Assembly (NCBI GenBank): GCA_039889245.1
Contig: JAZGVH010000002.1
Location: forward strand, 1,364,001-1,428,000
DNA length: 64,000 bases
Origin: Dermatophilaceae bacterium Soc4.6
GTDB lineage: Bacteria > Actinomycetota > Actinomycetes > Actinomycetales > Dermatophilaceae
Reading direction: 5' to 3'
Shown here piece after piece: positions 1 to 64,000 of this stretch. The notes below the pieces were generated by a model, which saw only the letters and a list, made by a program, of their open reading frames with translations, searched no databases and had not been told where the DNA came from. The translations under genes were made by a program, and so were the position numbers. Each line of letters starts with the position of its first letter. Position 1 is the first letter of the stretch.

Positions 1-461
1 TCGACGGCGTGACCGAGGATGGGCTCGAGCACCGCGAGAGCGTCCTTGACGCCCCCGGTGGAGCCGGGCAGGTTGACCACGAACGTGGTGCCCACGGTGC
101 CGGCCAGGCCGCGCGACAGCACCGCCGTCGGCACCCCCTTCGCCACCCCGGCCGCCCGGATCGCCTCGGCGACCCCGGGCACCTCGCGCTCGATGATGCG
201 ACGGGTCATCTCGGGGGTCGCGTCGGTCGGCGAGATGCCGGTGCCGCCGGTGGTCACCACGACGGCCGGGTGCCCCGCCACCGCGGCCGCGAGGGCCTGG
301 GCCACCGGCTCACCGTCGGGCACGACGACGGGGTCGGGCACGGCATACCCCCAGCCGCGCAGCGCCGCGACGATCAGGGGGCCGGTGCGGTCCTCGTAGA
401 CGCCCGCGGAGGCGCGGTTCGAGGCCACGACCACCACGGCGTCGTAGGGAGCGCTGCTCAC
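1..461 (-). CDS. MogA/MoaB-family molybdopterin adenylyltransferase (3' end cut by window edge)
   Basis: The protein begins MSSAPYDAVVVVASNRAS and carries the family motif VVTTGGTGISPTDATPE, which binds molybdopterin. Proteins of this family adenylylate molybdopterin before MoeA inserts molybdate. The GTG start overlaps the moaC stop by 4 bp (GTGA), so translation is probably coupled in a moeA-moaC-mog operon. The last residues lie outside the window. Whether it is MogA or MoaB type cannot be decided from the visible part. Confidence 0.9.
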   Translation of the reverse strand, partial: MSSAPYDAVVVVASNRASAGVYEDRTGPLIVAALRGWGYAVPDPVVVPDGEPVAQALAAAVAGHPAVVVTTGGTGISPTDATPEMTRRIIEREVPGVAEAIRAAGVAKGVPTAVLSRGLAGTVGTTFVVNLPGSTGGVKDALAVLEPILGHAV

Positions 462-943
462 GACCCCTCCTCACGCCAGTCACCGCTGCGCCCACCGGAC
501 TTGGCGGTGACCCGCACGTCGGTGATGCGCGAGTGCTTGTCGACCGCCTTGACCATGTCCACCAGCGCGAGCGCGGCGACGCTCACCGCGGTGAGGGCCT
601 CCATCTCGATGCCGGTGCGGTCGGCCGTGCGCACGGTGGCGACGATGTCGACACCCTCGTCGGTGACGCTCAGGTCGACACTCACGCCGTGGACGGCGAT
701 GGGGTGGGCCAGCGGGATCAGCTCGGGGGTGCGCTTGGCCGCCTGGATGCCGGCGATGCGGGCGACGGCGAGGGCGTCACCCTTGGGCACGTTGCCGGCC
801 CGCAGTGCGGCGACCGCCGCCGGCGACAGCAGCACCCGGCCGGCCGCCGACGCCTCGCGGGCGGTGACCGCCTTGGCGCTGACGTCGACCATGTGGGCCG
901 ACCCGTCGGCCCGCACGTGGGTGAGGCGAGGCTGCTCGCTCAC
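458..943 (-). CDS. moaC: Cyclic pyranopterin monophosphate synthase MoaC
   Basis: This 161-aa protein has the normal MoaC length. It opens with LTHVRADGSAHMVDVSAKA, the conserved start of the family, and contains AVTAREASAAGRV and the KRTPELIPLAHP segment that carries active-site residues. MoaC works with MoaA to turn GTP into cyclic pyranopterin monophosphate, the first step of molybdenum cofactor synthesis. I chose the GTG at 943 because it overlaps the moeA stop as GTGA, matching the other junctions in this operon; one further in-frame GTG lies directly upstream. It ends with the same overlap into the mog-like gene. Confidence 0.95.
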   Translation of the reverse strand: MSEQPRLTHVRADGSAHMVDVSAKAVTAREASAAGRVLLSPAAVAALRAGNVPKGDALAVARIAGIQAAKRTPELIPLAHPIAVHGVSVDLSVTDEGVDIVATVRTADRTGIEMEALTAVSVAALALVDMVKAVDKHSRITDVRVTAKSGGRSGDWREEGS

Positions 944-2187
944 CACGCGCCGATCCTGCCCTCGTCGCCGCCGAGCAGCCACAGGTCGACCTCGTCCCCG
1001 GCCTGCAGCCGGCTCACCGGCGCCGGCACGATCACGAAGGCGTTGGCCCGCGACAGGTCGCCCACGAAGTGCGACCCCTGACCCTGCACGGGGTCGGCCT
1101 CCCAGCCGTCGGCGGTGCGGGTCGCGACCGCGCGGGCGATCTGGGTGCGCCCGGCCGGCGAGCGCAGGTCGTGGCTGAGCCGCGCCGTCAGCACCGGGCG
1201 GGTCGCCGGCGAGAGCCCCATCATCGTGCGCAGCGCGGGGCGCACGAAGACCTCGAAGGAGACGTAGGACGAGACGGGGTTGCCCGGCAGCGTGAAGATC
1301 GGGACCCGGCGCTCGCCCAGGAGGCCGAAGCCCTGCGGCTTGCCCGGCTGCATCGCCACGCCGAGGAACTCGACGTCGCCGCGGGCGCGCAGCGACTCCT
1401 TGACGACGTCGTAGGCGCCCATGCTCACGCCGCCGCTGGTGACGATGGCGTCGACCTCGCCTGCGAGCCGGTCGACCGTGGCGAGCACCAGGGCCGCGTC
1501 GTCGTCCACGCTGAGGCGCTCGGCGACAGTGCACCCGGCCTCCACCACCGCGGCAGCGAGCATGTGCGAGTTGGAGTCGTGGATCTGGCCCGGGGCGAGC
1601 GGCTGCCCCGGGGGCACCAGCTCGGCCCCCGTCGAGACGACGGCAACCCGCAGGCGGGGGTGGACGAGCACGTCGCCGTGACCGGTGGCCGCCGCCAGGG
1701 CGACCCGGCGCGCGTCGAGCACCTCCCCGGCGTGCAGCACGATGGCGCCCGCCCGCACGTCCTCACCCACCGGGCGGATGGAGAGCCCCACCGGCGCCGA
1801 CGCGCGGATCTCGACCGTCACGGTGCCACCGTCGGTGTCCTCGACCTTCACGACCGTGTCGGCCCCGGCCGGCATCATCGCGCCGGTCATGATGCGCACG
1901 GCCTCGCCGGGCCCGACCTCGCGGTCGGCCACCCCGCCGGCCGGCACCTCACCCACCACCGGCAGGGAGACGCGGCTGGCCGGGTCGTCGGGGTGGGCCG
2001 ACGCGACGTCGGCGGCGCGCACGGCATACCCGTCCATGGCGGAGTTGTCGAAGCCGGGCAGGTCGACCCGCGAGACGAGGTCCTCGGCGAGCACGAGGCC
2101 GAGGCAGGCCTCGATGGGCACGCGCACCGGCTCACCCGGGCGCACCGCGGCGAGCACGGTGGCCAGGTGCTCCGCGACCGAGCGCAT
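940..2187 (-). CDS. moeA: Molybdopterin molybdotransferase MoeA
   Basis: This 415-aa protein has the MoeA signature LPGFDNSAMDGYAVRA near residue 45, the central MoCF-binding segment VTSGGVSMGAYDVVKE, and MQPGKPQGFG with FTLPGNPVSS, which form the active-site face. MoeA inserts molybdate into adenylylated molybdopterin. Length and domain order (N-terminal MoeA domain, MoCF fold, C-terminal barrel) are typical. The ATG overlaps the stop of the upstream UDP-glucose pyrophosphorylase gene as ATGA, and the 3' end overlaps moaC, so the four genes look like one transcript read to the left. Confidence 0.96.
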   Translation of the reverse strand: MRSVAEHLATVLAAVRPGEPVRVPIEACLGLVLAEDLVSRVDLPGFDNSAMDGYAVRAADVASAHPDDPASRVSLPVVGEVPAGGVADREVGPGEAVRIMTGAMMPAGADTVVKVEDTDGGTVTVEIRASAPVGLSIRPVGEDVRAGAIVLHAGEVLDARRVALAAATGHGDVLVHPRLRVAVVSTGAELVPPGQPLAPGQIHDSNSHMLAAAVVEAGCTVAERLSVDDDAALVLATVDRLAGEVDAIVTSGGVSMGAYDVVKESLRARGDVEFLGVAMQPGKPQGFGLLGERRVPIFTLPGNPVSSYVSFEVFVRPALRTMMGLSPATRPVLTARLSHDLRSPAGRTQIARAVATRTADGWEADPVQGQGSHFVGDLSRANAFVIVPAPVSRLQAGDEVDLWLLGGDEGRIGAW

Positions 2188-3596
2188 CAGGCGCCCAGGG
2201 TCGTGCCGTCAGCGACCTGCGGGGTCCGGGCCCCGTCGACCACCACGTCACCGACGGCCACGACGTGGGCGCCGAAGTGCACGTCGCCCGTGACCACGAA
2301 GGACGTCGCGGCCCGCAGGGACGGCACCCCGTGGGCGAAGCGCTTCTCGAAGCCCGGCACGAGCTTGTAGGCCCGGCCGAGGTCGACGTAGGGCTCGGCG
2401 TGGTGGATCACGCTGACGACCGTGGAGTCGGCGGCGAGCTCGAAGATGTCGGAGCGCACGAGGAGCAGCTCGTTGGTCGTCTTGACCGGACGGAAGCGGG
2501 TGCGCGGCACGAAGAGCGCCCGCGCCCCCTCGATGCGCTCGACCGCGGCGCCCATCGCCGTCTCGATCTGGATGACGGGGGTGGAGTCGGGGTCGCTGGG
2601 GTCGACCGTCTTGCGGTTGACGATGACGGGCAGCCCCAGACCGACCTCGCCGTGCTCCTCGCTCTGAGCGAGCAGCCGGTCGACGGCCCGCAGGTCCACC
2701 CACAGGTTGTTGGCGTGGAAGGTCGTGTGACGGGTGTTGTCCTGGAAGAACTCGTCCTCGCCCTCCTTGACCATCGCGCTGTCGCGCAGCACCAGCTGGC
2801 CGTCGCTCTTGCGGACCGCGAGGTGGCCGCCCTTGCGGTCGTTGACCGTGCGCTCGCAGACCTCGGCGACGTAGGGGATGTCGTTGGCGAGCAGCCAGGC
2901 CGCGATCCGCGGGTCGCAGGTGGCGCCGAGGTTGTCGGCGTTGGAGAGGAAGACGTAACGGAAACCCTTGTCCAGCAACGTCTTCAGCAGCCCTGAGCTC
3001 TTGAGGGAGACGTAGACGTCGCCGTGCCCCGGCGGGCACCACTCGAGCTCGGGGTCGGCGGGGTGGTCGACCGGCGAGAGGTCGTCGGAGCGCAGCTTGG
3101 GCTCGGCGCTCTGCACGAAGTCGAGCGGCAGGCCGTCGACAGCGAGGTCGGGGTAGCGCGCGAGGATCTCGAGGGAGGCCTCGCGCGTGCGGAAGGAGTT
3201 CATCAGCACCAGTGGGAGGTCGACCCCGTGCTGCGCGCGCAAGGCCAGCACCTGCCGGCAGATCACGTCGAGAAAGCTCAGCCCGTCCTTGACCTCGAGG
3301 GCCGACTTGGGGCCGGTGATGCCCATCGAGGTGCCGAGGCCGCCGTTGAGCTTGACGATGGCGACCAGGCCCAGCGCCCGCGCGAGGTCGTCGTCGTCGG
3401 CCACGTCGGCCACGTCGGCGAGCGCGGGCACGTCGGTCAGCGGGTCGATGGTGTCCTCGGGGATCACCCCGCCCGCCCCGGTCGTGAGGATCTCCTCGAG
3501 CCTCACATAGCTCGCCTCGAAGGCCCGCACCGCGAGATCGTCTTCCCCGTGCTCCCGCATCCGCGTCGTCGCATCGGCCAGACCCTCAGCACTCAT
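2187..3596 (-). CDS. UTP-glucose-1-phosphate uridylyltransferase (UDPGP family)
   Basis: This 469-aa protein belongs to the eukaryote-like UDPGP family, not the bacterial GalU family. The nucleotide-binding motif KLNGGLGTSMG is visible near residue 75, followed by FLSNADNLGATCDP, the metal and sugar-phosphate site. It makes UDP-glucose for envelope polysaccharides and glycolipids. The ATG at 3596 starts MSAEGLADATTRM; in-frame sequence further upstream overlaps the divergent cyclo-ligase gene and is unlikely to be translated. It is the first gene of the leftward operon ending in the molybdenum cofactor genes, an actinobacterial arrangement with no obvious metabolic logic. Confidence 0.95.
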   Translation of the reverse strand: MSAEGLADATTRMREHGEDDLAVRAFEASYVRLEEILTTGAGGVIPEDTIDPLTDVPALADVADVADDDDLARALGLVAIVKLNGGLGTSMGITGPKSALEVKDGLSFLDVICRQVLALRAQHGVDLPLVLMNSFRTREASLEILARYPDLAVDGLPLDFVQSAEPKLRSDDLSPVDHPADPELEWCPPGHGDVYVSLKSSGLLKTLLDKGFRYVFLSNADNLGATCDPRIAAWLLANDIPYVAEVCERTVNDRKGGHLAVRKSDGQLVLRDSAMVKEGEDEFFQDNTRHTTFHANNLWVDLRAVDRLLAQSEEHGEVGLGLPVIVNRKTVDPSDPDSTPVIQIETAMGAAVERIEGARALFVPRTRFRPVKTTNELLLVRSDIFELAADSTVVSVIHHAEPYVDLGRAYKLVPGFEKRFAHGVPSLRAATSFVVTGDVHFGAHVVAVGDVVVDGARTPQVADGTTLGA

Positions 3597-3611
3597 GGCG
3601 CCCACCCTACG

Positions 3612-4229
3612 ATGTGGCTCGTGGGCGTGGCGGACGAGGCCGAGCAGGTGGCGGCGGACAAGAGCGTGGTCCGTCGCACGGCGCGGGGGCGCCGACGCGA
3701 GCTGGTGTCGACCCGCGACCTCGTCGCCGACGCCGAGGCGCTGGCCGGGCACGTCGTGGGACTGGTGGCGCGGCATGGGGCAGGTCGGGTGGGGCGCGTC
3801 GCGGCCTACGAGTCGTACGGGGTCGAGCCGCCCACCGAGCGCCTCGTCGCGGCGCTCGCGGCCGTGGGGCACGAGGTGATCCTGCCCCGGCTGCTGGAGG
3901 ACCGCTCGCTCCAGTGGTGCGACCTCGACGGACACCTGCTGGGGGCCGACGCCCTGGCCACCGCGGTGGTGGTCGTGACCCCCGGGCTGGCCGTCGACCG
4001 GGTCGGGACACGCCTCGGGCAGGGTGGCGGCTCCTACGACCGGGCCCTGGTCCACCGGCGGCCCGGAGCCCTGGTCGTCACCCTGCTGCACGACGGCGAG
4101 CTGCGAGCGCCCGGCGAACTGCTGCCGGCGTCGCCGCTCGACCGGCCCGTCGACGGCGTGGTCACCGCCGACGGCGGCTTCGTCACCCTGAGGCCCACCC
4201 CACCCCTCGACTCACGCGTGCTGGTCTGA
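3612..4229 (+). CDS. 5-formyltetrahydrofolate cyclo-ligase
   Basis: This protein of about 205 aa has the family glycine-rich motif GQGGGSYDRAL near residue 140 and, upstream, VVVTPGLAVDRVGTRLG, the usual run of the ATP/folate pocket. The family converts 5-formyl-THF to 5,10-methenyl-THF with ATP. The start is uncertain: ATG at 3612 lies only 15 bp from the divergent UDPGP start, leaving almost no leader, and GTG at 3621 is an alternative. A leaderless transcript, common in actinobacteria, would fit. It converges on the penicillin-acylase gene with a 15-bp gap. Confidence 0.9.
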   Translation: MWLVGVADEAEQVAADKSVVRRTARGRRRELVSTRDLVADAEALAGHVVGLVARHGAGRVGRVAAYESYGVEPPTERLVAALAAVGHEVILPRLLEDRSLQWCDLDGHLLGADALATAVVVVTPGLAVDRVGTRLGQGGGSYDRALVHRRPGALVVTLLHDGELRAPGELLPASPLDRPVDGVVTADGGFVTLRPTPPLDSRVLV

Positions 4230-4244
4230 CCGCGCTGGCCGGTC

Positions 4245-6959
4245 TCAGCCCCCCTGCAGGTGCCCGCTCGGCACGAGGGTGAGGGTCTCCTCCGCCGCCC
4301 GCTCGACCGCAGCCCGGGTCGACGGCCAGGCATAGCTGCCGCCAGAAGCCCAGGTGTCGGCCTGGTCGATGTAGTGCGCGTCGTAGGGGTGGCCGCTGTT
4401 GCCGGTCTGGTTGACCCAGGTGGAGGCGTCGAGGTCACCGAGGTCGACGACCATCCGCATCGACGGGGCACTCGTGACCTTGAAGGTGGAGCCGCTGATG
4501 TCGGTGGGGGCCGCGCCGGGGGCCCGGGCGGCCGCGTTGTAGCTGTTGGCGTTGACGATCGAGGTGCCGCCGGGCAGGCCGATGGGGCCTCGGTTGAAGA
4601 CCGAGCGCACGAAGGCCGGCACCGTCGGGCCACCCAGCACCGGGTGGGTCAGGGTGACCTCGTGCAACGAGCCCCACGACCAGGTGACGGGGTCCTTGCC
4701 CAGGTGCCGGGTCAGGTCGAGCCGCGCGCCGATGAGCGCCTTCTTGAGGATCTCGTCGCGCCCCTCGACGACCCCCGGGGTCTGCTTGTCGTCCCACCAG
4801 GGGTTGTTGGGCTGGTCGAGGAGCGTGGTGACCGCGACCATCCAGCGCGACCCGCCAGCGGCCTGGATGCCGTCGGGCAGCTCGTCGTTGAAGGTGTACT
4901 GCAGCAGGCGCACCCAGACGGCGTTGAAGTACGACGCCCGCACGCCCGCCTTGCTGCGGTCGGCCGGCTCGGTGAAGTCCCAGTCGGCGAGCAGCGCCTG
5001 GGCCTGCTGGGCGAACTGCTCGTTGGAGGTGTTGTCGACCCCGGGCTCCTCGCCGGCATGGCTCAGCAGGTCGACCGACAGCAGCGCCTTGACCAGCGTC
5101 GGGGCGAAGTCGTTGCGGGTGTCGAGCTGGATCGAGCGCATGTCGTCGGGCGAGACCTTGCCGCCGCCTCGGAGCCGGGCCTGGAGCAGGTCCTTGATGC
5201 GCTGCGAGCGGAAGCCGAGGTCCCAGTCGGTGGTGAGGAACGGCCCCCCGCGCGCTGCGGTCACCTGCTGGTTGGCGGTGACGATGAAGCCCTCGGTCGG
5301 GTCGTAGGACCACGGCAGCCGGTCGAAGGGCACGTAGCCACGCCAGTCGTAGGAGCTGTCCCACCCGGGCGCCGGCCAGTAGCCCGGCACGGTGTTGGGC
5401 ACCGAGGTCGACCGCACGGGCACGAGACCGGGAGCCTGGTAGCCGATGTGCCCGGCCGTGTCGGCGTAGACGAGATTCTGTGACGGCACGGCGAAGAGCT
5501 TTGCCGCAGCGCGGAACTGCGTGAAGTCGGTCGCGCGGTCGAGGGCGAAGATCGCGTCGGCTGTGGTGGACGGCACCAGCCCCGTCCAGGCGAGCGACAC
5601 GGCGTACGTGTCCTGCTGGGGGGCGAGGCGCACCAGCGCCCGACGCCCGACCTGCGCCGCCGAGTCGATGACGTCGCTGATGATCGGGCCGTGCACCGTG
5701 CGCCGCACGGTGAGCGGCACGTCGGCGCCACCGGCGACCTTGATCGTCTCCATCGTGGTCTCGAGCGGCACCTGCTTGCCGTCGCGCAGGTAGGTGCCGT
5801 CGGTGACCTTCTCGAGGTAGAAGTCGGAGACGTCCGGGCCGAGGTTGGTGAATCCCCAGGCGATGGAGCCGTTGTGCCCGATCACGATGCCCGGCAGACC
5901 GGCGAAGGAGAAGCCCGAGACGTCGAAGGGGCAGGTCGCCGTCACCACGCGGCAGTGCAGACCGGTCTGGTACCAGACCCCGGGAAGAGAGGTCGCGAGA
6001 TGCGGGTCGTTGGCCAGCAGCGGCTTGCCCGTGGTCGTGTGCTCGCCGCTGACGACCCACGAGTTCGAGCCGATGCCCTCACCGTGACCGAGCAGGGTGG
6101 GCACGGCGTCGAGCGCCTGCTGCACCCCGGCATACACGCTGGGCGCCACCTGCCCGTAGGCCGCGGGGGCGGTCGTCGTCGCGGTCGTGGTCGCCCGGCG
6201 CAGGGCCTGCGGCACCGCCGAACCCGCCGCGGTCGTGGCGGGGGCCCAGTCGGCGCCGGAGAGGATCGGGTCGTGGCCCGCGGCCGCGTAGTCGGGGTAG
6301 ATGACCTTCAGCTGGGCCTGGGAGTAGGTCGTGCCGAGGCGCGCGCGGGCGAGCTCGTCGTCGTAGTTGCTGCGCAGGTCCCAGGCCATCGCCTTGAGCC
6401 AGGTCAGGGAGTCGACGGCGGTCCACCGCTCGACGGTGTAGTCCTTGATCTGCTGGCCCAGCACGACGTACTCCAGCGCCATGTTGGCGTTGGAGCCCCC
6501 CGCGCGGGCGATGTAGTCGTTGACCCCGTCGGCGTAGGCGTTGAGGTAGGCGCGGGTGCTGGGTGCCAGACCGGGCAGCTCGGCCTCGGCGACCGTGCGC
6601 CACCCGAGGGTGCGCACCACCCGGTCGGCCGGCAGGCCCGCCGACCCGACGAGCTCGGAGAGCCGGCCCGCCGTGACGTGCCGGCGGTAGTCCATCTCGA
6701 AGAAGCGGTCCTGCGCCGCGACGAAGCCCTGCGCCCGGAAGAGGTCGTCGGTCGAGTCGGCGTAGATCTGCGGGGTGCCCTGCGCGTCACGCAGCACGCT
6801 GACCCGCGCCCCCAGCCCGTTGAGCTCGATCTCGCCGCGCGTCTGGGGGAACGACTGCCGCACGATCGCGGTGCCGGCCACCGCAGCGAGCGCGACCACG
6901 ATGACGAGGAGGGTGGCCACACCCAGGCCGACCCTCCGCAGGACTCTCGCTCGCTCCAC
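4245..6959 (-). CDS. Penicillin acylase family protein (Ntn hydrolase), membrane-anchored or exported
   Basis: This 904-aa protein starts with a basic stretch and one hydrophobic segment (residues about 12-33), a signal anchor or signal peptide, so it likely acts outside the membrane. The precursor cleavage site and nucleophile are clear: GEGIGSNSWVVSG puts the new N-terminal Ser at residue 298 after Gly297, followed by LANDPHL. GIPVxxGHNGSIAWGFTN-like segments and the C-terminal LGGPTVPAF region also match. Members hydrolyse amide bonds of penicillins, acyl-homoserine lactones or related amides; the substrate cannot be read here. The subunit order (alpha, spacer, beta) is normal. Confidence 0.93.
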   Translation of the reverse strand: MERARVLRRVGLGVATLLVIVVALAAVAGTAIVRQSFPQTRGEIELNGLGARVSVLRDAQGTPQIYADSTDDLFRAQGFVAAQDRFFEMDYRRHVTAGRLSELVGSAGLPADRVVRTLGWRTVAEAELPGLAPSTRAYLNAYADGVNDYIARAGGSNANMALEYVVLGQQIKDYTVERWTAVDSLTWLKAMAWDLRSNYDDELARARLGTTYSQAQLKVIYPDYAAAGHDPILSGADWAPATTAAGSAVPQALRRATTTATTTAPAAYGQVAPSVYAGVQQALDAVPTLLGHGEGIGSNSWVVSGEHTTTGKPLLANDPHLATSLPGVWYQTGLHCRVVTATCPFDVSGFSFAGLPGIVIGHNGSIAWGFTNLGPDVSDFYLEKVTDGTYLRDGKQVPLETTMETIKVAGGADVPLTVRRTVHGPIISDVIDSAAQVGRRALVRLAPQQDTYAVSLAWTGLVPSTTADAIFALDRATDFTQFRAAAKLFAVPSQNLVYADTAGHIGYQAPGLVPVRSTSVPNTVPGYWPAPGWDSSYDWRGYVPFDRLPWSYDPTEGFIVTANQQVTAARGGPFLTTDWDLGFRSQRIKDLLQARLRGGGKVSPDDMRSIQLDTRNDFAPTLVKALLSVDLLSHAGEEPGVDNTSNEQFAQQAQALLADWDFTEPADRSKAGVRASYFNAVWVRLLQYTFNDELPDGIQAAGGSRWMVAVTTLLDQPNNPWWDDKQTPGVVEGRDEILKKALIGARLDLTRHLGKDPVTWSWGSLHEVTLTHPVLGGPTVPAFVRSVFNRGPIGLPGGTSIVNANSYNAAARAPGAAPTDISGSTFKVTSAPSMRMVVDLGDLDASTWVNQTGNSGHPYDAHYIDQADTWASGGSYAWPSTRAAVERAAEETLTLVPSGHLQGG

Positions 6960-7015
6960 CCTGCGAGACTAATGCGGCGCGACGACAGACCGACGACCGA
7001 CGCAGGAGGCCTGCC

Positions 7016-8602
7016 GTGACCGACCTGATCCCGCTCGCGCTCCCGGTCGCGCTCCAGGGCGCGCTGCCGGGCGCGCTGCCGGCCGCGCTCCCCGGGGCGT
7101 ACGGTCCCCCCGACCTGACCCGGTCGCTGCTGCTCGGCTCGATCGTGCTGCTGGTGGCGGTCGTGGCCGTGCGGCTCTCGCTGCGCTCGGGCGTGCCGGC
7201 GCTGCTGCTCTTCCTCGGGATCGGGCTGGCGATCGGCGAGGGCGGACTCGGCAACCGCTTCGACAACCGCTCGCTGACCCAGGTGCTGGGCTACGCCGCG
7301 CTGATCCTCATCCTGGCCGAGGGTGGCCTGACCACCCGCTGGTCCGGCATCCGCAGGTCGGTGGCGCCGGCGGCGGTGCTCTCGACCGTCGGGGTCGTCG
7401 TGTCGGTGGCGGTCGTCGGCGTCGCCGCCCGCTACCTGCTGCACCTCGACTGGACCGTCGCCCTGCTCGTCGGGGCGATCCTGACCTCGACCGACGCGGC
7501 CGCCGTCTTCTCGGTGCTGCGCACGGTGCCGTTGCCGCGGCGGCTCACGGGGCTGCTCGAGGCCGAGTCGGGATTCAACGACGCCCCGGTCGTCATCCTC
7601 GTGGTGACCCTGGCGACGGCGTCGGTCCCCGGGGCCACCCCCCTGCCGTGGTGGCTCGTCGTGCTCGAGGCGGTTGGTGAGCTGCTCGGCGGGGCCGCGG
7701 TCGGCCTGCTCCTGGGCCGGCTGGGCGGCCTGTTCCTGCGCCGCGCAGCCGGCGCGTCCTCGGGCCTGTTCTCGATCGGGGTCATCGCCCTGTCGGTCCT
7801 CGCGTATGCCGTCGCCGACTCCGCGCACACGAGCGGCTTCATCGCCGCCTACCTCTCGGCCCTCGTGCTCGGCAACATGGGTCTGCCGCACGGCCCCGCC
7901 GTGCACGCCTTCTCGTCGGCGATCGGGTCGGTCGCCCAGATCGGCCTCTTCGTGCTGCTCGGGCTGCTGGCGTCGCCCGGTCGGCTGGTGGAGCGCATCC
8001 CGACCGCACTGGTCGTCGGCCTCGTGCTGCTGCTGGTCGCCCGCCCCCTGTCGGTGGTGGTGTCGCTGACGCCCTTCCGCATCGGCTGGCGCGACCAGGT
8101 CTTCTTCTCGTGGGCGGGGCTGCGGGGCGCCGTCCCCGTCGTGCTGGCCACGGTGCCGACCACGCTCGGCACGCCCGGCACCGAGTGGGTCTTCGACCTC
8201 GTCTTCGTGCTCGTCGTCATCTTCACGCTCGTGCAGGCGCCCACCCTGCCGTGGGTGGCCCGCCGGCTGGGGCTCGTCGAGTCGGTGCAGCAGCGGGCGC
8301 TGCACGTGGAGACCACGCCGCTCGAGCAGATGGGGGCCGACATCGTGCAGGTCACGGTCGGGGAGCGGTCGCGGATCCACGGCGTCGAGGTCTTCGAGCT
8401 GCGGCTGCCCGCCGGGGCGACCGTCACCCTGATCGTGCGCGACGGCGTCGGCCTGGCGCCCACCCCCCGCACCGCGCTGCGGCACGGCGACCAGCTGCTC
8501 ATCGTCGCGACCGCGTCGGCGCGGGCGGCCGCCGAGGCCCGGGTGCGGGCCGTCGACCGCGCCGGCCGCCTCGCCGGGTGGGCCGAGCCGCCCGGGTCGT
8601 GA
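7016..8602 (+). CDS. K+/H+ antiporter, NhaP2/CPA1 type with C-terminal TrkA-C domain
   Basis: This 528-aa protein has about a dozen hydrophobic segments in residues 30-400. The ion-translocation segment AILTSTDAAAVFSVLRTVPLPRRLTGLLEAESGFNDAPV is split by the typical TSTDAAA and ESGFNDAP motifs, and SWAGLRGAVPVVLA follows. A soluble TrkA-C/RCK-type domain follows at about 440-515 and should bind a regulatory ligand. Such proteins expel K+ or Na+ in exchange for protons at the inner membrane. The GTG start is set by an AGGAGG-like site six bases upstream. The first 30 residues are a low-complexity ALPGAL repeat, which may be non-essential. Confidence 0.92.
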   Translation: MTDLIPLALPVALQGALPGALPAALPGAYGPPDLTRSLLLGSIVLLVAVVAVRLSLRSGVPALLLFLGIGLAIGEGGLGNRFDNRSLTQVLGYAALILILAEGGLTTRWSGIRRSVAPAAVLSTVGVVVSVAVVGVAARYLLHLDWTVALLVGAILTSTDAAAVFSVLRTVPLPRRLTGLLEAESGFNDAPVVILVVTLATASVPGATPLPWWLVVLEAVGELLGGAAVGLLLGRLGGLFLRRAAGASSGLFSIGVIALSVLAYAVADSAHTSGFIAAYLSALVLGNMGLPHGPAVHAFSSAIGSVAQIGLFVLLGLLASPGRLVERIPTALVVGLVLLLVARPLSVVVSLTPFRIGWRDQVFFSWAGLRGAVPVVLATVPTTLGTPGTEWVFDLVFVLVVIFTLVQAPTLPWVARRLGLVESVQQRALHVETTPLEQMGADIVQVTVGERSRIHGVEVFELRLPAGATVTLIVRDGVGLAPTPRTALRHGDQLLIVATASARAAAEARVRAVDRAGRLAGWAEPPGS

Positions 8603-8687
8603 CCAGCGGTCGGGTGTTCACGCGAGTCCTCGTACACTCGGGTCGTCGCTTCGCGGCACCTGACCAGCAAGATCACCGGAGGACCTC

Positions 8688-9044
8688 GTGCCCACCTACG
8701 CCTACTCCTGCACCGCCTGCGCTCACGCGTTCGACGCCGTGCAGAAGTTCACCGACGACGCCCTGACCGCGTGCCCCGAGTGCGGTGACCGCCTGCGCAA
8801 GGTCTACGGCTCGATCGGCGTGTCCTTCAAGGGCTCGGGCTTCTATCGCAACGACTCCCGCGCGGCGAGCACCGGCTCGGGGAGCGGCCCCAAGGGTGAG
8901 GGCAAGAGCGAGGGCAAGAGCGACTCGACGAGCGAGACCAAGACCGAGACGAAGACGGAGAAGAAGCCCGAGAAGAAGACGGAGACCACGAGCGCGTCGT
9001 CGGGTTCGTCGGGCTCGTCCAGCAGCACCCCAGCCGCCTCCTGA
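8688..9044 (+). CDS. FmdB-family zinc ribbon protein with acidic/basic low-complexity tail
   Basis: The first 55 residues form the FmdB zinc ribbon: MPTYAYSCTACAHAFDAVQ with a second pair in ACPECGDRLRKVYGSIGVSFKGSGFYRND. Two CxxC pairs bind zinc. The rest of the 118-aa protein is a Ser/Lys/Glu/Thr repeat tail (KSEGKSDS, KTETKTEKK) ending in a serine-rich stretch, common in actinobacterial members and probably disordered. The molecular role of the family is unknown. A GGAGG site seven bases before the GTG supports the start. Confidence 0.93.
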   Translation: MPTYAYSCTACAHAFDAVQKFTDDALTACPECGDRLRKVYGSIGVSFKGSGFYRNDSRAASTGSGSGPKGEGKSEGKSDSTSETKTETKTEKKPEKKTETTSASSGSSGSSSSTPAAS

Positions 9045-9064
9045 GCGGTGGGGGCGGCAGCGGT

Positions 9065-10234
9065 ATGACGCAGATCCGGCCTGTCACCCGGGACGACCTG
9101 GGCCCGCTGCTGGCCCTGGCGCAGGAGGCCTTCGGCCCCTACCCGGGCGACGCCGCACCGCCGCCGCTCGAGGCGCCCGGGCGCCGTCGCTGGGCGTCGT
9201 TCGACCAGGGCCGACCGGTCGCTCACCTGGCCGTGCGCCGCTACGACTCCTGGTGGTCCGGTGCGCAGGTGCCGACCGCGGGCATCGCCTCGGTCACCGT
9301 CGCCGCCGAGCGGCGCGGCCAGGGGCTGCTCGGCGGTCTGCTGGGCGCGGCCCTCGAGGCCGAGCGGGCCGAGGGCACCTGCGTGCTCTCGACGCTCTAC
9401 CCGACCGCCACGGGCATCTACCGCTCGCTGGGCTACGAGGTGGTGACGTCGTACGACCTGGTCGACGTGCCGGTCGCCGGCCTCGACCGGCTGCGGCCGA
9501 GCCCGGCGATCACGGTGCGGCGGGCCGAGGTCGACGACGTCGCCGCCGTGCGCGCCGTCTACGACACGTGGGCCGCGGCGCAGTGCGGGCCACTGACCCG
9601 GCGCGGGCCCTCCTTCGGGGCCGACGACAGCGAGCTGCTCGCGGCCTCCACCGGCACGACCCTCGCGCTCGACGAGGGCGGCGCGGTCGTCGGCTACACG
9701 TCGTGGACGCGCGGTCCAGGCTACGACGGCCACGCCGTGATCACGGTGCACGACCTGCTGGCCACCGACGACCGCGCGCACGTCAGCCTCTGGTCGTTCT
9801 TCTCGTCCTTCTCCAGCGTGGTCGGCACCCTGCGGGTGCGCACGTCGGGCGTCGACGCGGCCCGCCGGCACCTGCCGGGGTCGATGGGCACCGTCGCCGA
9901 GTCCCGCCCCTACATGCTGAGGGTCGACGACGTCGCCGCCGCGGTCAGCGCGCTCGCGCCGAGCGGCGAGGCTCGCTTCGCCGTCTCCGGCGACCGGCTC
10001 GGTGTCATGGACGGCACGTATGCCGTCGCCGACGGCACCTGCTCCCGGCTCGACGACCAGCCCGCCCCGGGTGTGCCCACCTTCAGCCCCCGCGGCCTGG
10101 CACTGGCCTATGCGGGCGTCGAGTCCCCGGCCTCGTTGCGGCTCGCCGGGCTCCTGCACGGGCCCATGGACGACGCCTTCCTGCCGGGCGGCTGGGGTGG
10201 AACGGGCGCGGTGCACGTGCGCGACTACTTCTGA
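9065..10234 (+). CDS. Eis-like GNAT N-acetyltransferase
   Basis: This 389-aa protein has the Eis architecture: an N-terminal GNAT domain with the acetyl-CoA loop VTVAAERRGQGLLGGLLGAAL (split motif V-x-x-x-x-R-G-Q-G at about residue 80), a second GNAT-like domain, and a C-terminal sterol-carrier-like domain. It ends RDYF, and the free C-terminal aromatic residue of Eis proteins takes part in catalysis. Eis enzymes acetylate primary amines, including lysines and aminoglycosides; the physiological substrate here is unknown. It lies 20 bp after the FmdB-like gene, probably in the same transcript. A diverged relative lies at 50,181. Confidence 0.88.
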   Translation: MTQIRPVTRDDLGPLLALAQEAFGPYPGDAAPPPLEAPGRRRWASFDQGRPVAHLAVRRYDSWWSGAQVPTAGIASVTVAAERRGQGLLGGLLGAALEAERAEGTCVLSTLYPTATGIYRSLGYEVVTSYDLVDVPVAGLDRLRPSPAITVRRAEVDDVAAVRAVYDTWAAAQCGPLTRRGPSFGADDSELLAASTGTTLALDEGGAVVGYTSWTRGPGYDGHAVITVHDLLATDDRAHVSLWSFFSSFSSVVGTLRVRTSGVDAARRHLPGSMGTVAESRPYMLRVDDVAAAVSALAPSGEARFAVSGDRLGVMDGTYAVADGTCSRLDDQPAPGVPTFSPRGLALAYAGVESPASLRLAGLLHGPMDDAFLPGGWGGTGAVHVRDYF

Positions 10235-10327
10235 CCCGGTCCTCCACAGCCCCCTGCGCCCCGGCGGCCGTCCACAGGCGACGAGCTCCCCACCGTGTGC
10301 AGCCGCCACCGGCCGTAGGGTCGGCCC

Positions 10328-11182
10328 ATGACGTCGAGCGCCTCCCCCACCACCGCCACCGCCCCCCTGGCCGAGATCGGCATCATCGGGGGCTCGGGGT
10401 TCTACGAGTTCTTCACCGACGCCGAGCGGGTCAGCGTCGAGACCCCGTTCGGGTCGCCGAGCGACGACCTGGTCATCGGTGAGGTCGAGGGACGTCGGGT
10501 GGCGTTCCTGGCCCGTCACGGTCAGGGCCACCGTTTCCCGCCCCACCGGGTCAACTACCGGGCCAACCTGTGGGCGCTGCGCGCGGTCGGGGTGCGGCAG
10601 GTGCTCGCACCGTGTGCGGTCGGGTCGCTGCGCCGCGAGCTCGGGCCGGGCACGGTCGTCGTGCCCGACCAGGTCGTCGACCGCACCTGGGGCCGCGCGC
10701 ACACGGTCTACGACGCCGAGGGTCCGGTCGTGCACGTCGGCTTCGCCGACCCCTACTGCCCGCGGCTGCGCGAGGCGGTCACCCGCACCGCCGCGGGGGC
10801 GGGCATGCCGGTCGAGGGCTCCGGCACCCTCGTGGTCGTCAACGGGCCGCGGTTCTCCTCGCGGGCCGAGAGCCACTGGCACCAGCAGGCCGGGTGGAGC
10901 ATCGTCGGGATGACGGGCATGCCGGAGGCCTCCATCGCGCGCGAGCTGGCCCTGTGCTTCAGCCACGTCGCCCTCGTCACCGACCACGACGCCGGGGTCG
11001 AGGGCGACACCGGGGTGACGCACGCCGAGGTGCTCGAGGTCTTCGGGCAGAACATCGAGGCGCTCAAGTCGGTGCTGGCCCAGACCATCCCGACCCTGCC
11101 CCCGCCGCAGGACGACGCCTCGGCCACGTGTGCCTGCCGTCGCTCGCTCGACGGGCTGACGCTGCCCTTCGAGCTGCCCTGA
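10328..11182 (+). CDS. mtnP: S-methyl-5'-thioadenosine phosphorylase (or related purine nucleoside phosphorylase)
   Basis: This 284-aa protein opens with IGIIGGSGFYEFF, the phosphate-binding motif of the MTAP family, followed by HGQGHRFPPHRVNYRANLWAL and GPRFSSRAES, both family hallmarks. It cleaves methylthioadenosine with phosphate in methionine salvage. The segment IVGMTGMPEASIARELALCFSHVALVTDHDAG is split by the purine-site Asp in VTDHDAG, which favours 6-aminopurines. A 93-bp gap separates it from the upstream acetyltransferase. Confidence 0.93.
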   Translation: MTSSASPTTATAPLAEIGIIGGSGFYEFFTDAERVSVETPFGSPSDDLVIGEVEGRRVAFLARHGQGHRFPPHRVNYRANLWALRAVGVRQVLAPCAVGSLRRELGPGTVVVPDQVVDRTWGRAHTVYDAEGPVVHVGFADPYCPRLREAVTRTAAGAGMPVEGSGTLVVVNGPRFSSRAESHWHQQAGWSIVGMTGMPEASIARELALCFSHVALVTDHDAGVEGDTGVTHAEVLEVFGQNIEALKSVLAQTIPTLPPPQDDASATCACRRSLDGLTLPFELP

Positions 11183-11193
11183 GGGTGGCTCCC

Positions 11194-11994
11194 ATGGCGC
11201 GATTGGCACGGGTGCCGCGGGTGCCGCGGGGCCTACGGGGGCTGGAGGCCGGGCGGGCGGCCGGCCGGTTCGGTCTCGACCCGGAGCCCGAGCCCCGGGG
11301 TGTGGGGTGGCCCCGGCTGCCCGGGGGGACGCGCGCCGGCACCACCCGGCGGGCGGCGTGGCGTCGGGCGCAGGCCCGACGGGTGGTCGCGGCGGTCCTG
11401 GCCGGCGCGGCGACCTGGCTGGTCGTGTCGGCGGTGGCGCCGCGACCGGTCGACTCCGGGGTGTCGGTCGTCGTGGCGGCGCACGACCTCGCGCTGGGGG
11501 CCCGGGTGGGGGCCGACGACGTGCGGGTCGAGAGTCGGCCGGGCTCGCAACGACCGGCGTCGGCGCTGGCCGGCCCGGCCGACGCCCTGGGTCAGGTGAC
11601 TGCAGGGCCGGTCGGGGTGGGTGAGGTGCTCACCACGAGCCGTTTCCGGGGGGCCGCGAGCCTGACCGGGCTCAGCCCGGCGCTGGTCGCGATGAGCATC
11701 CCGCTCGTCGACGAGGGGCTGCTGGTCGACCTGCGGGCGGGCGACACCGTCACCGTGCTGGCACCGGGCACGGGCGCGAGCGTGGCGGCGGCGGCCCCGG
11801 TGCTGTCCGTGACCGCGAGCGGCGAGTCCCCATCCGTGGCTGGTGGCAGCGCCCTGCTCGGAGCCACCTCGGCCGGTGGCGCCGGCTCACGGCTCGTCGT
11901 GGGCCTGACCCGGGCGGAGGCCGGCGCCGTGGCCGGTGCGATGGGCGGGCCGAGTGGGCTGACCGGGTTCGTCGTGGCACTCGGAGGCCGGTGA
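11194..11994 (+). CDS. SAF-domain protein, CpaB/RcpC-like, single-pass membrane
   Basis: This 266-aa protein has one hydrophobic segment (VVAAVLAGAATWLVVSAVA, about residues 65-83) followed by a SAF domain (VVVAAHDLALGARVGADDVRVE, split by LGARV). SAF domains occur in CpaB/RcpC, which act in Flp pilus assembly, and in many actinobacterial proteins without pilus genes. No pilus genes are nearby. The start ATG at 11,194 lies 11 bp after the mtnP stop. The 65-residue N-terminal part is Arg/Gly/Pro-rich and poorly defined, so a later start is possible. Confidence 0.8.
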   Translation: MARLARVPRVPRGLRGLEAGRAAGRFGLDPEPEPRGVGWPRLPGGTRAGTTRRAAWRRAQARRVVAAVLAGAATWLVVSAVAPRPVDSGVSVVVAAHDLALGARVGADDVRVESRPGSQRPASALAGPADALGQVTAGPVGVGEVLTTSRFRGAASLTGLSPALVAMSIPLVDEGLLVDLRAGDTVTVLAPGTGASVAAAAPVLSVTASGESPSVAGGSALLGATSAGGAGSRLVVGLTRAEAGAVAGAMGGPSGLTGFVVALGGR

Positions 11995-12152
11995 CGTCGC
12001 TCCTCGAGCGAGGGACCTTCCTCTCATCACGGGACGGAAGGGTGGTCAGCCACGGGTTGCGTCAAGCCTGTCACCCGGGGACCTCCAGCGGGGCTAGCCT
12101 TTGGCCGACCACCACCCACGTCGGGTGGCCCGAGCGAAGGGCAGCACCAGCG

Positions 12153-12575
12153 ATGATCAAAGGCTTCAAGGACTTCCTCCTGCGCGGCAACGTCGTCGAC
12201 CTCGCGGTGGCCGTCGTGATCGGTGGGGCCTTCGCCAAGGTCGTCGACCTGTTCGTCAGCAACATCATCAACCCCCTGCTGGCGGCAGTGGGCTCCTCGG
12301 GCACCGGCGGCTTCGGCCCCACCCTGCGTGCGGGCAATCCCAAGACCTTCATGGACTTCGGCGGCATCATCAGCCAGATCATCGTCTTCGTCCTGACCGC
12401 GGCGGTGGTCTACTTCCTCATCGTCGTCCCGATGAACCGCATCATGTCCATGCGCAAGAGCGGCGAGGAGCCCGAGCCAGCCGCCCCCTCCGAGGACGTC
12501 ATCCTCCTGCAGGAGATCCGCGACCTGCTGCGTGGCCAGACCATCGCCGACCGCACGGACCTCTCGAAGTCCTGA
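12153..12575 (+). CDS. mscL: Large-conductance mechanosensitive channel MscL
   Basis: This 140-aa protein starts MIKGFKDFLLRGNVVDLAVAV, the amphipathic N-terminal helix and first transmembrane helix (GGAFAKVVDLFVSNIINPLL), with a second helix at QIIVFVLTAAVVYFLIVVPMN. MscL forms a pentameric inner-membrane pore opened by membrane tension to release solutes on osmotic downshock. The cytoplasmic C-terminal bundle ends LLQEIRDLLRGQ. It is a single gene followed by a strong terminator hairpin. Confidence 0.97.
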   Translation: MIKGFKDFLLRGNVVDLAVAVVIGGAFAKVVDLFVSNIINPLLAAVGSSGTGGFGPTLRAGNPKTFMDFGGIISQIIVFVLTAAVVYFLIVVPMNRIMSMRKSGEEPEPAAPSEDVILLQEIRDLLRGQTIADRTDLSKS

Positions 12576-12604
12576 TCGACGCCGCCGCAGCGGTCCCCGA
12601 CTGA

Positions 12605-12639
12605 CGGGGTGGGAACAGCGTCGTTCCCACCCCGTTGTC
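12605..12639 (+). terminator. Rho-independent terminator after mscL
   Basis: A perfect 12-bp inverted repeat (CGGGGTGGGAAC / GTTCCCACCCCG) with a 6-nt loop is followed by TTGTC, starting 29 bp after the mscL stop. Confidence 0.85.
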
Positions 12640-12700
12640 ATGCCCGGGACCAGGAGCGGCAGGCGCGGCGACGGCCGACGGAGCACCCGCGCGCATACAT

Positions 12701-12775
12701 CTTCAGGTGTCGACCTGTGCGGCGCCCAGCCCCCGAACGGCGCGCACAAGGCTTCATGTGTCGACGTGTGCGGCG
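12701..12775. repeat. Direct repeat pair, 24 bp
   Basis: Copies at 12,701-12,724 and 12,752-12,775 differ at two positions. Both carry GTGTCGAC in the middle and end TGTGCGGCG. They lie in the gap between convergent mscL and the 85-aa gene. The function is unknown. Confidence 0.6.
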
Positions 12776-12780
12776 GCCCG

Positions 12781-13038
12781 TCAGCCCCAGTGGGGTGGGC
12801 GTTGCTCGGTGAGCCAACGCTGGTGGGCGGCATCGTCGACCCGCTCACCCCAACCGGCGTCGGTGTCGTCGAGGGTGGGGTCGTCGGTCACCGGCTGGTC
12901 GAGGGGCGTCCCCGTCGGCCCGCGGGTCGCGCGCCGCGGTCCTCGCCGCCGCGCAACCGCACCGTCGGCCAGACCGTCGGCCGCACCGTCCAGCGTCCGG
13001 TCCGCGTCACCGCTCGCGCCCGTCGCCTCCTCGCTCAC
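12781..13038 (-). CDS. Small conserved actinobacterial protein, ends PPHWG
   Basis: The protein is 85 aa. Its GTG start overlaps the stop of the large helicase-like gene as GTGA, so it is probably translated from the same message. The last 20 residues (DDAAHQRWLTEQRPPHWG) match a C-terminal signature I know from short actinobacterial proteins of unknown function encoded beside DUF4011-type helicase genes. The first 50 residues are low complexity. No catalytic motif is visible. Confidence 0.7.
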   Translation of the reverse strand: MSEEATGASGDADRTLDGAADGLADGAVARRRGPRRATRGPTGTPLDQPVTDDPTLDDTDAGWGERVDDAAHQRWLTEQRPPHWG

Positions 13039-16000
13039 GACGGCACCCCCGGCGCCCCTCCAGGATCCCCCTCGCCCGAGCCGGGCGGGGGCGGCCTCGT
13101 CGCCGCGACCACGCGGGCGACCTCGCGGGCCGGGTCGCGGTAGAGGTCCGTCGACCACACCCGCACGAAGCGCCAGCCGAGGCCGGTGAGGTGCTCCTCC
13201 CACAGCCGGTCGCGCTCGCGGGTGCCGGTCATGGCGGCATACGAGGCGCCGTCGCCCTCGACGGCGACGGGAGGCAGGTCGCGGTGGCGGGGGTCGGTGA
13301 CGACGAGGTCGATCACGTGCCGGCCGGAGCCGACGTCTTCGAGCACCTGCAGGCCCTCGCGCCGCAGCCGGTCACCGAGGTCGGCCATCAGCGGGTCACG
13401 GGCCCGGTCGCCGGTTGCCCGGGGGTCGGTCGCGGCCGCCTCGAGGTCGACCAGCAGCCGCCGCAGCGCCAGCGGGCCCGGGTCGCGCAGCCGTTCGACG
13501 TCGAGGTCGTCGGCGTCGAGGGCAGTGACCAGGGTCAGCCGGGTGCGGGCCCTCGACGTCGCCGACACGAGCAGTCGGTCGGCACCGGGAGCCATCAGGT
13601 CGGGGAAGCGGTGCAGCACCCGGCCGTGAGGCGTCTTGCCGTAGCCGACCGACAGGATCACCGCATCCCACCGCGACGGGCCCAGGTCGTCGAGACCCCG
13701 CACGTCGAAGGCCTCGGACGACCCGCCGCCGGCCTGCGCAAAGAAGCCCTCGCCGTCGTCGAGCTCGCGCAGCTCGTGGGCGAGCACCAGCCGCAGCCGG
13801 TCCGCGTGCGCCGCCGTGACCCCGATGACCCCGAGCGACTCGGTCGGTCGGGTGCGGGCGTGCTCGATCACGAGCTCGACGACCCGCGACACCTCGGCCT
13901 CGGTCGACTCGATCGCGGTCTCGCTGCCGGCGACGACGAGCCCCACCCCCTCGACCCGCACGACCCGCACGGGTGACTCCTCGCGCACGCCCGGCGCGGT
14001 CATCAGCCACTCACCGGATGCCGCCTGGTCGGCAGCGCGCAGGAGCCGTTCGTCGGTGCTGCGGTGGTCCCACACCAGGCGCCGGGTGGGCAGCACCTCG
14101 GCCAGGGCGTCGAACGCCGAGCGCATCCCGTGTGCCGCGTCACCGGCAACCGGCTCGACCGCACCGACCGGGGCCGCAGGGGCCGCATGTGCCACCGGGG
14201 CCACCGGGGCCACCGGTGCGACCGGCTCGTCGGTCGACCCGTCCGCCTGCTGCGACGCACTCGACGGCAGGGCGGGTGGCGCGGGCGGCGAGGTGGTGAA
14301 CGGCGTCGGCGCCGGCCCGGCCGGGTCGCCGAGCACGACGACCTGCCGGGCCCGGGTGAGCGCCGAGATCGCCTCCTGCTGCGTGAGCAGCCCGGCCGAC
14401 TCGATGACGACGACGTCGAAGAGGGGGCCGGGAGGCACGGTCTCGGCGACGGCATACGGGCTCAGGACCCAGCAGGGGCGGGTGGCCAGCAGCAGCGGGC
14501 CGCTGGTGACGAGCAGGTCGCGGACCGCGCGCGGGCGACCGGAGTCGTCGGCCTCGGCGAGGAGACCGGCGGCGACCCGGGGTTCGGCCGAGACGGCCGC
14601 ACGGGTGCGCCCGTCGACGACCGAGCGGACCCGGGCCGCGGTCGCCGCCCGGTGCGCGGTGTCGGCCGCGACGTAGCCCGTGGCCGCGGCGCGCAGGCGC
14701 TCACCATCGTGCGCGGCGTAGAAGGGGTCGGTGCGCGTGACGTGACGCACGATCGAGACCCACCAGACGTGGTCGAGCTCGGCCGCGACCTCGTCGGCGC
14801 CGACCCCACGGGCGGCGAAGTCGGTGACGACGTCGCCGAGGCCGCTGGCCCGCAGCTCGTCGACGATCGGGATGACCTGCGGCAGGATGCGCAGCCGGTC
14901 GGTGTGCTCGGCCAGCGCGGCCAGCCGGTCGCCGAGCTCGGCCAGCGTCAGGCGCAGCAGGTCGACTCCCCCCGACCGGGTCGTCGACAGCAGCTCGCCC
15001 AGCCAGCCCAGGTCGGCGCGGAGCCGCTCGTAGGTCTGCAGGGCCTCGTCGAGCTGCGGCGAGATCTCGGGGCGGCCACCGGCGCCGACCAGCTCGTGCC
15101 AGGCCCGGCGGTGCCGACGGGCCGCGACCAGCTCGGCGTGCAGGTCGGCCGGTGGGCGGCCCGGGCGCAGGAGGCGACGGGCCTGGGCCCGCACCCGGGC
15201 GCGGGTGAAGGTGCCGAGCGCGGCGCCCGCCGGGGGCTCGTCGCGACGCTGCTGCGCCGAGGCGGTGGCGGCGACGTGCTCGTCGAGAGGGGTGTCGAAG
15301 ACCTCGGGGCGGAAGACCTCGAGGGTGTCGCGCACCCCGGCCATGATGCCGAGCGCGTGGGCCCAGTCGTCGACCGTGGCCGCGCGGGGCAGCGACGAGG
15401 CCTGCAGCACGACGTCGAGCGCGGCGGTCGCCCGGTCGAGACCCCCGCCGGCGAGCCGGGTGACGACCTCCTGCGCGCGCTCGGCGTCGACGTCGGTGGC
15501 CACGTGCGCGCCGTACCACGGGTCGTCGGCTGCGCGGCCGGACCAGGCGCCGACCAGGGCGGCCTCAGTGAGACGCTGGGCCAGCTCGTCGAGCCGGGCC
15601 CGCGGCAGCTCGAGCAGCGTCTGGCCCTGCAGGCGCACCCGCGACGACGGGGCCGGCGTGCGCAGGGCGAGCTCGGCGATGGCCCACTGGGCCTGGTGCA
15701 CGCTGACGCCCCACGGCGAGCGCACCTCGTGCAGCGCCGCGACGTGGTCGCGCAGCACGTCACGGTGGGCCGTGAGCACGCCCGGGTCGGGGGCGAGCAC
15801 CGGCTGCTCGAGCTGCCGGTCGCGGCGGTCAACGACCCTCGCGAAGGAGTCGACGACCTGCTGGAGGGTGGCCCGGCGGTCGGTGCCGGCCGACGCGGCG
15901 TCGAGCACGAGGTCACCAAGCGGACCGAGCCGAGCGACGAGGTCGGTCAGGTCGCGGCGCAGGGGCGAGACGACGAGCACGGAGCGGCCCTCGCCGGCCA

Positions 16001-16997
16001 GGGCCGCCACGAGCGCGGCCACGGTCTGGGTCGCGCCGGTGCCCGGCGCCGTCGTGACCGCGAGGCTCGCGCCGCGCACGACGGCGTCGACGACGTCGCC
16101 CTGTGAGGCGTCGAGGGGCAGGACGAGCCGCTCGGCGCCCGGGTCGCGGTCAGGATCGGGGTCGGGGTCGGGGGTGGCGGCCCGCACCGCCGCCCGCGCG
16201 TCCCCGTCGCCGGCCAGCGCGGCGACCACGTCGTGGTCGGTCAGGTCGGCGGCGTGGTCGGCGAGGTCGGAGACCATGGCCAGCTTGCTGTGCGGGAAGG
16301 TGCCGACCACCAGCCGGGGCGCCACGGCGAAGCCGGGCAGGTCGGCGCACACGACCTGGAGCACGGCATACGCCGGGCGGGGGTCGAAGCCGCCCGAGGC
16401 GACCGCGCTCGCAGCGAGCGCGGCCTCGTCGAGCTCGATGCCCGCCTGGGCGCGCAGGGCTCGCACGAGCACGGGGTTGACCTCGACCTCGGAGCCGAGC
16501 TGCAGCTCGACCTCGGGGTCGAGCGGCCCGACCAGGGCGGTGCCGTGGGGGCGCAGGATGATCGGGCGCAGCAGGACCGGCGCCTGCGGCGAGCGCCCCC
16601 CGGTGCCCCACGTGGCCAGCCCGAGCGCGAGGAAGCCGACGTGCAGCCCTCGCTGCTCGAGCACCCGGTCACAGGTCGTGGCGATGGCCCGCGCACGGGC
16701 CCGGGCCTTGGACACCGCGCTGCGCTCGCGCACGAGGTCGGAGACGGTCGTCGGACGGCCGGCCAGCAGCTTGGAGACACCGCTCGGGTGGGCGGTCGTC
16801 AGGTCGAGGGTGCCGAGCGGCAGGTCCCGGAACCACAACAGCGTGTTGGGCCCGCCGACGTCGGCCAGGGCCCGCTGCCACCCGCGTACGGCGTCGCGCA
16901 CGAGGGTGGTGCGGAAGGGCGCGGGCCACGCCGGTGCCCCGGGCGCACCCGGACCACCGGCGCTCCGGCGGGGGTCGTCGTCGGTGGGGCTCACCAC
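13035..16997 (-). CDS. DUF4011-type superfamily 1 helicase-like protein with C-terminal restriction-endonuclease-like domain
   Basis: This 1320-aa protein has, in order, a DUF4011-like N-terminal region (NTLLWFRDLPLGTLDL at about 51-66), an ATPase core, a Thr/Pro/Ala-rich linker near 960-1000, helicase motifs V-VI (SVGYGKTPHGRVLHRF; LLVSATSRARTRLTLVTAL), and a C-terminal nuclease-like fold (VAVEGDGASYAAM, LTGLGWRFVRVWSTDLYRDP). The ATP site is degenerate: the Walker A segment at 317-325 reads APGTGATQT with Ala where Lys is expected, and the DEAS motif is replaced by VIESAG. It may bind DNA without hydrolysing ATP. The DUF4011 helicase family is known, but its physiological role is not established. 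Confidence 0.82.
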   Translation of the reverse strand: MVSPTDDDPRRSAGGPGAPGAPAWPAPFRTTLVRDAVRGWQRALADVGGPNTLLWFRDLPLGTLDLTTAHPSGVSKLLAGRPTTVSDLVRERSAVSKARARARAIATTCDRVLEQRGLHVGFLALGLATWGTGGRSPQAPVLLRPIILRPHGTALVGPLDPEVELQLGSEVEVNPVLVRALRAQAGIELDEAALAASAVASGGFDPRPAYAVLQVVCADLPGFAVAPRLVVGTFPHSKLAMVSDLADHAADLTDHDVVAALAGDGDARAAVRAATPDPDPDPDRDPGAERLVLPLDASQGDVVDAVVRGASLAVTTAPGTGATQTVAALVAALAGEGRSVLVVSPLRRDLTDLVARLGPLGDLVLDAASAGTDRRATLQQVVDSFARVVDRRDRQLEQPVLAPDPGVLTAHRDVLRDHVAALHEVRSPWGVSVHQAQWAIAELALRTPAPSSRVRLQGQTLLELPRARLDELAQRLTEAALVGAWSGRAADDPWYGAHVATDVDAERAQEVVTRLAGGGLDRATAALDVVLQASSLPRAATVDDWAHALGIMAGVRDTLEVFRPEVFDTPLDEHVAATASAQQRRDEPPAGAALGTFTRARVRAQARRLLRPGRPPADLHAELVAARRHRRAWHELVGAGGRPEISPQLDEALQTYERLRADLGWLGELLSTTRSGGVDLLRLTLAELGDRLAALAEHTDRLRILPQVIPIVDELRASGLGDVVTDFAARGVGADEVAAELDHVWWVSIVRHVTRTDPFYAAHDGERLRAAATGYVAADTAHRAATAARVRSVVDGRTRAAVSAEPRVAAGLLAEADDSGRPRAVRDLLVTSGPLLLATRPCWVLSPYAVAETVPPGPLFDVVVIESAGLLTQQEAISALTRARQVVVLGDPAGPAPTPFTTSPPAPPALPSSASQQADGSTDEPVAPVAPVAPVAHAAPAAPVGAVEPVAGDAAHGMRSAFDALAEVLPTRRLVWDHRSTDERLLRAADQAASGEWLMTAPGVREESPVRVVRVEGVGLVVAGSETAIESTEAEVSRVVELVIEHARTRPTESLGVIGVTAAHADRLRLVLAHELRELDDGEGFFAQAGGGSSEAFDVRGLDDLGPSRWDAVILSVGYGKTPHGRVLHRFPDLMAPGADRLLVSATSRARTRLTLVTALDADDLDVERLRDPGPLALRRLLVDLEAAATDPRATGDRARDPLMADLGDRLRREGLQVLEDVGSGRHVIDLVVTDPRHRDLPPVAVEGDGASYAAMTGTRERDRLWEEHLTGLGWRFVRVWSTDLYRDPAREVARVVAATRPPPPGSGEGDPGGAPGVPS

Positions 16998-17029
16998 GGC
17001 AGGCTAACGAACGACCCGGGGTGCGGCGT

Positions 17030-18235
17030 TCAGGTCGTGGCGGCGCGGCGGCCGAAGCGACCCTTGGGCGGCAGGGCCAGGCGGAAGATCTTGGCCCAGG
17101 TCGAGCCGACCTGACGGTGGATGGGGCCGCTGTTGTAGGGCAGGCCGTAGCGGGTGCAGATCTCGCGCACCTTCGGGGCGACCTCGGCATACCGGTTGCT
17201 GGGCAGGTCGGGGAAGAGGTGGTGCTCGATCTGGTGGCTGAGGTTGCCGGTCATGAAGTGCATGGCCTGCGAGCCCTCGATGTTGGCCGAGCCGATCATC
17301 TGCCGCACGTACCAGTCACCGCGGGTCTCGCCCTCGATCATCTCCTCGGTGAAGGTGTCGGCGCCCTCGGGGAAGTGGCCGCAGAAGATCACGGCGTGCG
17401 CCCAGATGTTGCGGATCGCGTTGGCGGTCAGGGTGCCGAGCAGGGCCGGCACGAAGGAGCCGGTGAGCGCCGCGACGGCCGGGGTGGCGAAGTAGTCCTT
17501 GCCGAACTGCCGGGCGACCTTGCGGCCGACCGCCCGCAGGTCGCGGCGCAGCTCGGTCTTCGACTTCTTGCCGCTGACGACCTCTTCGATCTCGAGGTCG
17601 TAGACGGCGATGCCCCACTCGAAGACGGGGGCCAGGAGGGCGTTGTAGAGCGGGTTGCCGAGGTTCCACGGCTGCCACACCTGGTCCTCGCTCATGCGCA
17701 GCATGCCGTAGCCCACGTCGCGGTCCTTGCCCACGACGTTGGTCCACACGTGGTGCAGGTCGTTGTGGGTGTGCTTCCACGACGCGGCGGGGGTCACGAA
17801 GTCCCACTCCCAGGTGGTGGAGTGGATGTCGGGGTCGCGCATCCAGTCCCACTGGCCGTGGAGCACGTTGTGCCCGATCTCCATGTTCTCGATGATCTTG
17901 GCGACCGAGAGCATGCCGACGCCCGCGATCCAGGCCGGCGGGAAGCTCGCGAAGACGAGGCTGGCCCGTCCGGCCAGCTCGAGGGTGCGCTGGGCGCGGA
18001 TGACGCGACGGATGTAGGCCGCGTCCTTCGCGCCGCGGTCGGCCATCACGGCCTCCTTGATCGCGTCGAGCTCGGCCCCGAGGGCCGCGACGTCGTCGTC
18101 GCTGAGGTGGGCAGCGGCGGTGGGGCGCATGAGGGGGCTGCCCTCGACCTCGAAGAGGGCGCGACGGGGACGCACCTTGGGCTCGCTGGTGGGCGTGGCG
18201 CTCGGGGTGTCGAGTCGCTCGGCGATGGCGGTCAT
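17030..18235 (-). CDS. Acyl-CoA fatty acid desaturase, DesA3-like
   Basis: This 401-aa protein has the three histidine boxes of membrane di-iron desaturases: HNVLH (122-126), HTHNDLHH (155-162) and HQIEHH (334-339), with hydrophobic segments between. It introduces a cis double bond into membrane acyl chains, using electrons from a reductase. The reductase gene lies directly upstream with a 92-bp gap, and the PucR-type regulator is divergent, so the three form a functional unit like DesA3/Rv3230c in mycobacteria. An AAGGAG-like site precedes the ATG at 18,235. Confidence 0.95.
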   Translation of the reverse strand: MTAIAERLDTPSATPTSEPKVRPRRALFEVEGSPLMRPTAAAHLSDDDVAALGAELDAIKEAVMADRGAKDAAYIRRVIRAQRTLELAGRASLVFASFPPAWIAGVGMLSVAKIIENMEIGHNVLHGQWDWMRDPDIHSTTWEWDFVTPAASWKHTHNDLHHVWTNVVGKDRDVGYGMLRMSEDQVWQPWNLGNPLYNALLAPVFEWGIAVYDLEIEEVVSGKKSKTELRRDLRAVGRKVARQFGKDYFATPAVAALTGSFVPALLGTLTANAIRNIWAHAVIFCGHFPEGADTFTEEMIEGETRGDWYVRQMIGSANIEGSQAMHFMTGNLSHQIEHHLFPDLPSNRYAEVAPKVREICTRYGLPYNSGPIHRQVGSTWAKIFRLALPPKGRFGRRAATT

Positions 18236-18327
18236 GGGATCTCCTTGGGGATCGGACGTCGGGGGAACGAGTGGTGGGCGGCGTCAGTGCCGCTGCGGGT
18301 GGGCAGGCGTGAAGTGGGGTGGGGGCG

Positions 18328-19383
18328 CTAGACGTCGAGGAAGACGTCGCCGGCCGCGGTGGAGACGCAGGTCTGGATCAGCTCGCCCTGGTCGCCGTGC
18401 ACCTCGCCCGAGCGGATGTCGCGCACCCGTCCGGACTGCAGGGGCACCAGGCAGCTCTGGCAGATGCCCATGCGGCACCCGCTCGGCATGATGAGCCCGG
18501 CGTCCTCACCGGCGTCGAGCAGGGTCGTGGACCCGTCGACGTCGATCTCGCGGTCGGACTTCTCGAAGACGACCCGGCCGCCCTCGCCGCCGGCGCCGGG
18601 GGCCACCACGGCGGCGAAGCGCTCGATGACCAGGTGGTGCTCGACCTCCGCGCCCTTCCACAGCAGCTCGGCGGCGTCGATCATCTCGGTGGGCCCGCAG
18701 ACGTAGGTCGCCCGCTCGCGCCAGTCGGGCACGAGCGCGTCGAGGTCGGCGGTCGTCGTCAGGTCGAGACGGCCGCGCTCGCCGGTGGTCCAGTGGTGGA
18801 CGGTCAGGCCGTGGTCGAGGGCGGCGAGCTCGTCGAGCTCGTCCTTGAAGAGCGCGGTCTGCGGGGTGCGCGACGAGTGCACGAGCTGCACGTCGGCGTC
18901 GGCGCGACGCCGCACGAGGGTGCGGATCATCGACATGACGGGCGTGAGCCCGCTGCCGGCCGTGATCATCAGCAGGGGGCGCGGGTGCTCCGGGAGCACG
19001 AAGTCGCCCTGCGGCGGCGCGAGGAAGAGCACGTCACCCGGCTGGGTGCGGTGCACCAGCGCCTGCGAGATGGCGCCGATCGCGGTGACGGTGATCGCGG
19101 GGTCGTCGCCGCCCGCGGTGGTCAGGGAGTAGGAGCGCCACTGGCGTACGCCGTCGATCTCGACGCCGATGCGGGCCCACTGGCCGGCCTGGTGGGCGTG
19201 CCAGCCGCGGCCGGGACGGAAGTGGATGGTGGCGGAGTCGGGGGTCTCGCGATCGACCCGGGTGACGACCCCCCGCAGCTGCCGGGCCGACGAGAGGGGG
19301 TTGACCAGGCGCAGGAAGTCCTCCGGGGCGTGCGGGGTCGTGAAGACCCGGGCGACGCTGGTTAGGGGACGGAATCTGCTCAC
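18328..19383 (-). CDS. Ferredoxin reductase with FAD, NAD and 2Fe-2S domains (desaturase partner)
   Basis: This protein of about 351 aa has a FAD-binding RSYSLTTAGG motif, the NAD-binding ITAGSGLTPVMSM segment, a CGPTEMI motif, and a C-terminal plant-type 2Fe-2S domain with PSGCRMGICQSCLVP and a final Cys in QTCVST. It should pass electrons from NAD(P)H to the desaturase downstream. I prefer the GTG at 19,383 (MSRFRPLTSV); a start 48 bases further out would enter the divergent regulatory region and add a Cys-rich stretch with no family counterpart. Confidence 0.92.
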   Translation of the reverse strand: MSRFRPLTSVARVFTTPHAPEDFLRLVNPLSSARQLRGVVTRVDRETPDSATIHFRPGRGWHAHQAGQWARIGVEIDGVRQWRSYSLTTAGGDDPAITVTAIGAISQALVHRTQPGDVLFLAPPQGDFVLPEHPRPLLMITAGSGLTPVMSMIRTLVRRRADADVQLVHSSRTPQTALFKDELDELAALDHGLTVHHWTTGERGRLDLTTTADLDALVPDWRERATYVCGPTEMIDAAELLWKGAEVEHHLVIERFAAVVAPGAGGEGGRVVFEKSDREIDVDGSTTLLDAGEDAGLIMPSGCRMGICQSCLVPLQSGRVRDIRSGEVHGDQGELIQTCVSTAAGDVFLDV

Positions 19384-19431
19384 ATAGCAATATTCGCAGC
19401 AGAGGGGCCCGTGGATCTCGTGCAGCGGCAT

Positions 19432-19453
19432 ACAGTGTGGACGTCTAGACTGT
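19432..19453. promoter_or_regulatory. Candidate operator between reductase and PucR-type regulator
   Basis: ACAGT and ACTGT form an inverted repeat 12 nt apart, and an 8-bp palindrome GTCTAGAC (19,443-19,450) lies inside. The site is in the AT-richer divergent intergenic region, upstream of both genes, where an autoregulator would bind. Confidence 0.4.
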
Positions 19454-19482
19454 TTCGAGAAGATAAAAATGAGGATGAGACC

Positions 19483-20670
19483 GTGGTCACAGGTTCTTCA
19501 CGGCCACCATGGTTGGCACTCCCCGCTGAAATCGCTACTCTCCTGCGCCCCACGCTCCCCGCGCTGGTGGAGGAGATCATCGCCGGGATCCGCGACGGCG
19601 TGCCGGTCTATGCGAGGCCCTTCGAGGGTCGCTTCGGGCAGGCCGTGCGCCGGGGCACCGAGGTCGCCCTCACCAGCTTCCTCGCCCTGCCGGGCACCTC
19701 GCGCGACGCGCTGTCAGAGCAGGCGAGGGACGTCTACGTCGCGCTCGGGCGCGGCGAGGTGCGCCAGGGCCGCACCCTCGACAGCCTGCTCGCGGCCTAT
19801 CGGTTGGGCACGCGGGTGACGGTGCGGCGCTTCTCGGAGGCGGCGATGGCCGGCGGGCACGACGCCCCGATGCTCATCGCGCTCAGCGAGTCGATCCTGG
19901 TCTACATCGAGGAGGTGTCGGCCGCGAGCGCACAGGGCTTCGCCTTCGAGCAGTCGGAGCGGGCCGGTGAGACCGACCGGCGCCGCGTCGAGGTGCTCGA
20001 GCTGATCCTGCGCGGGCAGGCCGACGAGGTGGCGGTGCAGCAGGCGGCGACCGCGGCCGGGTGGTCGCTGCCCGCGACCCTGGTGGCCGTCATCCTGCCC
20101 TCGGGCGAGGCGACCGGCTCACGCTTCGCGCTCGGACCGCGCTCGATCGTCATGGCCCGCGAGACCGACGCCGTCGGGCTGGTGCCCGCCCCGCAGTCGG
20201 CGCAGGCGCGGCGGCAGCTCGAGTCGGCCCTCAAGGGTCGCCTGGCGGTGGTCGGCCCGGCCCGGGACTGGCGCCACGTGCCGGAGTCGCTGCGGTTGGC
20301 CACGACGGCCATGACGGTGCTCGGGGCCGAGGACCCCACTCAGCCCGGGCGGGCCCTGTGGGTCGAGGAGCACCTGACCGACATCGTGCTCGGCGCGGAG
20401 GCCGGGGCGCTGCACGACCTCGGCGCAAAGCGGCTCGCCCCGTTGGCGACCCTGCGCGGCGCCTCCCGCGACAAGCTCGAGACGACGCTGCTGTCGTGGC
20501 TCCGGCACTGGGGTCAGCGCACCCCCGTCGCCGACGAGCTGGGCATCCACCCCCAGACCGTCGGCTACCGCGTCGGTCAGCTGCGCGAGCTCTTCGGCGA
20601 CGCGCTCGACGACCCGCAGGTGCGGTTCGAGCTCGAGCTGGTGCTGCGGGCCCGGGTCGCGCTGCCCTGA
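19483..20670 (+). CDS. PucR-family transcriptional regulator
   Basis: This protein of about 395 aa has an N-terminal all-helical RsbRD-N-like domain (LVEEIIAGIRDGVPVYARPF) and a C-terminal PucR helix-turn-helix (LLSWLRHWGQRTPVADELGI then HPQTVGYRVGQLRELFG). It is divergent from the reductase-desaturase pair and is the obvious candidate to control it, perhaps in response to acyl-chain state or temperature. The GTG at 19,483 has a GGATGAGA site upstream; a longer form from 19,411 would have to span the likely promoter and operator. Confidence 0.88.
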   Translation: MVTGSSRPPWLALPAEIATLLRPTLPALVEEIIAGIRDGVPVYARPFEGRFGQAVRRGTEVALTSFLALPGTSRDALSEQARDVYVALGRGEVRQGRTLDSLLAAYRLGTRVTVRRFSEAAMAGGHDAPMLIALSESILVYIEEVSAASAQGFAFEQSERAGETDRRRVEVLELILRGQADEVAVQQAATAAGWSLPATLVAVILPSGEATGSRFALGPRSIVMARETDAVGLVPAPQSAQARRQLESALKGRLAVVGPARDWRHVPESLRLATTAMTVLGAEDPTQPGRALWVEEHLTDIVLGAEAGALHDLGAKRLAPLATLRGASRDKLETTLLSWLRHWGQRTPVADELGIHPQTVGYRVGQLRELFGDALDDPQVRFELELVLRARVALP

Positions 20671-20704
20671 GCACCGCGCCGGAGGCCGGGTCGTCGGGGC
20701 CGGG

Positions 20705-20992
20705 TCAGTCCTTGCCGGTCGCGCTGCGCAGCCGGTCGATGTGCTGCGACGCCTCCGCCTTGGTCATGTCGGCGGGCAGCTCCTCGCCGGCCTGACGGGC
20801 GAGGGTGTCCAGATAGCTCTTCTGCGACTCGGTGATGGGGTCGCCGCCGCTGACCCAGTCGGACGGGTCCTTCTCGAGGGAGGGGTCGTCGGTGGACGTG
20901 GTGGCGTCGGTGGCGCCGAGCATCTCCGGCTCGGTGCTCGCGTCGGGGGTGGGCTGCTCGGGGGTGGGCTGGGTGGGGGTCTGCTGCGTCAT
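20705..20992 (-). CDS. DUF3072 domain protein
   Basis: The 95-aa protein has a Thr/Pro/Gln-rich N-terminus (MTQQTPTQPTPEQPTP) and the DUF3072 core: DPSDWVSGGDPITESQKSYL, LARQAGEELPADMTKAEASQ and HIDRLRSATGKD. The domain resembles small SAP-like or DUF3072 stress-associated proteins; its function is unknown. It converges on the regulator gene. Confidence 0.85.
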   Translation of the reverse strand: MTQQTPTQPTPEQPTPDASTEPEMLGATDATTSTDDPSLEKDPSDWVSGGDPITESQKSYLDTLARQAGEELPADMTKAEASQHIDRLRSATGKD

Positions 20993-21416
20993 GCGGTCAC
21001 CATGCCCCCCGCCACCGACAGCCAACCCCGTGCGCCGCCAACCGTGAGGCCGGCTACCAGCTCTGCGTGAGGCGAGGACGCCGGCGATGACCGGGTCGAC
21101 GGCGCGCTCGACGGTGCGCTCGACCGCCGGCTGAATGGTCTCGGCAGGTCGGGGCCGGGCGGGCCGGGCCACGACGGCCGACAGGATGCTCTCGCGGTCG
21201 GCGAAGGGACGGTAGCGGCCCTGGGCGTGACCCCGACGCGACGGGTGACGTCGCGCAGCCTGAGGGCTGCGGGTCCACCCGCAGCGCTGACGCCCGCGTG
21301 TGAGGCCCGTGTGACCCAGGCCTCGGGTCCGAGGGCGTTTGCCGCCCCACCGCCCGGGTAGGTGAACCATCGACGCTGACCACAACCTCGCGTGGCAGCA
21401 CGAAGGAGAGATGGAC
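20993..21416. other. Intergenic region without a convincing gene
   Basis: This stretch separates two divergent genes. On the minus strand the text around 21,080-21,230 reads RYRPFADRESILSAVV in the DUF3072 frame, faintly like a TetR N-terminus, but it is not intact. The right end (21,360-21,416) should hold the promoter of the DUF2383 gene; a GAAGGAGAG ribosome site lies at 21,402-21,410. Confidence 0.4.
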
Positions 21417-21863
21417 ATGAGCGCTGACGCCAAGATCGCCAAGGACCTCGTCGAGACCCTGAAGGACGGCCAGAAGGGCTACGCGGCCTCCGCGGAGAAG
21501 CTGGCCGACAGCGAGCGCCCGGAGTGGGCCGAGACGATGCGCCGCTTCGAGCAGCAGCGCGCGGCCTTCGCGCAGGAGATCGTCGGCCTGGGCCACGCCT
21601 ACGGTGACGACGTGGACGAGAGCGGTTCCGCTGTCGCCGCGGTGCACCGTGGCTGGCTGTCGCTGAAGGACGCGCTCACGGGCGACAAGCCCTCGGGTGT
21701 GCTCGACGCCGCCGTCTCGGGTGACAACCACACCGTGTCGGAGTACGAGAAGGCCCTGAAGGAAGACGACCTGAGCGACGGCTTCCGCACCGTCATCCAG
21801 CGCCAGCACGGCGAGGTCGTCGCTGCCCGCGACGAGGTCAAGGCCCTGCAGGCCGCGAGCTGA
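21417..21863 (+). CDS. DUF2383 / PA2169-type four-helix-bundle protein
   Basis: This protein of about 148 aa is helical and charged throughout (LVETLKDGQKGYAASAEKLA, FRTVIQRQHGEVVAARDEVK). The YEKAL and RQHGEV segments near its end match the ferritin-like DUF2383 family. The family is widespread and often stress-induced; its function is unproven. ATG at 21,411 lies almost on top of the GGAG site, so the ATG six bases later (MSADAK) is the better start. Confidence 0.85.
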   Translation: MSADAKIAKDLVETLKDGQKGYAASAEKLADSERPEWAETMRRFEQQRAAFAQEIVGLGHAYGDDVDESGSAVAAVHRGWLSLKDALTGDKPSGVLDAAVSGDNHTVSEYEKALKEDDLSDGFRTVIQRQHGEVVAARDEVKALQAAS

Positions 21864-21866
21864 GTC

Positions 21867-21935
21867 GGCGCCCGCTCGGGGCGGGCGCCCCATAGACTCG
21901 AGCCGGAGCCCCGCGGTCTCGCCACCGCGGGGCTC
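21867..21935. terminator. Double terminator after the DUF2383 gene
   Basis: The first hairpin is GGCGCCCGC / GCGGGCGCC (21,867-21,889). The second is GAGCCCCGCGGT / ACCGCGGGGCTC with a 6-nt loop (21,906-21,935), a perfect 12-bp stem. Confidence 0.8.
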
Positions 21936-22037
21936 TGTCGTGCCCGCACGCCGTCTTCGACGTGGTTTTCCCACGCGATGGTGCGGTGGCAGGCAGAATT
22001 GCTCCACCGCCATCACCTGCGACCGTCGAGGCCACCC

Positions 22038-22859
22038 ATGAAGCAGTCCGTCCTGTCTGCCGCCGTCCTCCTGACCACGATCGGCCTCGCCGGGTGCGGG
22101 TCGGCCAGCAGCAGCGGATCGACGGCGTTCGCCGCCTCCGCCTCCGCACCCGTCGCGGGCGCGACGACGACGGCCGCGACGACGGCCCCGGTGACGGTCG
22201 GCGACACCGTCGACTTCGCCGTGGTGAGCAAGGCGGTGGCGGCAGCGAGCACGTCGAAGGGCACCGTGCACGTCACCTCGTCGGTGGCCGGCATGGGCGC
22301 CGTGCAGATCGACCTCGACCTGCACGCGCAGAGCGTGCGCGAGTCGGTCGACGTGGCCGGCATGAGCGTCGAGGTGCTCGTCGTCGACGAGCAGGCCTAC
22401 CTCGGCGGAGGGGTCGCCAAGACCCTGGGCGCCAAGACGCGGTGGCTGAAGATCGACCCCCGTGGCACCGACAAGCTGTCGAAGCAGCTCGGACCGCTCG
22501 TGACCAGCCTGCAGTCGTCGTCGGCGTCGTCCGACCCGGCGACCGGGCTGTCCTCCCTCGCCGACGCGAAGGCCGAGGTCACGGCGGCCAGTGCCACGTC
22601 GACGACCTACACGGTCGACCTGAGCGCGGCGCAGCTCGCCGAGCTGGCCAAGAAGCAGCCCTCCCTGGCCAAGGCAGGCGGGCAGGCGGTGACCTTCGAC
22701 TACACCATCGACAGCCAGGGCCTCCCCCAGAAGATGGCCCTCACGATCGCCGGCAAGTCGATCGTCACGACCTACTCGGGCTGGGGCGCTCCGGTGACGA
22801 TCACGGCTCCGGCAGCCTCGGACGTGACGCTGACCAGCGACCTCGCGGCGGCCGCCTGA
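22038..22859 (+). CDS. Putative LppX/LprG-like lipoprotein
   Basis: This 273-aa protein starts MKQSVLSAAVLLTTIGLAGC, a lipoprotein signal with lipobox LAGC (Cys20), then a Ser/Ala/Thr-rich linker. The body (STSKGTVHVTSSVAG, AYLGGGVAK, WLKIDPRG, FDYTIDSQGLPQKMALTIAG) follows the pattern of the LppX_LprAFG family, which binds or carries lipids at the cell surface in mycobacteria. Its substrate here is unknown. The ATG at 22,038 is chosen because only it puts the signal sequence at the N-terminus. Confidence 0.85.
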   Translation: MKQSVLSAAVLLTTIGLAGCGSASSSGSTAFAASASAPVAGATTTAATTAPVTVGDTVDFAVVSKAVAAASTSKGTVHVTSSVAGMGAVQIDLDLHAQSVRESVDVAGMSVEVLVVDEQAYLGGGVAKTLGAKTRWLKIDPRGTDKLSKQLGPLVTSLQSSSASSDPATGLSSLADAKAEVTAASATSTTYTVDLSAAQLAELAKKQPSLAKAGGQAVTFDYTIDSQGLPQKMALTIAGKSIVTTYSGWGAPVTITAPAASDVTLTSDLAAAA

Positions 22860-22869
22860 GGGCGCTCGC

Positions 22870-23502
22870 TCAGGAGGCGCCGATCTGCACGGAGTAGCCC
22901 GCTCGCAGAGCGGCCAGGCTGGTCGGGGGCGTGACGGCCGCGGCCAGCCCGCGCCGAGGGCGAGGCTGCTGCTCGGCATACCCCCGCGTCGTCCACACTC
23001 GTAGGCCGTCGCCGAGCACGAGCGACGGCTGCCCCTCGTGGACGACGAAGGCACCGTCGGGCAGCCCGGCCCACGGCTCGGTGTGCTGCCGGCGCTGCTT
23101 CGTCGCGGGGTCGCGCCGCTCGGCGTGCAGGTGCCGATCCAGCTGCGGCGCAGCGAGATCCGCCTCGCCCAACGACGTGCGCACGGCGTCGCGGTAGGCC
23201 GTAAAGGCGGGCCGCCGACACAGGGCGCACGGGCGGTGCCCGGCGGCGAGGGCGACCGCCTCGTCGTGGAAGAAGAGGGCGGTCCACCGGCCGGGCTCCC
23301 AGCGGGGAGCGACCTGGTCGCGGTAGCTGAGGGCGCAGACGATCCAAGCCGTCGTCGTGTGGCTGCGGACGATGTGATGACCGCTGGAACCACTGGAGCC
23401 CTCGTGGATGATGCCGCGGTTGCCGGTCCAGGCGCCGCGGAGGTCGATGGCGACGACGTCACCGAGGGGCGTGACCCGGTTGCGTTCCGGCACGGTCCCC
23501 AC
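22870..23502 (-). CDS. Conserved hypothetical protein with HxPCxxC motif
   Basis: This protein of about 210 aa starts at GTG with a GAAGG site upstream. GHRPCALCRRPAFTAYRDAV near residue 90 looks like a small metal-binding knuckle. IHEGSSGSSGHHIVRSHTTTAWIVC in the first third is unusual, rich in Ser, Gly and His. No family with known function is recognised. It converges on the lipoprotein gene, 10 bp apart. Confidence 0.7.
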   Translation of the reverse strand: MGTVPERNRVTPLGDVVAIDLRGAWTGNRGIIHEGSSGSSGHHIVRSHTTTAWIVCALSYRDQVAPRWEPGRWTALFFHDEAVALAAGHRPCALCRRPAFTAYRDAVRTSLGEADLAAPQLDRHLHAERRDPATKQRRQHTEPWAGLPDGAFVVHEGQPSLVLGDGLRVWTTRGYAEQQPRPRRGLAAAVTPPTSLAALRAGYSVQIGAS

Positions 23503-23550
23503 CCTTCATGCGGCCGGTTTGTCCGGCTTGGTCAGCGAACTCCCTCCGCA

Positions 23551-23571
23551 CTTGGCAAAGGTTTTGCCAAG
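23551..23571. promoter_or_regulatory. Inverted repeat beside a TTGACG box
   Basis: CTTGGCAAA and TTTGCCAAG form a perfect 9-bp inverted repeat with a 3-nt centre. TTGACG follows at 23,579-23,584, and a weak TTCTAC box lies 17 bp further. This could be an operator or promoter for the micro-gene at 23,669. Confidence 0.4.
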
Positions 23572-23668
23572 CAACTTCTTGACGGCCAATTCCTCTGGTC
23601 GTTCTACCCCATCAGGGTGGCACCGCCGACCGACCGGACGCCGGGGCCCTGACCAAGGGGAGGTCTTC

Positions 23669-23797
23669 GTGACTCGTTCTTCCGACTTCGGCCTCGGCGG
23701 CTTCACCGCCGGCACCGGGTGGGACGCGGCCAGCGGCCTCGGCTCCCCCGTCGTCGACGCCCTGGCGCTCTCGATCGCCGCGGCGAACAAGCAGTAG
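23669..23797 (+). CDS. 42-aa micro-protein resembling the C-terminus of sedolisin (S53) peptidases
   Basis: The peptide contains GGFTAGTGWDAASGLGSPVVDAL, read in two parts as TAGTGWDAASGLGSP followed by a short helix. This is the C-terminal calcium-site signature of S53 serine-carboxyl peptidases, whose full length is several hundred residues; the catalytic Glu, Asp and Ser regions are absent. Even so, an AGGGGAGG site lies eight bases before the GTG and a strong terminator follows, so it looks expressed. It is either a decayed end of a peptidase gene or a retained short peptide. Confidence 0.55.
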   Translation: MTRSSDFGLGGFTAGTGWDAASGLGSPVVDALALSIAAANKQ

Positions 23798-23813
23798 GAC
23801 CCCGTATGCCGGC

Positions 23814-23846
23814 ACGGGCGGGTGGGGTGCTCCCCCACCCGCCCGT
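23814..23846 (+). terminator. Strong terminator after the micro-gene
   Basis: A perfect 14-bp inverted repeat (ACGGGCGGGTGGGG / CCCCACCCGCCCGT) with a 5-nt loop is followed by CTCGTTCTC. Confidence 0.85.
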
Positions 23847-24018
23847 CTCGTTCTCCGCACTCCGTGGAGGCGCCGTGGGCTGGCGTGACCTCGCGTGACG
23901 GCGCATGACGGTGGCTTGGGGCGGGGGCTCGGCGACCGCCCCGGTCGGATATCCTCGACCTCGCGCGGTCAGCGCACCCGGAGCCCGCGGGGCTCTCGGC
24001 CCGGACCGTCCGCTCCCC

Positions 24019-24094
24019 GCCCTCGTAGCTCAGGGGATAGAGCACCGCTCTCCTAAAGCGGGTGTCGCAAGTTCGAATCTTGCCGGGGGCACCA
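24019..24094 (+). tRNA. tRNA-Arg (anticodon CCU)
   Basis: The 76-nt sequence folds as a cloverleaf: acceptor GCCCTCG / CGGGGGC, D-stem GCTC/GAGC, anticodon stem CCGCT/AGCGG with loop CTCCTAA (anticodon CCT), T-loop TTCGAAT, and an encoded CCA end. It decodes AGG. Its 3' part is the attachment site of the island that follows. Confidence 0.96.
24049..24092 (+). repeat. attL: 44-bp direct repeat inside the tRNA-Arg 3' half
   Basis: The stretch runs from the anticodon loop (TCTCCTAAAG) to GGGGGCAC near the tRNA 3' end and is identical to 59,727-59,770. The match breaks at the next base on both sides. Confidence 0.95.
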
Positions 24095-24099
24095 CTTGC

Positions 24100-24118
24100 T
24101 GCAGGCCGTTGACCTGCA
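24100..24118. terminator. Possible terminator between tRNA-Arg and the integrase
   Basis: TGCAGG and CCTGCA form a 6-bp stem with a 7-nt loop between the convergent tRNA and integrase genes. No U-tract follows, so support is weak. Confidence 0.35.
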
Positions 24119-24128
24119 CTGATGCCGG

Positions 24129-25304
24129 TCAGGACATCTCCTCGACCATGCTCAGGGAGAGCCCACTGGTGACAGATTCCGTGGAAATTCCGTGGTCTGT
24201 CAAGCTGCCCCGCTCTGGCCGGGCCCTCGGGCCCCGGCTCATCAACGCCTCGAGGCGGTCCGGCGCGTCGTCCTCGGACTCTGCAGCGACGTGCGCGTAC
24301 ACCGAGAGGGTGACCCCCGTGGACGCGTGTCCGCACCACTGCGAGACCTCCTTGAGCGAGAAACCGCCGGCGATGAGGAGTGAGGCGAACCCGTGCCGCA
24401 TGCTGTGCGGGGTCAGGCTTGGCGGGAGCCCGGCGTCGCGGACGGCGGTCTGCCAGACCCGTCGGATGAAGTTCTGACGCAGGATGGGCGTCCCAGTCGA
24501 CGTCGTCACGACCAACGCCTCCGGCTCCGGTCCGGTGTGCAGCGCCAGGTGCTCCACGATCTGCTGCATGACGGTGCGCGCGACCGGAACAGCCCGCCGA
24601 CCAGCGCGGGTCTTGGGGGGCCCAAAGGTCACGCCGTCCGCGGTCTGCTGAGCGGTGCGCTCCACCTTGATCCTCGAGCGCAGGACATCGACGTCTCTGC
24701 GACGCAGGGCGGCGATCTCGCCCATCCGCAGCCCGCACCAGTACCCGAGGAGGACCACCACCCGAAACTCAGGCCGAATGGTGTCACGCATGGCCTCCGC
24801 CTGCCCAAGGTCCATCCAGTCGCGGTCGCTGCCCTGGTTGGGGGGTAGCGGGACGCGGGCAGCGGGATTGACCGATAACCGACGGTCGTCGACCGCGGCG
24901 TCGAGCAGCTGACGCAGGACCAGGACGACCTTGCGGGCGGTCCGGGAGGCGAGGTCGTGCTGCAGCGTCACCACCCATTCGCGAATCTCCAGGTTGGACA
25001 CGTCGTCCAGCGCGCGGTTCCCCCACGTGGGGCGAATGTGCTGCTCGCAGATCGAGGTCAGCCGTTCGTAGGAGGTCGTTCGCAGGTCTGCCTCGCGGGT
25101 GGGCAGCCATCTGTTCATCCACGCAGAGACCGTCATCTTCGAGGACCGCGGGTCTGCCCAGGACTGACGCAGAACCTCCTGAGTCGCAGCCTGCGCCCAC
25201 ACCGTCGCGTCAGACTTGCGGTCGAACGTCCGCGAGAACTCACGACCCCTGACCCGGTACGTGGCCTGCCACCGGCCGTTGGGCCGTCTCACTACCGAAG
25301 CCAC
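24129..25304 (-). CDS. Tyrosine site-specific integrase of the tRNA-Arg island
   Basis: This 391-aa protein has an N-terminal arm-binding region (RPNGRWQATYRVRGREFSRTF), a core-binding SAM-like domain (about 60-165), and a catalytic domain with GLRMGEIAALR (Arg), HSMRHGFASLL (His-x-x-Arg), WCGHAS (His) and the nucleophile in VYAHV. All catalytic residues are present, so it should be active. It reads toward attL and ends 35 bp from the tRNA, the usual position for islands of this type. The last 40 residues overlap a probable arm-type binding site on the DNA. Confidence 0.95.
   Translation of the reverse strand: MASVVRRPNGRWQATYRVRGREFSRTFDRKSDATVWAQAATQEVLRQSWADPRSSKMTVSAWMNRWLPTREADLRTTSYERLTSICEQHIRPTWGNRALDDVSNLEIREWVVTLQHDLASRTARKVVLVLRQLLDAAVDDRRLSVNPAARVPLPPNQGSDRDWMDLGQAEAMRDTIRPEFRVVVLLGYWCGLRMGEIAALRRRDVDVLRSRIKVERTAQQTADGVTFGPPKTRAGRRAVPVARTVMQQIVEHLALHTGPEPEALVVTTSTGTPILRQNFIRRVWQTAVRDAGLPPSLTPHSMRHGFASLLIAGGFSLKEVSQWCGHASTGVTLSVYAHVAAESEDDAPDRLEALMSRGPRARPERGSLTDHGISTESVTSGLSLSMVEEMS
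24177..24195. promoter_or_regulatory. Candidate integrase arm-type site, left
   Basis: Two tandem copies of TTCCGTGG separated by three bases, 85 bp from the attL core. A matching doublet lies at 59,579 on the other arm, in the same orientation. It falls inside the 3' end of the integrase gene. Confidence 0.5.
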
Positions 25305-25373
25305 GCCAATCTCCTCTCTGACCGCCTCAGGGCGAGCCCCCGGTTTGAGAAGTTCTGGACATCGGGAGGGCGA

Positions 25374-25586
25374 TCATCGCCTGCTCGTGACCCAACGGTA
25401 GACGGCATCAGGCTCCCATCGCAGATGGTTACCCAACCGCAGCGCCGGCGGGCCCTCACCGCGATGCCGCCACTGGTAGATCGTGCCGACCGGGATCTGA
25501 AGGTAGCGCGACAGGTCCTGAACAGACCAAAGGTGGGCAGCCTCGCCCGTCGCGTCCTCAAAGGTGGATGGGTTACTAGCGGTCAT
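25374..25586 (-). CDS. Excisionase / AlpA-like helix-turn-helix protein
   Basis: The 70-aa protein has a winged-helix excisionase domain: LWSVQDLSRYLQIPVGTIYQ and GEGPPALRLGNHLRWEPDAV. Proteins of this family bind the att region and steer the integrase toward excision, or regulate it. It lies 69 bp upstream of the integrase on the same strand, the standard int-xis pairing. Confidence 0.9.
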   Translation of the reverse strand: MTASNPSTFEDATGEAAHLWSVQDLSRYLQIPVGTIYQWRHRGEGPPALRLGNHLRWEPDAVYRWVTSRR

Positions 25587-26326
25587 GGTGCTGCCTCCGG
25601 GCCAGTTGGGTCGAGGCCTCGGCCGCCTCTTCCCGCCGCCACCTCTTGCTCCCTTATGCCGCCCCGTCGCTCCGAGTGGACAGTTACTTCGCAACAGACT
25701 GCCCGTCCTACCATGAGGTGCTGCCCGTTCACTGCGCGGGTGGAGCGTCTCGAACAGCTTGGGGCTGACATCGTGGCCGCCAACAGTGAGCCGGCCGCCT
25801 CGCCAGCAGGGCGTTATCAGAAGCGGGCACTAACTGCGTTAGCGCGAGGAACAAATTCGTGCCGATAATCAAGACTATGTCACTGTCTAGTCTGCGTATT
25901 GCACCAGATGCATCACCGGCACCCGCCTCGACGCCGAACCCGGCCGGCGCGCAGCACTCCCCTGCGGGCCGCCGCCAGGACCACCGGTCGAGATGCCTTC
26001 CGTCTCTCGTCCACCCCGCCGACATGGGCGTGCGGGCCAGACAGGTGGCGATATCCCCCCACCCGGCCCCGGCCGACGCTGGAGTGCGTCAAGGGGCGGC
26101 CCGTGGGTGTGACCGGTGAACCCGAGCGGCGGGCCGCCGGGCGCTAGTGCACCACCAATTCTGCACCCGGCTCTCCGTGTCGCGCGTCAACCTTCACGTG
26201 CCCTGTGGATATCCGCCAGGAAAGGTGGCGGCTGTGGATAGCGCCCGCCCGCACCGGTCGGTCTCTGCCACGCTGGCCAGCCGCAAGCGGTGCGTTGTCG
26301 ACGGTCTGGACGGACGGTCTGGACCC
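25587..26326. other. Apparent non-coding stretch of the island
   Basis: No frame here has coding-like sequence on either strand. An AT-richer patch (about 25,840-25,920) could hold the promoter for the leftward xis-int pair. Nothing else is recognised. Confidence 0.4.
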
Positions 26327-26596
26327 CTACCCCCACCGTTGCTGGGCGGCCTGCTTGCTGACACCGAGGACACGTCCGACCTGGCTCCACGACGCACCGT
26401 GACGGCGGGCCGTGTGGATGGCCCCTTCCACCTGGCCCTCCAGGCCCCGCAGCTCGTCGACGAGCCGTTCCAGGTCGGACAGGACCGTCACCGGCTTGAC
26501 GTGGGCGACCCACTCAGGCCGGAACACGTCCTCCTCGAGGCAGCAACCGAGGCGGGGGAGCTCCGCACCGACATCGGGGCGCTGGAGCTCCTCCAC
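26327..26596 (-). CDS. Small helix-turn-helix protein
   Basis: The 89-aa protein ends VEGAIHTARRHGASWSQVGR then VLGVSKQAAQQRWG, a helix-turn-helix of a type very common in short actinobacterial proteins (sigma-like or WhiA-like fold). The first half is acidic. The in-frame sequence continues upstream without a start codon to a TAA that ends the small frame at 26,684, so the N-terminus is uncertain and the two may once have been one gene. Confidence 0.6.
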   Translation of the reverse strand: MEELQRPDVGAELPRLGCCLEEDVFRPEWVAHVKPVTVLSDLERLVDELRGLEGQVEGAIHTARRHGASWSQVGRVLGVSKQAAQQRWG

Positions 26597-26683
26597 GGCG
26601 TCGGTAACCTCTGCATCGGTGATCGCGACGACCCAAGGTTCAACCCCCGACGCCTTGTCGTCATCCTGCTCACCGGCCTCGGG

Positions 26684-26866
26684 TTACCCCACGCGAGACA
26701 CCCTGACGCCAGCCACCGCGGCAAGGCGAAGGTCCTCAGACGACAGCTGGTTGACCGACCCATCTACGACGAGCTCGACCGGCACTGCGATTGCCACGAC
26801 GCCACGCCCCGAGGTCAGCCTGCATCCTCCCCCGGGGGTGGACGACAGGCGGCCGCCGTAGTCCAC
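26684..26866 (-). CDS. Possible small protein upstream of the HTH gene
   Basis: The 60-aa frame includes VVAIAVPVELVVDGSVNQLS then SEDLRLAAVAGVRVSRVG, which looks like a strand-helix-helix and could be a small DNA-binding or antitoxin-type fold. It is in the same reading frame as the HTH gene and separated from it only by a TAA codon and about 85 bases. Without homologues this stays tentative. Confidence 0.35.
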   Translation of the reverse strand: MDYGGRLSSTPGGGCRLTSGRGVVAIAVPVELVVDGSVNQLSSEDLRLAAVAGVRVSRVG

Positions 26867-27180
26867 GACGACGACCTCCAGTCGGAGAGCACTGCTTTCC
26901 TCGTGAGTACTGCACCGTTCGGTCCAGCTCCACTGAGCCCTCCCCTAACTGGCTGAGGAACCTTTAGCGGCACCCTCTGGGCCCAGTGAGCCTGTCCCGT
27001 AGGGCGATCGTCCACCGGGACAGCAGGACGTCAGCGCGGTTCGTGCGGTGCCCATGGATAGGAGGGTCGTGTCTCTTGCTCAGAAGGTCGTGAACAGATC
27101 CGCGCGTCCCTCGTCGAGGAATTTCGGCACCCGCTTGTAGAACCGGTTCTTGCCCGGCGCAGGGCGTCCTGGAACCGCAG

Positions 27181-27257
27181 CCGGCCCAGCTTTGGTGACC
27201 AACCAGCGTGTCCCCGCGGCGCAGGCAAGCCAGCGCGTCCTCCAGTGCAGCGGCCAG
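27181..27257 (-). pseudogene. Fragment of a serine recombinase catalytic domain
   Basis: On the minus strand one frame reads ALEDALACLRRGDTLV, and the next frame continues TKLGRLRF. Together they match the resolvase segment ALxxLRxGDTLVVTKLDRLAR seen intact at 28,300. It is broken by a frameshift and has no catalytic serine region. Confidence 0.35.
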
Positions 27258-27334
27258 CCACTAACACAACAACAAGGACTGATGTAACATCCACGTATGC
27301 ATTCAAGCAATACGTTCGAAGGCAGTTTCGTGCG

Positions 27335-27670
27335 ATGACCTCGGAATCTCCCAATACCCAGCCAACCCTCACATTCGTGGGCAGTTGGTTCAGGCGAGGA
27401 ATAGGATTTAGCGGGCCGCTTGTTCGACTGGAAGTCACTCGTGACCAACTTCAGTTTCGACCTAGATTCGGCCTAGGGCTTATCCTTCGGGGAGCAGTTA
27501 TCCATCGAGAAGACATTCGGTCAATATCTTATGGTGGCAGGGGGTTTACTATCAGGTCGGGAATAGAAATTGTGACCCGTCGAGATGCTCGCCACTACTT
27601 TGGCGGCTTCAATAATGAATCTATTATTGGGGGGTTGCGCTCTCAAGGCTATTCCGTGCATATCAGATAG
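27335..27670 (+). CDS. Hypothetical protein, AT-richer than its surroundings
   Basis: The 111-aa protein (MTSESPNTQPTLTFVGSW...) has alternating hydrophobic residues (LVRLEVTRDQLQFRPRFGL, REDIRSISYGGRGFTIRSG) typical of a beta-rich, PH-like domain. Codon use is clearly less GC-rich than neighbouring genes, which suggests separate transfer. A start further upstream (27,245) is possible. No function is recognised. Confidence 0.6.
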   Translation: MTSESPNTQPTLTFVGSWFRRGIGFSGPLVRLEVTRDQLQFRPRFGLGLILRGAVIHREDIRSISYGGRGFTIRSGIEIVTRRDARHYFGGFNNESIIGGLRSQGYSVHIR

Positions 27671-27713
27671 CCGCCTTCTGGTCTATGCCGGTACGCAGGT
27701 GAACGCCTTCTTC

Positions 27714-27860
27714 ATGCTACGGGGAGCGTTTGTCTCCCAAAAGGTGAGTTGGATCGTCATCACGACCGTCATCGAGGTCGTGATGACGGCGATCTTTGGG
27801 ATCGTAGCCATCCGGATACGTCGTGAAGCAAGCAGACCCAACCGCCCGACACAGCCGTAG
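27714..27860 (+). CDS. Possible 48-aa membrane peptide
   Basis: The frame contains SWIVITTVIEVVMTAIFGIV, one strong transmembrane segment, followed by a basic tail (AIRIRREASRPNRP). The coding signal is mixed with a 13-bp inverted repeat (27,755-27,788), so the hydrophobic run could be accidental. Confidence 0.3.
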   Translation: MLRGAFVSQKVSWIVITTVIEVVMTAIFGIVAIRIRREASRPNRPTQP

Positions 27861-27981
27861 TTAGGGAACTCAACCGGGACACCGCGGCGACGGCAACTGC
27901 CTTGGTCGCAGGCAGGCCAAGACGTGGTCGCCTTGGAGCGAGGGGTCTCACGGAACCTAACGCGTCGCAGCTCTGACTGCT

Positions 27982-28140
27982 GTCCCGATAGGCGAACGTC
28001 TTACGGGACGATGAGCCGGGCCGCGGCTCTCCCCTCGCTTCGGGCTGGACACGGTCACATCGACAGTCCCGTAAGACCCGTCCGGTGAGAAGTCCCGCAG
28101 AGGGGGTTCCTGCGGCACACACTGGCGGTCATGTCGGGAC
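27982..28140. promoter_or_regulatory. Candidate res site of the adjacent resolvase
   Basis: Five GTCCCG/CGGGAC half-sites occur at 27,982, 28,004, 28,066, 28,092 and 28,135. The first pair spans exactly 28 bp (27,982-28,009), the size of a resolvase dimer site. GTCTTACGGGAC (27,998-28,009) is a perfect inverted repeat with 28,066-28,077. The block runs into the resolvase start, as in Tn3-type res regions. Confidence 0.5.
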
Positions 28141-28746
28141 TGAAGATCGGGTACGCGCGGGTCTCCACCACCTGGGCAGGACCTCACCTCCAAACGTGAG
28201 GCCCTGATCCGCTTCGGCGTCGAGGCGGACCGGATCTACGTCGACCACGGCCTGACCGGCACCAACCGGGCCCGGCCCGGTCTGCGTGAGGCGATGGCTG
28301 CCTGCCGTGCCGGCGACGTCCTGGTCGTCACCAAGCTCGACCGCCTCGCTCGCTCCCTGCCCGATGCCCGCGACATCCTCGCCGAGCTCACCGAACGCCA
28401 GGTCGCCCTCGACCTCGGTGGCGCGCGCCACGACCCCACTGATCCCATTGGGCGGTTGCTGTTCAACGTGCTCGCGATGGTCGCGGAGTTCGAGTCCGAC
28501 CTGATCAGGATGCGCACCCGCGAAGGCCTGGCCGTGGCCAAGGCCAAAGGCCGGTTGAAGGGCAAGCAGCCCAAGCTCAGCCCCCGCCAGGAAGCCCACC
28601 TCGTGACCCTGCACGCCAGCGGTGAGCACTCCCCGGGCGAGCTCGCCGAGCTCTTCGGCATCGGTCGCTCCACCGTCTACCGCGCAGTGCGCCAGCACCA
28701 CAAGCTGGCAGCCGCCGGCCTCGACGTCCCGGCTCCATCTGGGTGA
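28131..28746 (+). pseudogene. Serine recombinase (resolvase/invertase) with N-terminal frameshift
   Basis: The 5' end reads MSGLKIGYARVSTT, with the catalytic Ser in RVST, then goes out of frame around 28,170. From GQDLTSKREALIRFG onward a second frame continues intact: VDHGLTGTNRARPGLREAM, LVVTKLDRLARSLPDARDIL, EFESDLIRMRTREGLAVAKA and a C-terminal HTH (SPGELAELFGIGRSTVYRAV). One extra T in ACCACCTGGG would explain the shift. Unless frameshifted in a programmed way, no active enzyme can be made. Confidence 0.8.
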
Positions 28747-29004
28747 GCGGGGTGCGAAGGCCATGTCGCTGACCGGGCTCAGTCCCCAGCAGCACGCGGT
28801 CGCGCAGCAACGGTGGGAGGTCCTGCGCCCCCACCTGCAAGGCCAGCACCGGCCGTCGGCCACATAGCGATGCGAGAAGCGCGCCACCTACCGCTGCCAG
28901 TCACAGACACCAAGACTCCAGCCGGGTGTCTCGTAGACGATCGTCTACGAACCGGCGCTCTTGACGTTGCAGCTGAGCTGATCTCGCCGGGTGACCCATG
29001 CGAC
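28747..29004. other. Gap between resolvase and CRISPR array, with a 20-bp palindrome
   Basis: TCGTAGACGA followed by its exact complement forms a perfect 20-bp palindrome at 28,931-28,950. A TTGACG box lies at about 28,968, 35 bp before the first CRISPR repeat. No gene is seen. Confidence 0.5.
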
Positions 29005-30018
29005 GCCTCAATGAAGGGCCGGCCCCGAAGGGCCGGCGACGCGGCCTACGCCTACGCCGATGGTCTCCTACAGGAGGGGCCTCAATGAAGGGCCGGCCCC
29101 GAAGGTGTCAAGGGCCGGTGACCCGACCTGGCCGTACTGGCTGGTCTTCGTGCCCTGCCACGGGCCTCAATGAAGGGCCGGCCCCGAAGGGCTGTCCTTG
29201 ACAAGGGCCGGCGACCAAGTCGTTCGGTCGTCAGGTCGTCGACTCCGACGGGCCTCAATGAAGGGCCGGCCCCGAAGGGCCGGCGACATAAGCCACCGTT
29301 CGAGGTCGGCCATTTCCATTGCGCCTCAACGAAGGGCCGGCCCCGAAGGGCCGGCGACCGGTGAAGGACCACCGGCCACGGACCTGGTCGAGGAGGCCTC
29401 AATGAAGGGCCGGCCCCGAAGGGCCGGCGACGTCGTCGGACAGGAGGACACCGAGGCCGTAGTGCCGCGGGCCTCAATGAAGGGCCGGCCCCGAAGGGCC
29501 GGCGACCCCCTGCGTGCCCAGTCGTTCGCGGCGGCCCCGTCTGCGCCTCAATGAAGGGCCGGCCCCGAAGGGCCGGCGACATCCCCGGCACCGCGAACAC
29601 GTTCCTGCGGCAGATGACGCCTCAATGAAGGGCCGGCCCCGAAGGGCCGGCGACGTGCCAAGGGCGACGGACGACCCGATGAACTCGATCGTGCCTCAAT
29701 GAAGGGCCGGCCCCGAGGGGCCGGCGACCGGGTTACGCGCAGGTCGCGGCGTCGCTGACGTGGACCCGGCCGCAATGAAGGGCCGGCCCCGAAGGGCCGG
29801 CGACCCACTGGTGGACCGGGCCCACCGAGTGCCACAGCCTGCCTCAATGAAGGGCCGGCCCCGAAGGGCCGGCGACCTCAGGTCATCCAGCTCTCCGCTG
29901 AGGAGATGCAGCCTCAATGAAGGGCCGGCCCCGAAGGGCCGGCGACCATCTTCTACAACACCGGCACGGAGGCGTTCGGGGTGCCTCAATGAAGGGCCGG
30001 CCCCGAAGGGCCGGCGAC
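29005..30018 (-). CRISPR. CRISPR array, 14 repeats and 13 spacers, no cas genes nearby
   Basis: The repeats are 36 nt and the spacers 34-41 nt. Read on the minus strand each repeat starts GTCGCCGG and ends TTCATTGAGGC, and folds into a perfect 8-bp stem (GCCGGCCC/GGGCCGGC) closed by a C(UUCG)G tetraloop. Repeats start at 29005, 29079, 29164, 29252, 29323, 29396, 29471, 29545, 29619, 29693, 29769, 29841, 29911 and 29983. Repeats 2 and 3 carry 8- and 16-nt insertions; repeats 5, 10 and 11 have single changes. Degenerate repeats at the left end, the ATTGAGGC-type 3' handle and the UUCG loop all suggest transcription leftward from a leader that lay at the right, where IS21 now sits. Confidence 0.93.
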
Positions 30019-30149
30019 TTTGGTGTCAAGGGCCATTGAGATCTGCCCAGGGGCGGTCGTGAGACCTGCCCGGTGACGGTCACGAGAACTGCCCGGTGGT
30101 GGCCATGGGATCTGCCCAGTGCTGGCCACCGTCGGTCCGGTGTTGGGGG

Positions 30150-30959
30150 TCAGGTCAGCGGGTTCACCCCCTGGCCGGCGAGGGCTTGGGTGAGGCGGAC
30201 GCTGTCGCCGGTGGTCTGACAGATGTGGGCGTGGTGCAGGAGCCGGTCGACGGTCGCGGTCGCGAGGGTCTTGGGCATCAGCTCGTCGAACGAGGCCGGG
30301 TGCAGGTTCGAGCTGATCGCGATGGACCGCTTCTCGTACGCGGCATCGACCAGCCGGTACAACCCTTCGGCGGCGTCGTTCGCCACCGGGAGCAGGCCAA
30401 TGTCATCCACCACGACGAGATCTGCTCGCAGGACCCGGGCGATCGCACGGGTGACCGTGTCGTCCGCACGGTGCCGGCGCAGCAGGATCCCGAGGTCCTC
30501 GAGGGTGAACCACGCGACCTTCAGCCCGGCCTCGACGGCTTGCTGGCCGAGGGCCTCGAGCAGGAACGTCTTGCCCGTGCCGGAGGGCCCGCACACGACG
30601 AGGTTCTCCCGCCGGTGGACCCACTCCAAGGTCCGCAGGGCCTGCTGGGTCGGCGCCGGGATCGAGGAGGCCTGCGGGTCCCACACGTCGAACGTTTTCC
30701 CGGTGGGGAACCCGGCGGTGCTGCGGCGGGTCGCGAGGGCTGAGCGTTCCCGGCCGGCGGCTTCCTCACCGAGCAGGGCCCGCAGGACCTCGACCGGTTC
30801 CCACCGTTGGGCTTTCGCGGTCGCGACGACTTCAGGGGCGTGACGGCGGATGTGCGGCAACCGCAGCCGTCGCAGCAGCGTCTCGAGGTCGTCGGGAAGT
30901 GGCGGCGGGGCCGGGACACCGAGCGCCGGGACCGTGGGTGTCGTCGTCGCGCGGCTCAC
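30150..30959 (-). CDS. istB: IstB-like ATPase of IS21
   Basis: This 269-aa AAA+ helper has Walker A GPSGTGKTFLLEAL, Walker B LVVVDDIGLLP, and the IstB start (LETLLRRLRLPHIRRHAPEV). IstB selects target DNA and activates the IstA transposase. The ATG overlaps the istA stop as ATGA, giving coupled translation. The protein is intact. Confidence 0.96.
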   Translation of the reverse strand: MSRATTTPTVPALGVPAPPPLPDDLETLLRRLRLPHIRRHAPEVVATAKAQRWEPVEVLRALLGEEAAGRERSALATRRSTAGFPTGKTFDVWDPQASSIPAPTQQALRTLEWVHRRENLVVCGPSGTGKTFLLEALGQQAVEAGLKVAWFTLEDLGILLRRHRADDTVTRAIARVLRADLVVVDDIGLLPVANDAAEGLYRLVDAAYEKRSIAISSNLHPASFDELMPKTLATATVDRLLHHAHICQTTGDSVRLTQALAGQGVNPLT

Positions 30960-32542
30960 GAGGTCACCTCCGGTCGACCATCGTCGACCGTGCTCGCGAG
31001 GTCGCCGCCTGTCGGCGCAAGCGACGCCGGCGCAGCGCCGAGCGCGGCCCAGCTGGCGGTGCCCTGGGTCAAGGACCCGTCTTCCCCCGCGCGGCTGACC
31101 GCAGCGTTCCGCGTGCCGCTGCTCGTGTGCTGGTGGTGGTCAAGGATGGACGCAAGGTCGGCCTCGGCGAACCGGGCATGGACTGCGGCGTGGCCCAACG
31201 CCCAGTCGACGTCCTTCCTGTCGAACAACTTCGCCAACGTCACGGCCTGGGCCATCTTCACCCGGATCTTCGTCGTCCCCGCGGCCGCGGCCTCGCTCAG
31301 CCACAGCCGGGCACCGTCACCGATGGCGAGGAACTCGACCTCAGCAGTGTTACGGGCCAACGGTTTCCGCTCCAGCGATCCGACCGGGGCGTGGGGGAAG
31401 TGGTCGTCGTTGATCTTCGGGCTGCCCGGAGTGGCGCGGGCGTGACGGGCGACCTCGACCGGCCCGGTCAGCCCGACGTGCACGAGCACGACCTTCTCGT
31501 CGGCGCCCTGCCCGTGGACGCGGACCCACACGACCTGACCGAGCAACCGGGCCGGGACGGAGTACTGCCCACCCTCGAACGAGACCATCGGGGTGCTCGG
31601 CGGGACCGTGCGGGTCACGCCGAACGCGACGGTGTGCGGGACGGTGGGGATGGGGTGCAGCCGGGTGCATTCCTCGGCGAGCATCTCGACCGGGGCCCGA
31701 CGAGTGACCCGGTGGACCCGGGTGTTGACGTGGTCACAGAACTCCTCACACGCAGCCTCGAGCTCGGCGAACGAGGTGTACTCCTCGCGCAGGTTCGTGT
31801 CCTTCGGGACCAGGTCGGCCTTCGCGATCTTCACCGACGACTCCGACCCACCCTTCGACGCGGGGTCCGCCGGTACACAGGTGTGAATCGTGACGCCGTA
31901 GTGCCGGGCGAACGCGACGATCCCCGGGTTACGCACCGGCATCCCGGCGATGTGCTCCGTCGTGACCGTCTTCTCGTTGTCGGTCAACACGTACGTCGGG
32001 GCCCCACCGAGCCGGCGCAGCGTCACGTCGAGCGCAGCCATCACCGACGGCATCGTCTTGTCCCGGATCGGCAGGACCACCCGGAACCGCGACCACGCCA
32101 ACCACGCGATGAACAACGTGGTCTTCACGCCGTCGATGACGGGGCCGTCGCCGAAGTCGTACTGCAGCCACATCCCCGGCTCCGTCACCCAGGGGCGGTG
32201 CACGCGGACCCGGCCGAGGCGGTAGTCCCGCTTCACCGCCGCGACCGCCCGCCGGGTCATGCGCTCGGACCCGGTGTACCCGAGGCCGAGCAGCTTCTCG
32301 TGAGCCCGGTCCGCGCGCAGCTTGCCCTTCGACCGCTCGATCCACTCCTCGATCTTCGGGAGGAACTCCTCAATCAGCTGCGGTCTCGCGGCGGGACGGT
32401 CAGACAAGGCGCCCGCTTCGCGGGCGGCGACGTACCGGCCGACGGTGTGGTGCGAGACCCCGGACAACTCCCCGGCGTCCCGCAACGACCCCGTCAGGTC
32501 GAAGGCTTCCAACATGTTCATGATCTCCTCGGCAGACTTCAT
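30956..32542 (-). CDS. istA: IstA transposase of IS21
   Basis: This protein of about 528 aa has an N-terminal helix-turn-helix (LTGSLRDAGELSGVSHHTVG) and a DDE integrase core: QYDFGDGP (first Asp), LTDNEKTV (second Asp) and SKGGSESSVKIAK (Glu). It cuts and joins the element ends. The ATG at 32,542 follows a GGAGGG site; a longer frame upstream is ignored. The protein is intact, so the element may still move. Confidence 0.95.
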   Translation of the reverse strand: MKSAEEIMNMLEAFDLTGSLRDAGELSGVSHHTVGRYVAAREAGALSDRPAARPQLIEEFLPKIEEWIERSKGKLRADRAHEKLLGLGYTGSERMTRRAVAAVKRDYRLGRVRVHRPWVTEPGMWLQYDFGDGPVIDGVKTTLFIAWLAWSRFRVVLPIRDKTMPSVMAALDVTLRRLGGAPTYVLTDNEKTVTTEHIAGMPVRNPGIVAFARHYGVTIHTCVPADPASKGGSESSVKIAKADLVPKDTNLREEYTSFAELEAACEEFCDHVNTRVHRVTRRAPVEMLAEECTRLHPIPTVPHTVAFGVTRTVPPSTPMVSFEGGQYSVPARLLGQVVWVRVHGQGADEKVVLVHVGLTGPVEVARHARATPGSPKINDDHFPHAPVGSLERKPLARNTAEVEFLAIGDGARLWLSEAAAAGTTKIRVKMAQAVTLAKLFDRKDVDWALGHAAVHARFAEADLASILDHHQHTSSGTRNAAVSRAGEDGSLTQGTASWAALGAAPASLAPTGGDLASTVDDGRPEVTS

Positions 32543-32732
32543 GGTGTCCCTCCTGGGGGCGGTCGGCGCATCAGCACCGCCACCGCACCCCAGGAGGGGC
32601 CTCAACCGCTACATGCGGTGAGGCCAACGAACTCGTGTCGGGCAGATCCCGTGACCGTCAGTGGGCACTTTTCGTGGCCGCTACCGGGCAGTTATATGGC
32701 CGCCTCCGGGCAGTTTCTCGTGGCCGCTGCCA

Positions 32733-33144
32733 TCGTCCTCTCAGTGACGAACAGCGGCAACTGCTCGCCGTGTGCGACCTTCGCCAAGCGGTGAACTCGG
32801 GAGGGTTTGACTCTTACCTGCGCTTCTGGGGCGCAGACACGGCGCCCGATGCACTTGCGATCGTCGATGGCGCCCTGGGTGAGCCCTGGCGACAGGTTCT
32901 GGTTGAGGCCTTGGACATCTTCGGTACTGCGAACCCTTCGACTGCCGATGAACGGGCGGAGGTGCTCGACGATGCCTCCGAGGCCGACGACGTGCTGGGG
33001 ATGCTCGATGAGCGCTTCTACGAACTGGAGGGCTCGCAGGACGCGGATGCCGCGCTCGGCCAACGTGCGGAAGCGCTCAGCCCGTGGCCGGACGCTGGCA
33101 CACCAAGTCCAAAGCGCCGCTTTTGGGGTCGTAAGTCGGACTAG
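32733..33144 (+). pseudogene. DUF4375 (DMP19-like) protein, 5' end replaced by IS21
   Basis: Immediately inside the IS21 boundary the frame reads PLSDEQRQLLAVCDLRQAVN then SGGFDSYLRFWGADTAPDAL, the core of the DUF4375 family, followed by an acidic helical region and a basic Trp-containing tail (KRRFWGRKSD). The N-terminal part and start codon are missing. The frame is open through the IS end, so a hybrid product is possible but would lack the normal start. Confidence 0.7.
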
Positions 33145-33180
33145 GCACCCGCCGATCTTGGGCATGAGCCGGACACCCGG

Positions 33181-33206
33181 ACCTGCGTCTAGCCGCCGCG
33201 AAGTCG
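33181..33206 (+). repeat. Hairpin-repeat cluster Z (one unit)
   Basis: CCTGCGTCTAGCCGCCGCGA starts like the left edge of the clusters at 57,175 and 58,527. It ends directly at the stop codon of the ASCH-like gene. Confidence 0.55.
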
Positions 33207-33488
33207 CTACACGACGTGGAACTCGACTCGGTGGACGAGGGTGTCATCGCCGATCGGGCCAGAGTGGGCGGCCCGGTCACGAAGAGCCTCAAGATCGGCC
33301 TCGCCTGACGCGGCCACATCATCGTCGGTGACGGCCGAGAAGGGCAGCACCTCGATGGAGTCGATCGCGAGGACGACGCCGGAGGTCCGGTAGCGGCCAC
33401 CGAACTTGACCTGCGGCCTGCTCCACAGCCGGATCGACACCGTGACGCCGCCGCCGGCAACCCGCTTGCGAAGGTCTCGACTGAACAT
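33207..33488 (-). CDS. ASCH-like small protein
   Basis: The protein is about 93 aa: MFSRDLRKRVAGGGVTVSIR, LWSRPQVKFGGRYRTSG, VLAIDSIEVLPFSAVTDDDV, ADLEALRDRAAHSGPI then LVHRVEFHVV. The order matches ASCH/PUA-like RNA-binding proteins of actinobacteria. ASCH proteins are linked to RNA modification or translation control; the target is unknown. It stands alone between two hairpin-repeat clusters and reads against the repeat direction. Confidence 0.75.
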   Translation of the reverse strand: MFSRDLRKRVAGGGVTVSIRLWSRPQVKFGGRYRTSGVVLAIDSIEVLPFSAVTDDDVAASGEADLEALRDRAAHSGPIGDDTLVHRVEFHVV

Positions 33489-33537
33489 CACCCCGCCACG
33501 CTAGAGCCGGCTCCAAGCGCTCGTCGAGGTAGCCCCT

Positions 33538-33610
33538 TTCCGCCGCGAGAGCGGCCGTGTCTTTCCGCCGCGAGAGCGGACGTCCCACTGCGTCGCGAGA
33601 GCGGCCCGTC
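33538..33610 (+). repeat. Hairpin-repeat cluster A (three units)
   Basis: Three GCCGC/GTCGC-GAGA-GCGG units follow each other with CGTGTCTTTCC and CGTCCCACT linkers. Confidence 0.8.
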
Positions 33611-33697
33611 GACAGCTCAGCCCGGGGTAACCGGCGAGGTGCAGGGCGAGCGGCGGGACGAGTGCCCACCGTGTCCATGCAGACCCGGGAGCCGCCT

Positions 33698-34087
33698 TTA
33701 GCTCAAAGCAACTGTCCGGTTGGGGCTACGACGTGTCCTCAGCCACGATCCTTGTGTGGCCAGCGTCTGACCACCGCCAGCTAAGCGAACTCGGTAAGCC
33801 ACGACCCTCGCGCCCTTAAGCCATTCCGCACGTTCGACCGGCCGGAGCAGTTGCGCCTCGAGCCAATCCGCCGCTAGTGCGGCAAAGAATTCCGGGTCTT
33901 CCCGAACACCCTGCACACGGAGGTCGGTGTCATCCCCTCCGTTGTCCAAGAGGCTGCCATCGCCCCATTCACCTTCTAATTTGAGTCCCCAGGACGTAGC
34001 AGACCAGTAACCAACCTGGAGCTCGGTCAGTCCGAAGCTGCCCTCAAGAGCGGGGTGGCTGACCGTGACGATGAGCGGAGTCAGCAC
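33698..34087 (-). CDS. Hypothetical protein
   Basis: The 129-aa protein contains LTELQVGYWSATSWGLKLEG, DPEFFAALAADWLEAQLLRP and VERAEWLKGARVVAYRVRLA. It looks like a compact alpha-beta protein with good coding bias. Its family is not recognised. The 5' end lies 26 bp from the target duplication of the ISL3 element, so the insertion may have separated it from its promoter. The GTG at 34,087 is a guess. Confidence 0.6.
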   Translation of the reverse strand: MLTPLIVTVSHPALEGSFGLTELQVGYWSATSWGLKLEGEWGDGSLLDNGGDDTDLRVQGVREDPEFFAALAADWLEAQLLRPVERAEWLKGARVVAYRVRLAGGGQTLATQGSWLRTRRSPNRTVALS

Positions 34088-34126
34088 GGCCAAGCACCCA
34101 GAAGCCGCCGGAAGCAAACCGGCTCT

Positions 34127-34248
34127 TCACAAAGCAGGGTGTAGTTGCGGTCTGAAGCCGCCGCTCTCGAGCAGGGATCGGGCGATGTAGTTGGTGAGGT
34201 TGCGGAACCCGAGGGCGGAGCCACGCAGATGCTCGAGTCGACCATTGA
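34127..34248 (-). pseudogene. 3' part of the ISL3 transposase gene
   Basis: The fragment reads NGRLEHLRGSALGFRNLTNY then IARSLLESGGFRPQLHPAL and stop, the normal C-terminus of ISL3 transposases. It joins the 5' part at 37,988 after removal of the inner element, restoring TEAINGRLEHL. Confidence 0.9.
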
Positions 34249-34303
34249 CGGTTATCTGGAGCACTTGGTCGGATGTGGCCGGTGACCTGCATGTCTGCGT
34301 CGG

Positions 34304-34702
34304 CTACATGTCGCTGACGGGGGCGTCGCGGCCGGCGGTGCGGTCCTGCCCGATGCGGGTGGCGAGTTGCAGGCGGAGCGCGTGGTTCTCTGCTCGCAGG
34401 GTGTGGAGTTCCTGGCGGAGGGTGGTCAGCTGTTCGTCGCGGGAGGCTTGGCTCATCCGTTGGGCTGCGGGTTGACGGGGGCTGCGGGTGGCGGGAGCTC
34501 GAAGCCGGTTGATTTGCTCGCGGAGCTGGGGATCGCGATAGAGCAGGGTCCGCGAGACGCCGGCGGTGTGAGCGACGGCGGCGTAGGTGATGGGGGTGCC
34601 AGCGTGGTCGAGGGTATGGATGGCCGCGCGGGCCCGCTCCCGAGCCGATTCGGCTCGGTGCCGGCTCGCGGCAGTGAGGGCTGTGGTGTTGTCAGCGCGC
34701 AT
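34304..34702 (-). CDS. TnpC-like accessory protein (DUF6262 type)
   Basis: The protein is about 132 aa: an N-terminal helix (RHRAESARERARAAIHTLDH), a helix-turn-helix (ITYAAVAHTAGVSRTLLYRD), and a coiled coil (EQLTTLRQELHTLRAENHAL). Size and layout match the third protein of Tn554-type elements, which affects orientation and frequency of transposition but is not itself a recombinase. The start overlaps the end of tnpB. Confidence 0.8.
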   Translation of the reverse strand: MRADNTTALTAASRHRAESARERARAAIHTLDHAGTPITYAAVAHTAGVSRTLLYRDPQLREQINRLRAPATRSPRQPAAQRMSQASRDEQLTTLRQELHTLRAENHALRLQLATRIGQDRTAGRDAPVSDM

Positions 34703-36695
34703 CGGGGGTGTCCTGTCCGGCTGGGGCGTCATGGATCCCGAGGGTCTCGAGGGTTTCCAGCGCGGAGATGATCCTCGTGAGGTTGTCGGCGACCTTGCGG
34801 TGGTTGTCGGCCAGCCGGTGGTTGCCGCGGTGCTCGGCCAGGTCGATCAGTTCGAGGGTGTCGTCGTGTTGGCGCCGGTGGATCGGCAGGAACGTCGTGG
34901 TGGTTTGGAAGTCCGGGCAGGTCAGGCAGGCGTTGGGGTGTGGGCAGTCCTGCTGCGGTGGTCGTCCGCAGTAGCCGTTCGGCAGGCTGGCCTGCACCCG
35001 GGCGAGGTTGTGCTTGATCCACTCGGCGTCGGCGCTGGGACCGTGGGGGTCGAACGGGAGGCGGTCACCGTGGATGTCCACGCGCCGCTGCTGGTAGTCG
35101 TCGAAGGCCGCGCGGACGGTGGCGTCGTGGATCGTGGCGTACCGGGCGGTCATCTGGGGTGAGGCGTGGCCGAGCATCTTCTGAACGACGTGCTGCGGCA
35201 CACCGGCGTTGATCAACCGGGTCCCGAGGGTGTGACGGTACTGGTGCGCGGTGACGGACACGGCCTGGCCGGCTTCGTCGTGGAGACTGATCTTCTCCTG
35301 CCAGTCGGCTAGGCGCTGGCGCAGGGTGGCGTAGGAGAATGGTTGGGCCCCATCGGGATTGGCGTGAGGCGAGGGAAACAGCTTCGGGCATCCGGCTGGC
35401 CAGCGGCTGCTCAGGTGCAGTTGTTGGGCGCGGACGGCGTCGGCGGCCCGCTGCGACAGCGGGACGAGCTGCTCGGTGGACATCTTGTGGTTGACGTACT
35501 TCAGGCAGGGCCAGCCGGCGCTGTCGACGATGACGGGGTTGTACTCGAGCAGGCAGGCGTCATTGGCGCGTAGGCCGGTCTCCTGGATGAGGATCAGCAG
35601 GTGTCGGGTGGTCTCGTCGGGGAGCAGGGCGAGGTTGTTGGGGTCCTCGAGCTGGGCCATCACGAACTCGGGGATGAACCGTGGCAGGGGACGCGGCCGC
35701 GGTGGCAGCTCGTCCAGGTACAGCGCGGCGTGACCGGAGAGGCCGGGCATCCAGTCGTGGCGGTGGCAGGCCTGCAGGAAGCTGCGCAGGATGACCAGGT
35801 AGGTGTTCGTCGTGTTGCCCGACAACTGCGGCGCCGCGGTGAGCCAGGACAGGTAGTGCTCCAGGACCTGCCGGCTGATCCCGCTGGCATCATCGACGTC
35901 CGGGTGATGGTGATGCAGGAACCCGGCGAACCAGCGCAGGGCACGCTCGTCGATGCTGACCGATCCGAACGCTTTACCGGCGCCGAGCCGGTAGCGGCAG
36001 GCTCGCTTGATCGCCTCACGCAGCCACGGTTGTGGGATGTGGTCGAACCGAATGGGTGGGACCTTCTTCGGCGACGGTCGCGCCCCGAGTGCGGCTGCCC
36101 GCCAGGTGTCTCGAGCGAACTCGGCCTCGGCGTCGATGCCCTCGTCCAGGTCGAGCACCTGCCGCCACGCGAAACGCAGCTGGCCCATCGCCCGGCCACC
36201 GGTGTCGGTCAGGCCGTGCTCGAGGGCCAGCAAGGTCCAGCGCTCCAGCCCGTGGTCCAGCAGCGAGTCGACCCTGGCGGTACTGACCAGCCTCACGAGG
36301 CGGTTGATCATCATCGGGACGAGGCGGATCGTTCGATGATCGTGGCGGATCTGAATGGAGTAGGCCACCTCCAACCGCAGCTGCAACGGCAACCCGCGAA
36401 GATCGAACGCGTCGATCCGGTCGCTGTGACCGCCGACCACCGGGCCGGTCGTGGCCGCGAACAGGTCCAGGTCGTGGCGGCCCTCGTGGACCCACCGTCC
36501 GTAGTGGCTGTTGCACAGCAACTTGGTCCAGGCGCCGCGTTCGCAGTCGGTGACGCGGCACTGCCCGCGCGCGAAGACGGGGTGGGTGGGATCGATGTGG
36601 ATCAGGTCGACCGCGAACTCCGGTCGGACAGCCGCTCCCAGCTTGTCCAGCAGGCTCAGCGCGCCAGCCCGGTTGGCGTGCAGCGCGATGGTCAT
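34692..36695 (-). CDS. TnpB-like tyrosine recombinase of a Tn554-type element
   Basis: This 667-aa protein has a long N-terminal region with Cys pairs (FARGQCRVTDCERGAWTKLLC) and a C-terminal recombinase domain with HQYRHTLGTRLINAG (His-x-x-Arg), MLGHASPQMTARYA (His and the Tyr nucleophile) and a Cys-rich tail (YCGRPPQQDCPHPNACLTCP). In Tn554 TnpA and TnpB act together. The ATG overlaps the tnpA stop as ATGA. Confidence 0.88.
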   Translation of the reverse strand: MTIALHANRAGALSLLDKLGAAVRPEFAVDLIHIDPTHPVFARGQCRVTDCERGAWTKLLCNSHYGRWVHEGRHDLDLFAATTGPVVGGHSDRIDAFDLRGLPLQLRLEVAYSIQIRHDHRTIRLVPMMINRLVRLVSTARVDSLLDHGLERWTLLALEHGLTDTGGRAMGQLRFAWRQVLDLDEGIDAEAEFARDTWRAAALGARPSPKKVPPIRFDHIPQPWLREAIKRACRYRLGAGKAFGSVSIDERALRWFAGFLHHHHPDVDDASGISRQVLEHYLSWLTAAPQLSGNTTNTYLVILRSFLQACHRHDWMPGLSGHAALYLDELPPRPRPLPRFIPEFVMAQLEDPNNLALLPDETTRHLLILIQETGLRANDACLLEYNPVIVDSAGWPCLKYVNHKMSTEQLVPLSQRAADAVRAQQLHLSSRWPAGCPKLFPSPHANPDGAQPFSYATLRQRLADWQEKISLHDEAGQAVSVTAHQYRHTLGTRLINAGVPQHVVQKMLGHASPQMTARYATIHDATVRAAFDDYQQRRVDIHGDRLPFDPHGPSADAEWIKHNLARVQASLPNGYCGRPPQQDCPHPNACLTCPDFQTTTTFLPIHRRQHDDTLELIDLAEHRGNHRLADNHRKVADNLTRIISALETLETLGIHDAPAGQDTPDAR

Positions 36696-37840
36696 GACGG
36701 GTCCGCCTGCAGGACCGGGCGAGTGGCTGGCCGCTCGACCCAGAATCCCGCGCGGACGAGCTCGGCCCGCACGTCCTCGACACCGAGATGGACGTACGTT
36801 TCGCTCGTGGTCACGACCGAGCGGTGGGTCAGCATGTTCGAGACGATCTCGATCGGGACACCGGCCCGGATCAGCTCCGTCGCCCGGGTATGGCGCAGCA
36901 TGTGGGGGCTGAACTCGATCCCGGTCCCGGCCCGCAGGCGGGCCACGAGCTTCGCGACCGCGTCGTACCGCAGGGGTCGCCCGACCGGTGCCGCGAACAG
37001 GTTGACGAAGACGTAGTCGCTGTCCAGGTCGCCGTATTCGGTGTGCATGTACTCGCTGTACAGGCGCACCAGCGGCGCTGAAACGGGCAGCACGGCAACG
37101 GTTTTGGTCTTGGCGCGGGCGCCGTTGGCGTTGTCGTCACGCGGCACGATCCGCAGCTCGCACCGACGAGAGATCAGATCGCTGTGGCGCAGCCCGAGCG
37201 CTTGACCCACCCTGATCCCGGTCTCGGCCAGCAGCGCGAGCAGGAACCTGTCTCGCAGCCGCGTGCAGGCGCCGAGGATCACCGCGACCTCCTCAACGCT
37301 CAGCGTGGACGGCAGCCGCCTCGGTGCCTTGAGCTTGACGGGTCTGGTCGCGATCGGGCGTCCCTTGGTGACATGGTGCAGGAACGGCTTGAACGACCCC
37401 CTCGGTACACGGCGCCACGCGACCAACGACTCAGCCAGGGCCACACCCGTGCGGGCGTGGAAGTCATAGAAGCCGAACACGCCCGCCAGGTGACGGTTGA
37501 CGGTGGCCTCGCTGCGGCGGGCCGTTGCAGCATCCAGCACGATGACGTTCGCGGCCGGTGCCCGCAGCCACGACACGAACCGTGAGACGTCCTCGACTCC
37601 GGCGCTGGCCCAGTCGACGCGTCTCAAGGCGAGGAACTCGAGCCACAACGCCAGACTGTGCGCGTACGCCCGCACCGTGTTCGGCGACCGCTCGATCGAG
37701 GACAGGAACGCCAGGTACCGCTCCGCCGCCTCGACCGGACCGAAGTCGTCGTCGACGACGGTCCACGACTCCACCCCCGTCACCGGCATGAGCACCCGTT
37801 GCGCCTTCACCAGCACCGCCACCTCGAGGTCGGCCTGCAC
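36692..37840 (-). CDS. TnpA-like tyrosine recombinase of a Tn554-type element
   Basis: The protein is 382 aa, close to the 361 aa of Tn554 TnpA. It has a core-binding domain (VEAAERYLAFLSSIERSPNT) and a catalytic domain with TGIRVGQALGLR (Arg), HMLRHTRATELIRAG (His-x-x-Arg), LTHRSVVTTSETYVHLG (His; Tyr nucleophile). All catalytic residues are present. It is the first gene of the trio. A GTG is used as start; a later ATG (MPVTGVES) is possible. Confidence 0.9.
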   Translation of the reverse strand: MQADLEVAVLVKAQRVLMPVTGVESWTVVDDDFGPVEAAERYLAFLSSIERSPNTVRAYAHSLALWLEFLALRRVDWASAGVEDVSRFVSWLRAPAANVIVLDAATARRSEATVNRHLAGVFGFYDFHARTGVALAESLVAWRRVPRGSFKPFLHHVTKGRPIATRPVKLKAPRRLPSTLSVEEVAVILGACTRLRDRFLLALLAETGIRVGQALGLRHSDLISRRCELRIVPRDDNANGARAKTKTVAVLPVSAPLVRLYSEYMHTEYGDLDSDYVFVNLFAAPVGRPLRYDAVAKLVARLRAGTGIEFSPHMLRHTRATELIRAGVPIEIVSNMLTHRSVVTTSETYVHLGVEDVRAELVRAGFWVERPATRPVLQADPS

Positions 37841-37987
37841 CGGCTTCCAGCCGGATACCTACTCTTCTACTCCGACCCGCCAGCCACGTGGGGGACGTCG
37901 AAGACATGCTCCAGATAACGTGTCGCTGACGCACCGGATCGGCCTCGTGAGCTACGTCGGACACACCCTCCGGAGGGCTCCAGATAA

Positions 37988-39233
37988 TGATGGCTTCCGT
38001 AGGTCCATTCGAGGTCCCGGGCCGGTCGAAGTAGGCCAGCACGTCGTCGGCCCTGCTGGCCAGCGTGCGGCCGAGCTTGCTCACCTCGGTCAGCGCTTCA
38101 GGGACGGCGTCGCTGACCGAGGCTATGAGCGTCGTCATCAGTTCGCGTCCGTGCTTGCGGTCGGGGTCGCGGTACGCGGCGACCATCCGCTGGTAGATGC
38201 CCCAGGTGGCCTCGACCTCGACGTGCTTGCGGTTCGTGAACAAGACGGTCAGTCGTTCCCGCTGAGCGTCGGTGAGTAGGTCGTTGCCGGTGTGCAGGGT
38301 CCTGCGGGCCTTGAACAGCGGGTCCTCCTTTCGGCCTCGGTGGCCGTGCACGGCCTGCTGGACCCGGCGACGGCAGGTGTCGAGTGCGTCGCCGGCCAAG
38401 CGGACGACATGGAACGGATCCATCACGGCCACCGCCTTCGGCAGCTCTTCGCTGGCGGCGGTCTTGAACCCGGTGAACCCGTCCATCGCCACCACCTCCA
38501 CCCGGTCGCGCCAGCCCTGGGAGCGGGCCGCGAGCCACTGCTTGAACGCCTGCTTGGACCTGCCTTCGACCATGTCCAGGAGCCGAGCAGGGCCGGTACC
38601 GTTACGGATTGGGGTGAGGTCGATGATGACGGTGACGTACTTGTCCCCGCGCCGGGTGTGCCGCCACACGTGTTCGTCGACCCCGACGACCTGCACGCCG
38701 TCGAACCGGGCCGGGTCGCCGATCAGGACCCGCCGGCCCTCGGCCAGGACGGCGTCGTTCGCGGTGTTCCACGACACCGCCAAGCCCTCCGCGACCCGGG
38801 ACACGGTCAGGTGCTGACACACGATCCCCTCCAACGCCCACCGTAACCCCCGCCGCGACAGCTTCGCCCGCGGCTCCGCCGCAGCGCTCGTGTCCTGGCG
38901 CCAGACCTGCCCGCACCCTGTGCACCGATACCGGCGGACCGTCACGAGCAACGTCGTGGGACGCCACCCCAGCGGCTCGTGCGCCAACCGCCTCACCACG
39001 GTGTCGCGGGCTACGCCCTCGCCCCCGCAGCGGTGGCACCACCGGTCGGGTTCCACGACCCGGCACGCGAGGACCGCCCGGCCAGGTTCGAGACGTTGCC
39101 CGGTCACTTCGAGTCCGAGCTCGTCCAAGCGGGTGAAGGTGGTCAGGTCAGGGGCAGCGAAGGTAGCGTCAGGCACGTCGAGGTCTTCCAGATGCGGTGT
39201 GTAGGAACCCTCATCATCGGAAGACCTCGACAC
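37988..39233 (-). pseudogene. 5' part of the ISL3 transposase gene
   Basis: The fragment holds the zinc-finger region (CHRCGGEGVARD, YRCTGCGQVW), the first Asp (GVDEHVWR), the second Asp (VMDPFHVVRL) and most of the DDE domain, and stops in frame at NGPTEAI, the conserved Glu motif. After that the frame reads into the inserted element. The true start may be at VPDATFAAPD rather than at the outer GTG. Confidence 0.9.
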
Positions 39234-39298
39234 CTACCCCGGGACCGACGCGCCGAGCCACCCGGGCGAGGGACCTACACCCTCAACTGTGAAGAGCC

Positions 39299-39595
39299 AG
39301 CAAACCAGGAACGGACCAACCCGATGCGCGGATTCGTAGATGCTTCAGGAACCGATCTTCGTCCTTGGACCTCGGCTCGCTGCCGCCGAACCAGCCGACA
39401 TCCCTCACAGCGCTCCTGACTCCACGAGACGTAAGGTACTGCCGCGCGGGCAGTCAGGCCATCTTCGGGGTCTGGTCCGCCCTGAGCCCTTCCTGTGGAC
39501 GGTAGAACATACCTAGCCGATCCGCAGCCACTCGCAAGAACCCGGGCCGGCCCGTCTGCCTCGAAAGGCTGGCCCGGTCCGCAGACAAGGACCCT
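39299..39595. other. Intergenic stretch after ISL3
   Basis: This is sequence after the ISL3 target duplication. It has no convincing gene. GGCCGGCCCGTCTGCCTCG and CGAAAGGCTGGCCCGG-like inverted sequence near 39,545-39,580 may be a terminator for the leftward ISL3 side. Confidence 0.4.
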
Positions 39596-39620
39596 GCCCC
39601 ACTCCGCCGCGTGTCGGGCG
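39596..39620 (+). repeat. Hairpin-repeat cluster B (one unit)
   Basis: CCCCACTCCGCCGCGTGTCG ends at the stop codon of the next gene. The same junction, with CCGCCGCCTGTCGGGCG, precedes the second copy of that gene at 55,741. Confidence 0.7.
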
Positions 39621-40013
39621 CTACCTAAACTGAGCGACGACCTCGATGGTGCCGATGATGTGCTGGTTGAAGTCGTCGAGGTCCTCGGCTGGGATCCAGT
39701 ACTCGAGGATGGTGTGGCCGCCGACTTGATGGACGTCGTACCGCTCGAGGTAGGACCGGTCGACCTCGAAGCGCGTCACGTACCCCACTCCACTGGCTTT
39801 CACGTTCCAGTCGCGGGCAATCTTGGTCGCGTACTCTTCATTCAAGACGGGGTAGAAGATCGGTTGATCCGGCAGCCGAGGTGGCCAGGCTCGCCAACCG
39901 GAGGCTTCCACGAGGGCAAGCTCGGCCGGTCCCGTCGGGCGCCAGAGGGTGACAGTCTGCATCCGCTCATCCTGCTTGGACGTCTCGTTCGCGTCGACCT
40001 GATTACGGAACAT
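39621..40013 (-). CDS. Conserved 130-aa protein (ADP-ribosylation/crystallin J1-type annotation), copy 1
   Basis: The core reads MQTVTLWRPTGPAELALVEA, SGWRAWPPRLPDQPIFYPVL then NEEYATKIARDWN and ends VGGHTILEYWIPAEDLDDFN. I know this family as short proteins often named ADP-ribosylation/crystallin J1; no ADP-ribosyltransferase catalytic motif is visible and the function is unproven. A second copy at 55,741 has about 92 percent identity, with all differences at the ends while the DNA of the core differs mainly at third codon positions. Both copies abut a hairpin-repeat unit at the stop codon. Confidence 0.85.
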   Translation of the reverse strand: MFRNQVDANETSKQDERMQTVTLWRPTGPAELALVEASGWRAWPPRLPDQPIFYPVLNEEYATKIARDWNVKASGVGYVTRFEVDRSYLERYDVHQVGGHTILEYWIPAEDLDDFNQHIIGTIEVVAQFR

Positions 40014-40108
40014 CTATCCGCCTTGGGTGGCCTCGACTGCGCCCGTCCCACCTCCGAGGGTGCCGTCTCCCGCACCGCCGCATGTGCCCTAGGGCTCTAG
40101 GGCTCTAG

Positions 40109-41953
40109 GACCCTGCTGAACAAGGCTCGTTCGTGGGTCGCGGTCGTCATTCAGGGGACGGCAGGGTGCCGACTGGGGCGCTCAGGGCACCCCGGAGGGC
40201 TTGTTCCTCGCGAGACCAGAATGATGTTCCGGTTGGTGTGAGGGAGTGCGGGGCCTGTGTGGGGCCTGCAGGGGTGGTGGACGGGGGGTTCTGCCTCGTT
40301 CGTGGGCTCAGGCCAGGACCCAGGCTCCGTCGGTGCGGGTCAGGCCGAGGTTGAGCAGCCGGCGTAGGTTCAGGGCGGCGCTGCGGGTATGGAGCCAGGC
40401 GTTGTTCTTCCGCACGCCGCGGTAGCGGACCCGGCGGTTCCTCCCGGCCACGAGCCACGAGATCGAGCGTTCCACCATCGGTCGGTGCTGGCGGTAGTCC
40501 GCTTGCCAGGCCGGGTCCTTCGCGCGCTGACGATGCTCGCGCAGCAGCGTGTGATGCCGGTGCAGCTGCAGGATCCGGCCCCGCTTCGCGGTGGTGCACC
40601 GGGCCCGCAGCGGACAGCCGACGCACCCGATTCCGAAGGTGACGGTCCGGCTCTTGCTGATGGGGCGGGTCAGGCCGTTGGGGCAGGTCGCGGTGCCGGC
40701 CTGCTCGTCGACGGTGAAGTCGTCCTGGGTGAACCCGCCTTCGACGGCGGGCTTGAGGGGGCCGGGTTTGACCAGCGGACGCCGCCGCGCCGCGGTGATC
40801 TTCTCCAGCGCGTCACCGGTGGCGTAGGCGCTGTCCCCCAGGACGTCGACGACCTGCCCGTCGGGGAGATCGGCCGCCGCGGGCAGGGTGTCGTCCGCGT
40901 CCATCAGCCGCATCCCGGTCGCCCCGTCCGGCGCGAGCGGGCCCGCGCCCTTGGTCAGCTCGCACGCGGTCGTGATCCCGGTCTCGGGCTCGACCGCGAT
41001 GTGCGCCTTGAAGCCGTCCTGACGCCGGTGCACCGTCTTGTGGATGTGCCGGGCCTCGGGGTCGACGATGCTGATGACCCGATCGGGGGCGACCTTCCGC
41101 GCGATCCGCCACCGGCCGTCGGTCCCGTCCGACCCGGGCGCAGGTTCGACGTCCTGCCCCGCGATCAACGCCAGCAACGCGACCGCCTCCGCGCCGACCT
41201 CGTCGAGGTCCCACCCGGACACGACCTCCAGCAGCGCGAGGGCGTCACGCACCAACGCGTCGACCAGCACCGCCCGCGCCTCGCGGTCGTCCCAGGCGAT
41301 CTGGGGCTTACCCGGGTCGTCGTAGTCATGCGCGCAGCACACCGTCGCGACGACCTCGCCCGCGCCGGGGACCTGCCGGACGACCTTACGGATCACCGCG
41401 ACCAGCTGCGTCACGGTGTCCTGCGTCGCGACCGCATCATCCAACGCGGTCGAGTCCAGGGCCCGCCGGTTCTTCCCCGTCAACACCCCCGTCTCGGCGA
41501 CCACCACCTTGACCGCGTCGAAGATCCGATGCGGCGCCGCGCTCCCCGCCAACCGCTTCCGCCAGTACGTCAACGTCGACGGGTCGAACCCGCCATGCCC
41601 GACCGGCAGGCCACACGCGACCTTCCACCGCAGATCCGTACGCAACGCCGCCATCGCCTCCCGGTCCGAGAGCCCATGCAACGACTGCAACACCATCACC
41701 GACGCCGCGACATCCGCCGGCACCGACGGGCGACCCAACCGGGTCGGGAACAGATCAGCGAACATCACCTCCGGGAACAACACCCGCCGCTGCTGCGCCA
41801 ACAACCCGAACACACTGCCCTTGTCGATCAGATGCCCCGCGACCGACTCAGCATCCAACAGCTCACGCGCATCCAGCGGACGACCCTGCATCCACACATG
41901 ATCCCAACCCCCGACCAGCGCGACCAGGACGACACGCCTTATTCAGCAGCGTC
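40109..41953 (-). mobile_element. IS1182-family insertion sequence, complete
   Basis: The element is 1,845 bp. Inverted repeats GACCCTGCTGAACAAGGC and (inverted) GACGCTGCTGAATAAGGC match at 16 of 18 positions. A 4-bp CTAG duplication flanks it (40,105-40,108 and 41,954-41,957). Confidence 0.92.
40308..41897 (-). CDS. IS1182-family transposase
   Basis: This 529-aa protein starts MWMQGRPLDARELLDAESVA, with the IS1182/DUF772 N-terminus (LSDREAMAALRTDLRWKVAC), the first Asp in RALDSTALDDAV, later DDE residues in VLGDSAYATGD, a Cys cluster (GCVGCPLRARC) and the Glu in RPMVERSISWLV. Frame and length are intact, so it is probably functional. Confidence 0.96.
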   Translation of the reverse strand: MWMQGRPLDARELLDAESVAGHLIDKGSVFGLLAQQRRVLFPEVMFADLFPTRLGRPSVPADVAASVMVLQSLHGLSDREAMAALRTDLRWKVACGLPVGHGGFDPSTLTYWRKRLAGSAAPHRIFDAVKVVVAETGVLTGKNRRALDSTALDDAVATQDTVTQLVAVIRKVVRQVPGAGEVVATVCCAHDYDDPGKPQIAWDDREARAVLVDALVRDALALLEVVSGWDLDEVGAEAVALLALIAGQDVEPAPGSDGTDGRWRIARKVAPDRVISIVDPEARHIHKTVHRRQDGFKAHIAVEPETGITTACELTKGAGPLAPDGATGMRLMDADDTLPAAADLPDGQVVDVLGDSAYATGDALEKITAARRRPLVKPGPLKPAVEGGFTQDDFTVDEQAGTATCPNGLTRPISKSRTVTFGIGCVGCPLRARCTTAKRGRILQLHRHHTLLREHRQRAKDPAWQADYRQHRPMVERSISWLVAGRNRRVRYRGVRKNNAWLHTRSAALNLRRLLNLGLTRTDGAWVLA

Positions 41954-42487
41954 CTAGACAATCGAACGGTCTTGGCGAAGCGGTACCCGCTCACTCAAGG
42001 CCACGGTGGCGTCCAGTGCGCGTAGGCGCGACAGGCTCATCTTCGCCTGCCCATTGCTCTGCGTAGCGCCAGCGGTTCGCAGCGCAACCGCGAGTGGACC
42101 ATTGAACACGACCTCGTGCCGCACCTGAGGCGAGCCGGAAAGTCTCAGCACGATGAGCGCTGATGCTGCTGCGTGAGACGTTTCCCTGATGGCGACAGAC
42201 CGGGTGCCGTAGGTCGCCTTGATCTCGACGTGGCGACCATCCCCGGCGATCGCGTCATGGCCAGTCGCCGAGGGCTTGACGAGATGGAGGTCGAAGAGCG
42301 CTTCCGCCGCAGCTTCCCCGATGGACCCCACGAGGTGGCCGTCGATCGGGAACCTCCTGCCAGGATGCATCTCCTCCAACTCGCGCACAATCTTGTGGAG
42401 CTGGGTGACCAGCTCGGCCGTCCGCAACGTCCGATCTTGATGATCATGCGAAGGCGGGCGGGCGACGTCGCCTGAAGCGTTAGTCAT
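41954..42487 (-). CDS. DUF6998 protein, restriction-endonuclease-like fold
   Basis: This protein of about 177 aa has LVGSIGEAAAEALFDLHLVK and GHDAIAGDGRHVEIKATYGT. The pattern D-x(n)-E-x-K in that segment resembles a PD-(D/E)xK nuclease core, which is how I remember DUF6998 being described. The substrate is unknown. The IS1182 insertion touches its last codon: the TAG stop is part of the CTAG duplication, so the protein end is probably unchanged. Confidence 0.75.
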   Translation of the reverse strand: MTNASGDVARPPSHDHQDRTLRTAELVTQLHKIVRELEEMHPGRRFPIDGHLVGSIGEAAAEALFDLHLVKPSATGHDAIAGDGRHVEIKATYGTRSVAIRETSHAAASALIVLRLSGSPQVRHEVVFNGPLAVALRTAGATQSNGQAKMSLSRLRALDATVALSERVPLRQDRSIV

Positions 42488-42569
42488 ATTCACATCATGC
42501 CTGCTACCCACGCATAGAACCGGTTCAATGCCAGTCCGTCACCAATGCCGGAGGTGGAGCACCGACGCG

Positions 42570-42683
42570 AAGTGCGGCCGTCCCACACCGCCGCGAGAGC
42601 GGCCGACCCCACACCGCCGCGAGAGCGGCCGACCCCACACCGCCGCGAGAGCGGCTGTCCCACACCGCCGCGTGTGGACGCGG
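42570..42683 (+). repeat. Hairpin-repeat cluster C (five units)
   Basis: A half unit (AGTGCGGC), three full GCCGCGAGAGCGGC hairpins and a final variant GCCGCGTGTGGACGC, spaced about 25 nt apart with CCACACC linkers. Confidence 0.85.
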
Positions 42684-42830
42684 CCACGAACCGGGATGGG
42701 GTCTAGCGTCGATTCGTCCAGGTGCCCGGCCGTGTTGGCGGCGAGCTGGTTTGGGCGGTCGGTCGGGTCGCCGCGAAAGGTGACGTCATGCCCAGCCCCA
42801 CCACCCTCCTGCCATTTTCAGCCCGCCACG

Positions 42831-43907
42831 ATGTCAACCGCGCAGCTGGCGGCCGTGTCCTACCTCGCGCGCTACAGCGGGCGCACCCACACCCTTTACG
42901 CGTACCAGCTGAGGGAATGGTTCACCTGGTGCGAGACCCACGCACTCGACCCGCTCGTGGGGATCCAGCGCGCCCACGTCGAGCTGTACATCCGCCAACT
43001 TGGCGAGCGACCACTGATGGACTCCACGATCAACACGATGATGCACGCCGTCCGCGGCTACTTCCGCTTCGCCCACATCGACGGCCTCATCACCTCCGAC
43101 CCCGCCGTCTACGCCCGGCTCCCGAAGGTGCACGAGGACGAGTCCCGCACCCACGGCCTGGACCGGCTCGAGCTCATCCGGTTCCTCCAGGTCGCCCCCA
43201 CCATCACTGTCCACCACGGAGCCCTGGCCTACCTCCTCGGCATCAACGCCCTCCGCGCCTCCGAAGCCGCCGCCGTCCGGATCGAGGACTACGCCGACAC
43301 CCTGCGCGGCTACCGCGTCCTGCACCTCGTCGGCAAGGGCAACAAGCCCGCGACCATGCCGGTCACCGTCCCCGTGCTGCGGGTCCTCGAGGCCTGCCGC
43401 GGACAACGCACCACCGGCCCACTTATCCTGCGTCCCCTCTCAGGTCGGCCCGTCGACCGGCGCGACGTCTACCGGATGGTCACCCGCATCGCGACTGCCG
43501 CCGGCATCCCCCGCCACATCAGCCCCCACTCCCTGCGGCACGCCGCGATCACCAACGCCCTCGACGCCGGCGTCCCCCTCCGCGACGCGCAGATCCTCGC
43601 CCGGCATGCCGACCCCCGCACGACCGAGCACTACGACCGCGCCCGCGGCAACCTCGACCGGCCACGGCGTCCACTTCCTTACCGCCTACGTCGCCGGCGT
43701 CTGACATGGCTCAGGAACCAGCCCCCATTCCAGAAAGAAGGGCTACGCCGATGTCTGTTCATGCCGATCAGCGGAAAGGTTGCGGACACCCCCCATCGTC
43801 TGGTTGACGCTGGCGGAGCGATCACGAAGCGGCGCCCACGTTGCCGGACCCCCGGTCTATGTTGTAGAGGCACAAGGCTGCCGACCTGGCTGTCGTCGTT
43901 GTGCTGA
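42831..43907 (+). CDS. XerC/D-like tyrosine recombinase with frameshifted C-terminus
   Basis: The intact part has a core-binding domain (AVSYLARYSGRTHTLYAYQL) and catalytic motifs NALRASEAAAVR (Arg), HSLRHAAITNALDAG (His-x-x-Arg), LARHADPRTTEHYDRARG (His; Tyr nucleophile). Around 43,660 an extra base shifts the frame. In the other frame the protein would end HGVHFLTAYVAGV at 43,704, the usual end of this family; instead it runs on for about 68 residues. The nucleophile lies before the shift, so activity may remain. It is the only single recombinase inside the hairpin-repeat array. Confidence 0.8.
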   Translation: MSTAQLAAVSYLARYSGRTHTLYAYQLREWFTWCETHALDPLVGIQRAHVELYIRQLGERPLMDSTINTMMHAVRGYFRFAHIDGLITSDPAVYARLPKVHEDESRTHGLDRLELIRFLQVAPTITVHHGALAYLLGINALRASEAAAVRIEDYADTLRGYRVLHLVGKGNKPATMPVTVPVLRVLEACRGQRTTGPLILRPLSGRPVDRRDVYRMVTRIATAAGIPRHISPHSLRHAAITNALDAGVPLRDAQILARHADPRTTEHYDRARGNLDRPRRPLPYRLRRRRLTWLRNQPPFQKEGLRRCLFMPISGKVADTPHRLVDAGGAITKRRPRCRTPGLCCRGTRLPTWLSSLC

Positions 43908-44253
43908 CGGACAGCGCACTGGACATGGTCACGGGCCGCTCAACGGATGCGCCCGAGTCACTGATGATCTCGATCAGAGTCTCGGCCGAACCGCCGGAGT
44001 CCCAGTGTTCCCGGACGAGAGCGGCGTGTAGCCGGACATCGGGTTCCTGGCCCGGTGCGCACAGCCCCTCCATCGACTCGTGTAGATCAGGGCTCCTGGC
44101 TATCTCCCGGCCCAAAGCCCAGATTCGATCCATCATGAGGTTGCGGGCAACGACTGAGCCCCCCGATGCGCTTGCCGCAGCCCATTGCGCCCAAGCTTCG
44201 CGCCAGTCACCCACGAGATCCGTCACGGCCACAGCGTCGCATCCCTGGAGCAT
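43822..44253 (-). CDS. Hypothetical protein
   Basis: This 143-aa protein has coding-like sequence over its first 100 residues: TDLVGDWREAWAQWAAASAS, RIWALGREIARSPDLHESME and AALVREHWDSGGSAETLIEI. It looks mostly helical. Its 3' end overlaps the frameshifted tail of the recombinase on the other strand. No function is recognised. Confidence 0.6.
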   Translation of the reverse strand: MLQGCDAVAVTDLVGDWREAWAQWAAASASGGSVVARNLMMDRIWALGREIARSPDLHESMEGLCAPGQEPDVRLHAALVREHWDSGGSAETLIEIISDSGASVERPVTMSSALSVSTTTTARSAALCLYNIDRGSGNVGAAS

Positions 44254-44321
44254 GGGTGCAGTCAGCGCACAAGGTCAGTGAGGCGGATTCAACCGTGCCG
44301 GGATCCGCGAGGGCCCCCCGA

Positions 44322-44425
44322 CGTGCCCCACACCGCCGCGTGAGCGGCTGTCCCACTCCGCCGCGAGAGCGGCTAGCCCACACCGCCGCGAGAGCGGCCG
44401 TCCCACACCGCCGCCTGTGGACGCA
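44322..44425 (+). repeat. Hairpin-repeat cluster D (four units)
   Basis: Units GCCGCGTGAGCGGC, GCCGCGAGAGCGGC twice, and a final GCCGCCTGTGGACGC like the last unit of cluster C. Linkers are TGTCCCACTCC, TAGCCCACACC and CGTCCCACACC. Confidence 0.85.
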
Positions 44426-44613
44426 GGCCCCAACCTGCGGTCAGAGCCGAGCATCAGCGGTCACTGGCGGCACGACTCCCCGAGCAGCTCAACCGTGGAT
44501 AGGCTCGCTTTCCAAGCTGGACACGCGAAATCAAATCTCGTCAGCCGCTCCACGTCGGGACGCCAGTCAAGGGCCGTGATGCCACCAGCGTGGGCGACTC
44601 CCAGACGACCGGG

Positions 44614-44904
44614 TTAAGACTGGCGGCGCACCCCGGGGTGCTCCGGTCCGGTGTCGCCGGGCACGGCCTCTTCCAGATCCTCGGCACTAATCTCGACCCC
44701 GGCGGTGGGACTGCCGGCGCCCGTGCCACCCCGCTCGGGCAGCTCGCCCAGCTGGAGAGCCTCGGACGGCGGCGCACCGCCGTCGGAGGCCCGGGCAATG
44801 GGGTTGCTCTGGTTGCGCTCGAAGGCCTTGGCGTCCTGGCCTGCGGCGGCGTCGATGCCGTTGTGGGGCTCGGTGGGCATGTTCTCGTTGCTTACATCCG
44901 TCAT
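44614..44904 (-). CDS. Small acidic hypothetical protein
   Basis: The 96-aa protein (MTDVSNENMPTEPHNGIDAA...) is rich in Glu, Asp, Gly and Pro and probably disordered (GGAPPSEALQLGELPERG, ISAEDLEEAVPGDTGPEHPG). Coding bias is fair. It stands alone between clusters D and E. Confidence 0.55.
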   Translation of the reverse strand: MTDVSNENMPTEPHNGIDAAAGQDAKAFERNQSNPIARASDGGAPPSEALQLGELPERGGTGAGSPTAGVEISAEDLEEAVPGDTGPEHPGVRRQS

Positions 44905-45064
44905 GGGCAGTGCCTACCCGGGCTCCGGACCCGCCACACCCTCCCGCCGTCCCACCCCGGCGACCTCGGCCACTGACGGAGCTTCCGCCTAGAAGAGGAC
45001 GTCGGGGTACTCGTTGCCGGGAGGGGGGCCAAGCTTGTCACGTGCACCCTGGCCGGAACCTTCG

Positions 45065-45136
45065 ACGAGTGCGGCCGCCCCCTACCGCCGCGAGAGCGGC
45101 TGTTCCCTTCGGCCGCGTAGAGACCCCCTCCGCGGC
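45065..45136 (+). repeat. Hairpin-repeat cluster E (about two units, degenerate right edge)
   Basis: GAGTGCGGCC (half unit) and GCCGCGAGAGCGGC with CCCCCTACC and TGTTCCCTT linkers, then a decayed GGCCGCGTAGAG. Confidence 0.7.
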
Positions 45137-45353
45137 CGATCGGGATAGGCGTGTTGCTGATTCAGCGGGGCTGGTCGGGTCTCCCTTCTCCGGCCAGCTG
45201 CTTTCCGGTATTTGCTGGACGGGGCTGGTAGACAGGGCTTTATGTCCCTAACCTCGCCCGTTCACCGAGGTTGAGGCGACACGCGGTCTGAAAACGCGAA
45301 AGTGCCTGTCTCACAACGAGATACTGGACTTGTCTAGGGAACAGTAGGCTCGA

Positions 45354-45920
45354 GTGGAAGGCACTCCGCAGGTGAAGCGTACAACGGCGGCAGCGACGAA
45401 GAAGGCGACCCGGCGCGCGAGTCGGAAGAAGGCTCGAGCCGCGGGCGGGAGCAAGGCCAGCCGGTGGTCGGCGGGGCTGGCGGTGTCCGCGGACGGTACG
45501 GGGGTCGTGGCGCACGCGGGGAACGTCGCGACCCGCCTGATGGCCGACCGGGTCGGTCTGACCGGGGCGCTGTCCACGGCGATGGCGCGGCGGGGATTCA
45601 CCCCGGGACACGACCGCGGGAGGGTCCTGGCCGACGTGGCCGTGCTCATCGCGGGTGGTGGGGAAGCGATCGCGGACATCAACACCCTGCGCCACCAACG
45701 CGACGCCCTCGGGTCGGTCGCGTCGGCCCCGACGGTGTGGCGCACCTTGAAAGGTCTGACCCCGGCTGTCGCGAAGCGGATCGACCAGGCGAGGGCGAAG
45801 GTCCGCGCGCACGTGTGGTCCCAGCTGCCGGGCGGGGTGCCTTCGTCCAAGGTCGCGGACAGCGACCTGGGTGACGTCGTGGTCCTCGACGTCGACGCCA
45901 CGTTGGTCACGGCGCACTCA
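45354..45920 (+). pseudogene. 5' part of the IS1380 transposase gene
   Basis: The fragment runs from a basic N-terminus (TAAATKKATRRASRKKARAA) through NVATRLMADRVGLTGALSTA to GDVVVLDVDATLVTAHS, the motif with the first catalytic Asp. It then stops matching where the inner element begins. Confidence 0.9.
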
Positions 45921-46055
45921 ACTGGTATTGGCACAGGTTGCTAGGCCCCCAAAGGTGTTGCGACCTGCGGCGATGGGGCTGTTGATGGTTCTGCGATGTT
46001 CAAGGCTCGGTCTCGGTATGTAAGGTGACACCTTCGGATACAAACCAGGAAGAAG

Positions 46056-47228
46056 GTGTGTGTGGTCACTGACGGTCTCCGCCTCCTGCGTGGAGGTGCG
46101 CCGACCGCACCGGTCGCGGGGCCGCAGGTCGACCCGGTGGCTTTCCAGGACGCGTGCCTGCGCTCGTTCGAGGCCTCACAGGTGGCTCGGGGTTTCGCGC
46201 AAACGACCATGGACAACGGTGCCGGCGTCCTCGAGCGGTTCCTCGTCTCGTGCGGCCGACCAGCGTGGGAGGTCACCCGTGAGGATGTCGACCGGGTGGT
46301 GGCCGGGCTGGTGGGGCAGGGCCTGTCGGCGGCGACCCGCCGCGGCTACGTCCAAACCTTCAAGGGCTTCCACGCCTACCTGACGGCGCGCAAGTCCAGC
46401 GAGATCGAGGCGGCCTTCGGGATCCGGATTGTCGACCCGGTCGACGAGTTCAACGCCGCCCGGCATGTCGACTCGAGCTCGCCGTCCGCGACGGCACCTC
46501 CGGACCCGCAGCGGATGGAGGAGTTCTTCGACTTCCTCAAGGACCGCGTCGCGGGAGCCCGTAAGTACACGGCCGCCGGCCGCGACTACGCCCTGTTCCG
46601 GACCCTGTACCTCGCGGGGCTGCGAGCCGAGGAGACGGCGTCGTTGGACCGCGCCGACGTGCACTTCGGCCGCGGGCCCTTCGGGAAGATCCATGTCCGC
46701 TTCGGCAAGGGCGCCAAGACCTCCGGCCCGCGGCCACGCTGGGTTCCGATGCTGGACGGGCTCGACCTCATCCTCGGCTGGTATCTGCAGGACATCGCCC
46801 CTCGTCTGGGCGATGGGCCGGCACTGTTCTGCGACGAGGGGGGCGGGCGGATCCACCGCGGCACGATCCGCAACCGTCTGGCCCACCTGCTGGACCTGGA
46901 GCAGCAAGCCCGCGGTGACGCCCGCCCAGGCGCACCGGCCCTCGTGCGGTTCAGCCCCCACACCCTGCGTCACGCCTGCGCCACGCGCAACTACGAGCGG
47001 GGCGTCGACCTCGTCGCGATCCAGCAGATGCTCGGGCACTGGCACGTCGGGACGACGATGCGTTACGTCACTCCCTCGGCCACGTTCATCGAGGACGCCT
47101 ACCGTCGCGCGATCTCGGGCACACTGTCGGAGCTGACCGGCCAGGACGACGCTGCCCAGCACGTTTCGGCTGTGGAAGGGTCTGGGCCGGGAAGGTCTGG
47201 GCTGGAAGGGGATCCGGATGCACATTAG
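46056..47228 (+). CDS. Tyrosine recombinase (active-site complete)
   Basis: This protein of about 390 aa has a core-binding domain (TMDNGAGVLERFLVSCGRPA) and a catalytic domain with YLAGLRAEETASLDR (Arg), HTLRHACATRNYERG (His-x-x-Arg), MLGHWHVGTTMRYV (His; Tyr). It is the presumed catalytic subunit of the element. The start is GTG at 46,056 or 46,062, downstream of AGGAAGAAGG. Its end overlaps the next gene by 11 bp. Confidence 0.9.
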   Translation: MCVVTDGLRLLRGGAPTAPVAGPQVDPVAFQDACLRSFEASQVARGFAQTTMDNGAGVLERFLVSCGRPAWEVTREDVDRVVAGLVGQGLSAATRRGYVQTFKGFHAYLTARKSSEIEAAFGIRIVDPVDEFNAARHVDSSSPSATAPPDPQRMEEFFDFLKDRVAGARKYTAAGRDYALFRTLYLAGLRAEETASLDRADVHFGRGPFGKIHVRFGKGAKTSGPRPRWVPMLDGLDLILGWYLQDIAPRLGDGPALFCDEGGGRIHRGTIRNRLAHLLDLEQQARGDARPGAPALVRFSPHTLRHACATRNYERGVDLVAIQQMLGHWHVGTTMRYVTPSATFIEDAYRRAISGTLSELTGQDDAAQHVSAVEGSGPGRSGLEGDPDAH

Positions 47229-47532
47229 GTGGCGGCTGCGGATGGCCGCGGCGCAGCGGGAGGTCTGGACCGGGGCGCAGCTTCGGCGGCTGCTGGCGGA
47301 GCGTGCCGGGCTGCACCTGTCCGCGGCGTCGGTCTCCGCGTTGTTCAGCAAGCAGCCCAGCCAGGTCAAGCTCGAGACCCTGGCGGCGCTGTGCACGGCG
47401 CTGGAGTGCACCCCCAACGACCTGATCGAGGTCGACACCACCCCCGTCGCCCAGGCGCCGGCGGCCCCGAAACCTGCCTCGAAGAAAGCCGAACCGAAAG
47501 TCGCCCGCGGCCGGTCCATGCCGCCGCTATGA
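47218..47532 (+). CDS. XRE/Cro-type helix-turn-helix regulator
   Basis: The 104-aa protein has a Cro/C1-type HTH: LRRLLAERAGLHLSAASVSA, KLETLAALCTALECTPNDLI, then a Pro/Ala/Lys-rich tail. It is held between two recombinase genes by overlaps on both sides (11 bp and ATGA), so it is likely translated with them and may set their level or aid synapsis. Confidence 0.85.
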   Translation: MHIRWRLRMAAAQREVWTGAQLRRLLAERAGLHLSAASVSALFSKQPSQVKLETLAALCTALECTPNDLIEVDTTPVAQAPAAPKPASKKAEPKVARGRSMPPL

Positions 47533-49007
47533 GCAGGTACCGCACCTGTGCGGACTGTCCCGCGCCGGTGAAGCTCCGGCACCGGATCCGGTGCCACACC
47601 TGCCACCGCCGCACCGAACGCGCCGCCCTCAAACGAGAGTGCGTGACCTGTGGACGGGCACGCCACCTAGGCGAGGGCGACCGCTGCGCCGGGTGCCTGC
47701 GCGCCGCCCGCCCACCCCGGCCACCCAAGACCAGCGTCTGCCGTCGCTGCGGGCAGCAGCGACGCAACGTCGGTCACGGACTGTGTAACCGGTGCGCCCA
47801 AGCCGACCCCGACCGGCCCTTCCGCTACGCCGCGTCGATGGCGACCCGACTGGAAACCCGGCTCGCGGCCGTGCCGCCATGGTGGCCCTCGTTGGCCGTC
47901 TTCGCGGCGGCCCGGTTCCACCCCGGTGGGGCCGTCACGGTCCTGCGTGAGACCGGGCGACTACTGCTCGCCGACCCGGCCCTCGGCCCGCACCAGCTGA
48001 TGAACCTGGCCCCACCGCAGCTGAGCTCGACGACCGTCAGGGTGCTGACCGCGTACTTCACCGACCGCGGGCTGGCCCTACCGCCCGATGCCCCGCAGCA
48101 GCGTGCGGCAGCCCGACGGGCCCAGCACCTCGCGGACATCGACGTCCCCCTGCGCGAGGCCGTCGCCGCGTTTAACGACACTCAGATGAACGAGCAGGAC
48201 CGGCGCCGCCGCACCGGGCGGCACACTCTGAGCGACGTCACCCTCGAGACCCGGCTGCGGATCGTCAAAGCCCTCGCCCGCCACCTGCTGCGGACCCGCA
48301 CTGTGACCGGCTGGGCCGAGGTCACCACGCAAGACCTCGAGTCCTTCCTCGCCCGCACGCCCGCTGCGCGACACCAACAGACCTACGTCCTGCGCCGGTT
48401 CTTCACCTGGGCCAAGGCCCACAAGATCGTCCTGACCGACGCCACTCGACCGCTGGCCCTCGGAGCGCAACCCGCGTTCACCGGCACCGTCCTCGAGGTC
48501 GGAACCCAACGAGCACTGTTCGCCCGCTGGACCCTCGAAACGACCCCACCCAGCGAACGTCTCGTCGGGCTCCTCGCCCTGCTGCACGCGGCGTCCAACG
48601 CGGAGATCCGTCTCCTAACCCTCACCGACATCGACCACACCCAGCGCACCGTGACACTGCTGCGTCGACCGTTCCCCACCCCGCTCGACCCGCCCACCTG
48701 GGCCGCACTGCAGGCCTGCCTCACCGAGCGAGAGGCCACCGCCACCCTCAACCCCCACGTCATCGTCACCCGGATCACCGCCAGCCGCGACACCCCCGCC
48801 GCCAGCAGCTACCTGACCCGCCTCCTGTCCCAAGCCGGGACCACCCCCGCCGCCTGCCGACAAACCCGGCTCACCGAACTCGTCAACGACCTCGACCCCA
48901 AGCTCACCGCAGCCGCCCTCGGCATGAACGGCACCGGCATCGCCCGATACGCCGCCGACAACGTCGCCCGCGACCGCCTCCACCGCCATACCACCAACCC
49001 GGCTTGA
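47529..49007 (+). CDS. Zinc-ribbon protein with degenerate tyrosine-recombinase domain
   Basis: This protein of about 492 aa starts with three CxxC-type pairs (YRTCADCPAP, RIRCHTCHRR, CVTCGRARHL) and a fourth group (VCRRCGQQRR). The C-terminal half follows the recombinase fold: RRFFTWAKAHKIVLTDATRP, then LLHAASNAEIRLLTLTDID where the catalytic Arg is expected, and LTAAALGMNGTGIARYAADN where LGH...T..RY is expected. Arg and His appear lost, while a Tyr remains. It is probably a DNA-binding partner rather than an enzyme, comparable in place to TnpB. Confidence 0.7.
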   Translation: MSRYRTCADCPAPVKLRHRIRCHTCHRRTERAALKRECVTCGRARHLGEGDRCAGCLRAARPPRPPKTSVCRRCGQQRRNVGHGLCNRCAQADPDRPFRYAASMATRLETRLAAVPPWWPSLAVFAAARFHPGGAVTVLRETGRLLLADPALGPHQLMNLAPPQLSSTTVRVLTAYFTDRGLALPPDAPQQRAAARRAQHLADIDVPLREAVAAFNDTQMNEQDRRRRTGRHTLSDVTLETRLRIVKALARHLLRTRTVTGWAEVTTQDLESFLARTPAARHQQTYVLRRFFTWAKAHKIVLTDATRPLALGAQPAFTGTVLEVGTQRALFARWTLETTPPSERLVGLLALLHAASNAEIRLLTLTDIDHTQRTVTLLRRPFPTPLDPPTWAALQACLTEREATATLNPHVIVTRITASRDTPAASSYLTRLLSQAGTTPAACRQTRLTELVNDLDPKLTAAALGMNGTGIARYAADNVARDRLHRHTTNPA

Positions 49008-49075
49008 CCCATCGCGGCGAACCCGGGCACTGCAGGCAGCACCTTGCACACCTTGGAACGAACGTGGGCGAGTTG

Positions 49076-49999
49076 GAGAAGGAAGGAGCGACCTCCACGT
49101 TCAAGCGAGGGTTCGGCTACCACCCGATCAGTGTCTGGTGCGACAACACCCAGGAGTCGCTGGCGTTGATGCTGCGCGAGGGCAGGGCCGGCTCGAACAC
49201 CGTCGCGGATCACGTCGCGGTGTTGACCACGGCCATCGCGCAGGTCCCTGCGGCCCATCGGAAGAAGCTGCTGATCCGCGCCGATGGTGCCGGCGCGTCC
49301 CACGGGCTGCTCGAGTGGTTGACCGAGCTGAACGCGAAACGCGGTCGCACGGTGGAGTACTCGGTCGGGTTCGCCGTCACCGACAAGGTCCGCACCGCCA
49401 TCGGACAGGTCCCCGAGGCTGCGTGGGCGCCCGCGGTCGACCCTGAGGGCGAGGCCCGACTCAACGGTGACGTGGTGGAGATCACCGGGATGCTCGACCT
49501 GACGAAGTGGCCCGATGGGATGCGGGTCATCATCCGCCGTGAGCACCCCCACCCCGGCGCCGCGCTGTCGCTGTTCGAGGAGGAGAACGGGTGGCGCTAT
49601 CAAGCCGTTGCTTCCAATACCCCTCTCGCTGCGGGCGGTCAAGTGTCGTTCCTCGAGGCCCGTCATCGGGCGCACGCCCGGATCGAGACTCGGATCCGGC
49701 ACGCCAAGGACTGCGGCATCGGCCGGTTCCCCTCCCGCGAGTTCGCGATCAACCAGGCCTGGCTCCTCGCGACCTCGATCGCGGCTGACCTCATCGCGTG
49801 GCTACGGCTGCTCGCCCTGCCCCCGACCCTGAAGGCGTGCGAGCCGAAAGCGTTGCGGTACCGGCTGCTGCACGTCCCCGCCCGGCTGACCCACGGCGCC
49901 CGCCAACGCCGCCTGCGGTTCCCCGCGACCTGGCCCTGGGCCCACGACGTCCTCGCCGTCTTCACCGCCCTCGGCCGCCTCACACCGCTGCGGACCTGA
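49076..49999 (+). pseudogene. 3' part of the IS1380 transposase gene
   Basis: The fragment resumes at EKEGATSTFKRGFGYHPISV and contains LLIRADGAGASHGLLEWLTE (second Asp region), HRAHARIETRIRHAKDCGIG (Glu region) and the normal C-terminus (LRFPATWPWAHDVLAVFTAL). Both halves are undamaged apart from the insertion. Confidence 0.9.
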
Positions 50000-50180
50000 C
50001 GCCCGGACCTCACCCGTCCGCCCACGAGCAAGCACCACCCGGAGACCCGCCCCGCAGCGCCACCGCGGCACACCACCACGCCCGAAACCCGGAACCGGGC
50101 ATCAACGCCAGAAGCCATCACCCGAGGACCCCGGTGAATTACCGAGGCTAAGTGCCGAGTCGTCCTATGCCCTGCGGCCG

Positions 50181-51395
50181 ATGGACCCTGGGGATCGTGG
50201 ACCCGCCTTGGACATGTTCTGGCGTGCTTTCGGGTGGGGAGCGCGCACCGAGGACGCGGACGCGGTGTTCGCCGATCGCGCCATCGAGCTGGAACGCACC
50301 GTCGTAACCGTCGATACCGACTCGGACGAGATCGTGGGGACGACCAGTGCCTACTCCCTGACGATGACTATGCCGGGAGGAGCTCTCGTGCCCGTCGCCG
50401 GCGTGCACCTGGTGGCTGTCGAGCCCACTCATCGCCGGCGCGGCGTGATGGCTTCCATGATGCGTCATCAGCTGGAGGGGCTCGTGAACGGTGGAGAGGC
50501 CGTCGCTGCCCTATGGACCACTGACCCCGCCCTCTACCAGCGCTTCGGGTACGGGCTCGCGACGTGGCGCTCGCGCATCACGCTCGACCTCGCCCGGGCG
50601 AGGCTCTCGCCGCGGGCAGAGGCCCTCGCGGCGTCGTCCTCGGCGCGGTTGACGCACCTGTCCGTGGGCGAGGCCCTGCCCCACCTCGCCATCGTCCACG
50701 ACACGATCGTCGGCGCGAGGCCGGGTGTGCTGGCGCGCTCGGAGAGCCGCTGGAACTTCATGATGCGCCTCGAGGACGGCGAGCCGCAGGTCGTGGTCGC
50801 CCTGGGTCCCGAGGGACCGGTCGGGTACATCGCCTACCGGATCCGGCCCGGGCAGTCCCCCGACACGCCGGGTGGCGAGGTGGAGGTCCAAGAGATCAGC
50901 GCAGCAGACCCGGCGACGCACGCACAGCTGTGGCGCCACCTGCTCGGACTCGACCTGATGCGGACCCTGTCGGCTCACCGGCCCCTCCCCGATCCGCTGG
51001 CGCACCTGCTCGTCGACCTGCGCCACCTGCACGCCACGATCGACGACGCCCTGTGGGTCCGGCTCGTCGACCTCCCCCGTGCTCTCGGACAGCGTGCCTT
51101 CGCGGCCCCCATCGACCTGGTCCTCGAGGTCACCGATACCGTGCTGCCCAACAACGCCGGGCGGTGGCGCGTGAGCGTGGACGAGGCGTGGGAACCCGGC
51201 GTGGCCAGGCCCACCCGTGACGACGCCGACCTGTCGCTCGATATCGCCGACCTCGGCGCGGTCCACCTCGGCGCCACGCAGCTGGCAGATCTCGCCCTGG
51301 GCGGGCGCGTCCACGAACACACTCCGGGCGCCCTCGCAGCCGCCTCGCTCGCCTGGTCCTGGTCGCCCACCGCCACGTGCCCCGAAATCTTCTAA
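50181..51395 (+). CDS. Eis-family GNAT acetyltransferase, N-terminus cut by IS1380
   Basis: The 404 aa include GVHLVAVEPTHRRRGVMASM (acetyl-CoA loop) and the Eis-type second half, ending CPEIF with a C-terminal aromatic. Codons just before the ATG at 50,181 still read SSYALRP, matching the normal first strand of Eis proteins (YxLRP), but no start codon remains before the IS1380 target duplication at 50,148. Either translation begins at this inner ATG with a damaged first strand or the gene is dead. It is only distantly similar to the paralogue at 9,065. Confidence 0.75.
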   Translation: MDPGDRGPALDMFWRAFGWGARTEDADAVFADRAIELERTVVTVDTDSDEIVGTTSAYSLTMTMPGGALVPVAGVHLVAVEPTHRRRGVMASMMRHQLEGLVNGGEAVAALWTTDPALYQRFGYGLATWRSRITLDLARARLSPRAEALAASSSARLTHLSVGEALPHLAIVHDTIVGARPGVLARSESRWNFMMRLEDGEPQVVVALGPEGPVGYIAYRIRPGQSPDTPGGEVEVQEISAADPATHAQLWRHLLGLDLMRTLSAHRPLPDPLAHLLVDLRHLHATIDDALWVRLVDLPRALGQRAFAAPIDLVLEVTDTVLPNNAGRWRVSVDEAWEPGVARPTRDDADLSLDIADLGAVHLGATQLADLALGGRVHEHTPGALAAASLAWSWSPTATCPEIF

Positions 51396-51827
51396 AGACT
51401 TAGCTCGCTGGACGGGGAGATCGTCCATGCGTCCTTTCGCCGCGAGTGCGGCTGTCCCACACCGCCGCGAGTGCAGCCAGCCCGGTCTGTTTGTTAATGC
51501 CGTTCCCTCAGTCGTACGAACCCGGTCTGGCACTCGCCCCAGGGGGTGCTAGATGACGGCGCCATCCGGACACCTGAGGGTCCAGCCCACCTGAGCGCAA
51601 GGTCGGGTCCTTCGGCGCTTCTAGCGTCAGCCGGATCGCCCGCCTCCGACGCTCGTTCGGGTGCCTCCGTGGAGGCGCCAGGCTGCAACCTCTGTGCTTG
51701 ATGGTCTGCATCGAAGCCGGTATTGGACAGGTTGCGCCCCTTGTGTCGGGGCGGGGGGAGCGGGATGGTTGATCCCCGCAGTGGAACAGCGTGCCGGCGG
51801 TCTTCGCTGGCTAAGGTGAGGTGTCAG
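51396..51827. other. Intergenic region with repeat cluster F
   Basis: The left part holds cluster F. The remaining 350 bp (51,480-51,827) has no convincing gene; the promoter of the sialidase gene is expected at the right end. Confidence 0.4.
51426..51480 (+). repeat. Hairpin-repeat cluster F (two units)
   Basis: TGCGTCCTTTCGCCGCGAGT opens the cluster, then GCCGCGAGTGCGGC, linker TGTCCCACACC, and a final variant GCCGCGAGTGCAGCC. Confidence 0.8.
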
Positions 51828-53492
51828 ATGAGTCGACGACGAGTGCGTCGGTCGGTGGTGTTGTCCGGTGCGGCTGTGGTGGCCTTGGTGGCTGGCCTGT
51901 TCGCGGTGGCGGCTGATCTGGGTTCGGCGACCGTGCCGACCCCGAAGCCGACCCGGGAGGTGCTAGCCAAGACGTTGCTGGCCCACCACCGCGACCGGTT
52001 CGCGACGCCGGCGCTCACCCGGGCGCTGCACCTGGCCGCGGGCGAGCAACAGAGCCCCGGGCGGGCCATGCCCACTGGCGCCGACGGGGCCGGTGCTCGC
52101 GCGGCGGGTGCCGCGGCGGTGCGGGCTCGGGCAGGCCTGGCGAACGTGCGGGTCAATGACCCTGCTGCGGACCGGTTTCAGGTTGACCAGACCACCCAAA
52201 GCGAGACAGCGGTCGCCGTGGCCGGCACCAAGGTGGCGGTCGGATTCAACGACTCGCAACAGGCACTGTTAGCGCTGACCGATGGGCTGGACTTCAGCGG
52301 GTACGGCTACTCCACCGATGGCGGCAAAACGTTCACCGACGGCGGGACGCTGCCCAATCCGAAGAACTTCGTCAACTTCGGCGACCCGTGGTTGACCGCG
52401 GACCGGGCGGGACGGATGTACTACTCCACGCTCACGTTCGGAGGGAACGTCGGCAACCTCGAGATCGGGGTTGCTCGCTCTCTCACTGGCGGCAGGACCT
52501 GGTCCGAACCGTCGCTGGCCTCGCCGAACAACGACCACTTGTTCTACTTCGGCGACAAGGAAGCCATCACGGCTGGACGGGACCCTCAGGTCGCCGCTCG
52601 AGACAACCTGTACGTGGCGTGGGACGACTTCTCCATCGACTTCTCCTCGGACAGCCCCGTGAGCGCATCCACCGGGCTACCGGTGGCCACCTCCCGCGAC
52701 CACGGCGCGAGCTGGTCGCTGCACTACGCCGACAAGATCGTCAACGACCCGAACTCATGCGGCTTCACCCAGTACATCGGCGCCCAGCCCCTGGTCGACC
52801 CCGCGAACGGCACCCTGTACGTCGCCGCGGAGAAGATCGTCGTGGATGACCCGACCTGCACCGGTGGCCACCCCACCTTTACGGAGGTCATCTTCACCTC
52901 CACCGACGGCGGCTTCACCTTCGGTCCGGCCGTGACCATCGCCTCCATCACCCCCGCCACACCGACCGGCGCGCTCCAGCTCGGGCCCGGGCAATTCGTG
53001 CGCACTGTTGAGTTCCCGACGCTGGCCCTGCGCGGGAAGACGCTGTGGGCGGCCTGGAACGACGGAGCCAGCGGTCGCAGTCACATCCGTCTCGCCACGT
53101 CAAGCGACGCCGGCGCGACGTGGCGCCCCGGCGACGCCACGAGCGGCAGCGGCGACGAGATCCAGCCTGCCCTGTCCGTCGACGCGGCAGGTTTGCACCT
53201 GGCCTATTACCAGCGCAACATTGACAACACCCTCGACACCGTCCTCGCGGACTCCTCCGACAGCGGCATTCACTTCACCGCGAAGGCGGTCACGACGAGG
53301 TCGTTCCCGGGCGTGCATACCGTCCCCCAGTTCGACCCGCAGATCGCCTTCGGGTACATGGGCGACTACATCGCCAACGTCTCCGACGGCACCCACCAGT
53401 ACCTCGCCTGGGGTGACAACCGTGATCGGGTCACCAACTTCACCCACCCGCGTGGACGCAACGACCCAGACGTCTTTTTTGCCCGCCGCTGA
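51828..53492 (+). CDS. Secreted sialidase-like (BNR/Asp-box) protein
   Basis: This 554-aa protein has a signal peptide (MSRRRVRRSVVLSGAAVVAL, hydrophobic to about residue 30). The mature part shows several Asp-boxes of the S-x-D-x-G-x-T-W/F type: STDGGKTFTDG, SRDHGASWSL, STDGGFTFG, SSDAGATWRPG, which mark a six-bladed beta-propeller. Sialidases and other surface glycan hydrolases share this fold; the catalytic Arg triad cannot be assigned from sequence alone. ATG at 51,828 follows an AAGGTGAGG site. Confidence 0.8.
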   Translation: MSRRRVRRSVVLSGAAVVALVAGLFAVAADLGSATVPTPKPTREVLAKTLLAHHRDRFATPALTRALHLAAGEQQSPGRAMPTGADGAGARAAGAAAVRARAGLANVRVNDPAADRFQVDQTTQSETAVAVAGTKVAVGFNDSQQALLALTDGLDFSGYGYSTDGGKTFTDGGTLPNPKNFVNFGDPWLTADRAGRMYYSTLTFGGNVGNLEIGVARSLTGGRTWSEPSLASPNNDHLFYFGDKEAITAGRDPQVAARDNLYVAWDDFSIDFSSDSPVSASTGLPVATSRDHGASWSLHYADKIVNDPNSCGFTQYIGAQPLVDPANGTLYVAAEKIVVDDPTCTGGHPTFTEVIFTSTDGGFTFGPAVTIASITPATPTGALQLGPGQFVRTVEFPTLALRGKTLWAAWNDGASGRSHIRLATSSDAGATWRPGDATSGSGDEIQPALSVDAAGLHLAYYQRNIDNTLDTVLADSSDSGIHFTAKAVTTRSFPGVHTVPQFDPQIAFGYMGDYIANVSDGTHQYLAWGDNRDRVTNFTHPRGRNDPDVFFARR

Positions 53493-53594
53493 CCTAGTTA
53501 GTTAGGTCAGAAGGGAAAGTGGCGACGCGCTCCATTTACGCTTGCCTGCACGACGTCATTGCCTCGTCCAAGGCGCGCACAGCGTCGTGCTGGC

Positions 53595-53658
53595 GCCGTC
53601 TCTATCCGCGAATGCGACCGCCCAACACCGCCGCGAGTGCGGCTGTCCCACTCCGGCT
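53595..53658 (+). repeat. Hairpin-repeat cluster G (two units)
   Basis: A decayed unit (CCGCGAATGCGACCG) is followed by GCCGCGAGTGCGGC with CCCAACACC and TGTCCCACTCC linkers. It lies at the 3' edge of the IS110 element. Confidence 0.75.
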
Positions 53659-53659
53659 C

Positions 53660-55090
53660 CCTTCTGTTGTCAAGGGGTCGAGACGAGGGCGCGCTGGCGG
53701 GTCTTCCGTGGGGCTGGGGTCGGGCGTAGCGTCGGTGTTGCGGGTCCGGGAAGTGGCTGATCCGAAGTGTCGATGTGCGGGGGTAGGTCGACCGCGCTGG
53801 ATTCTTGAGACGCCCCGCAGTGCCCTCCCGGACCCGTGCCGCCGGCTTGCTCGGCGTCGCGTTCGGCGTCGGCGAGGAGCTGGCGATAGATGACGTCGGA
53901 GATCCGGCGCTTGAGGCACCGCAGCGCCTCGAGCGGCTTCTTGCCCTCGGCGCGCTTGCGCCGGTAGTAGGCCCTACCGTCGGTGTCCTGGCGCAGCTGG
54001 GTGACCGCGGCGATGTGGATCATGTGGTTCATCCGCCGGTTCCCGGCGCGGGAGAGCCGGTGCCGGTTCTGCTCTCCGGACGACGCGTCGAGGGGTGCGG
54101 TCCCGGTCCATGAGGCGAACCGGTTGCGGTCAGCGAACCGGGCCACCTCCCCGACGTCGGCCAGGACCCGCGCGGCCACCACGGGCCCGACACCGTGCAG
54201 GTCCATCAGGCGTGACCTGCGGGCCAGGACGATCGTCTTCAGCTCGGCGGTGGCCTTCTTCATCTTGACCTCGACCGCGACCAGCTCGGCCAGCTCCTCC
54301 ACGGCGATCCGCCGGCGGGTCCGGCCCGCGATGTCGCGGGGGCGGACGATCGCCAACAGGGCCTTGGCCTGGGCGGTGGAGAGGTCGCGTTTCGCCTGTC
54401 CCGGCAGGAGTTCAGCCAACAGGGCCTGGAGCCGGTTGACGGTCTCCACCCGGCGGCGGGTCAGGGCCTCGCGCCGGTCGGCGAGCATCCGCAGCGCCTC
54501 GAGCTCCCCGTCGACCTTCAAGACCCGCAGCCCCTCGGTGCGGACGGCGACGACCGCGATCGAGTGCGCGTCGAGGGCGTCGGTCTTGCGGTTGTGACCG
54601 GTATCGAACAGCCGCACCCGAGCCGCCAGCTTGGCCGGGACGTCGACAACGTCCTCCCCGTCCTCGAGCAGCCGCTGAGCCAGCGGGCGACCGGCGCCGT
54701 TCGCGCCCTCGACCGCCCACACCCGCTCGGGCCACGCCTTGGCGTACCTGCGCATGCCCGCATATCCCGCCGCGTCGGTTGTGAACCGCCCGGCGCCGAG
54801 CAGCTGCTCCCGGCCGTTGACGACCTCGATGGTCGCAGACAGCTTGTGCGGGTCAACCCCGATGACGACGTGCTCCTCGATATATCTGTGGTGCTCCATG
54901 TGACGCTCCCGCCTGTACGTGCCGATGAGGGGACGGCGAGGTGGGCAGTGCTACTACGAGCTACTACGAGCAGGGCAGTCCCTTCTTGAGCCACGCCTCG
55001 TCAGCGGTGACCGGCGGGCTGCAGACCGATGGTGAGCCACACCGATTCCGCTAGTGGGCAGCCGCAAGGAGAGCTGCCCGCCGGTCACCT
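53660..55090 (-). mobile_element. IS110-family element, ends approximate
   Basis: The transposase gene is complete. IS110 elements lack clear inverted repeats, so the ends are estimated: left near TGTTGTCAAGGGG at about 53,660, right somewhere in 54,950-55,120. Confidence 0.6.
53670..54899 (-). CDS. IS110-family transposase (bridge-RNA recombinase)
   Basis: This 409-aa protein has the RuvC-like DEDD domain: VVIGVDPHKLSATIEVV (first Asp), WAVEGANGAGR (Glu), NRKTDALDAHSIA (Asp pair), and the C-terminal Tnp_20 domain with the catalytic Ser in FASWTGTAPLDASSG. IS110 enzymes use an RNA made from a non-coding end to pick donor and target. The frame is complete, with a 70-residue Pro/Thr-rich tail. 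Confidence 0.95.
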   Translation of the reverse strand: MEHHRYIEEHVVIGVDPHKLSATIEVVNGREQLLGAGRFTTDAAGYAGMRRYAKAWPERVWAVEGANGAGRPLAQRLLEDGEDVVDVPAKLAARVRLFDTGHNRKTDALDAHSIAVVAVRTEGLRVLKVDGELEALRMLADRREALTRRRVETVNRLQALLAELLPGQAKRDLSTAQAKALLAIVRPRDIAGRTRRRIAVEELAELVAVEVKMKKATAELKTIVLARRSRLMDLHGVGPVVAARVLADVGEVARFADRNRFASWTGTAPLDASSGEQNRHRLSRAGNRRMNHMIHIAAVTQLRQDTDGRAYYRRKRAEGKKPLEALRCLKRRISDVIYRQLLADAERDAEQAGGTGPGGHCGASQESSAVDLPPHIDTSDQPLPGPATPTLRPTPAPRKTRQRALVSTP

Positions 55091-55124
55091 AGACCGAGTC
55101 TGGCCAGACACCGGTCCTGCCGCC
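54900..55124 (-). ncRNA. Predicted bridge-RNA region upstream of the IS110 transposase
   Basis: In the IS110 group the bridge RNA comes from the non-coding end upstream of the recombinase gene. This 225-bp stretch has no gene. It contains a direct repeat CTACTACGAG (twice, near 54,952-54,972), and GGGCAG / CTGCCC stretches near 55,057-55,080 that can pair. The RNA itself is inferred from family knowledge. Confidence 0.4.
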
Positions 55125-55144
55125 AGTCTCTAGTAGCCGCGAGT

Positions 55145-55680
55145 GCCGCCCTCTGATTGCAGTGTGATTACGTACCGGCACAGTGGACGGCGTGCCAACC
55201 TGGTACGGCCAACACGAGAGAGGGAACAGCGTGAGCGACGTGCTGCCTCCCGCGGAGCCCGGCCCAACGCCAGCGGTGCGCAAGCATCGCGCGCACCGGG
55301 GGGATCGAGTGCGCCGGGGGATTGGGGAGTTCTTCGGCGAGGTCGTAGGCGAGGCGGTCGCCGTCGGATTGAGCCTGGCCCTGTTGGCAGGCATCTCGGC
55401 AGCTGCCACTTACGGCTGGCGGCACGACCGCACCCTCGTCATCGGCATCGCCGTGGCCATTGGATGCTTCCTGGTCTACGGCGTGTGGAACCTCGTCCAG
55501 GCAGGGCGTGGGGCCGCCAGACCACGCTGGCCACGGCTCGCGGCCGCGGCCGCCGGCACGGTCGTCGCTGTGGGCCTTTGGACCACCTACGTCCTGATCT
55601 ACCACTGACCGTGGGAAGCCAACCTCCCGGGCTCCGGACGGGCGACGGGGCTCATAATCACACCGCAATCAGAGGGGGGC
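55145..55680. mobile_element. 536-bp mini-element with 26-bp terminal inverted repeats
   Basis: Left end GCCGCCCTCTGATTGCAGTG (55,145 on); right end, inverted, GCCCCCCTCTGATTGCGGTG (from 55,680 back); both continue TGATTA. The repeats differ at two positions. A GAGT duplication flanks the element (55,141-55,144 and 55,681-55,684). It carries one small gene and no transposase, so it would need an enzyme supplied in trans. Confidence 0.8.
55231..55608 (+). CDS. Small membrane protein carried by the mini-element
   Basis: This 125-aa protein has a polar N-terminus (VSDVLPPAEPGPTPAVRKHR), then three hydrophobic segments: VAVGLSLALLAGISAAATYG, LVIGIAVAIGCFLVYGVWNL and AAAAAGTVVAVGLWTTYVLI. A GAGAGGGAA site precedes the GTG. 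It shows no similarity to transposition proteins. It may be cargo, or a host gene trapped between the inverted repeats. Confidence 0.7.
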   Translation: MSDVLPPAEPGPTPAVRKHRAHRGDRVRRGIGEFFGEVVGEAVAVGLSLALLAGISAAATYGWRHDRTLVIGIAVAIGCFLVYGVWNLVQAGRGAARPRWPRLAAAAAGTVVAVGLWTTYVLIYH

Positions 55681-55740
55681 GAGTGCGGCTATCCCGCTCC
55701 GCCGCGAGTGCGGCTGTCCCACTCCGCCGCCTGTCGGGCG

Positions 55741-56133
55741 CTATCTGAACTCGGCAACGAGCTCGATGGTGCCGACGATGTGCTGGTTGAAGTCCTCGAG
55801 GTCCTCGGCGGGGATCCAGTACTCGAGGATGGTGTGGCCGCCGACCTGGTGGACGTCGTACCGCTCAAGGTAGGACCTGTCGACCTCGAAGCGCGTCACG
55901 TACCCCACTCCGCTGGCCTTGACGTTCCAGTCACGGGCGATCTTGGTCGCGTACTCCTCGTTCAAGACGGGGTAAAAGATGGGTTGATCCGGTAGCCGCG
56001 GTGGCCAGGCGCGCCAACCGGAGGCTTCCACGAGGGCAAGCTCGGCTGGTCCCGTCGGGCGCCAGAGCGTGACAGTCTGCATCTGCTCATCCTGCTCGGA
56101 CGTCTCGCTCGCGGCGACCAAATTTCGGAGCAT
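55741..56133 (-). CDS. Conserved 130-aa protein (ADP-ribosylation/crystallin J1-type annotation), copy 2
   Basis: It has the same length as the copy at 39,621. About 10 of 130 residues differ, all within the first 20 or last 20 positions; the intervening core (QTVTLWRPTG to AEDL) is identical in protein although the DNA differs at many third positions. That pattern means both copies have been kept under selection. Like copy 1 it ends exactly at a hairpin-repeat unit. The function is unproven. Confidence 0.85.
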   Translation of the reverse strand: MLRNLVAASETSEQDEQMQTVTLWRPTGPAELALVEASGWRAWPPRLPDQPIFYPVLNEEYATKIARDWNVKASGVGYVTRFEVDRSYLERYDVHQVGGHTILEYWIPAEDLEDFNQHIVGTIELVAEFR

Positions 56134-56304
56134 CCATTCGCCTTCGAGGGGCTTCGAGTGCGTTCGTCCGGCTTCTCCGCAGGTCGCGTAGAGCGGGATA
56201 GTCACCAGCAGTGCGGCCATCCCCACGCCGATGTCACCATCGTGTGCGGCACGGCAGTGCCAGCATCCGCGCCGCGACGCGGCGGCGGCCCGTATGGTCA
56301 GGGT

Positions 56305-57117
56305 GTGGTCATCGACGTGCGGCGAGGCGTTGAGTTGGGGGTTCAGGATGAGCTCGCCCTCGTAGCCGTCCCAACACCGAAACCCCCGCCCGGGACCGCG
56401 TTCCCACCCCGGCGACTGACCCTGCGGGGCGTTCCCGTGTTTGAGCTCGCCCTGTGGTGCGGGACGTGTCCGGCAATCTTCCAGAGGCTGAGCGAGCCCG
56501 AGAACGCCGAGCTGGGTCTCGTCAACGCACGGCTCAACACCGGCCTGCACGACATCGACGACGAAGTACTCCGGGTCTACGGGCAGGCCCTGCCCGCGTC
56601 CCGTTATACGGCGATCTTGCTCGAAGTGGTGCCGGAGCTCGTCACGCCCGGGGACCCCTCCGACTACTTCAGCCACGAGCAAGTCGCTACCTGGGGTGTC
56701 GACCCAGTTCTCGGCGTGCCTGAGAGCCCGGGCTCGCTCTACTACCGAACCTTCGAGACGCCGATGGGCAATCAGGCGCATCTCTACGAGTTCGTCGTTC
56801 CCATGGTTCCTCCCGCGTGGAACGAGAGCGGGCGTCTCGCTGCGTACGGGGCGAGCGGCGCGACGCTGCCTACGGCTGTGGCGTACTCGCTGCTCGATGT
56901 GGTCCAGCCCGCGATGGAGGAGGGTGATGACTACTACGAGCACTGGGTGCTCAGCCACTTCTTGCTCGACGGTCACCACAAGATTGAAGCCGCGTCGGCC
57001 GCTGGACGTCCGGTCCGCCTGCTTAGCCTCATCGACGAGCGCATCAGCATTGGGTCGCCGGAAGACATCGCCACGGCCGTCAAGGCTAGGTCGAACGCGC
57101 GCCAAGCACGAGGTTGA
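56305..57117 (+). CDS. Hypothetical protein with WCGTC motif
   Basis: The protein is about 270 aa. FELALWCGTCPAIFQRLSEP carries a CxxC like a small redox or zinc site. Later segments (RYTAILLEVVPELVTPGDPS, NQAHLYEFVVPMVPPAWNES, EHWVLSHFLLDGHHKIEAAS, GRPVRLLSLIDERISIG) are well conserved-looking, with good coding bias. Its family is not recognised. The GTG at 56,305 follows GGTCAGGG; a longer start would overlap the divergent gene's promoter. Confidence 0.65.
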   Translation: MVIDVRRGVELGVQDELALVAVPTPKPPPGTAFPPRRLTLRGVPVFELALWCGTCPAIFQRLSEPENAELGLVNARLNTGLHDIDDEVLRVYGQALPASRYTAILLEVVPELVTPGDPSDYFSHEQVATWGVDPVLGVPESPGSLYYRTFETPMGNQAHLYEFVVPMVPPAWNESGRLAAYGASGATLPTAVAYSLLDVVQPAMEEGDDYYEHWVLSHFLLDGHHKIEAASAAGRPVRLLSLIDERISIGSPEDIATAVKARSNARQARG

Positions 57118-57174
57118 CGGCCACCGACAATTCAAGGATCCCCCCGCAAGGCTGCCTGCGCGCGGCTATCTCCG

Positions 57175-57300
57175 ACCTGCGTCCTATCGCCGCGAGAGCG
57201 GCTGTCCCACACCGCCGCGAGAGCGGCTGTCCCACACCGCCGCGAGAGCGGCTGTCCCACACCGCCGCGAGTGCGGCTCACCCACTCCGTCGCCAGTCGA
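57175..57300 (+). repeat. Hairpin-repeat cluster I (five units)
   Basis: CCTGCGTCCTATCGCCGCGA opens it. Three GCCGCGAGAGCGGC hairpins with perfect TGTCCCACACC linkers follow, then GCCGCGAGTGCGGC and a decayed unit (CCGTCGCCAGTCGACC). Confidence 0.9.
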
Positions 57301-57365
57301 CCGCCCGGTGAGCACATCGAGCCAGCCGGGTGGACAGCGGCTTGGCACGCCGGCTCGAGAGGTAC

Positions 57366-57447
57366 CACTAGACCCTCATGAAGGGTATAAACTACATAAG
57401 CGACCGCCGCAATAGGTAGTTTAGACCGTCTGTGAGGGCTTCTAGTG
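57366..57447. promoter_or_regulatory. Nested inverted repeats upstream of the Fic gene
   Basis: The outer pair is CACTAGA (57,366-57,372) / TCTAGTG (57,441-57,447), the latter covering the GTG start. The inner pair is TAAACTAC (57,388-57,395) / GTAGTTTA (57,416-57,423). A TATAAA box (57,386-57,391) overlaps the inner left arm. This looks like an autoregulatory operator. Confidence 0.55.
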
Positions 57448-58497
57448 CACTCGTTCGCCGACCTGGACCGAGTCCTCGGTGCTGTGCCAGCGCCCGTGGT
57501 CATGACGTTGCGCGACGTCGACCGGGGCCAAGGCAGCGAGGGGCTGTACCTCCACCAGGTGCCCGACCTACTGACGGGGCTGGCCAACCGCGCTCGGGTC
57601 GCGAGCATCACTGCGTCGTCTGCCCTTGAGGGCGTCGTCGTCAGGAACCGCAGCCGTGCGGCCGCCATCATCGCCAACAAGCCGATCGAGCTGCGCACCC
57701 GCAGCGAACAAGAACTCGCCGGCTACCGCGCTGCCCTCGACTACCTCTTCGCCGAGGACTGGCGCCCCCTGAACGTCGGCCTGCTCCTTCACCTGCACCG
57801 ACTGCTTTTCGCGGACACCCGGACCACCGGTGGGACCTTCAAGCAGAACGACAACCTTGTCGTCGACCGGTCTCCCGACGGGGTCCAAACCGTCCGGTTC
57901 AAGCCCGTCCCTGCAGCTCGCACCCAGGACTACGTTGCTGACCTCATCGACCGCTACGCCGATGCCGTCAAGGCAAACCAACACCATCCAGTGCTCCTCG
58001 TCGGAATATTCGTCTTGGATCTACTCATCATCCACCCGTTCGACGACGGCAATGGTCGGGTGGCGCGCGCACTGACGAACGCCCTTCTCGCCGAAGCCGG
58101 GTATGGAGTGGGCCGCTTCGTGTCGCTCGAACAGCTCATCGCCGAATCCGTCGACGACTACTACCAGGCGTTGCTCGACTCAACCCACGACTGGAACGAC
58201 CACGCCAACGACCCGTGGCCCTGGCTCGCGTACTTCAGCACACTCCTCGCTCGCGGCTACACCCGATTCGCTGAGGGGGTGGCCGCCGATAGGTCTGGAG
58301 GCACGAAATCGGAACGCGTCCGTGAGCACGTCCTGAGGCATGGGGCGCCCCTCTTTGCGATCTCCGACATCAGGGCCGCGCTACCCGGAATCAGCGACCC
58401 CACCATCCGACTCGTCCTCAATGAGCTGAAGGACGAAGGACGCCTCAAGCCGCAGGGCACAGGACGCTCAGCCGTGTGGCTGCGTGTGACAACGTAG
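57445..58497 (+). CDS. Fic-domain protein with own inhibitory helix
   Basis: The 350-aa protein has the Fic core HPFDDGNGRVAR (about residue 197) with the catalytic His, and an N-terminal inhibition motif SSALEG (about 55) of the S/T-x-x-x-E-G type, so it is a class II, self-inhibited Fic enzyme. A C-terminal winged-helix region (FAISDIRAALPGISDPTIRL) follows. Such proteins transfer AMP to target proteins and are freed when the inhibitory Glu is displaced. The C-terminal DNA-binding part could bind the palindromes at its own start. Confidence 0.92.
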   Translation: MHSFADLDRVLGAVPAPVVMTLRDVDRGQGSEGLYLHQVPDLLTGLANRARVASITASSALEGVVVRNRSRAAAIIANKPIELRTRSEQELAGYRAALDYLFAEDWRPLNVGLLLHLHRLLFADTRTTGGTFKQNDNLVVDRSPDGVQTVRFKPVPAARTQDYVADLIDRYADAVKANQHHPVLLVGIFVLDLLIIHPFDDGNGRVARALTNALLAEAGYGVGRFVSLEQLIAESVDDYYQALLDSTHDWNDHANDPWPWLAYFSTLLARGYTRFAEGVAADRSGGTKSERVREHVLRHGAPLFAISDIRAALPGISDPTIRLVLNELKDEGRLKPQGTGRSAVWLRVTT

Positions 58498-58526
58498 GTG
58501 CCCCTTGGAGGTTGGCGCCGGTTGAA

Positions 58527-58645
58527 ACCTGCGTCTATCCGCCGCGAGTGCGGCTAACCCACACCGCCGCGAGTGCGGCTGTCCCACACCGCCGCGAGTG
58601 CGGCTGTCCCACACCGCCGCGAGTGGTACTCCCACATCGCGGCCG
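58527..58645 (+). repeat. Hairpin-repeat cluster J (four units)
   Basis: CCTGCGTCTATCCGCCGCGA opens it, followed by three GCCGCGAGTGCGGC hairpins and a final decayed unit. It ends about 6 bp before the toxin stop codon. Confidence 0.88.
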
Positions 58646-58651
58646 TTGCCG

Positions 58652-58930
58652 TCACCTGGGTCGGTAGGCGTCGCGCCAATGCTCGATACGGAGGACCACG
58701 ACTTCCCGTGTGACCTCGTTGACCCGGTAGAGCACGCGGTAGGTGCCTCGGCGTGCGGCGAGGATGCCCTCGAGGTCGCCGCGCAGCTGTTTGCCCACTC
58801 GGTGGGGATTGTCGACGCGGGCGCCGGTGAGGAACTCGATGACGGCCGCCGACACCCCCTCAGGCAGGCCAGACTGGATGGCCCGGGTCGCTGGAGGGGT
58901 CAGGACCAGCTCGTAGTTGCTGTCGCTCAC
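58652..58930 (-). CDS. RelE/ParE-family toxin
   Basis: The protein is 92 aa with DNPHRVGKQLRGDLEGILAA and RRGTYRVLYRVNEVTREVVV, the standard RelE core with basic active-site residues, ending VLRIEHWRDAYRPR. RelE-type toxins cleave mRNA on the ribosome. The GTG overlaps the antitoxin stop as GTGA, the usual antitoxin-first order. Confidence 0.93.
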   Translation of the reverse strand: MSDSNYELVLTPPATRAIQSGLPEGVSAAVIEFLTGARVDNPHRVGKQLRGDLEGILAARRGTYRVLYRVNEVTREVVVLRIEHWRDAYRPR

Positions 58931-59193
58931 GACCGCAGCGCGCGCACGGCCTCGGAGCCGCGAACGACGTCACCGGCGGCATATGCCGCGTCGGCTTCGC
59001 GGATGTCGGCGAGGGCGTCGGGATCACTCAGGACCGCGAGGGTTTCTTCCAGTTCCTCCAGGTCGGCCGGGCTGATGATCACGGCGACGGGACGCCCGTT
59101 GCGTGTCACCGTGACGCGCTCGTGCTCGTGCTCGACGCGGTCCACGACCTCGCTGAAGTGGTTGCGGACGTCGCGCAGGGGCTCAACAGACAT
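58927..59193 (-). CDS. Phd/YefM-family antitoxin
   Basis: The 88-aa protein starts MSVEPLRDVRNHFSEVVDRV and has RVTVTRNGRPVAVIISPADL, the Phd/YefM DNA-binding fold, then an acidic C-terminal tail (DPDALADIREADAAYAAGDV) that would wrap the toxin. The ATG at 59,193 gives the normal family N-terminus; longer frames are ignored. Confidence 0.93.
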   Translation of the reverse strand: MSVEPLRDVRNHFSEVVDRVEHEHERVTVTRNGRPVAVIISPADLEELEETLAVLSDPDALADIREADAAYAAGDVVRGSEAVRALRS

Positions 59194-59255
59194 GGACACA
59201 ATTGTGGCGTCCGCGACGCCTGGGCGCAAGAGCCATCACCGCCCTGTCCTTGGCA

Positions 59256-59430
59256 TGAGTGCGGGGAGCTGCCGGCCGCTGCACACCGCCGCGAGTGCGG
59301 CTATCCCACACCGCCGCGAGAGCGGCTATCCCACACCGCCGCGAGTGCAGCCTTTCGATACCCCCGCGAGGGTGGCCGTTGTACACACGCGAGGGCGACC
59401 GTTACACCGCCGTGGGGCCTGGGCGGCCGT
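59256..59430 (+). repeat. Hairpin-repeat cluster K (three clear units, long decayed tail)
   Basis: It opens with a decayed half unit (GAGTGCGGGGAG), then GCCGCGAGTGCGGC, GCCGCGAGAGCGGC with TATCCCACACC linkers, GCCGCGAGTGCAGCC, and weaker units such as CCGCGAGGGTGG and CGCGAGGGCG. It is the last cluster before attR. Confidence 0.8.
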
Positions 59431-59578
59431 CCCCTTCCACCACGAGGGCGGGCCGTCCCTTCCGGCGGGTAAGGAGCGTGTCACTCGGCCAGGCTGACCC
59501 CGTGGTTTGGGGGCGGCTTCGAGGTGACTTTCGGCGCCCACAACGTCAGGTGGCCCAGCCTCGAACTCGTGGGTGACG

Positions 59579-59596
59579 TTCCGTGGATGTTCCGTG
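59579..59596. promoter_or_regulatory. Candidate integrase arm-type site, right
   Basis: TTCCGTGGATGTTCCGTG, 131 bp from the attR core, pairs with the doublet at 24,177 in the same orientation. Confidence 0.5.
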
Positions 59597-59726
59597 AGAG
59601 GACCTAAAACGCTGGCAATAAGAGTCAGCTGGTGTCATCCACTGAAGAACCGGGATTCGTTGCGTCACAGCTTGATTCGAGCATTGCGGCAGGTCATGTA
59701 CCGGCCCAGACTTCGATCTGATTTGA

Positions 59727-59770
59727 TCTCCTAAAGCGGGTGTCGCAAGTTCGAATCTTGCCGGGGGCAC
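59727..59770 (+). repeat. attR: 44-bp copy of the tRNA-Arg 3' half
   Basis: It is identical to 24,049-24,092. It lacks the tRNA 5' half and the CCA end (ACACC follows instead), so it is not a tRNA gene. Confidence 0.95.
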
Positions 59771-59832
59771 ACACCAGTCCATACTGGCGGCGGTCTGGAA
59801 CATTCTCCGCGCCTGGCCGCAGCCGCTGAGGC

Positions 59833-60585
59833 TCAGGTGCCTAGACCGGCCGCTATCTCGAGGCGGTCGAGGCCATCTGAGGCGAGCTCTACCGCTATGG
59901 CGACCGGGTCGACCCGACAGCGTCCCACCATGTCACGAAGGCGCTTCAGGTCCTTGTGGCCCAGTTGCGCGCCTTGGAAGTCGCGCCGTTCCAGGAGGGC
60001 GGCCAGCATCACGAAGTCCTGGCGGTGCCGGCCCCGTGCCGCGTCCCCGACGGCGGTGTGTGCCGCAGCCTTCATGACCAGCGCTCCGACCAGGTTCGGG
60101 CGCACGACTGTGCCCGTCCTGCCGTCCACCACGACACGCACCGTCTCGCTGCGGTGCAACGCCTGGGTGCCACCGGGTGTGGACAGGCTCGGTGCGCCTC
60201 CGGCCCCGGATCGTCGTGAGGCGCGTTCCCCCACGCCGTCCGGTAGCAGGACGTCGAGCTGCGCAGCATCTCGACGCCACCGGTGCTGCAGCCCATCCCC
60301 TGAGGTGTCCGGGGTGAACCCCAGACCGAGCAGGGCCCGGGTGAACGTCTCGAGCATGCCCGGAGCGGCGCGCACGTCGACGACCGTGTCGACGTCGTCC
60401 GTGGGCCGTCCCGGCGACGAGCCACGCTCGGCGCAGTGCAGATGCACCATCTGCCCACCGACCAGCGTCCACCCCTTCGAGACCTGCTCGTACACGTCCA
60501 TCAACCCGTGCCACGACGCGGACTGCGCGGCGGACATCACCGGCATCGACACCGGGCCCACCCCACGAATCTCAGGCCCCGCCAT
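59833..60585 (-). CDS. AbiEii-like nucleotidyltransferase
   Basis: This protein of about 250 aa has the nucleotidyltransferase motif: GWTLVGGQMVHLHCAERG then RPTDDVDTVVDV, i.e. GG followed by D-x-D. A later Lys/Asp set (LVGALVMKAAAHTAVGD, RHRQDFVMLAALLE) matches the AbiEii/DUF1814 toxin family. Such enzymes act in AbiE-type phage-defence toxin-antitoxin pairs. Its ATG overlaps the upstream HTH gene by 14 bp. It lies outside attR, so it is not part of the island as now bounded. Confidence 0.8.
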   Translation of the reverse strand: MAGPEIRGVGPVSMPVMSAAQSASWHGLMDVYEQVSKGWTLVGGQMVHLHCAERGSSPGRPTDDVDTVVDVRAAPGMLETFTRALLGLGFTPDTSGDGLQHRWRRDAAQLDVLLPDGVGERASRRSGAGGAPSLSTPGGTQALHRSETVRVVVDGRTGTVVRPNLVGALVMKAAAHTAVGDAARGRHRQDFVMLAALLERRDFQGAQLGHKDLKRLRDMVGRCRVDPVAIAVELASDGLDRLEIAAGLGT

Positions 60586-61504
60586 CGACCCGCCCCGTCT
60601 CATCCACGTCGGGCTTCCGCGCTCGCCCGCTCGCGGCCACCGACTGGGCCACACGCTTGCTCACCGTGCGCAGGACCTGCGCTGCCTTCAGTTGCTCGCG
60701 CGGGGTCCGGTGCTCGGCCAGGTCCACCGCCAGCAGCAGCCCCCCACCAACCAGAACGGCGCGGGAGACCTCGCGCGGCACGCGCCCACTGTCGCGCACG
60801 TGCAGGATCACGTTCCCCTCGCGTGTGGACGCGGAGGACGAGGGGGACACGGGAGACACGGGCACGAGGAGGAACTCGGCCACCAGATCGGGCAGCTCGT
60901 CATCAGCGACGTACCCCTCCACCAGGTCGGCCGACGCCAGACCCGACTCCGGCAGCGACACCCCCGCCAGGTCGACCCTGGCGTCGGCACGCAGGTCCGC
61001 CAGGTCAGCGGGTGCTACCCGGTACACCACCCGGTCCGCCCGCCGCCGGAACATCAGACGCAGGTCCGCGGCCAGCTCAGCCACCGTCTCCTCCGCAGCC
61101 GCGTCGCCCAGCTCAGCGGCTCGGGCTCGAGCTGCCAGGTCCCGCAGACGGGCCCGCGCCCGGAAACGCGCGGTCGGAGTCAGCGCGCGGACGGCGTCGC
61201 TGAGTGTCTGCCCGCACTCCGCACCACCGACTTGCGCCGGTCCCATCTGCGCTGACCCGTTCTTGTCCGCCTCCGTCCCGGTGGCATGGGCCGCCGCAGC
61301 CATGACGAGCACCGCCCAAACGGACGCCGGCGACAGCGGACGACCAGCGCCCCGGCGGTCCAGCCCGCTCACGGCCTGCTCCTCGATGACCCACTGCGAT
61401 CCCACCCGCTGCGCCGGCAGCGACCCATCGGCAATGCGCTGGTGGACCCGCTGGACCCCAACGCCCAGCCGCCGAGACGCCTCAGACACGCTCATACTCG
61501 TCAT
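60572..61504 (-). CDS. Helix-turn-helix protein, probable partner of the AbiEii-like enzyme
   Basis: The 310-aa protein starts with an excisionase-type HTH (SVSEASRRLGVGVQRVHQRI, ADGSLPAQRVGSQWVIEEQA), a helical middle (RFRARARLRDLAARARAAEL), and a C-terminal region (GGLLLAVDLAEHRTPREQLK). It likely binds the palindrome just upstream of its own start. AbiEi antitoxins also pair an N-terminal HTH with a longer C-terminal domain, but direct similarity cannot be confirmed by eye. Confidence 0.65.
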   Translation of the reverse strand: MTSMSVSEASRRLGVGVQRVHQRIADGSLPAQRVGSQWVIEEQAVSGLDRRGAGRPLSPASVWAVLVMAAAAHATGTEADKNGSAQMGPAQVGGAECGQTLSDAVRALTPTARFRARARLRDLAARARAAELGDAAAEETVAELAADLRLMFRRRADRVVYRVAPADLADLRADARVDLAGVSLPESGLASADLVEGYVADDELPDLVAEFLLVPVSPVSPSSSASTREGNVILHVRDSGRVPREVSRAVLVGGGLLLAVDLAEHRTPREQLKAAQVLRTVSKRVAQSVAASGRARKPDVDETGRVDGGA

Positions 61505-61513
61505 TGCACAACT

Positions 61514-61529
61514 CTAGAAGATCCTCTAG
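61514..61529. promoter_or_regulatory. Palindrome upstream of the HTH-AbiEii pair
   Basis: CTAGAAGATCCTCTAG is a 16-bp palindrome with one mismatched pair, 10 bp from the ATG. AT-rich sequence (TTTTAGGCAATACC) follows upstream. Confidence 0.5.
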
Positions 61530-61545
61530 GTTTTAGGCAATACCC

Positions 61546-62060
61546 TTTGGGTCAGCGCGTGACTCGTCGTGCACGCCATCAGGGGAAAGGAAGTGCGTGT
61601 CCATCGTGTCCGACGGCGGGGCAGCGCAGGGACAGATCCGGGACAGATCCGGGCCATGGTCACGCGCCGGTCTCCCGGGTCCCTTCCCGAGCGCAACGGC
61701 ATCCTGCGCGCCATGGGTGTCCTCGTGGGGCCCGGGTGAGGCGAAGAGTCGCTCCCCAAGTTCGCGGGTCCCCCTCCCGGGCGCTTCGTGACCCCCGCCG
61801 CACAGGACCATCTTGGCGGGCTATCCCAGGCGGCTACCCCACGTCGGCGCGACGGCAACACCCCGTGACAGCCCCAGAACCCACGGGCCTCAGTCTGCCC
61901 ACGATGTCGCACAACGACGCCATGTTGTCGGCCCAAGACCTCAGCGTCCAGTCCGGCGGGATTGCCCGATCTGCGTCGCAACAAGACCACCGACCAGATG
62001 AGCCCCGCATAGCCGAACGGCCAGTTATCGTCGACGCCTCCGACCCTGTCATGACCCTTT
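61546..62060. other. Intergenic region without a convincing gene
   Basis: No coding-like frame is visible. A tandem GACAGATCCGGGACAGATCC lies near 61,631. The right end holds the promoter of the ABC transporter gene. Confidence 0.4.
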
Positions 62061-62063
62061 TGG

Positions 62064-62069
62064 TATGAT
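62064..62069 (+). promoter_or_regulatory. Extended -10 promoter of the ABC transporter operon
   Basis: TATGAT preceded by TGG (extended -10 TG) at 62,061. Clear -35 sequence is lacking. The transcript would have a leader of about 75 nt. Confidence 0.45.
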
Positions 62070-62148
62070 TTGTGTATGTAGTGGGCCTGTTACCCCCTCC
62101 AGACATGGGGGTCCGCGAGGGCTTCACCCCTATAACGGAGGCCCTGCG

Positions 62149-63984
62149 TTGCTACGAACTTGTTGGAAATTCCGGAGCGCCATGTCGCCCCATTCTCGTG
62201 CGCTCGTCATCGGTTCGGGCCTCGTGGCGCTCGTTGCGGCCATGGACGTGGCGTTGCCATGGCCGCTAAAAATCATCGTCGACGACATTCTCAAAAAACC
62301 CACGAATGCGAACAGTGACGCGATCCTCAACCGCCTTGGGCTCTCGACTCTCGGCCGACCTGCGCTCTTGGGTTTGTGTCTTGCCTCCCTAGTGGGCTTC
62401 ACCGTCCTCAACGCCGTGGCGACGTACTGGGGAAGCCGAGTCTTGGGTGGTGTCGGTGAGCGGGTGACCGCCGCGATCCGAGCCGAGGTCTTCACCCACC
62501 TGCAGCGGTTGTCGTTATCCTTTCATGACCGGCAGCGCCTTGGTGACCTCCTCACCCGCACCACGACGGACGTCGACTACGTCCAGGGTCTTTTGGTCTC
62601 GTCGCTGTCGGTCCTGGTTCCTAACGTGCTTGTCCTTGCCTTCATCACGACGATCTGTTTTATCGTCGACCCGACCTTCGCGTTGATCGCGCTGGCCGTG
62701 GCACCATTGCTGTTCGGAACCGTGGTCCTGTATCGACGCCGCATCAAGGCAGCCTCACGGGCGGCCCGAAGCAAAGACAGCGACATCGCGTCCACGGTCA
62801 GCGAAACGTTCTCCTCGGTGCGGGTGATGCAGTCCTATAATACCGAGGGCCGACATGAGGCCGGTTTCCGTTTCCGGAACCTCGCCCGCATGGATGCTGG
62901 TCTACGAGTCGTCCAGCTCCAGTCTGCGCTCTCACCCTTGGTGGATGTCATCGTCGCAGCCGGCACTGTGCTGGTGTTATGGGTGGGCGCTCAACGGGTG
63001 CTCGCCGACACGATGAGCCTCGGGCTGCTCCTGGTGTTCTTGGCCTACCTCAAGGCGCTGTATGACCCGATGAAAGCTCTGGCCAAGCTCACGACGGTCA
63101 TCAGCAGAGGCCAGGCCAGTGCTGAACGCCTCAGCCAAATTCTCGACACGGCCCCTATGGTCGTCGACCTTCCCTCGGCACGGCCGGCGCCCGCCCTCAC
63201 CGGGGCGGTCCGCCTGCGCGGAGTCAGCTTCGGTTACGACGCCGACAGTGCGGTACTCAGCGACGTTGACCTTCATGCGCAGCCAGGTGAGGTAATCGCC
63301 ATCACCGGACCGACCGGTGCCGGGAAATCCTCCATCATCAGCCTGATCCCCCGCCTCTACGACGTCACACAAGGCGCCGTCCTCCTGGACGGCATCGATA
63401 TCAGAGATCTGCAGTTGGCTACCGTCCGCAAACAAATCTCCCTCGTGCTGCAGGACTCCATCCTTTTTTGCGGCACGATCTACGAGAACATCGCCTACGG
63501 CGCGGAGAACGTGACCCGTGATCAAGTACTCACGGCCGCTCGCGCCGCCCACGTCGAGGAGTTTGTGCGGAACCTCCCCCTCGGCTACGACACCCCTGTC
63601 GCGGAACGCGGCACGAGTCTTTCTGGCGGCCAGCGACAACGGATCGCGATCGCGCGCGCCTTCGTCCGAGACACCCCGATCGTCCTCCTCGACGAGCCCA
63701 CGTCCGGCCTGGACGCCATCTCCGAGCAGTACGTCATGCGGGGCCTGGACCGGCTGATGAAGGGACGCACCGTGTTCATCATCGCCCACCGCCTGTCGAC
63801 CTTGCGGCGCGCCGACAGGATCTATGTCATCGACAACGGGAGGGTCGTCGAGACCGGCCGGCACGACGAGCTGGTCCAGGCCGGCAGGCTCTACAGCCGG
63901 CTCGACCGTCTCCAACACGTCACCCCGAACGAACCCATCCCCTCGCTGAGGTTGTTGCCCACCGTGACGGAGGCCAGCGGATGA
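62149..63984 (+). CDS. ABC exporter, fused membrane and ATPase domains
   Basis: This protein of about 611 aa has a six-helix type IV exporter domain (about 1-320) and a nucleotide-binding domain with Walker A GPTGAGKSSI, Q-loop VLQDSILF, signature LSGGQRQR, Walker B VLLDEPTSGLD and H-loop IIAHR. Half-transporters of this kind work as dimers to export lipids, peptides or drugs. I prefer the TTG at 62,149 because GGAGG lies seven bases upstream and the extra residues (LLRTCWKFRSAM) fit the family N-terminus; ATG at 62,182 is the alternative. The stop overlaps the next ATG, so a partner is probably encoded downstream. Confidence 0.92.
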   Translation: MLRTCWKFRSAMSPHSRALVIGSGLVALVAAMDVALPWPLKIIVDDILKKPTNANSDAILNRLGLSTLGRPALLGLCLASLVGFTVLNAVATYWGSRVLGGVGERVTAAIRAEVFTHLQRLSLSFHDRQRLGDLLTRTTTDVDYVQGLLVSSLSVLVPNVLVLAFITTICFIVDPTFALIALAVAPLLFGTVVLYRRRIKAASRAARSKDSDIASTVSETFSSVRVMQSYNTEGRHEAGFRFRNLARMDAGLRVVQLQSALSPLVDVIVAAGTVLVLWVGAQRVLADTMSLGLLLVFLAYLKALYDPMKALAKLTTVISRGQASAERLSQILDTAPMVVDLPSARPAPALTGAVRLRGVSFGYDADSAVLSDVDLHAQPGEVIAITGPTGAGKSSIISLIPRLYDVTQGAVLLDGIDIRDLQLATVRKQISLVLQDSILFCGTIYENIAYGAENVTRDQVLTAARAAHVEEFVRNLPLGYDTPVAERGTSLSGGQRQRIAIARAFVRDTPIVLLDEPTSGLDAISEQYVMRGLDRLMKGRTVFIIAHRLSTLRRADRIYVIDNGRVVETGRHDELVQAGRLYSRLDRLQHVTPNEPIPSLRLLPTVTEASG

Positions 63985-64000
63985 AGGCTCCATCCCCGAA
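63981..64000 (+). CDS. Start of a gene leaving the window
   Basis: ATGAAGGCTCCATCCCCG overlaps the ABC transporter stop (ATGA). Only MKAPSP is visible, so no product can be named. Confidence 0.6.

Follow-up and report, generated by a model that had tools for sequence, protein, structure and literature searches.

A predicted Tsy-like transposon inside an IS1380 transposase gene and its relatives in the istB genes of insertion sequences

The window, which is the whole stretch of 64,000 nucleotides analysed here (Dermatophilaceae bacterium Soc4.6, contig JAZGVH010000002.1), contains an IS1380-family insertion sequence whose transposase gene is split by an inserted element with three genes of its own. 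The features of the locus, in window coordinates, are as follows.

45248..45251, no strand: IS1380 target duplication CTAA, left copy (sequence)
45252..50147, plus strand: IS1380-family insertion sequence, carrier of the inserted element (terminal inverted repeats, CTAA flanks, transposase HMM matches)
45354..45919, plus strand: IS1380 transposase gene, 5' part, ending ...LVTAHS inside a Ser codon (TC/G) (NF033539 profile 2-144)
45920..49074, plus strand: inserted element of 3,155 bp, predicted to be Tsy-like (family ends; near-identical copies at different sites; IS1380 empty site)
45920..46055, plus strand: left-end region, 136 bp upstream of gene 1 (end motif AACTGG..GGCACAGGTT, 45920-45942, which departs from that of the family)
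46056..47228, plus strand: gene 1, tyrosine recombinase, 390 aa (Pfam Phage_integrase, 1.9e-19)
47218..47532, plus strand: gene 2, small XRE/Cro-type HTH protein, 104 aa (Pfam HTH_26, 1.1e-10)
47529..49007, plus strand: gene 3, predicted TnsF-like protein, 492 aa (six CxxC pairs at residues 7-89, then a tyrosine-recombinase fold at about 203-478)
49008..49074, plus strand: right-end region, 67 bp, without a passenger gene; terminal arm at about 49053-49074 (nhmmer right-end profile, 16.0 bits)
49075..49999, plus strand: IS1380 transposase gene, 3' part (EKEGATST...), frame from 49076 (NF033539 profile 147-419)
50148..50151, no strand: IS1380 target duplication CTAA, right copy (sequence)

The insertion sequence is an otherwise complete copy that runs between its terminal inverted repeats (45252 and 50147), and its CTAA duplication is intact at 45248-45251 and 50148-50151, as an earlier note on this DNA had stated. 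The left and right halves of the transposase match the NF033539 transpos_IS1380 profile with E-values of 6.5e-19 (profile 2-144) and 2e-57 (147-419), respectively, and they also match Pfam DDE_Tnp_1_4. Among 19 IS1380 relatives fetched from other genomes, a motif pattern has revealed an uninterrupted site in 15, and in L124-L126, which do not match the pattern, the tblastn alignment spans both transposase halves. The empty-site DNA of L127, L128 and L139 is CACTCGGAGAAGG, and removal of 45920-49074 from the window leaves exactly CACTCGGAGAAGG, confirming the claim of the earlier note that a tyrosine-recombinase element lies inside an IS1380 transposase gene. The borders proposed there, 45921-49075, give the same joined protein but are one base off, leaving one differing base on joining. 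No target duplication surrounds the inserted element in the window. An assembly artefact is rejected, as the empty site matches exactly and each half of the transposase gene has an open frame.

The conserved ends of the family also indicate 45920 and 49074 as the borders of the window copy. Left ends resemble AWCTGGGGCTGGCACWTGTTCG and right ends resemble TTCGCNCGAACATGTGCGCTTT in most loci, and end profiles made from 61 left and 30 right examples out of the family loci have located both ends in 67 loci and the window. The elements in loci with both ends range from 2,491 to 4,211 bp in length, and the left end of the relatives measures 136-313 bp up to the first aligned gene-1 residue. Identical or near-identical elements lie at different sites (L050/L051, 100%; L065/L067, 100%; L069/L071, 99.97%) and are identical up to their ends and then diverge, thereby fixing the borders. 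The right-end profile matches the window copy with 16.0 bits, and the left-end profile gives no match there, so the left border of the window copy was placed by hand. With its diverged end motifs, this copy may be inactive. In L090, five bases, GACTG, flank the element on both sides, and so duplication-free insertion may not hold in every case.

Because both IS1380 ends and both CTAA copies are preserved on the outside of the composite, the element could have arrived passively, already within IS1380, through IS1380 transposition in trans. This route is considered rather unlikely: one copy alone does not tell which of the two events came first, searching the own genome at the DNA level has found no second composite but only short pieces with 76-87% identity, and three other full-length IS1380 transposases of the own genome (of five) share only 26-27% identity with the right half of the window transposase. 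In the preferred reading, the element itself would have entered the IS1380 transposase gene.

Genes 1 and 2 of the element overlap by 11 bp, and genes 2 and 3 overlap by 4 bp. The catalytic set of gene 1 is complete (Arg190, Lys218, His302, Arg305, His328 and Tyr337), and the catalytic columns are invariant in all 30 aligned sequences, including that of the window. Gene 2 is the most conserved of the three, with 64-73% identity to eight plasmid relatives and about 60-80% in most loci, followed by gene 1 (58-66% to six plasmid relatives) and gene 3 (38-44% to eight plasmid relatives). The description of the three genes as coding for a complete recombinase, an XRE protein and a protein with zinc-ribbon and recombinase domains is correct.

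A tblastn search with gene 3 has found 47 plasmid records, all actinobacterial by organism name, and among 297 genomes of the host's order gene 3 is present at E<=1e-10 in two, the own genome and one other. A scan of a genome collection with one genome per species (84,980 species), using the gene-1 alignment, has found 105 relatives, of which the best 80 of 105 were kept. The loci examined number 91 (the window, L009 and L011-L099). All three genes are detected by tblastn in 85 of the 91, and several of the other six loci are truncated or lie at a contig edge; the three-gene order for which the earlier note had proposed a search thus recurs. The relatives are mostly from soil bacteria, mainly Actinomycetota. 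Scans of viral contigs have yielded one distant relative, L099, which is one of these other six loci and whose third gene is a kind of gene 3 with 22% identity across 137 residues, and no relatives of gene 2 were found in the viral contigs. More distant trios adjoin a JAB/RadC gene fragment in Bacillota (L144 and L145), lie beside the gene of an AAA_22 ATPase, with TniQ encoded nearby, in Streptomyces (L146), and occur in other Actinomycetota (L147-L149); each of these groups may have a target of its own.

Many of the relatives have room for an additional gene between gene 3 and the right end. In 33 of 68 complete elements, the distance from the end of the gene-3 match to the right end exceeds 300 bp, and 30 of these 33 are from Streptomycetaceae. 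The stretch in L090 is the end of gene 3 and that in L060 has no long ORF, so that about 31 elements are left with a likely passenger gene. When ten representative passenger ORFs were compared with Pfam, the cut-off was exceeded by three (Barstar, 1e-12; GNAT acetyltransferase; DUF6228), and the other seven had no such match. An eleventh ORF, in L054, matches the HinT model at 3.1e-19, which is below the cut-off of that model. The window copy has no passenger gene.

Insertion targets could be classified for 79 of the 91 loci, the other 12 having no located end or a flank shorter than 60 bp; Pfam matches of representatives served to name the target genes. The target is istB in 65 of the 79, an IS256-type transposase gene in six and a PLD-like gene in three, the last label coming from one representative, L078, at 6.7e-5, which is below the Pfam cut-off. 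The remaining five are one each in IS1380 (the window), an rve-type gene (L090, a weak Pfam match of 0.004), a DUF2637 gene, an AAA_30 gene and a site without an assigned gene (L022). The targets of L088 and L090 are less sure because their left-end matches score only 14.6 and 12.1 bits, respectively. Behind the 79 loci are 73 distinct flanks, of which 59 are istB, and L082 and L083, outside the 79, match istB as well. In IS21, istB codes for the AAA+ helper. The profiles for istB had been built from these very loci, the profile of the istB C-terminal part includes two PLD-like seeds, and the match of L074 to this latter profile was set aside by hand. Because of this common origin, the right flanks were checked independently with Pfam. 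Of the 57 istB loci whose right end was located, 54 provided a fragment of at least 30 residues, and 45 of these 54 fragments match PF01695 at E<=0.001. In 50 of 55 readable right flanks the istB junction lies exactly four residues past the [S/T]N of the sensor motif. Relative to its target gene, the element runs antisense in istB and sense in the IS256 and IS1380 genes. These sites rule out random insertion. IS1380, in which the window copy lies, is a one-off target among the fetched loci: none of the other fetched relatives is in IS1380, and the main target of the family is istB.

A sequence motif relates the IS1380 site to those in istB. A weight matrix trained on 47 istB sites only, spanning -8 to +8 and scored on both strands, places the true IS1380 site at rank 1 of 2,770 positions, and matrices spanning -10 to +10 and -6 to +7 also rank it first; with a matrix of 25 bp on either side it falls to rank 26 of 2,702. 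In leave-one-out trials the short matrix ranks 28 of 47 istB sites first and the long matrix 46 of 47, the latter benefiting from the homology of istB genes. Scores were obtained for 11 of the 14 loci outside istB. With the short matrix, the three scored IS256 sites have ranks 17, 45 and 311, the PLD-like sites have ranks 4, 8 and 13, and four further loci fall between 37 and 203; with the long matrix, two IS256 sites reach ranks 3 and 4. Since the istB-trained motif ranks the IS1380 site first, the window copy probably landed on an istB look-alike in IS1380, and since the sites outside istB and IS1380 are not ranked first, other clades seem to have changed their specificity. The target class follows the gene-1 tree with 8 changes, where the minimum is 7, and 0 of 200 shuffles are as low; the tree has 90 rows (all but L099), 79 of them with a target label, and near-copies help this result. 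The otherwise perfect pattern is broken by L077, which is in istB though it is 97-98% identical to elements in the PLD-like gene, and so one element type can use both istB and the PLD-like gene.

The twelve cysteines of gene 3 are each kept in 60-65 of 65 aligned sequences, including that of the window, and in 65 loci the aligned open frame is longer than 440 residues. With the catalytic equivalences assigned by eye from the gene-1 and gene-3 consensus sequences, the Arg I position is Ser in 51 of 65, Thr in 10 and Arg in none, Arg or Lys stands at the His II position in 55, Met stands at the His III position in 59, and none of the sequences has His at either. Arg II is kept in all 65 and the Tyr equivalent in 63. 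The AlphaFold (AF2) model of gene 3 has a mean pLDDT of 87.9 and a pTM of 0.45, the latter leaving the domain packing uncertain. Foldseek and VIA-align group its residues from about 203 to 491 with XerA, XerH, the Tn1549 integrase and Cre (XerH: Z 16.2, rmsd 6.1 Å, 272 aligned residues; Tn1549 integrase: Z 15.6, rmsd 6.1 Å, 254 aligned residues), and a profile-profile comparison of genes 1 and 3 gives a weak match (probability 5.6). According to this model, gene 3 is predicted to be a zinc-ribbon protein fused to a tyrosine-recombinase fold without most of the catalytic residues. The description of its recombinase domain as decayed therefore holds for catalysis, but simple decay in the window copy is rejected: the same residues are lost across the 65 sequences, and because the change is common to the whole family the catalytic loss is a family trait rather than recent decay.

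The loss of Arg I and both His residues, together with the way in which the target class tracks the gene-1 tree, would also fit a gene 3 that is a dead remnant, the site being chosen by gene 1 alone. This is judged improbable, because a remnant would not be expected to keep its cysteines in 60-65 of 65 sequences, Tyr in 63 and Arg II in 65, nor a frame that stays open past 440 aligned residues in 65 loci. In the preferred reading, gene 3 would read the target DNA. Since the degenerate recombinase is kept across the whole family, the alignments suggest that recognition and catalysis are divided between two proteins.

Insertion-sequence genes are dispensable, and it has to be considered whether gene 1 inserts loosely and the survivors are those in dispensable genes, insertion sequences being a safe place. 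Six of the 79 targets, which are not recognised as transposition genes, would agree with this; however, chance and selection would not give 50 of 55 istB insertions at one codon and in one orientation, nor would they bring the IS1380 site to motif rank 1 of 2,770, and so loose insertion has very little probability. The loci thus contain neither a normal second recombinase (Arg I in 0 of 65) nor random targets (istB in 65 of 79), the combination that the earlier note had named as speaking against its proposal, and targeted insertion by a Tsy-like element is the reading followed below.

The three-gene order is known from Tsy. In its published description, Tsy (ZooTsy of Zoogloea sp. LCSB751; Faure et al. 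2023) has genes for YRec, HTH and TnsF in this order, together with a GIY-YIG nuclease that is missing from some relatives, and its target is the Walker B codons of comM (PMC10293859). Tsy has been reconstituted in E. coli, where circular intermediates were seen; loss of YRec, HTH or TnsF impairs transposition, ZooTsy TnsF is reported to be active and its catalytic activity essential, and DNA comprising 135 bp from one end, 20 bp from the opposite end and 12 bp of flank is sufficient (PMC10293859). The arrangement seen in the window has therefore been published before. Like Tsy, the window element has, on one strand, a YRec gene followed by an HTH gene and a TnsF-like gene (a trio detected in 85 of the 91 loci), its gene 3 has N-terminal putative zinc fingers followed by a predicted core-binding and catalytic recombinase fold, and it has a left end of 136 bp, against 135 bp in Tsy, and a short right end. 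As described for Tsy, the family enters conserved codons of an AAA+ ATPase gene, and some copies have cargo past the core genes. In contrast to Tsy, the targets are istB (65 of 79) and other insertion-sequence genes instead of comM, the family is mainly from Actinomycetota, and the window element has no GIY-YIG gene; unlike the ZooTsy TnsF reported as active, gene 3 lacks Arg I and both His in all 65 sequences. Because the gene order, the plan of gene 3 and the length of the left end agree and the target and the catalytic residues of gene 3 differ, the window element is, on sequence grounds and with ZooTsy compared by its published description, classified as Tsy-like and not filed as Tsy. Since ZooTsy needs TnsF catalysis and gene 3 is without the residues, the role of gene 3 may differ from that of TnsF. 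As predicted from these comparisons, the group is a Tsy-like one that is specialised on insertion-sequence genes. A search of the open-access literature, mostly at the level of titles and abstracts, has found no report of a tyrosine-recombinase element that targets istB.

A TnsF with zinc fingers and an inactivated recombinase domain is described for the Tn7-like element Tn6022, where it is the target selector in an AAA+ gene (PMC10293859). Unlike the TnsF-like protein of the window element, it is reported to have tandem core-binding domains and to work with a Tn7-type transposase, TnsC and TniQ (PMC10293859).

Other tyrosine-recombinase elements share the enzyme class and dedicated targets with the window element. 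Actinobacterial Tn554-like transposons are described with two recombinases, one of them very long, often with TnpC in addition, and dedicated sites have been suggested (PMC3414803). RIT elements are about 3.5 kb long, have three overlapping genes, all three coding for tyrosine recombinases with possible catalytic motifs, and include one case inside a transposase gene (PMC3414803). The SEs and GInts have four core genes with two catalytic recombinases and, in Tfp of SEs and GinC of GInts, a recombinase-like partner that is described as having no catalytic motif, and SEs leave a 6-bp footprint (PMC10214605). The window element has three core genes and a single catalytic recombinase instead of TnpA plus TnpB, three recombinases as in RIT or the two of SEs and GInts, its gene 2 is an HTH_26 protein and not TnpC, and the same ends at different sites and the exact IS1380 join leave no SE-type 6-bp footprint at the borders. 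Membership in any of these groups, which the likeness of Tfp and GinC to gene 3 might favour, is thus hardly tenable, and the view that the trio is unlike Tn554 or RIT has held, as only one of its recombinases is catalytic. A three-copy Tn554-like element also lies inside istB in the same genome.

These observations make it likely that the element is a Tsy-like transposon in which gene 1 moves the ends, gene 3 reads the target and istB is the main target of the family. Gene 1 would cut and join the element ends, probably via a circular intermediate, gene 3 would read the target DNA, and gene 2 might aid at the ends or regulate. The main target would be a short stretch of istB of IS21, at the codons just past the sensor motif [S/T]N, where conservation of the IstB protein would keep the target DNA recognisable, and the window copy would have entered IS1380 transposase DNA (CACTC/GGAGAAGG) that resembles the istB site. 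Since the relatives usually occupy the same narrow set of codons in a helper gene that belongs to other transposons, the element appears to be a transposon in transposons.

A broader picture, held only tentatively, is that this Tsy-like lineage is a dedicated parasite of insertion sequences, in which a catalysis-stripped fold reads codon-constrained istB DNA, evolves towards IS256, PLD-like and IS1380 genes, silences the host transposon and, in Streptomyces, carries single passengers, among them a barstar homologue. Related elements with differing targets (istB, IS256, PLD-like and IS1380 genes) form a natural series, and so the way in which proteins of the TnsF type select their DNA, which is an open question, becomes directly testable. 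The family would thereby be a mobile element that has other mobile elements as its habitat, and a braking effect on IS21 is plausible.

A small passenger gene is likely to lie between gene 3, which encodes the TnsF-like protein, and the right end of the element in about 31 of the 68 complete relatives of the Tsy-like transposon, as in the following stretches.

L042:9014-9394, likely passenger gene of a relative
L012:6523-7053, likely passenger gene of a relative
L035:9065-9526, likely passenger gene of a relative
L054:3702-4109, likely passenger gene of a relative

Among 11 representatives of these likely passenger genes, picked by eye, are those for a barstar homologue, a GNAT acetyltransferase, a DUF6228 protein and a HinT-like protein.

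Rhodococcus koreensis DSM 44498 carries two elements that are 98.4% identical in different targets (L074 and L077), one in a gene labelled PLD-like on a weak Pfam match and the other in istB, the AAA+ helper gene of IS21. Gene 1, which encodes the tyrosine recombinase, is interrupted in the L092 relative by about 2.4 kb close to the catalytic LGH motif (L092:6928-9292). The contigs of five relatives (L039, L048, L061, L064 and L070) are hardly longer than the element itself, as expected of a collapsed multi-copy repeat. Related trios on Bacillota plasmids (L144 and L145) adjoin a JAB-domain gene fragment, which is RadC by Pfam in L145, and the record annotation of L144 predicts a tet(L) gene downstream. 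A sister trio in Streptomyces (L146) adjoins a gene for an AAA_22 ATPase, and a gene for TniQ lies close by.

The window contains two further features.

about 30186-30878, (-), full-length istB match (profile 2-234)
42804-43907, gene for a separate tyrosine recombinase, 1.3 kb upstream of IS1380 (Phage_integrase, 4e-19)

The Soc4.6 genome also has three copies, at 99.9-100% identity, of a Tn554-like element of about 3.97 kb.

G000 C2:4488500-4494500 (L120), Tn554-like copy
G000 C2:4535000-4541000 (L121), Tn554-like copy
G000 C2:4181500-4187500 (L122), Tn554-like copy

This element encodes recombinases of 393 and 731 residues and has a third small gene that resembles TnpC. All three copies interrupt istB genes, each close to position 101 of the Pfam profile, in the Walker A region as judged by motif. 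The Tn554-like element is a second, distinct element type that uses istB, beside the Tsy-like family.
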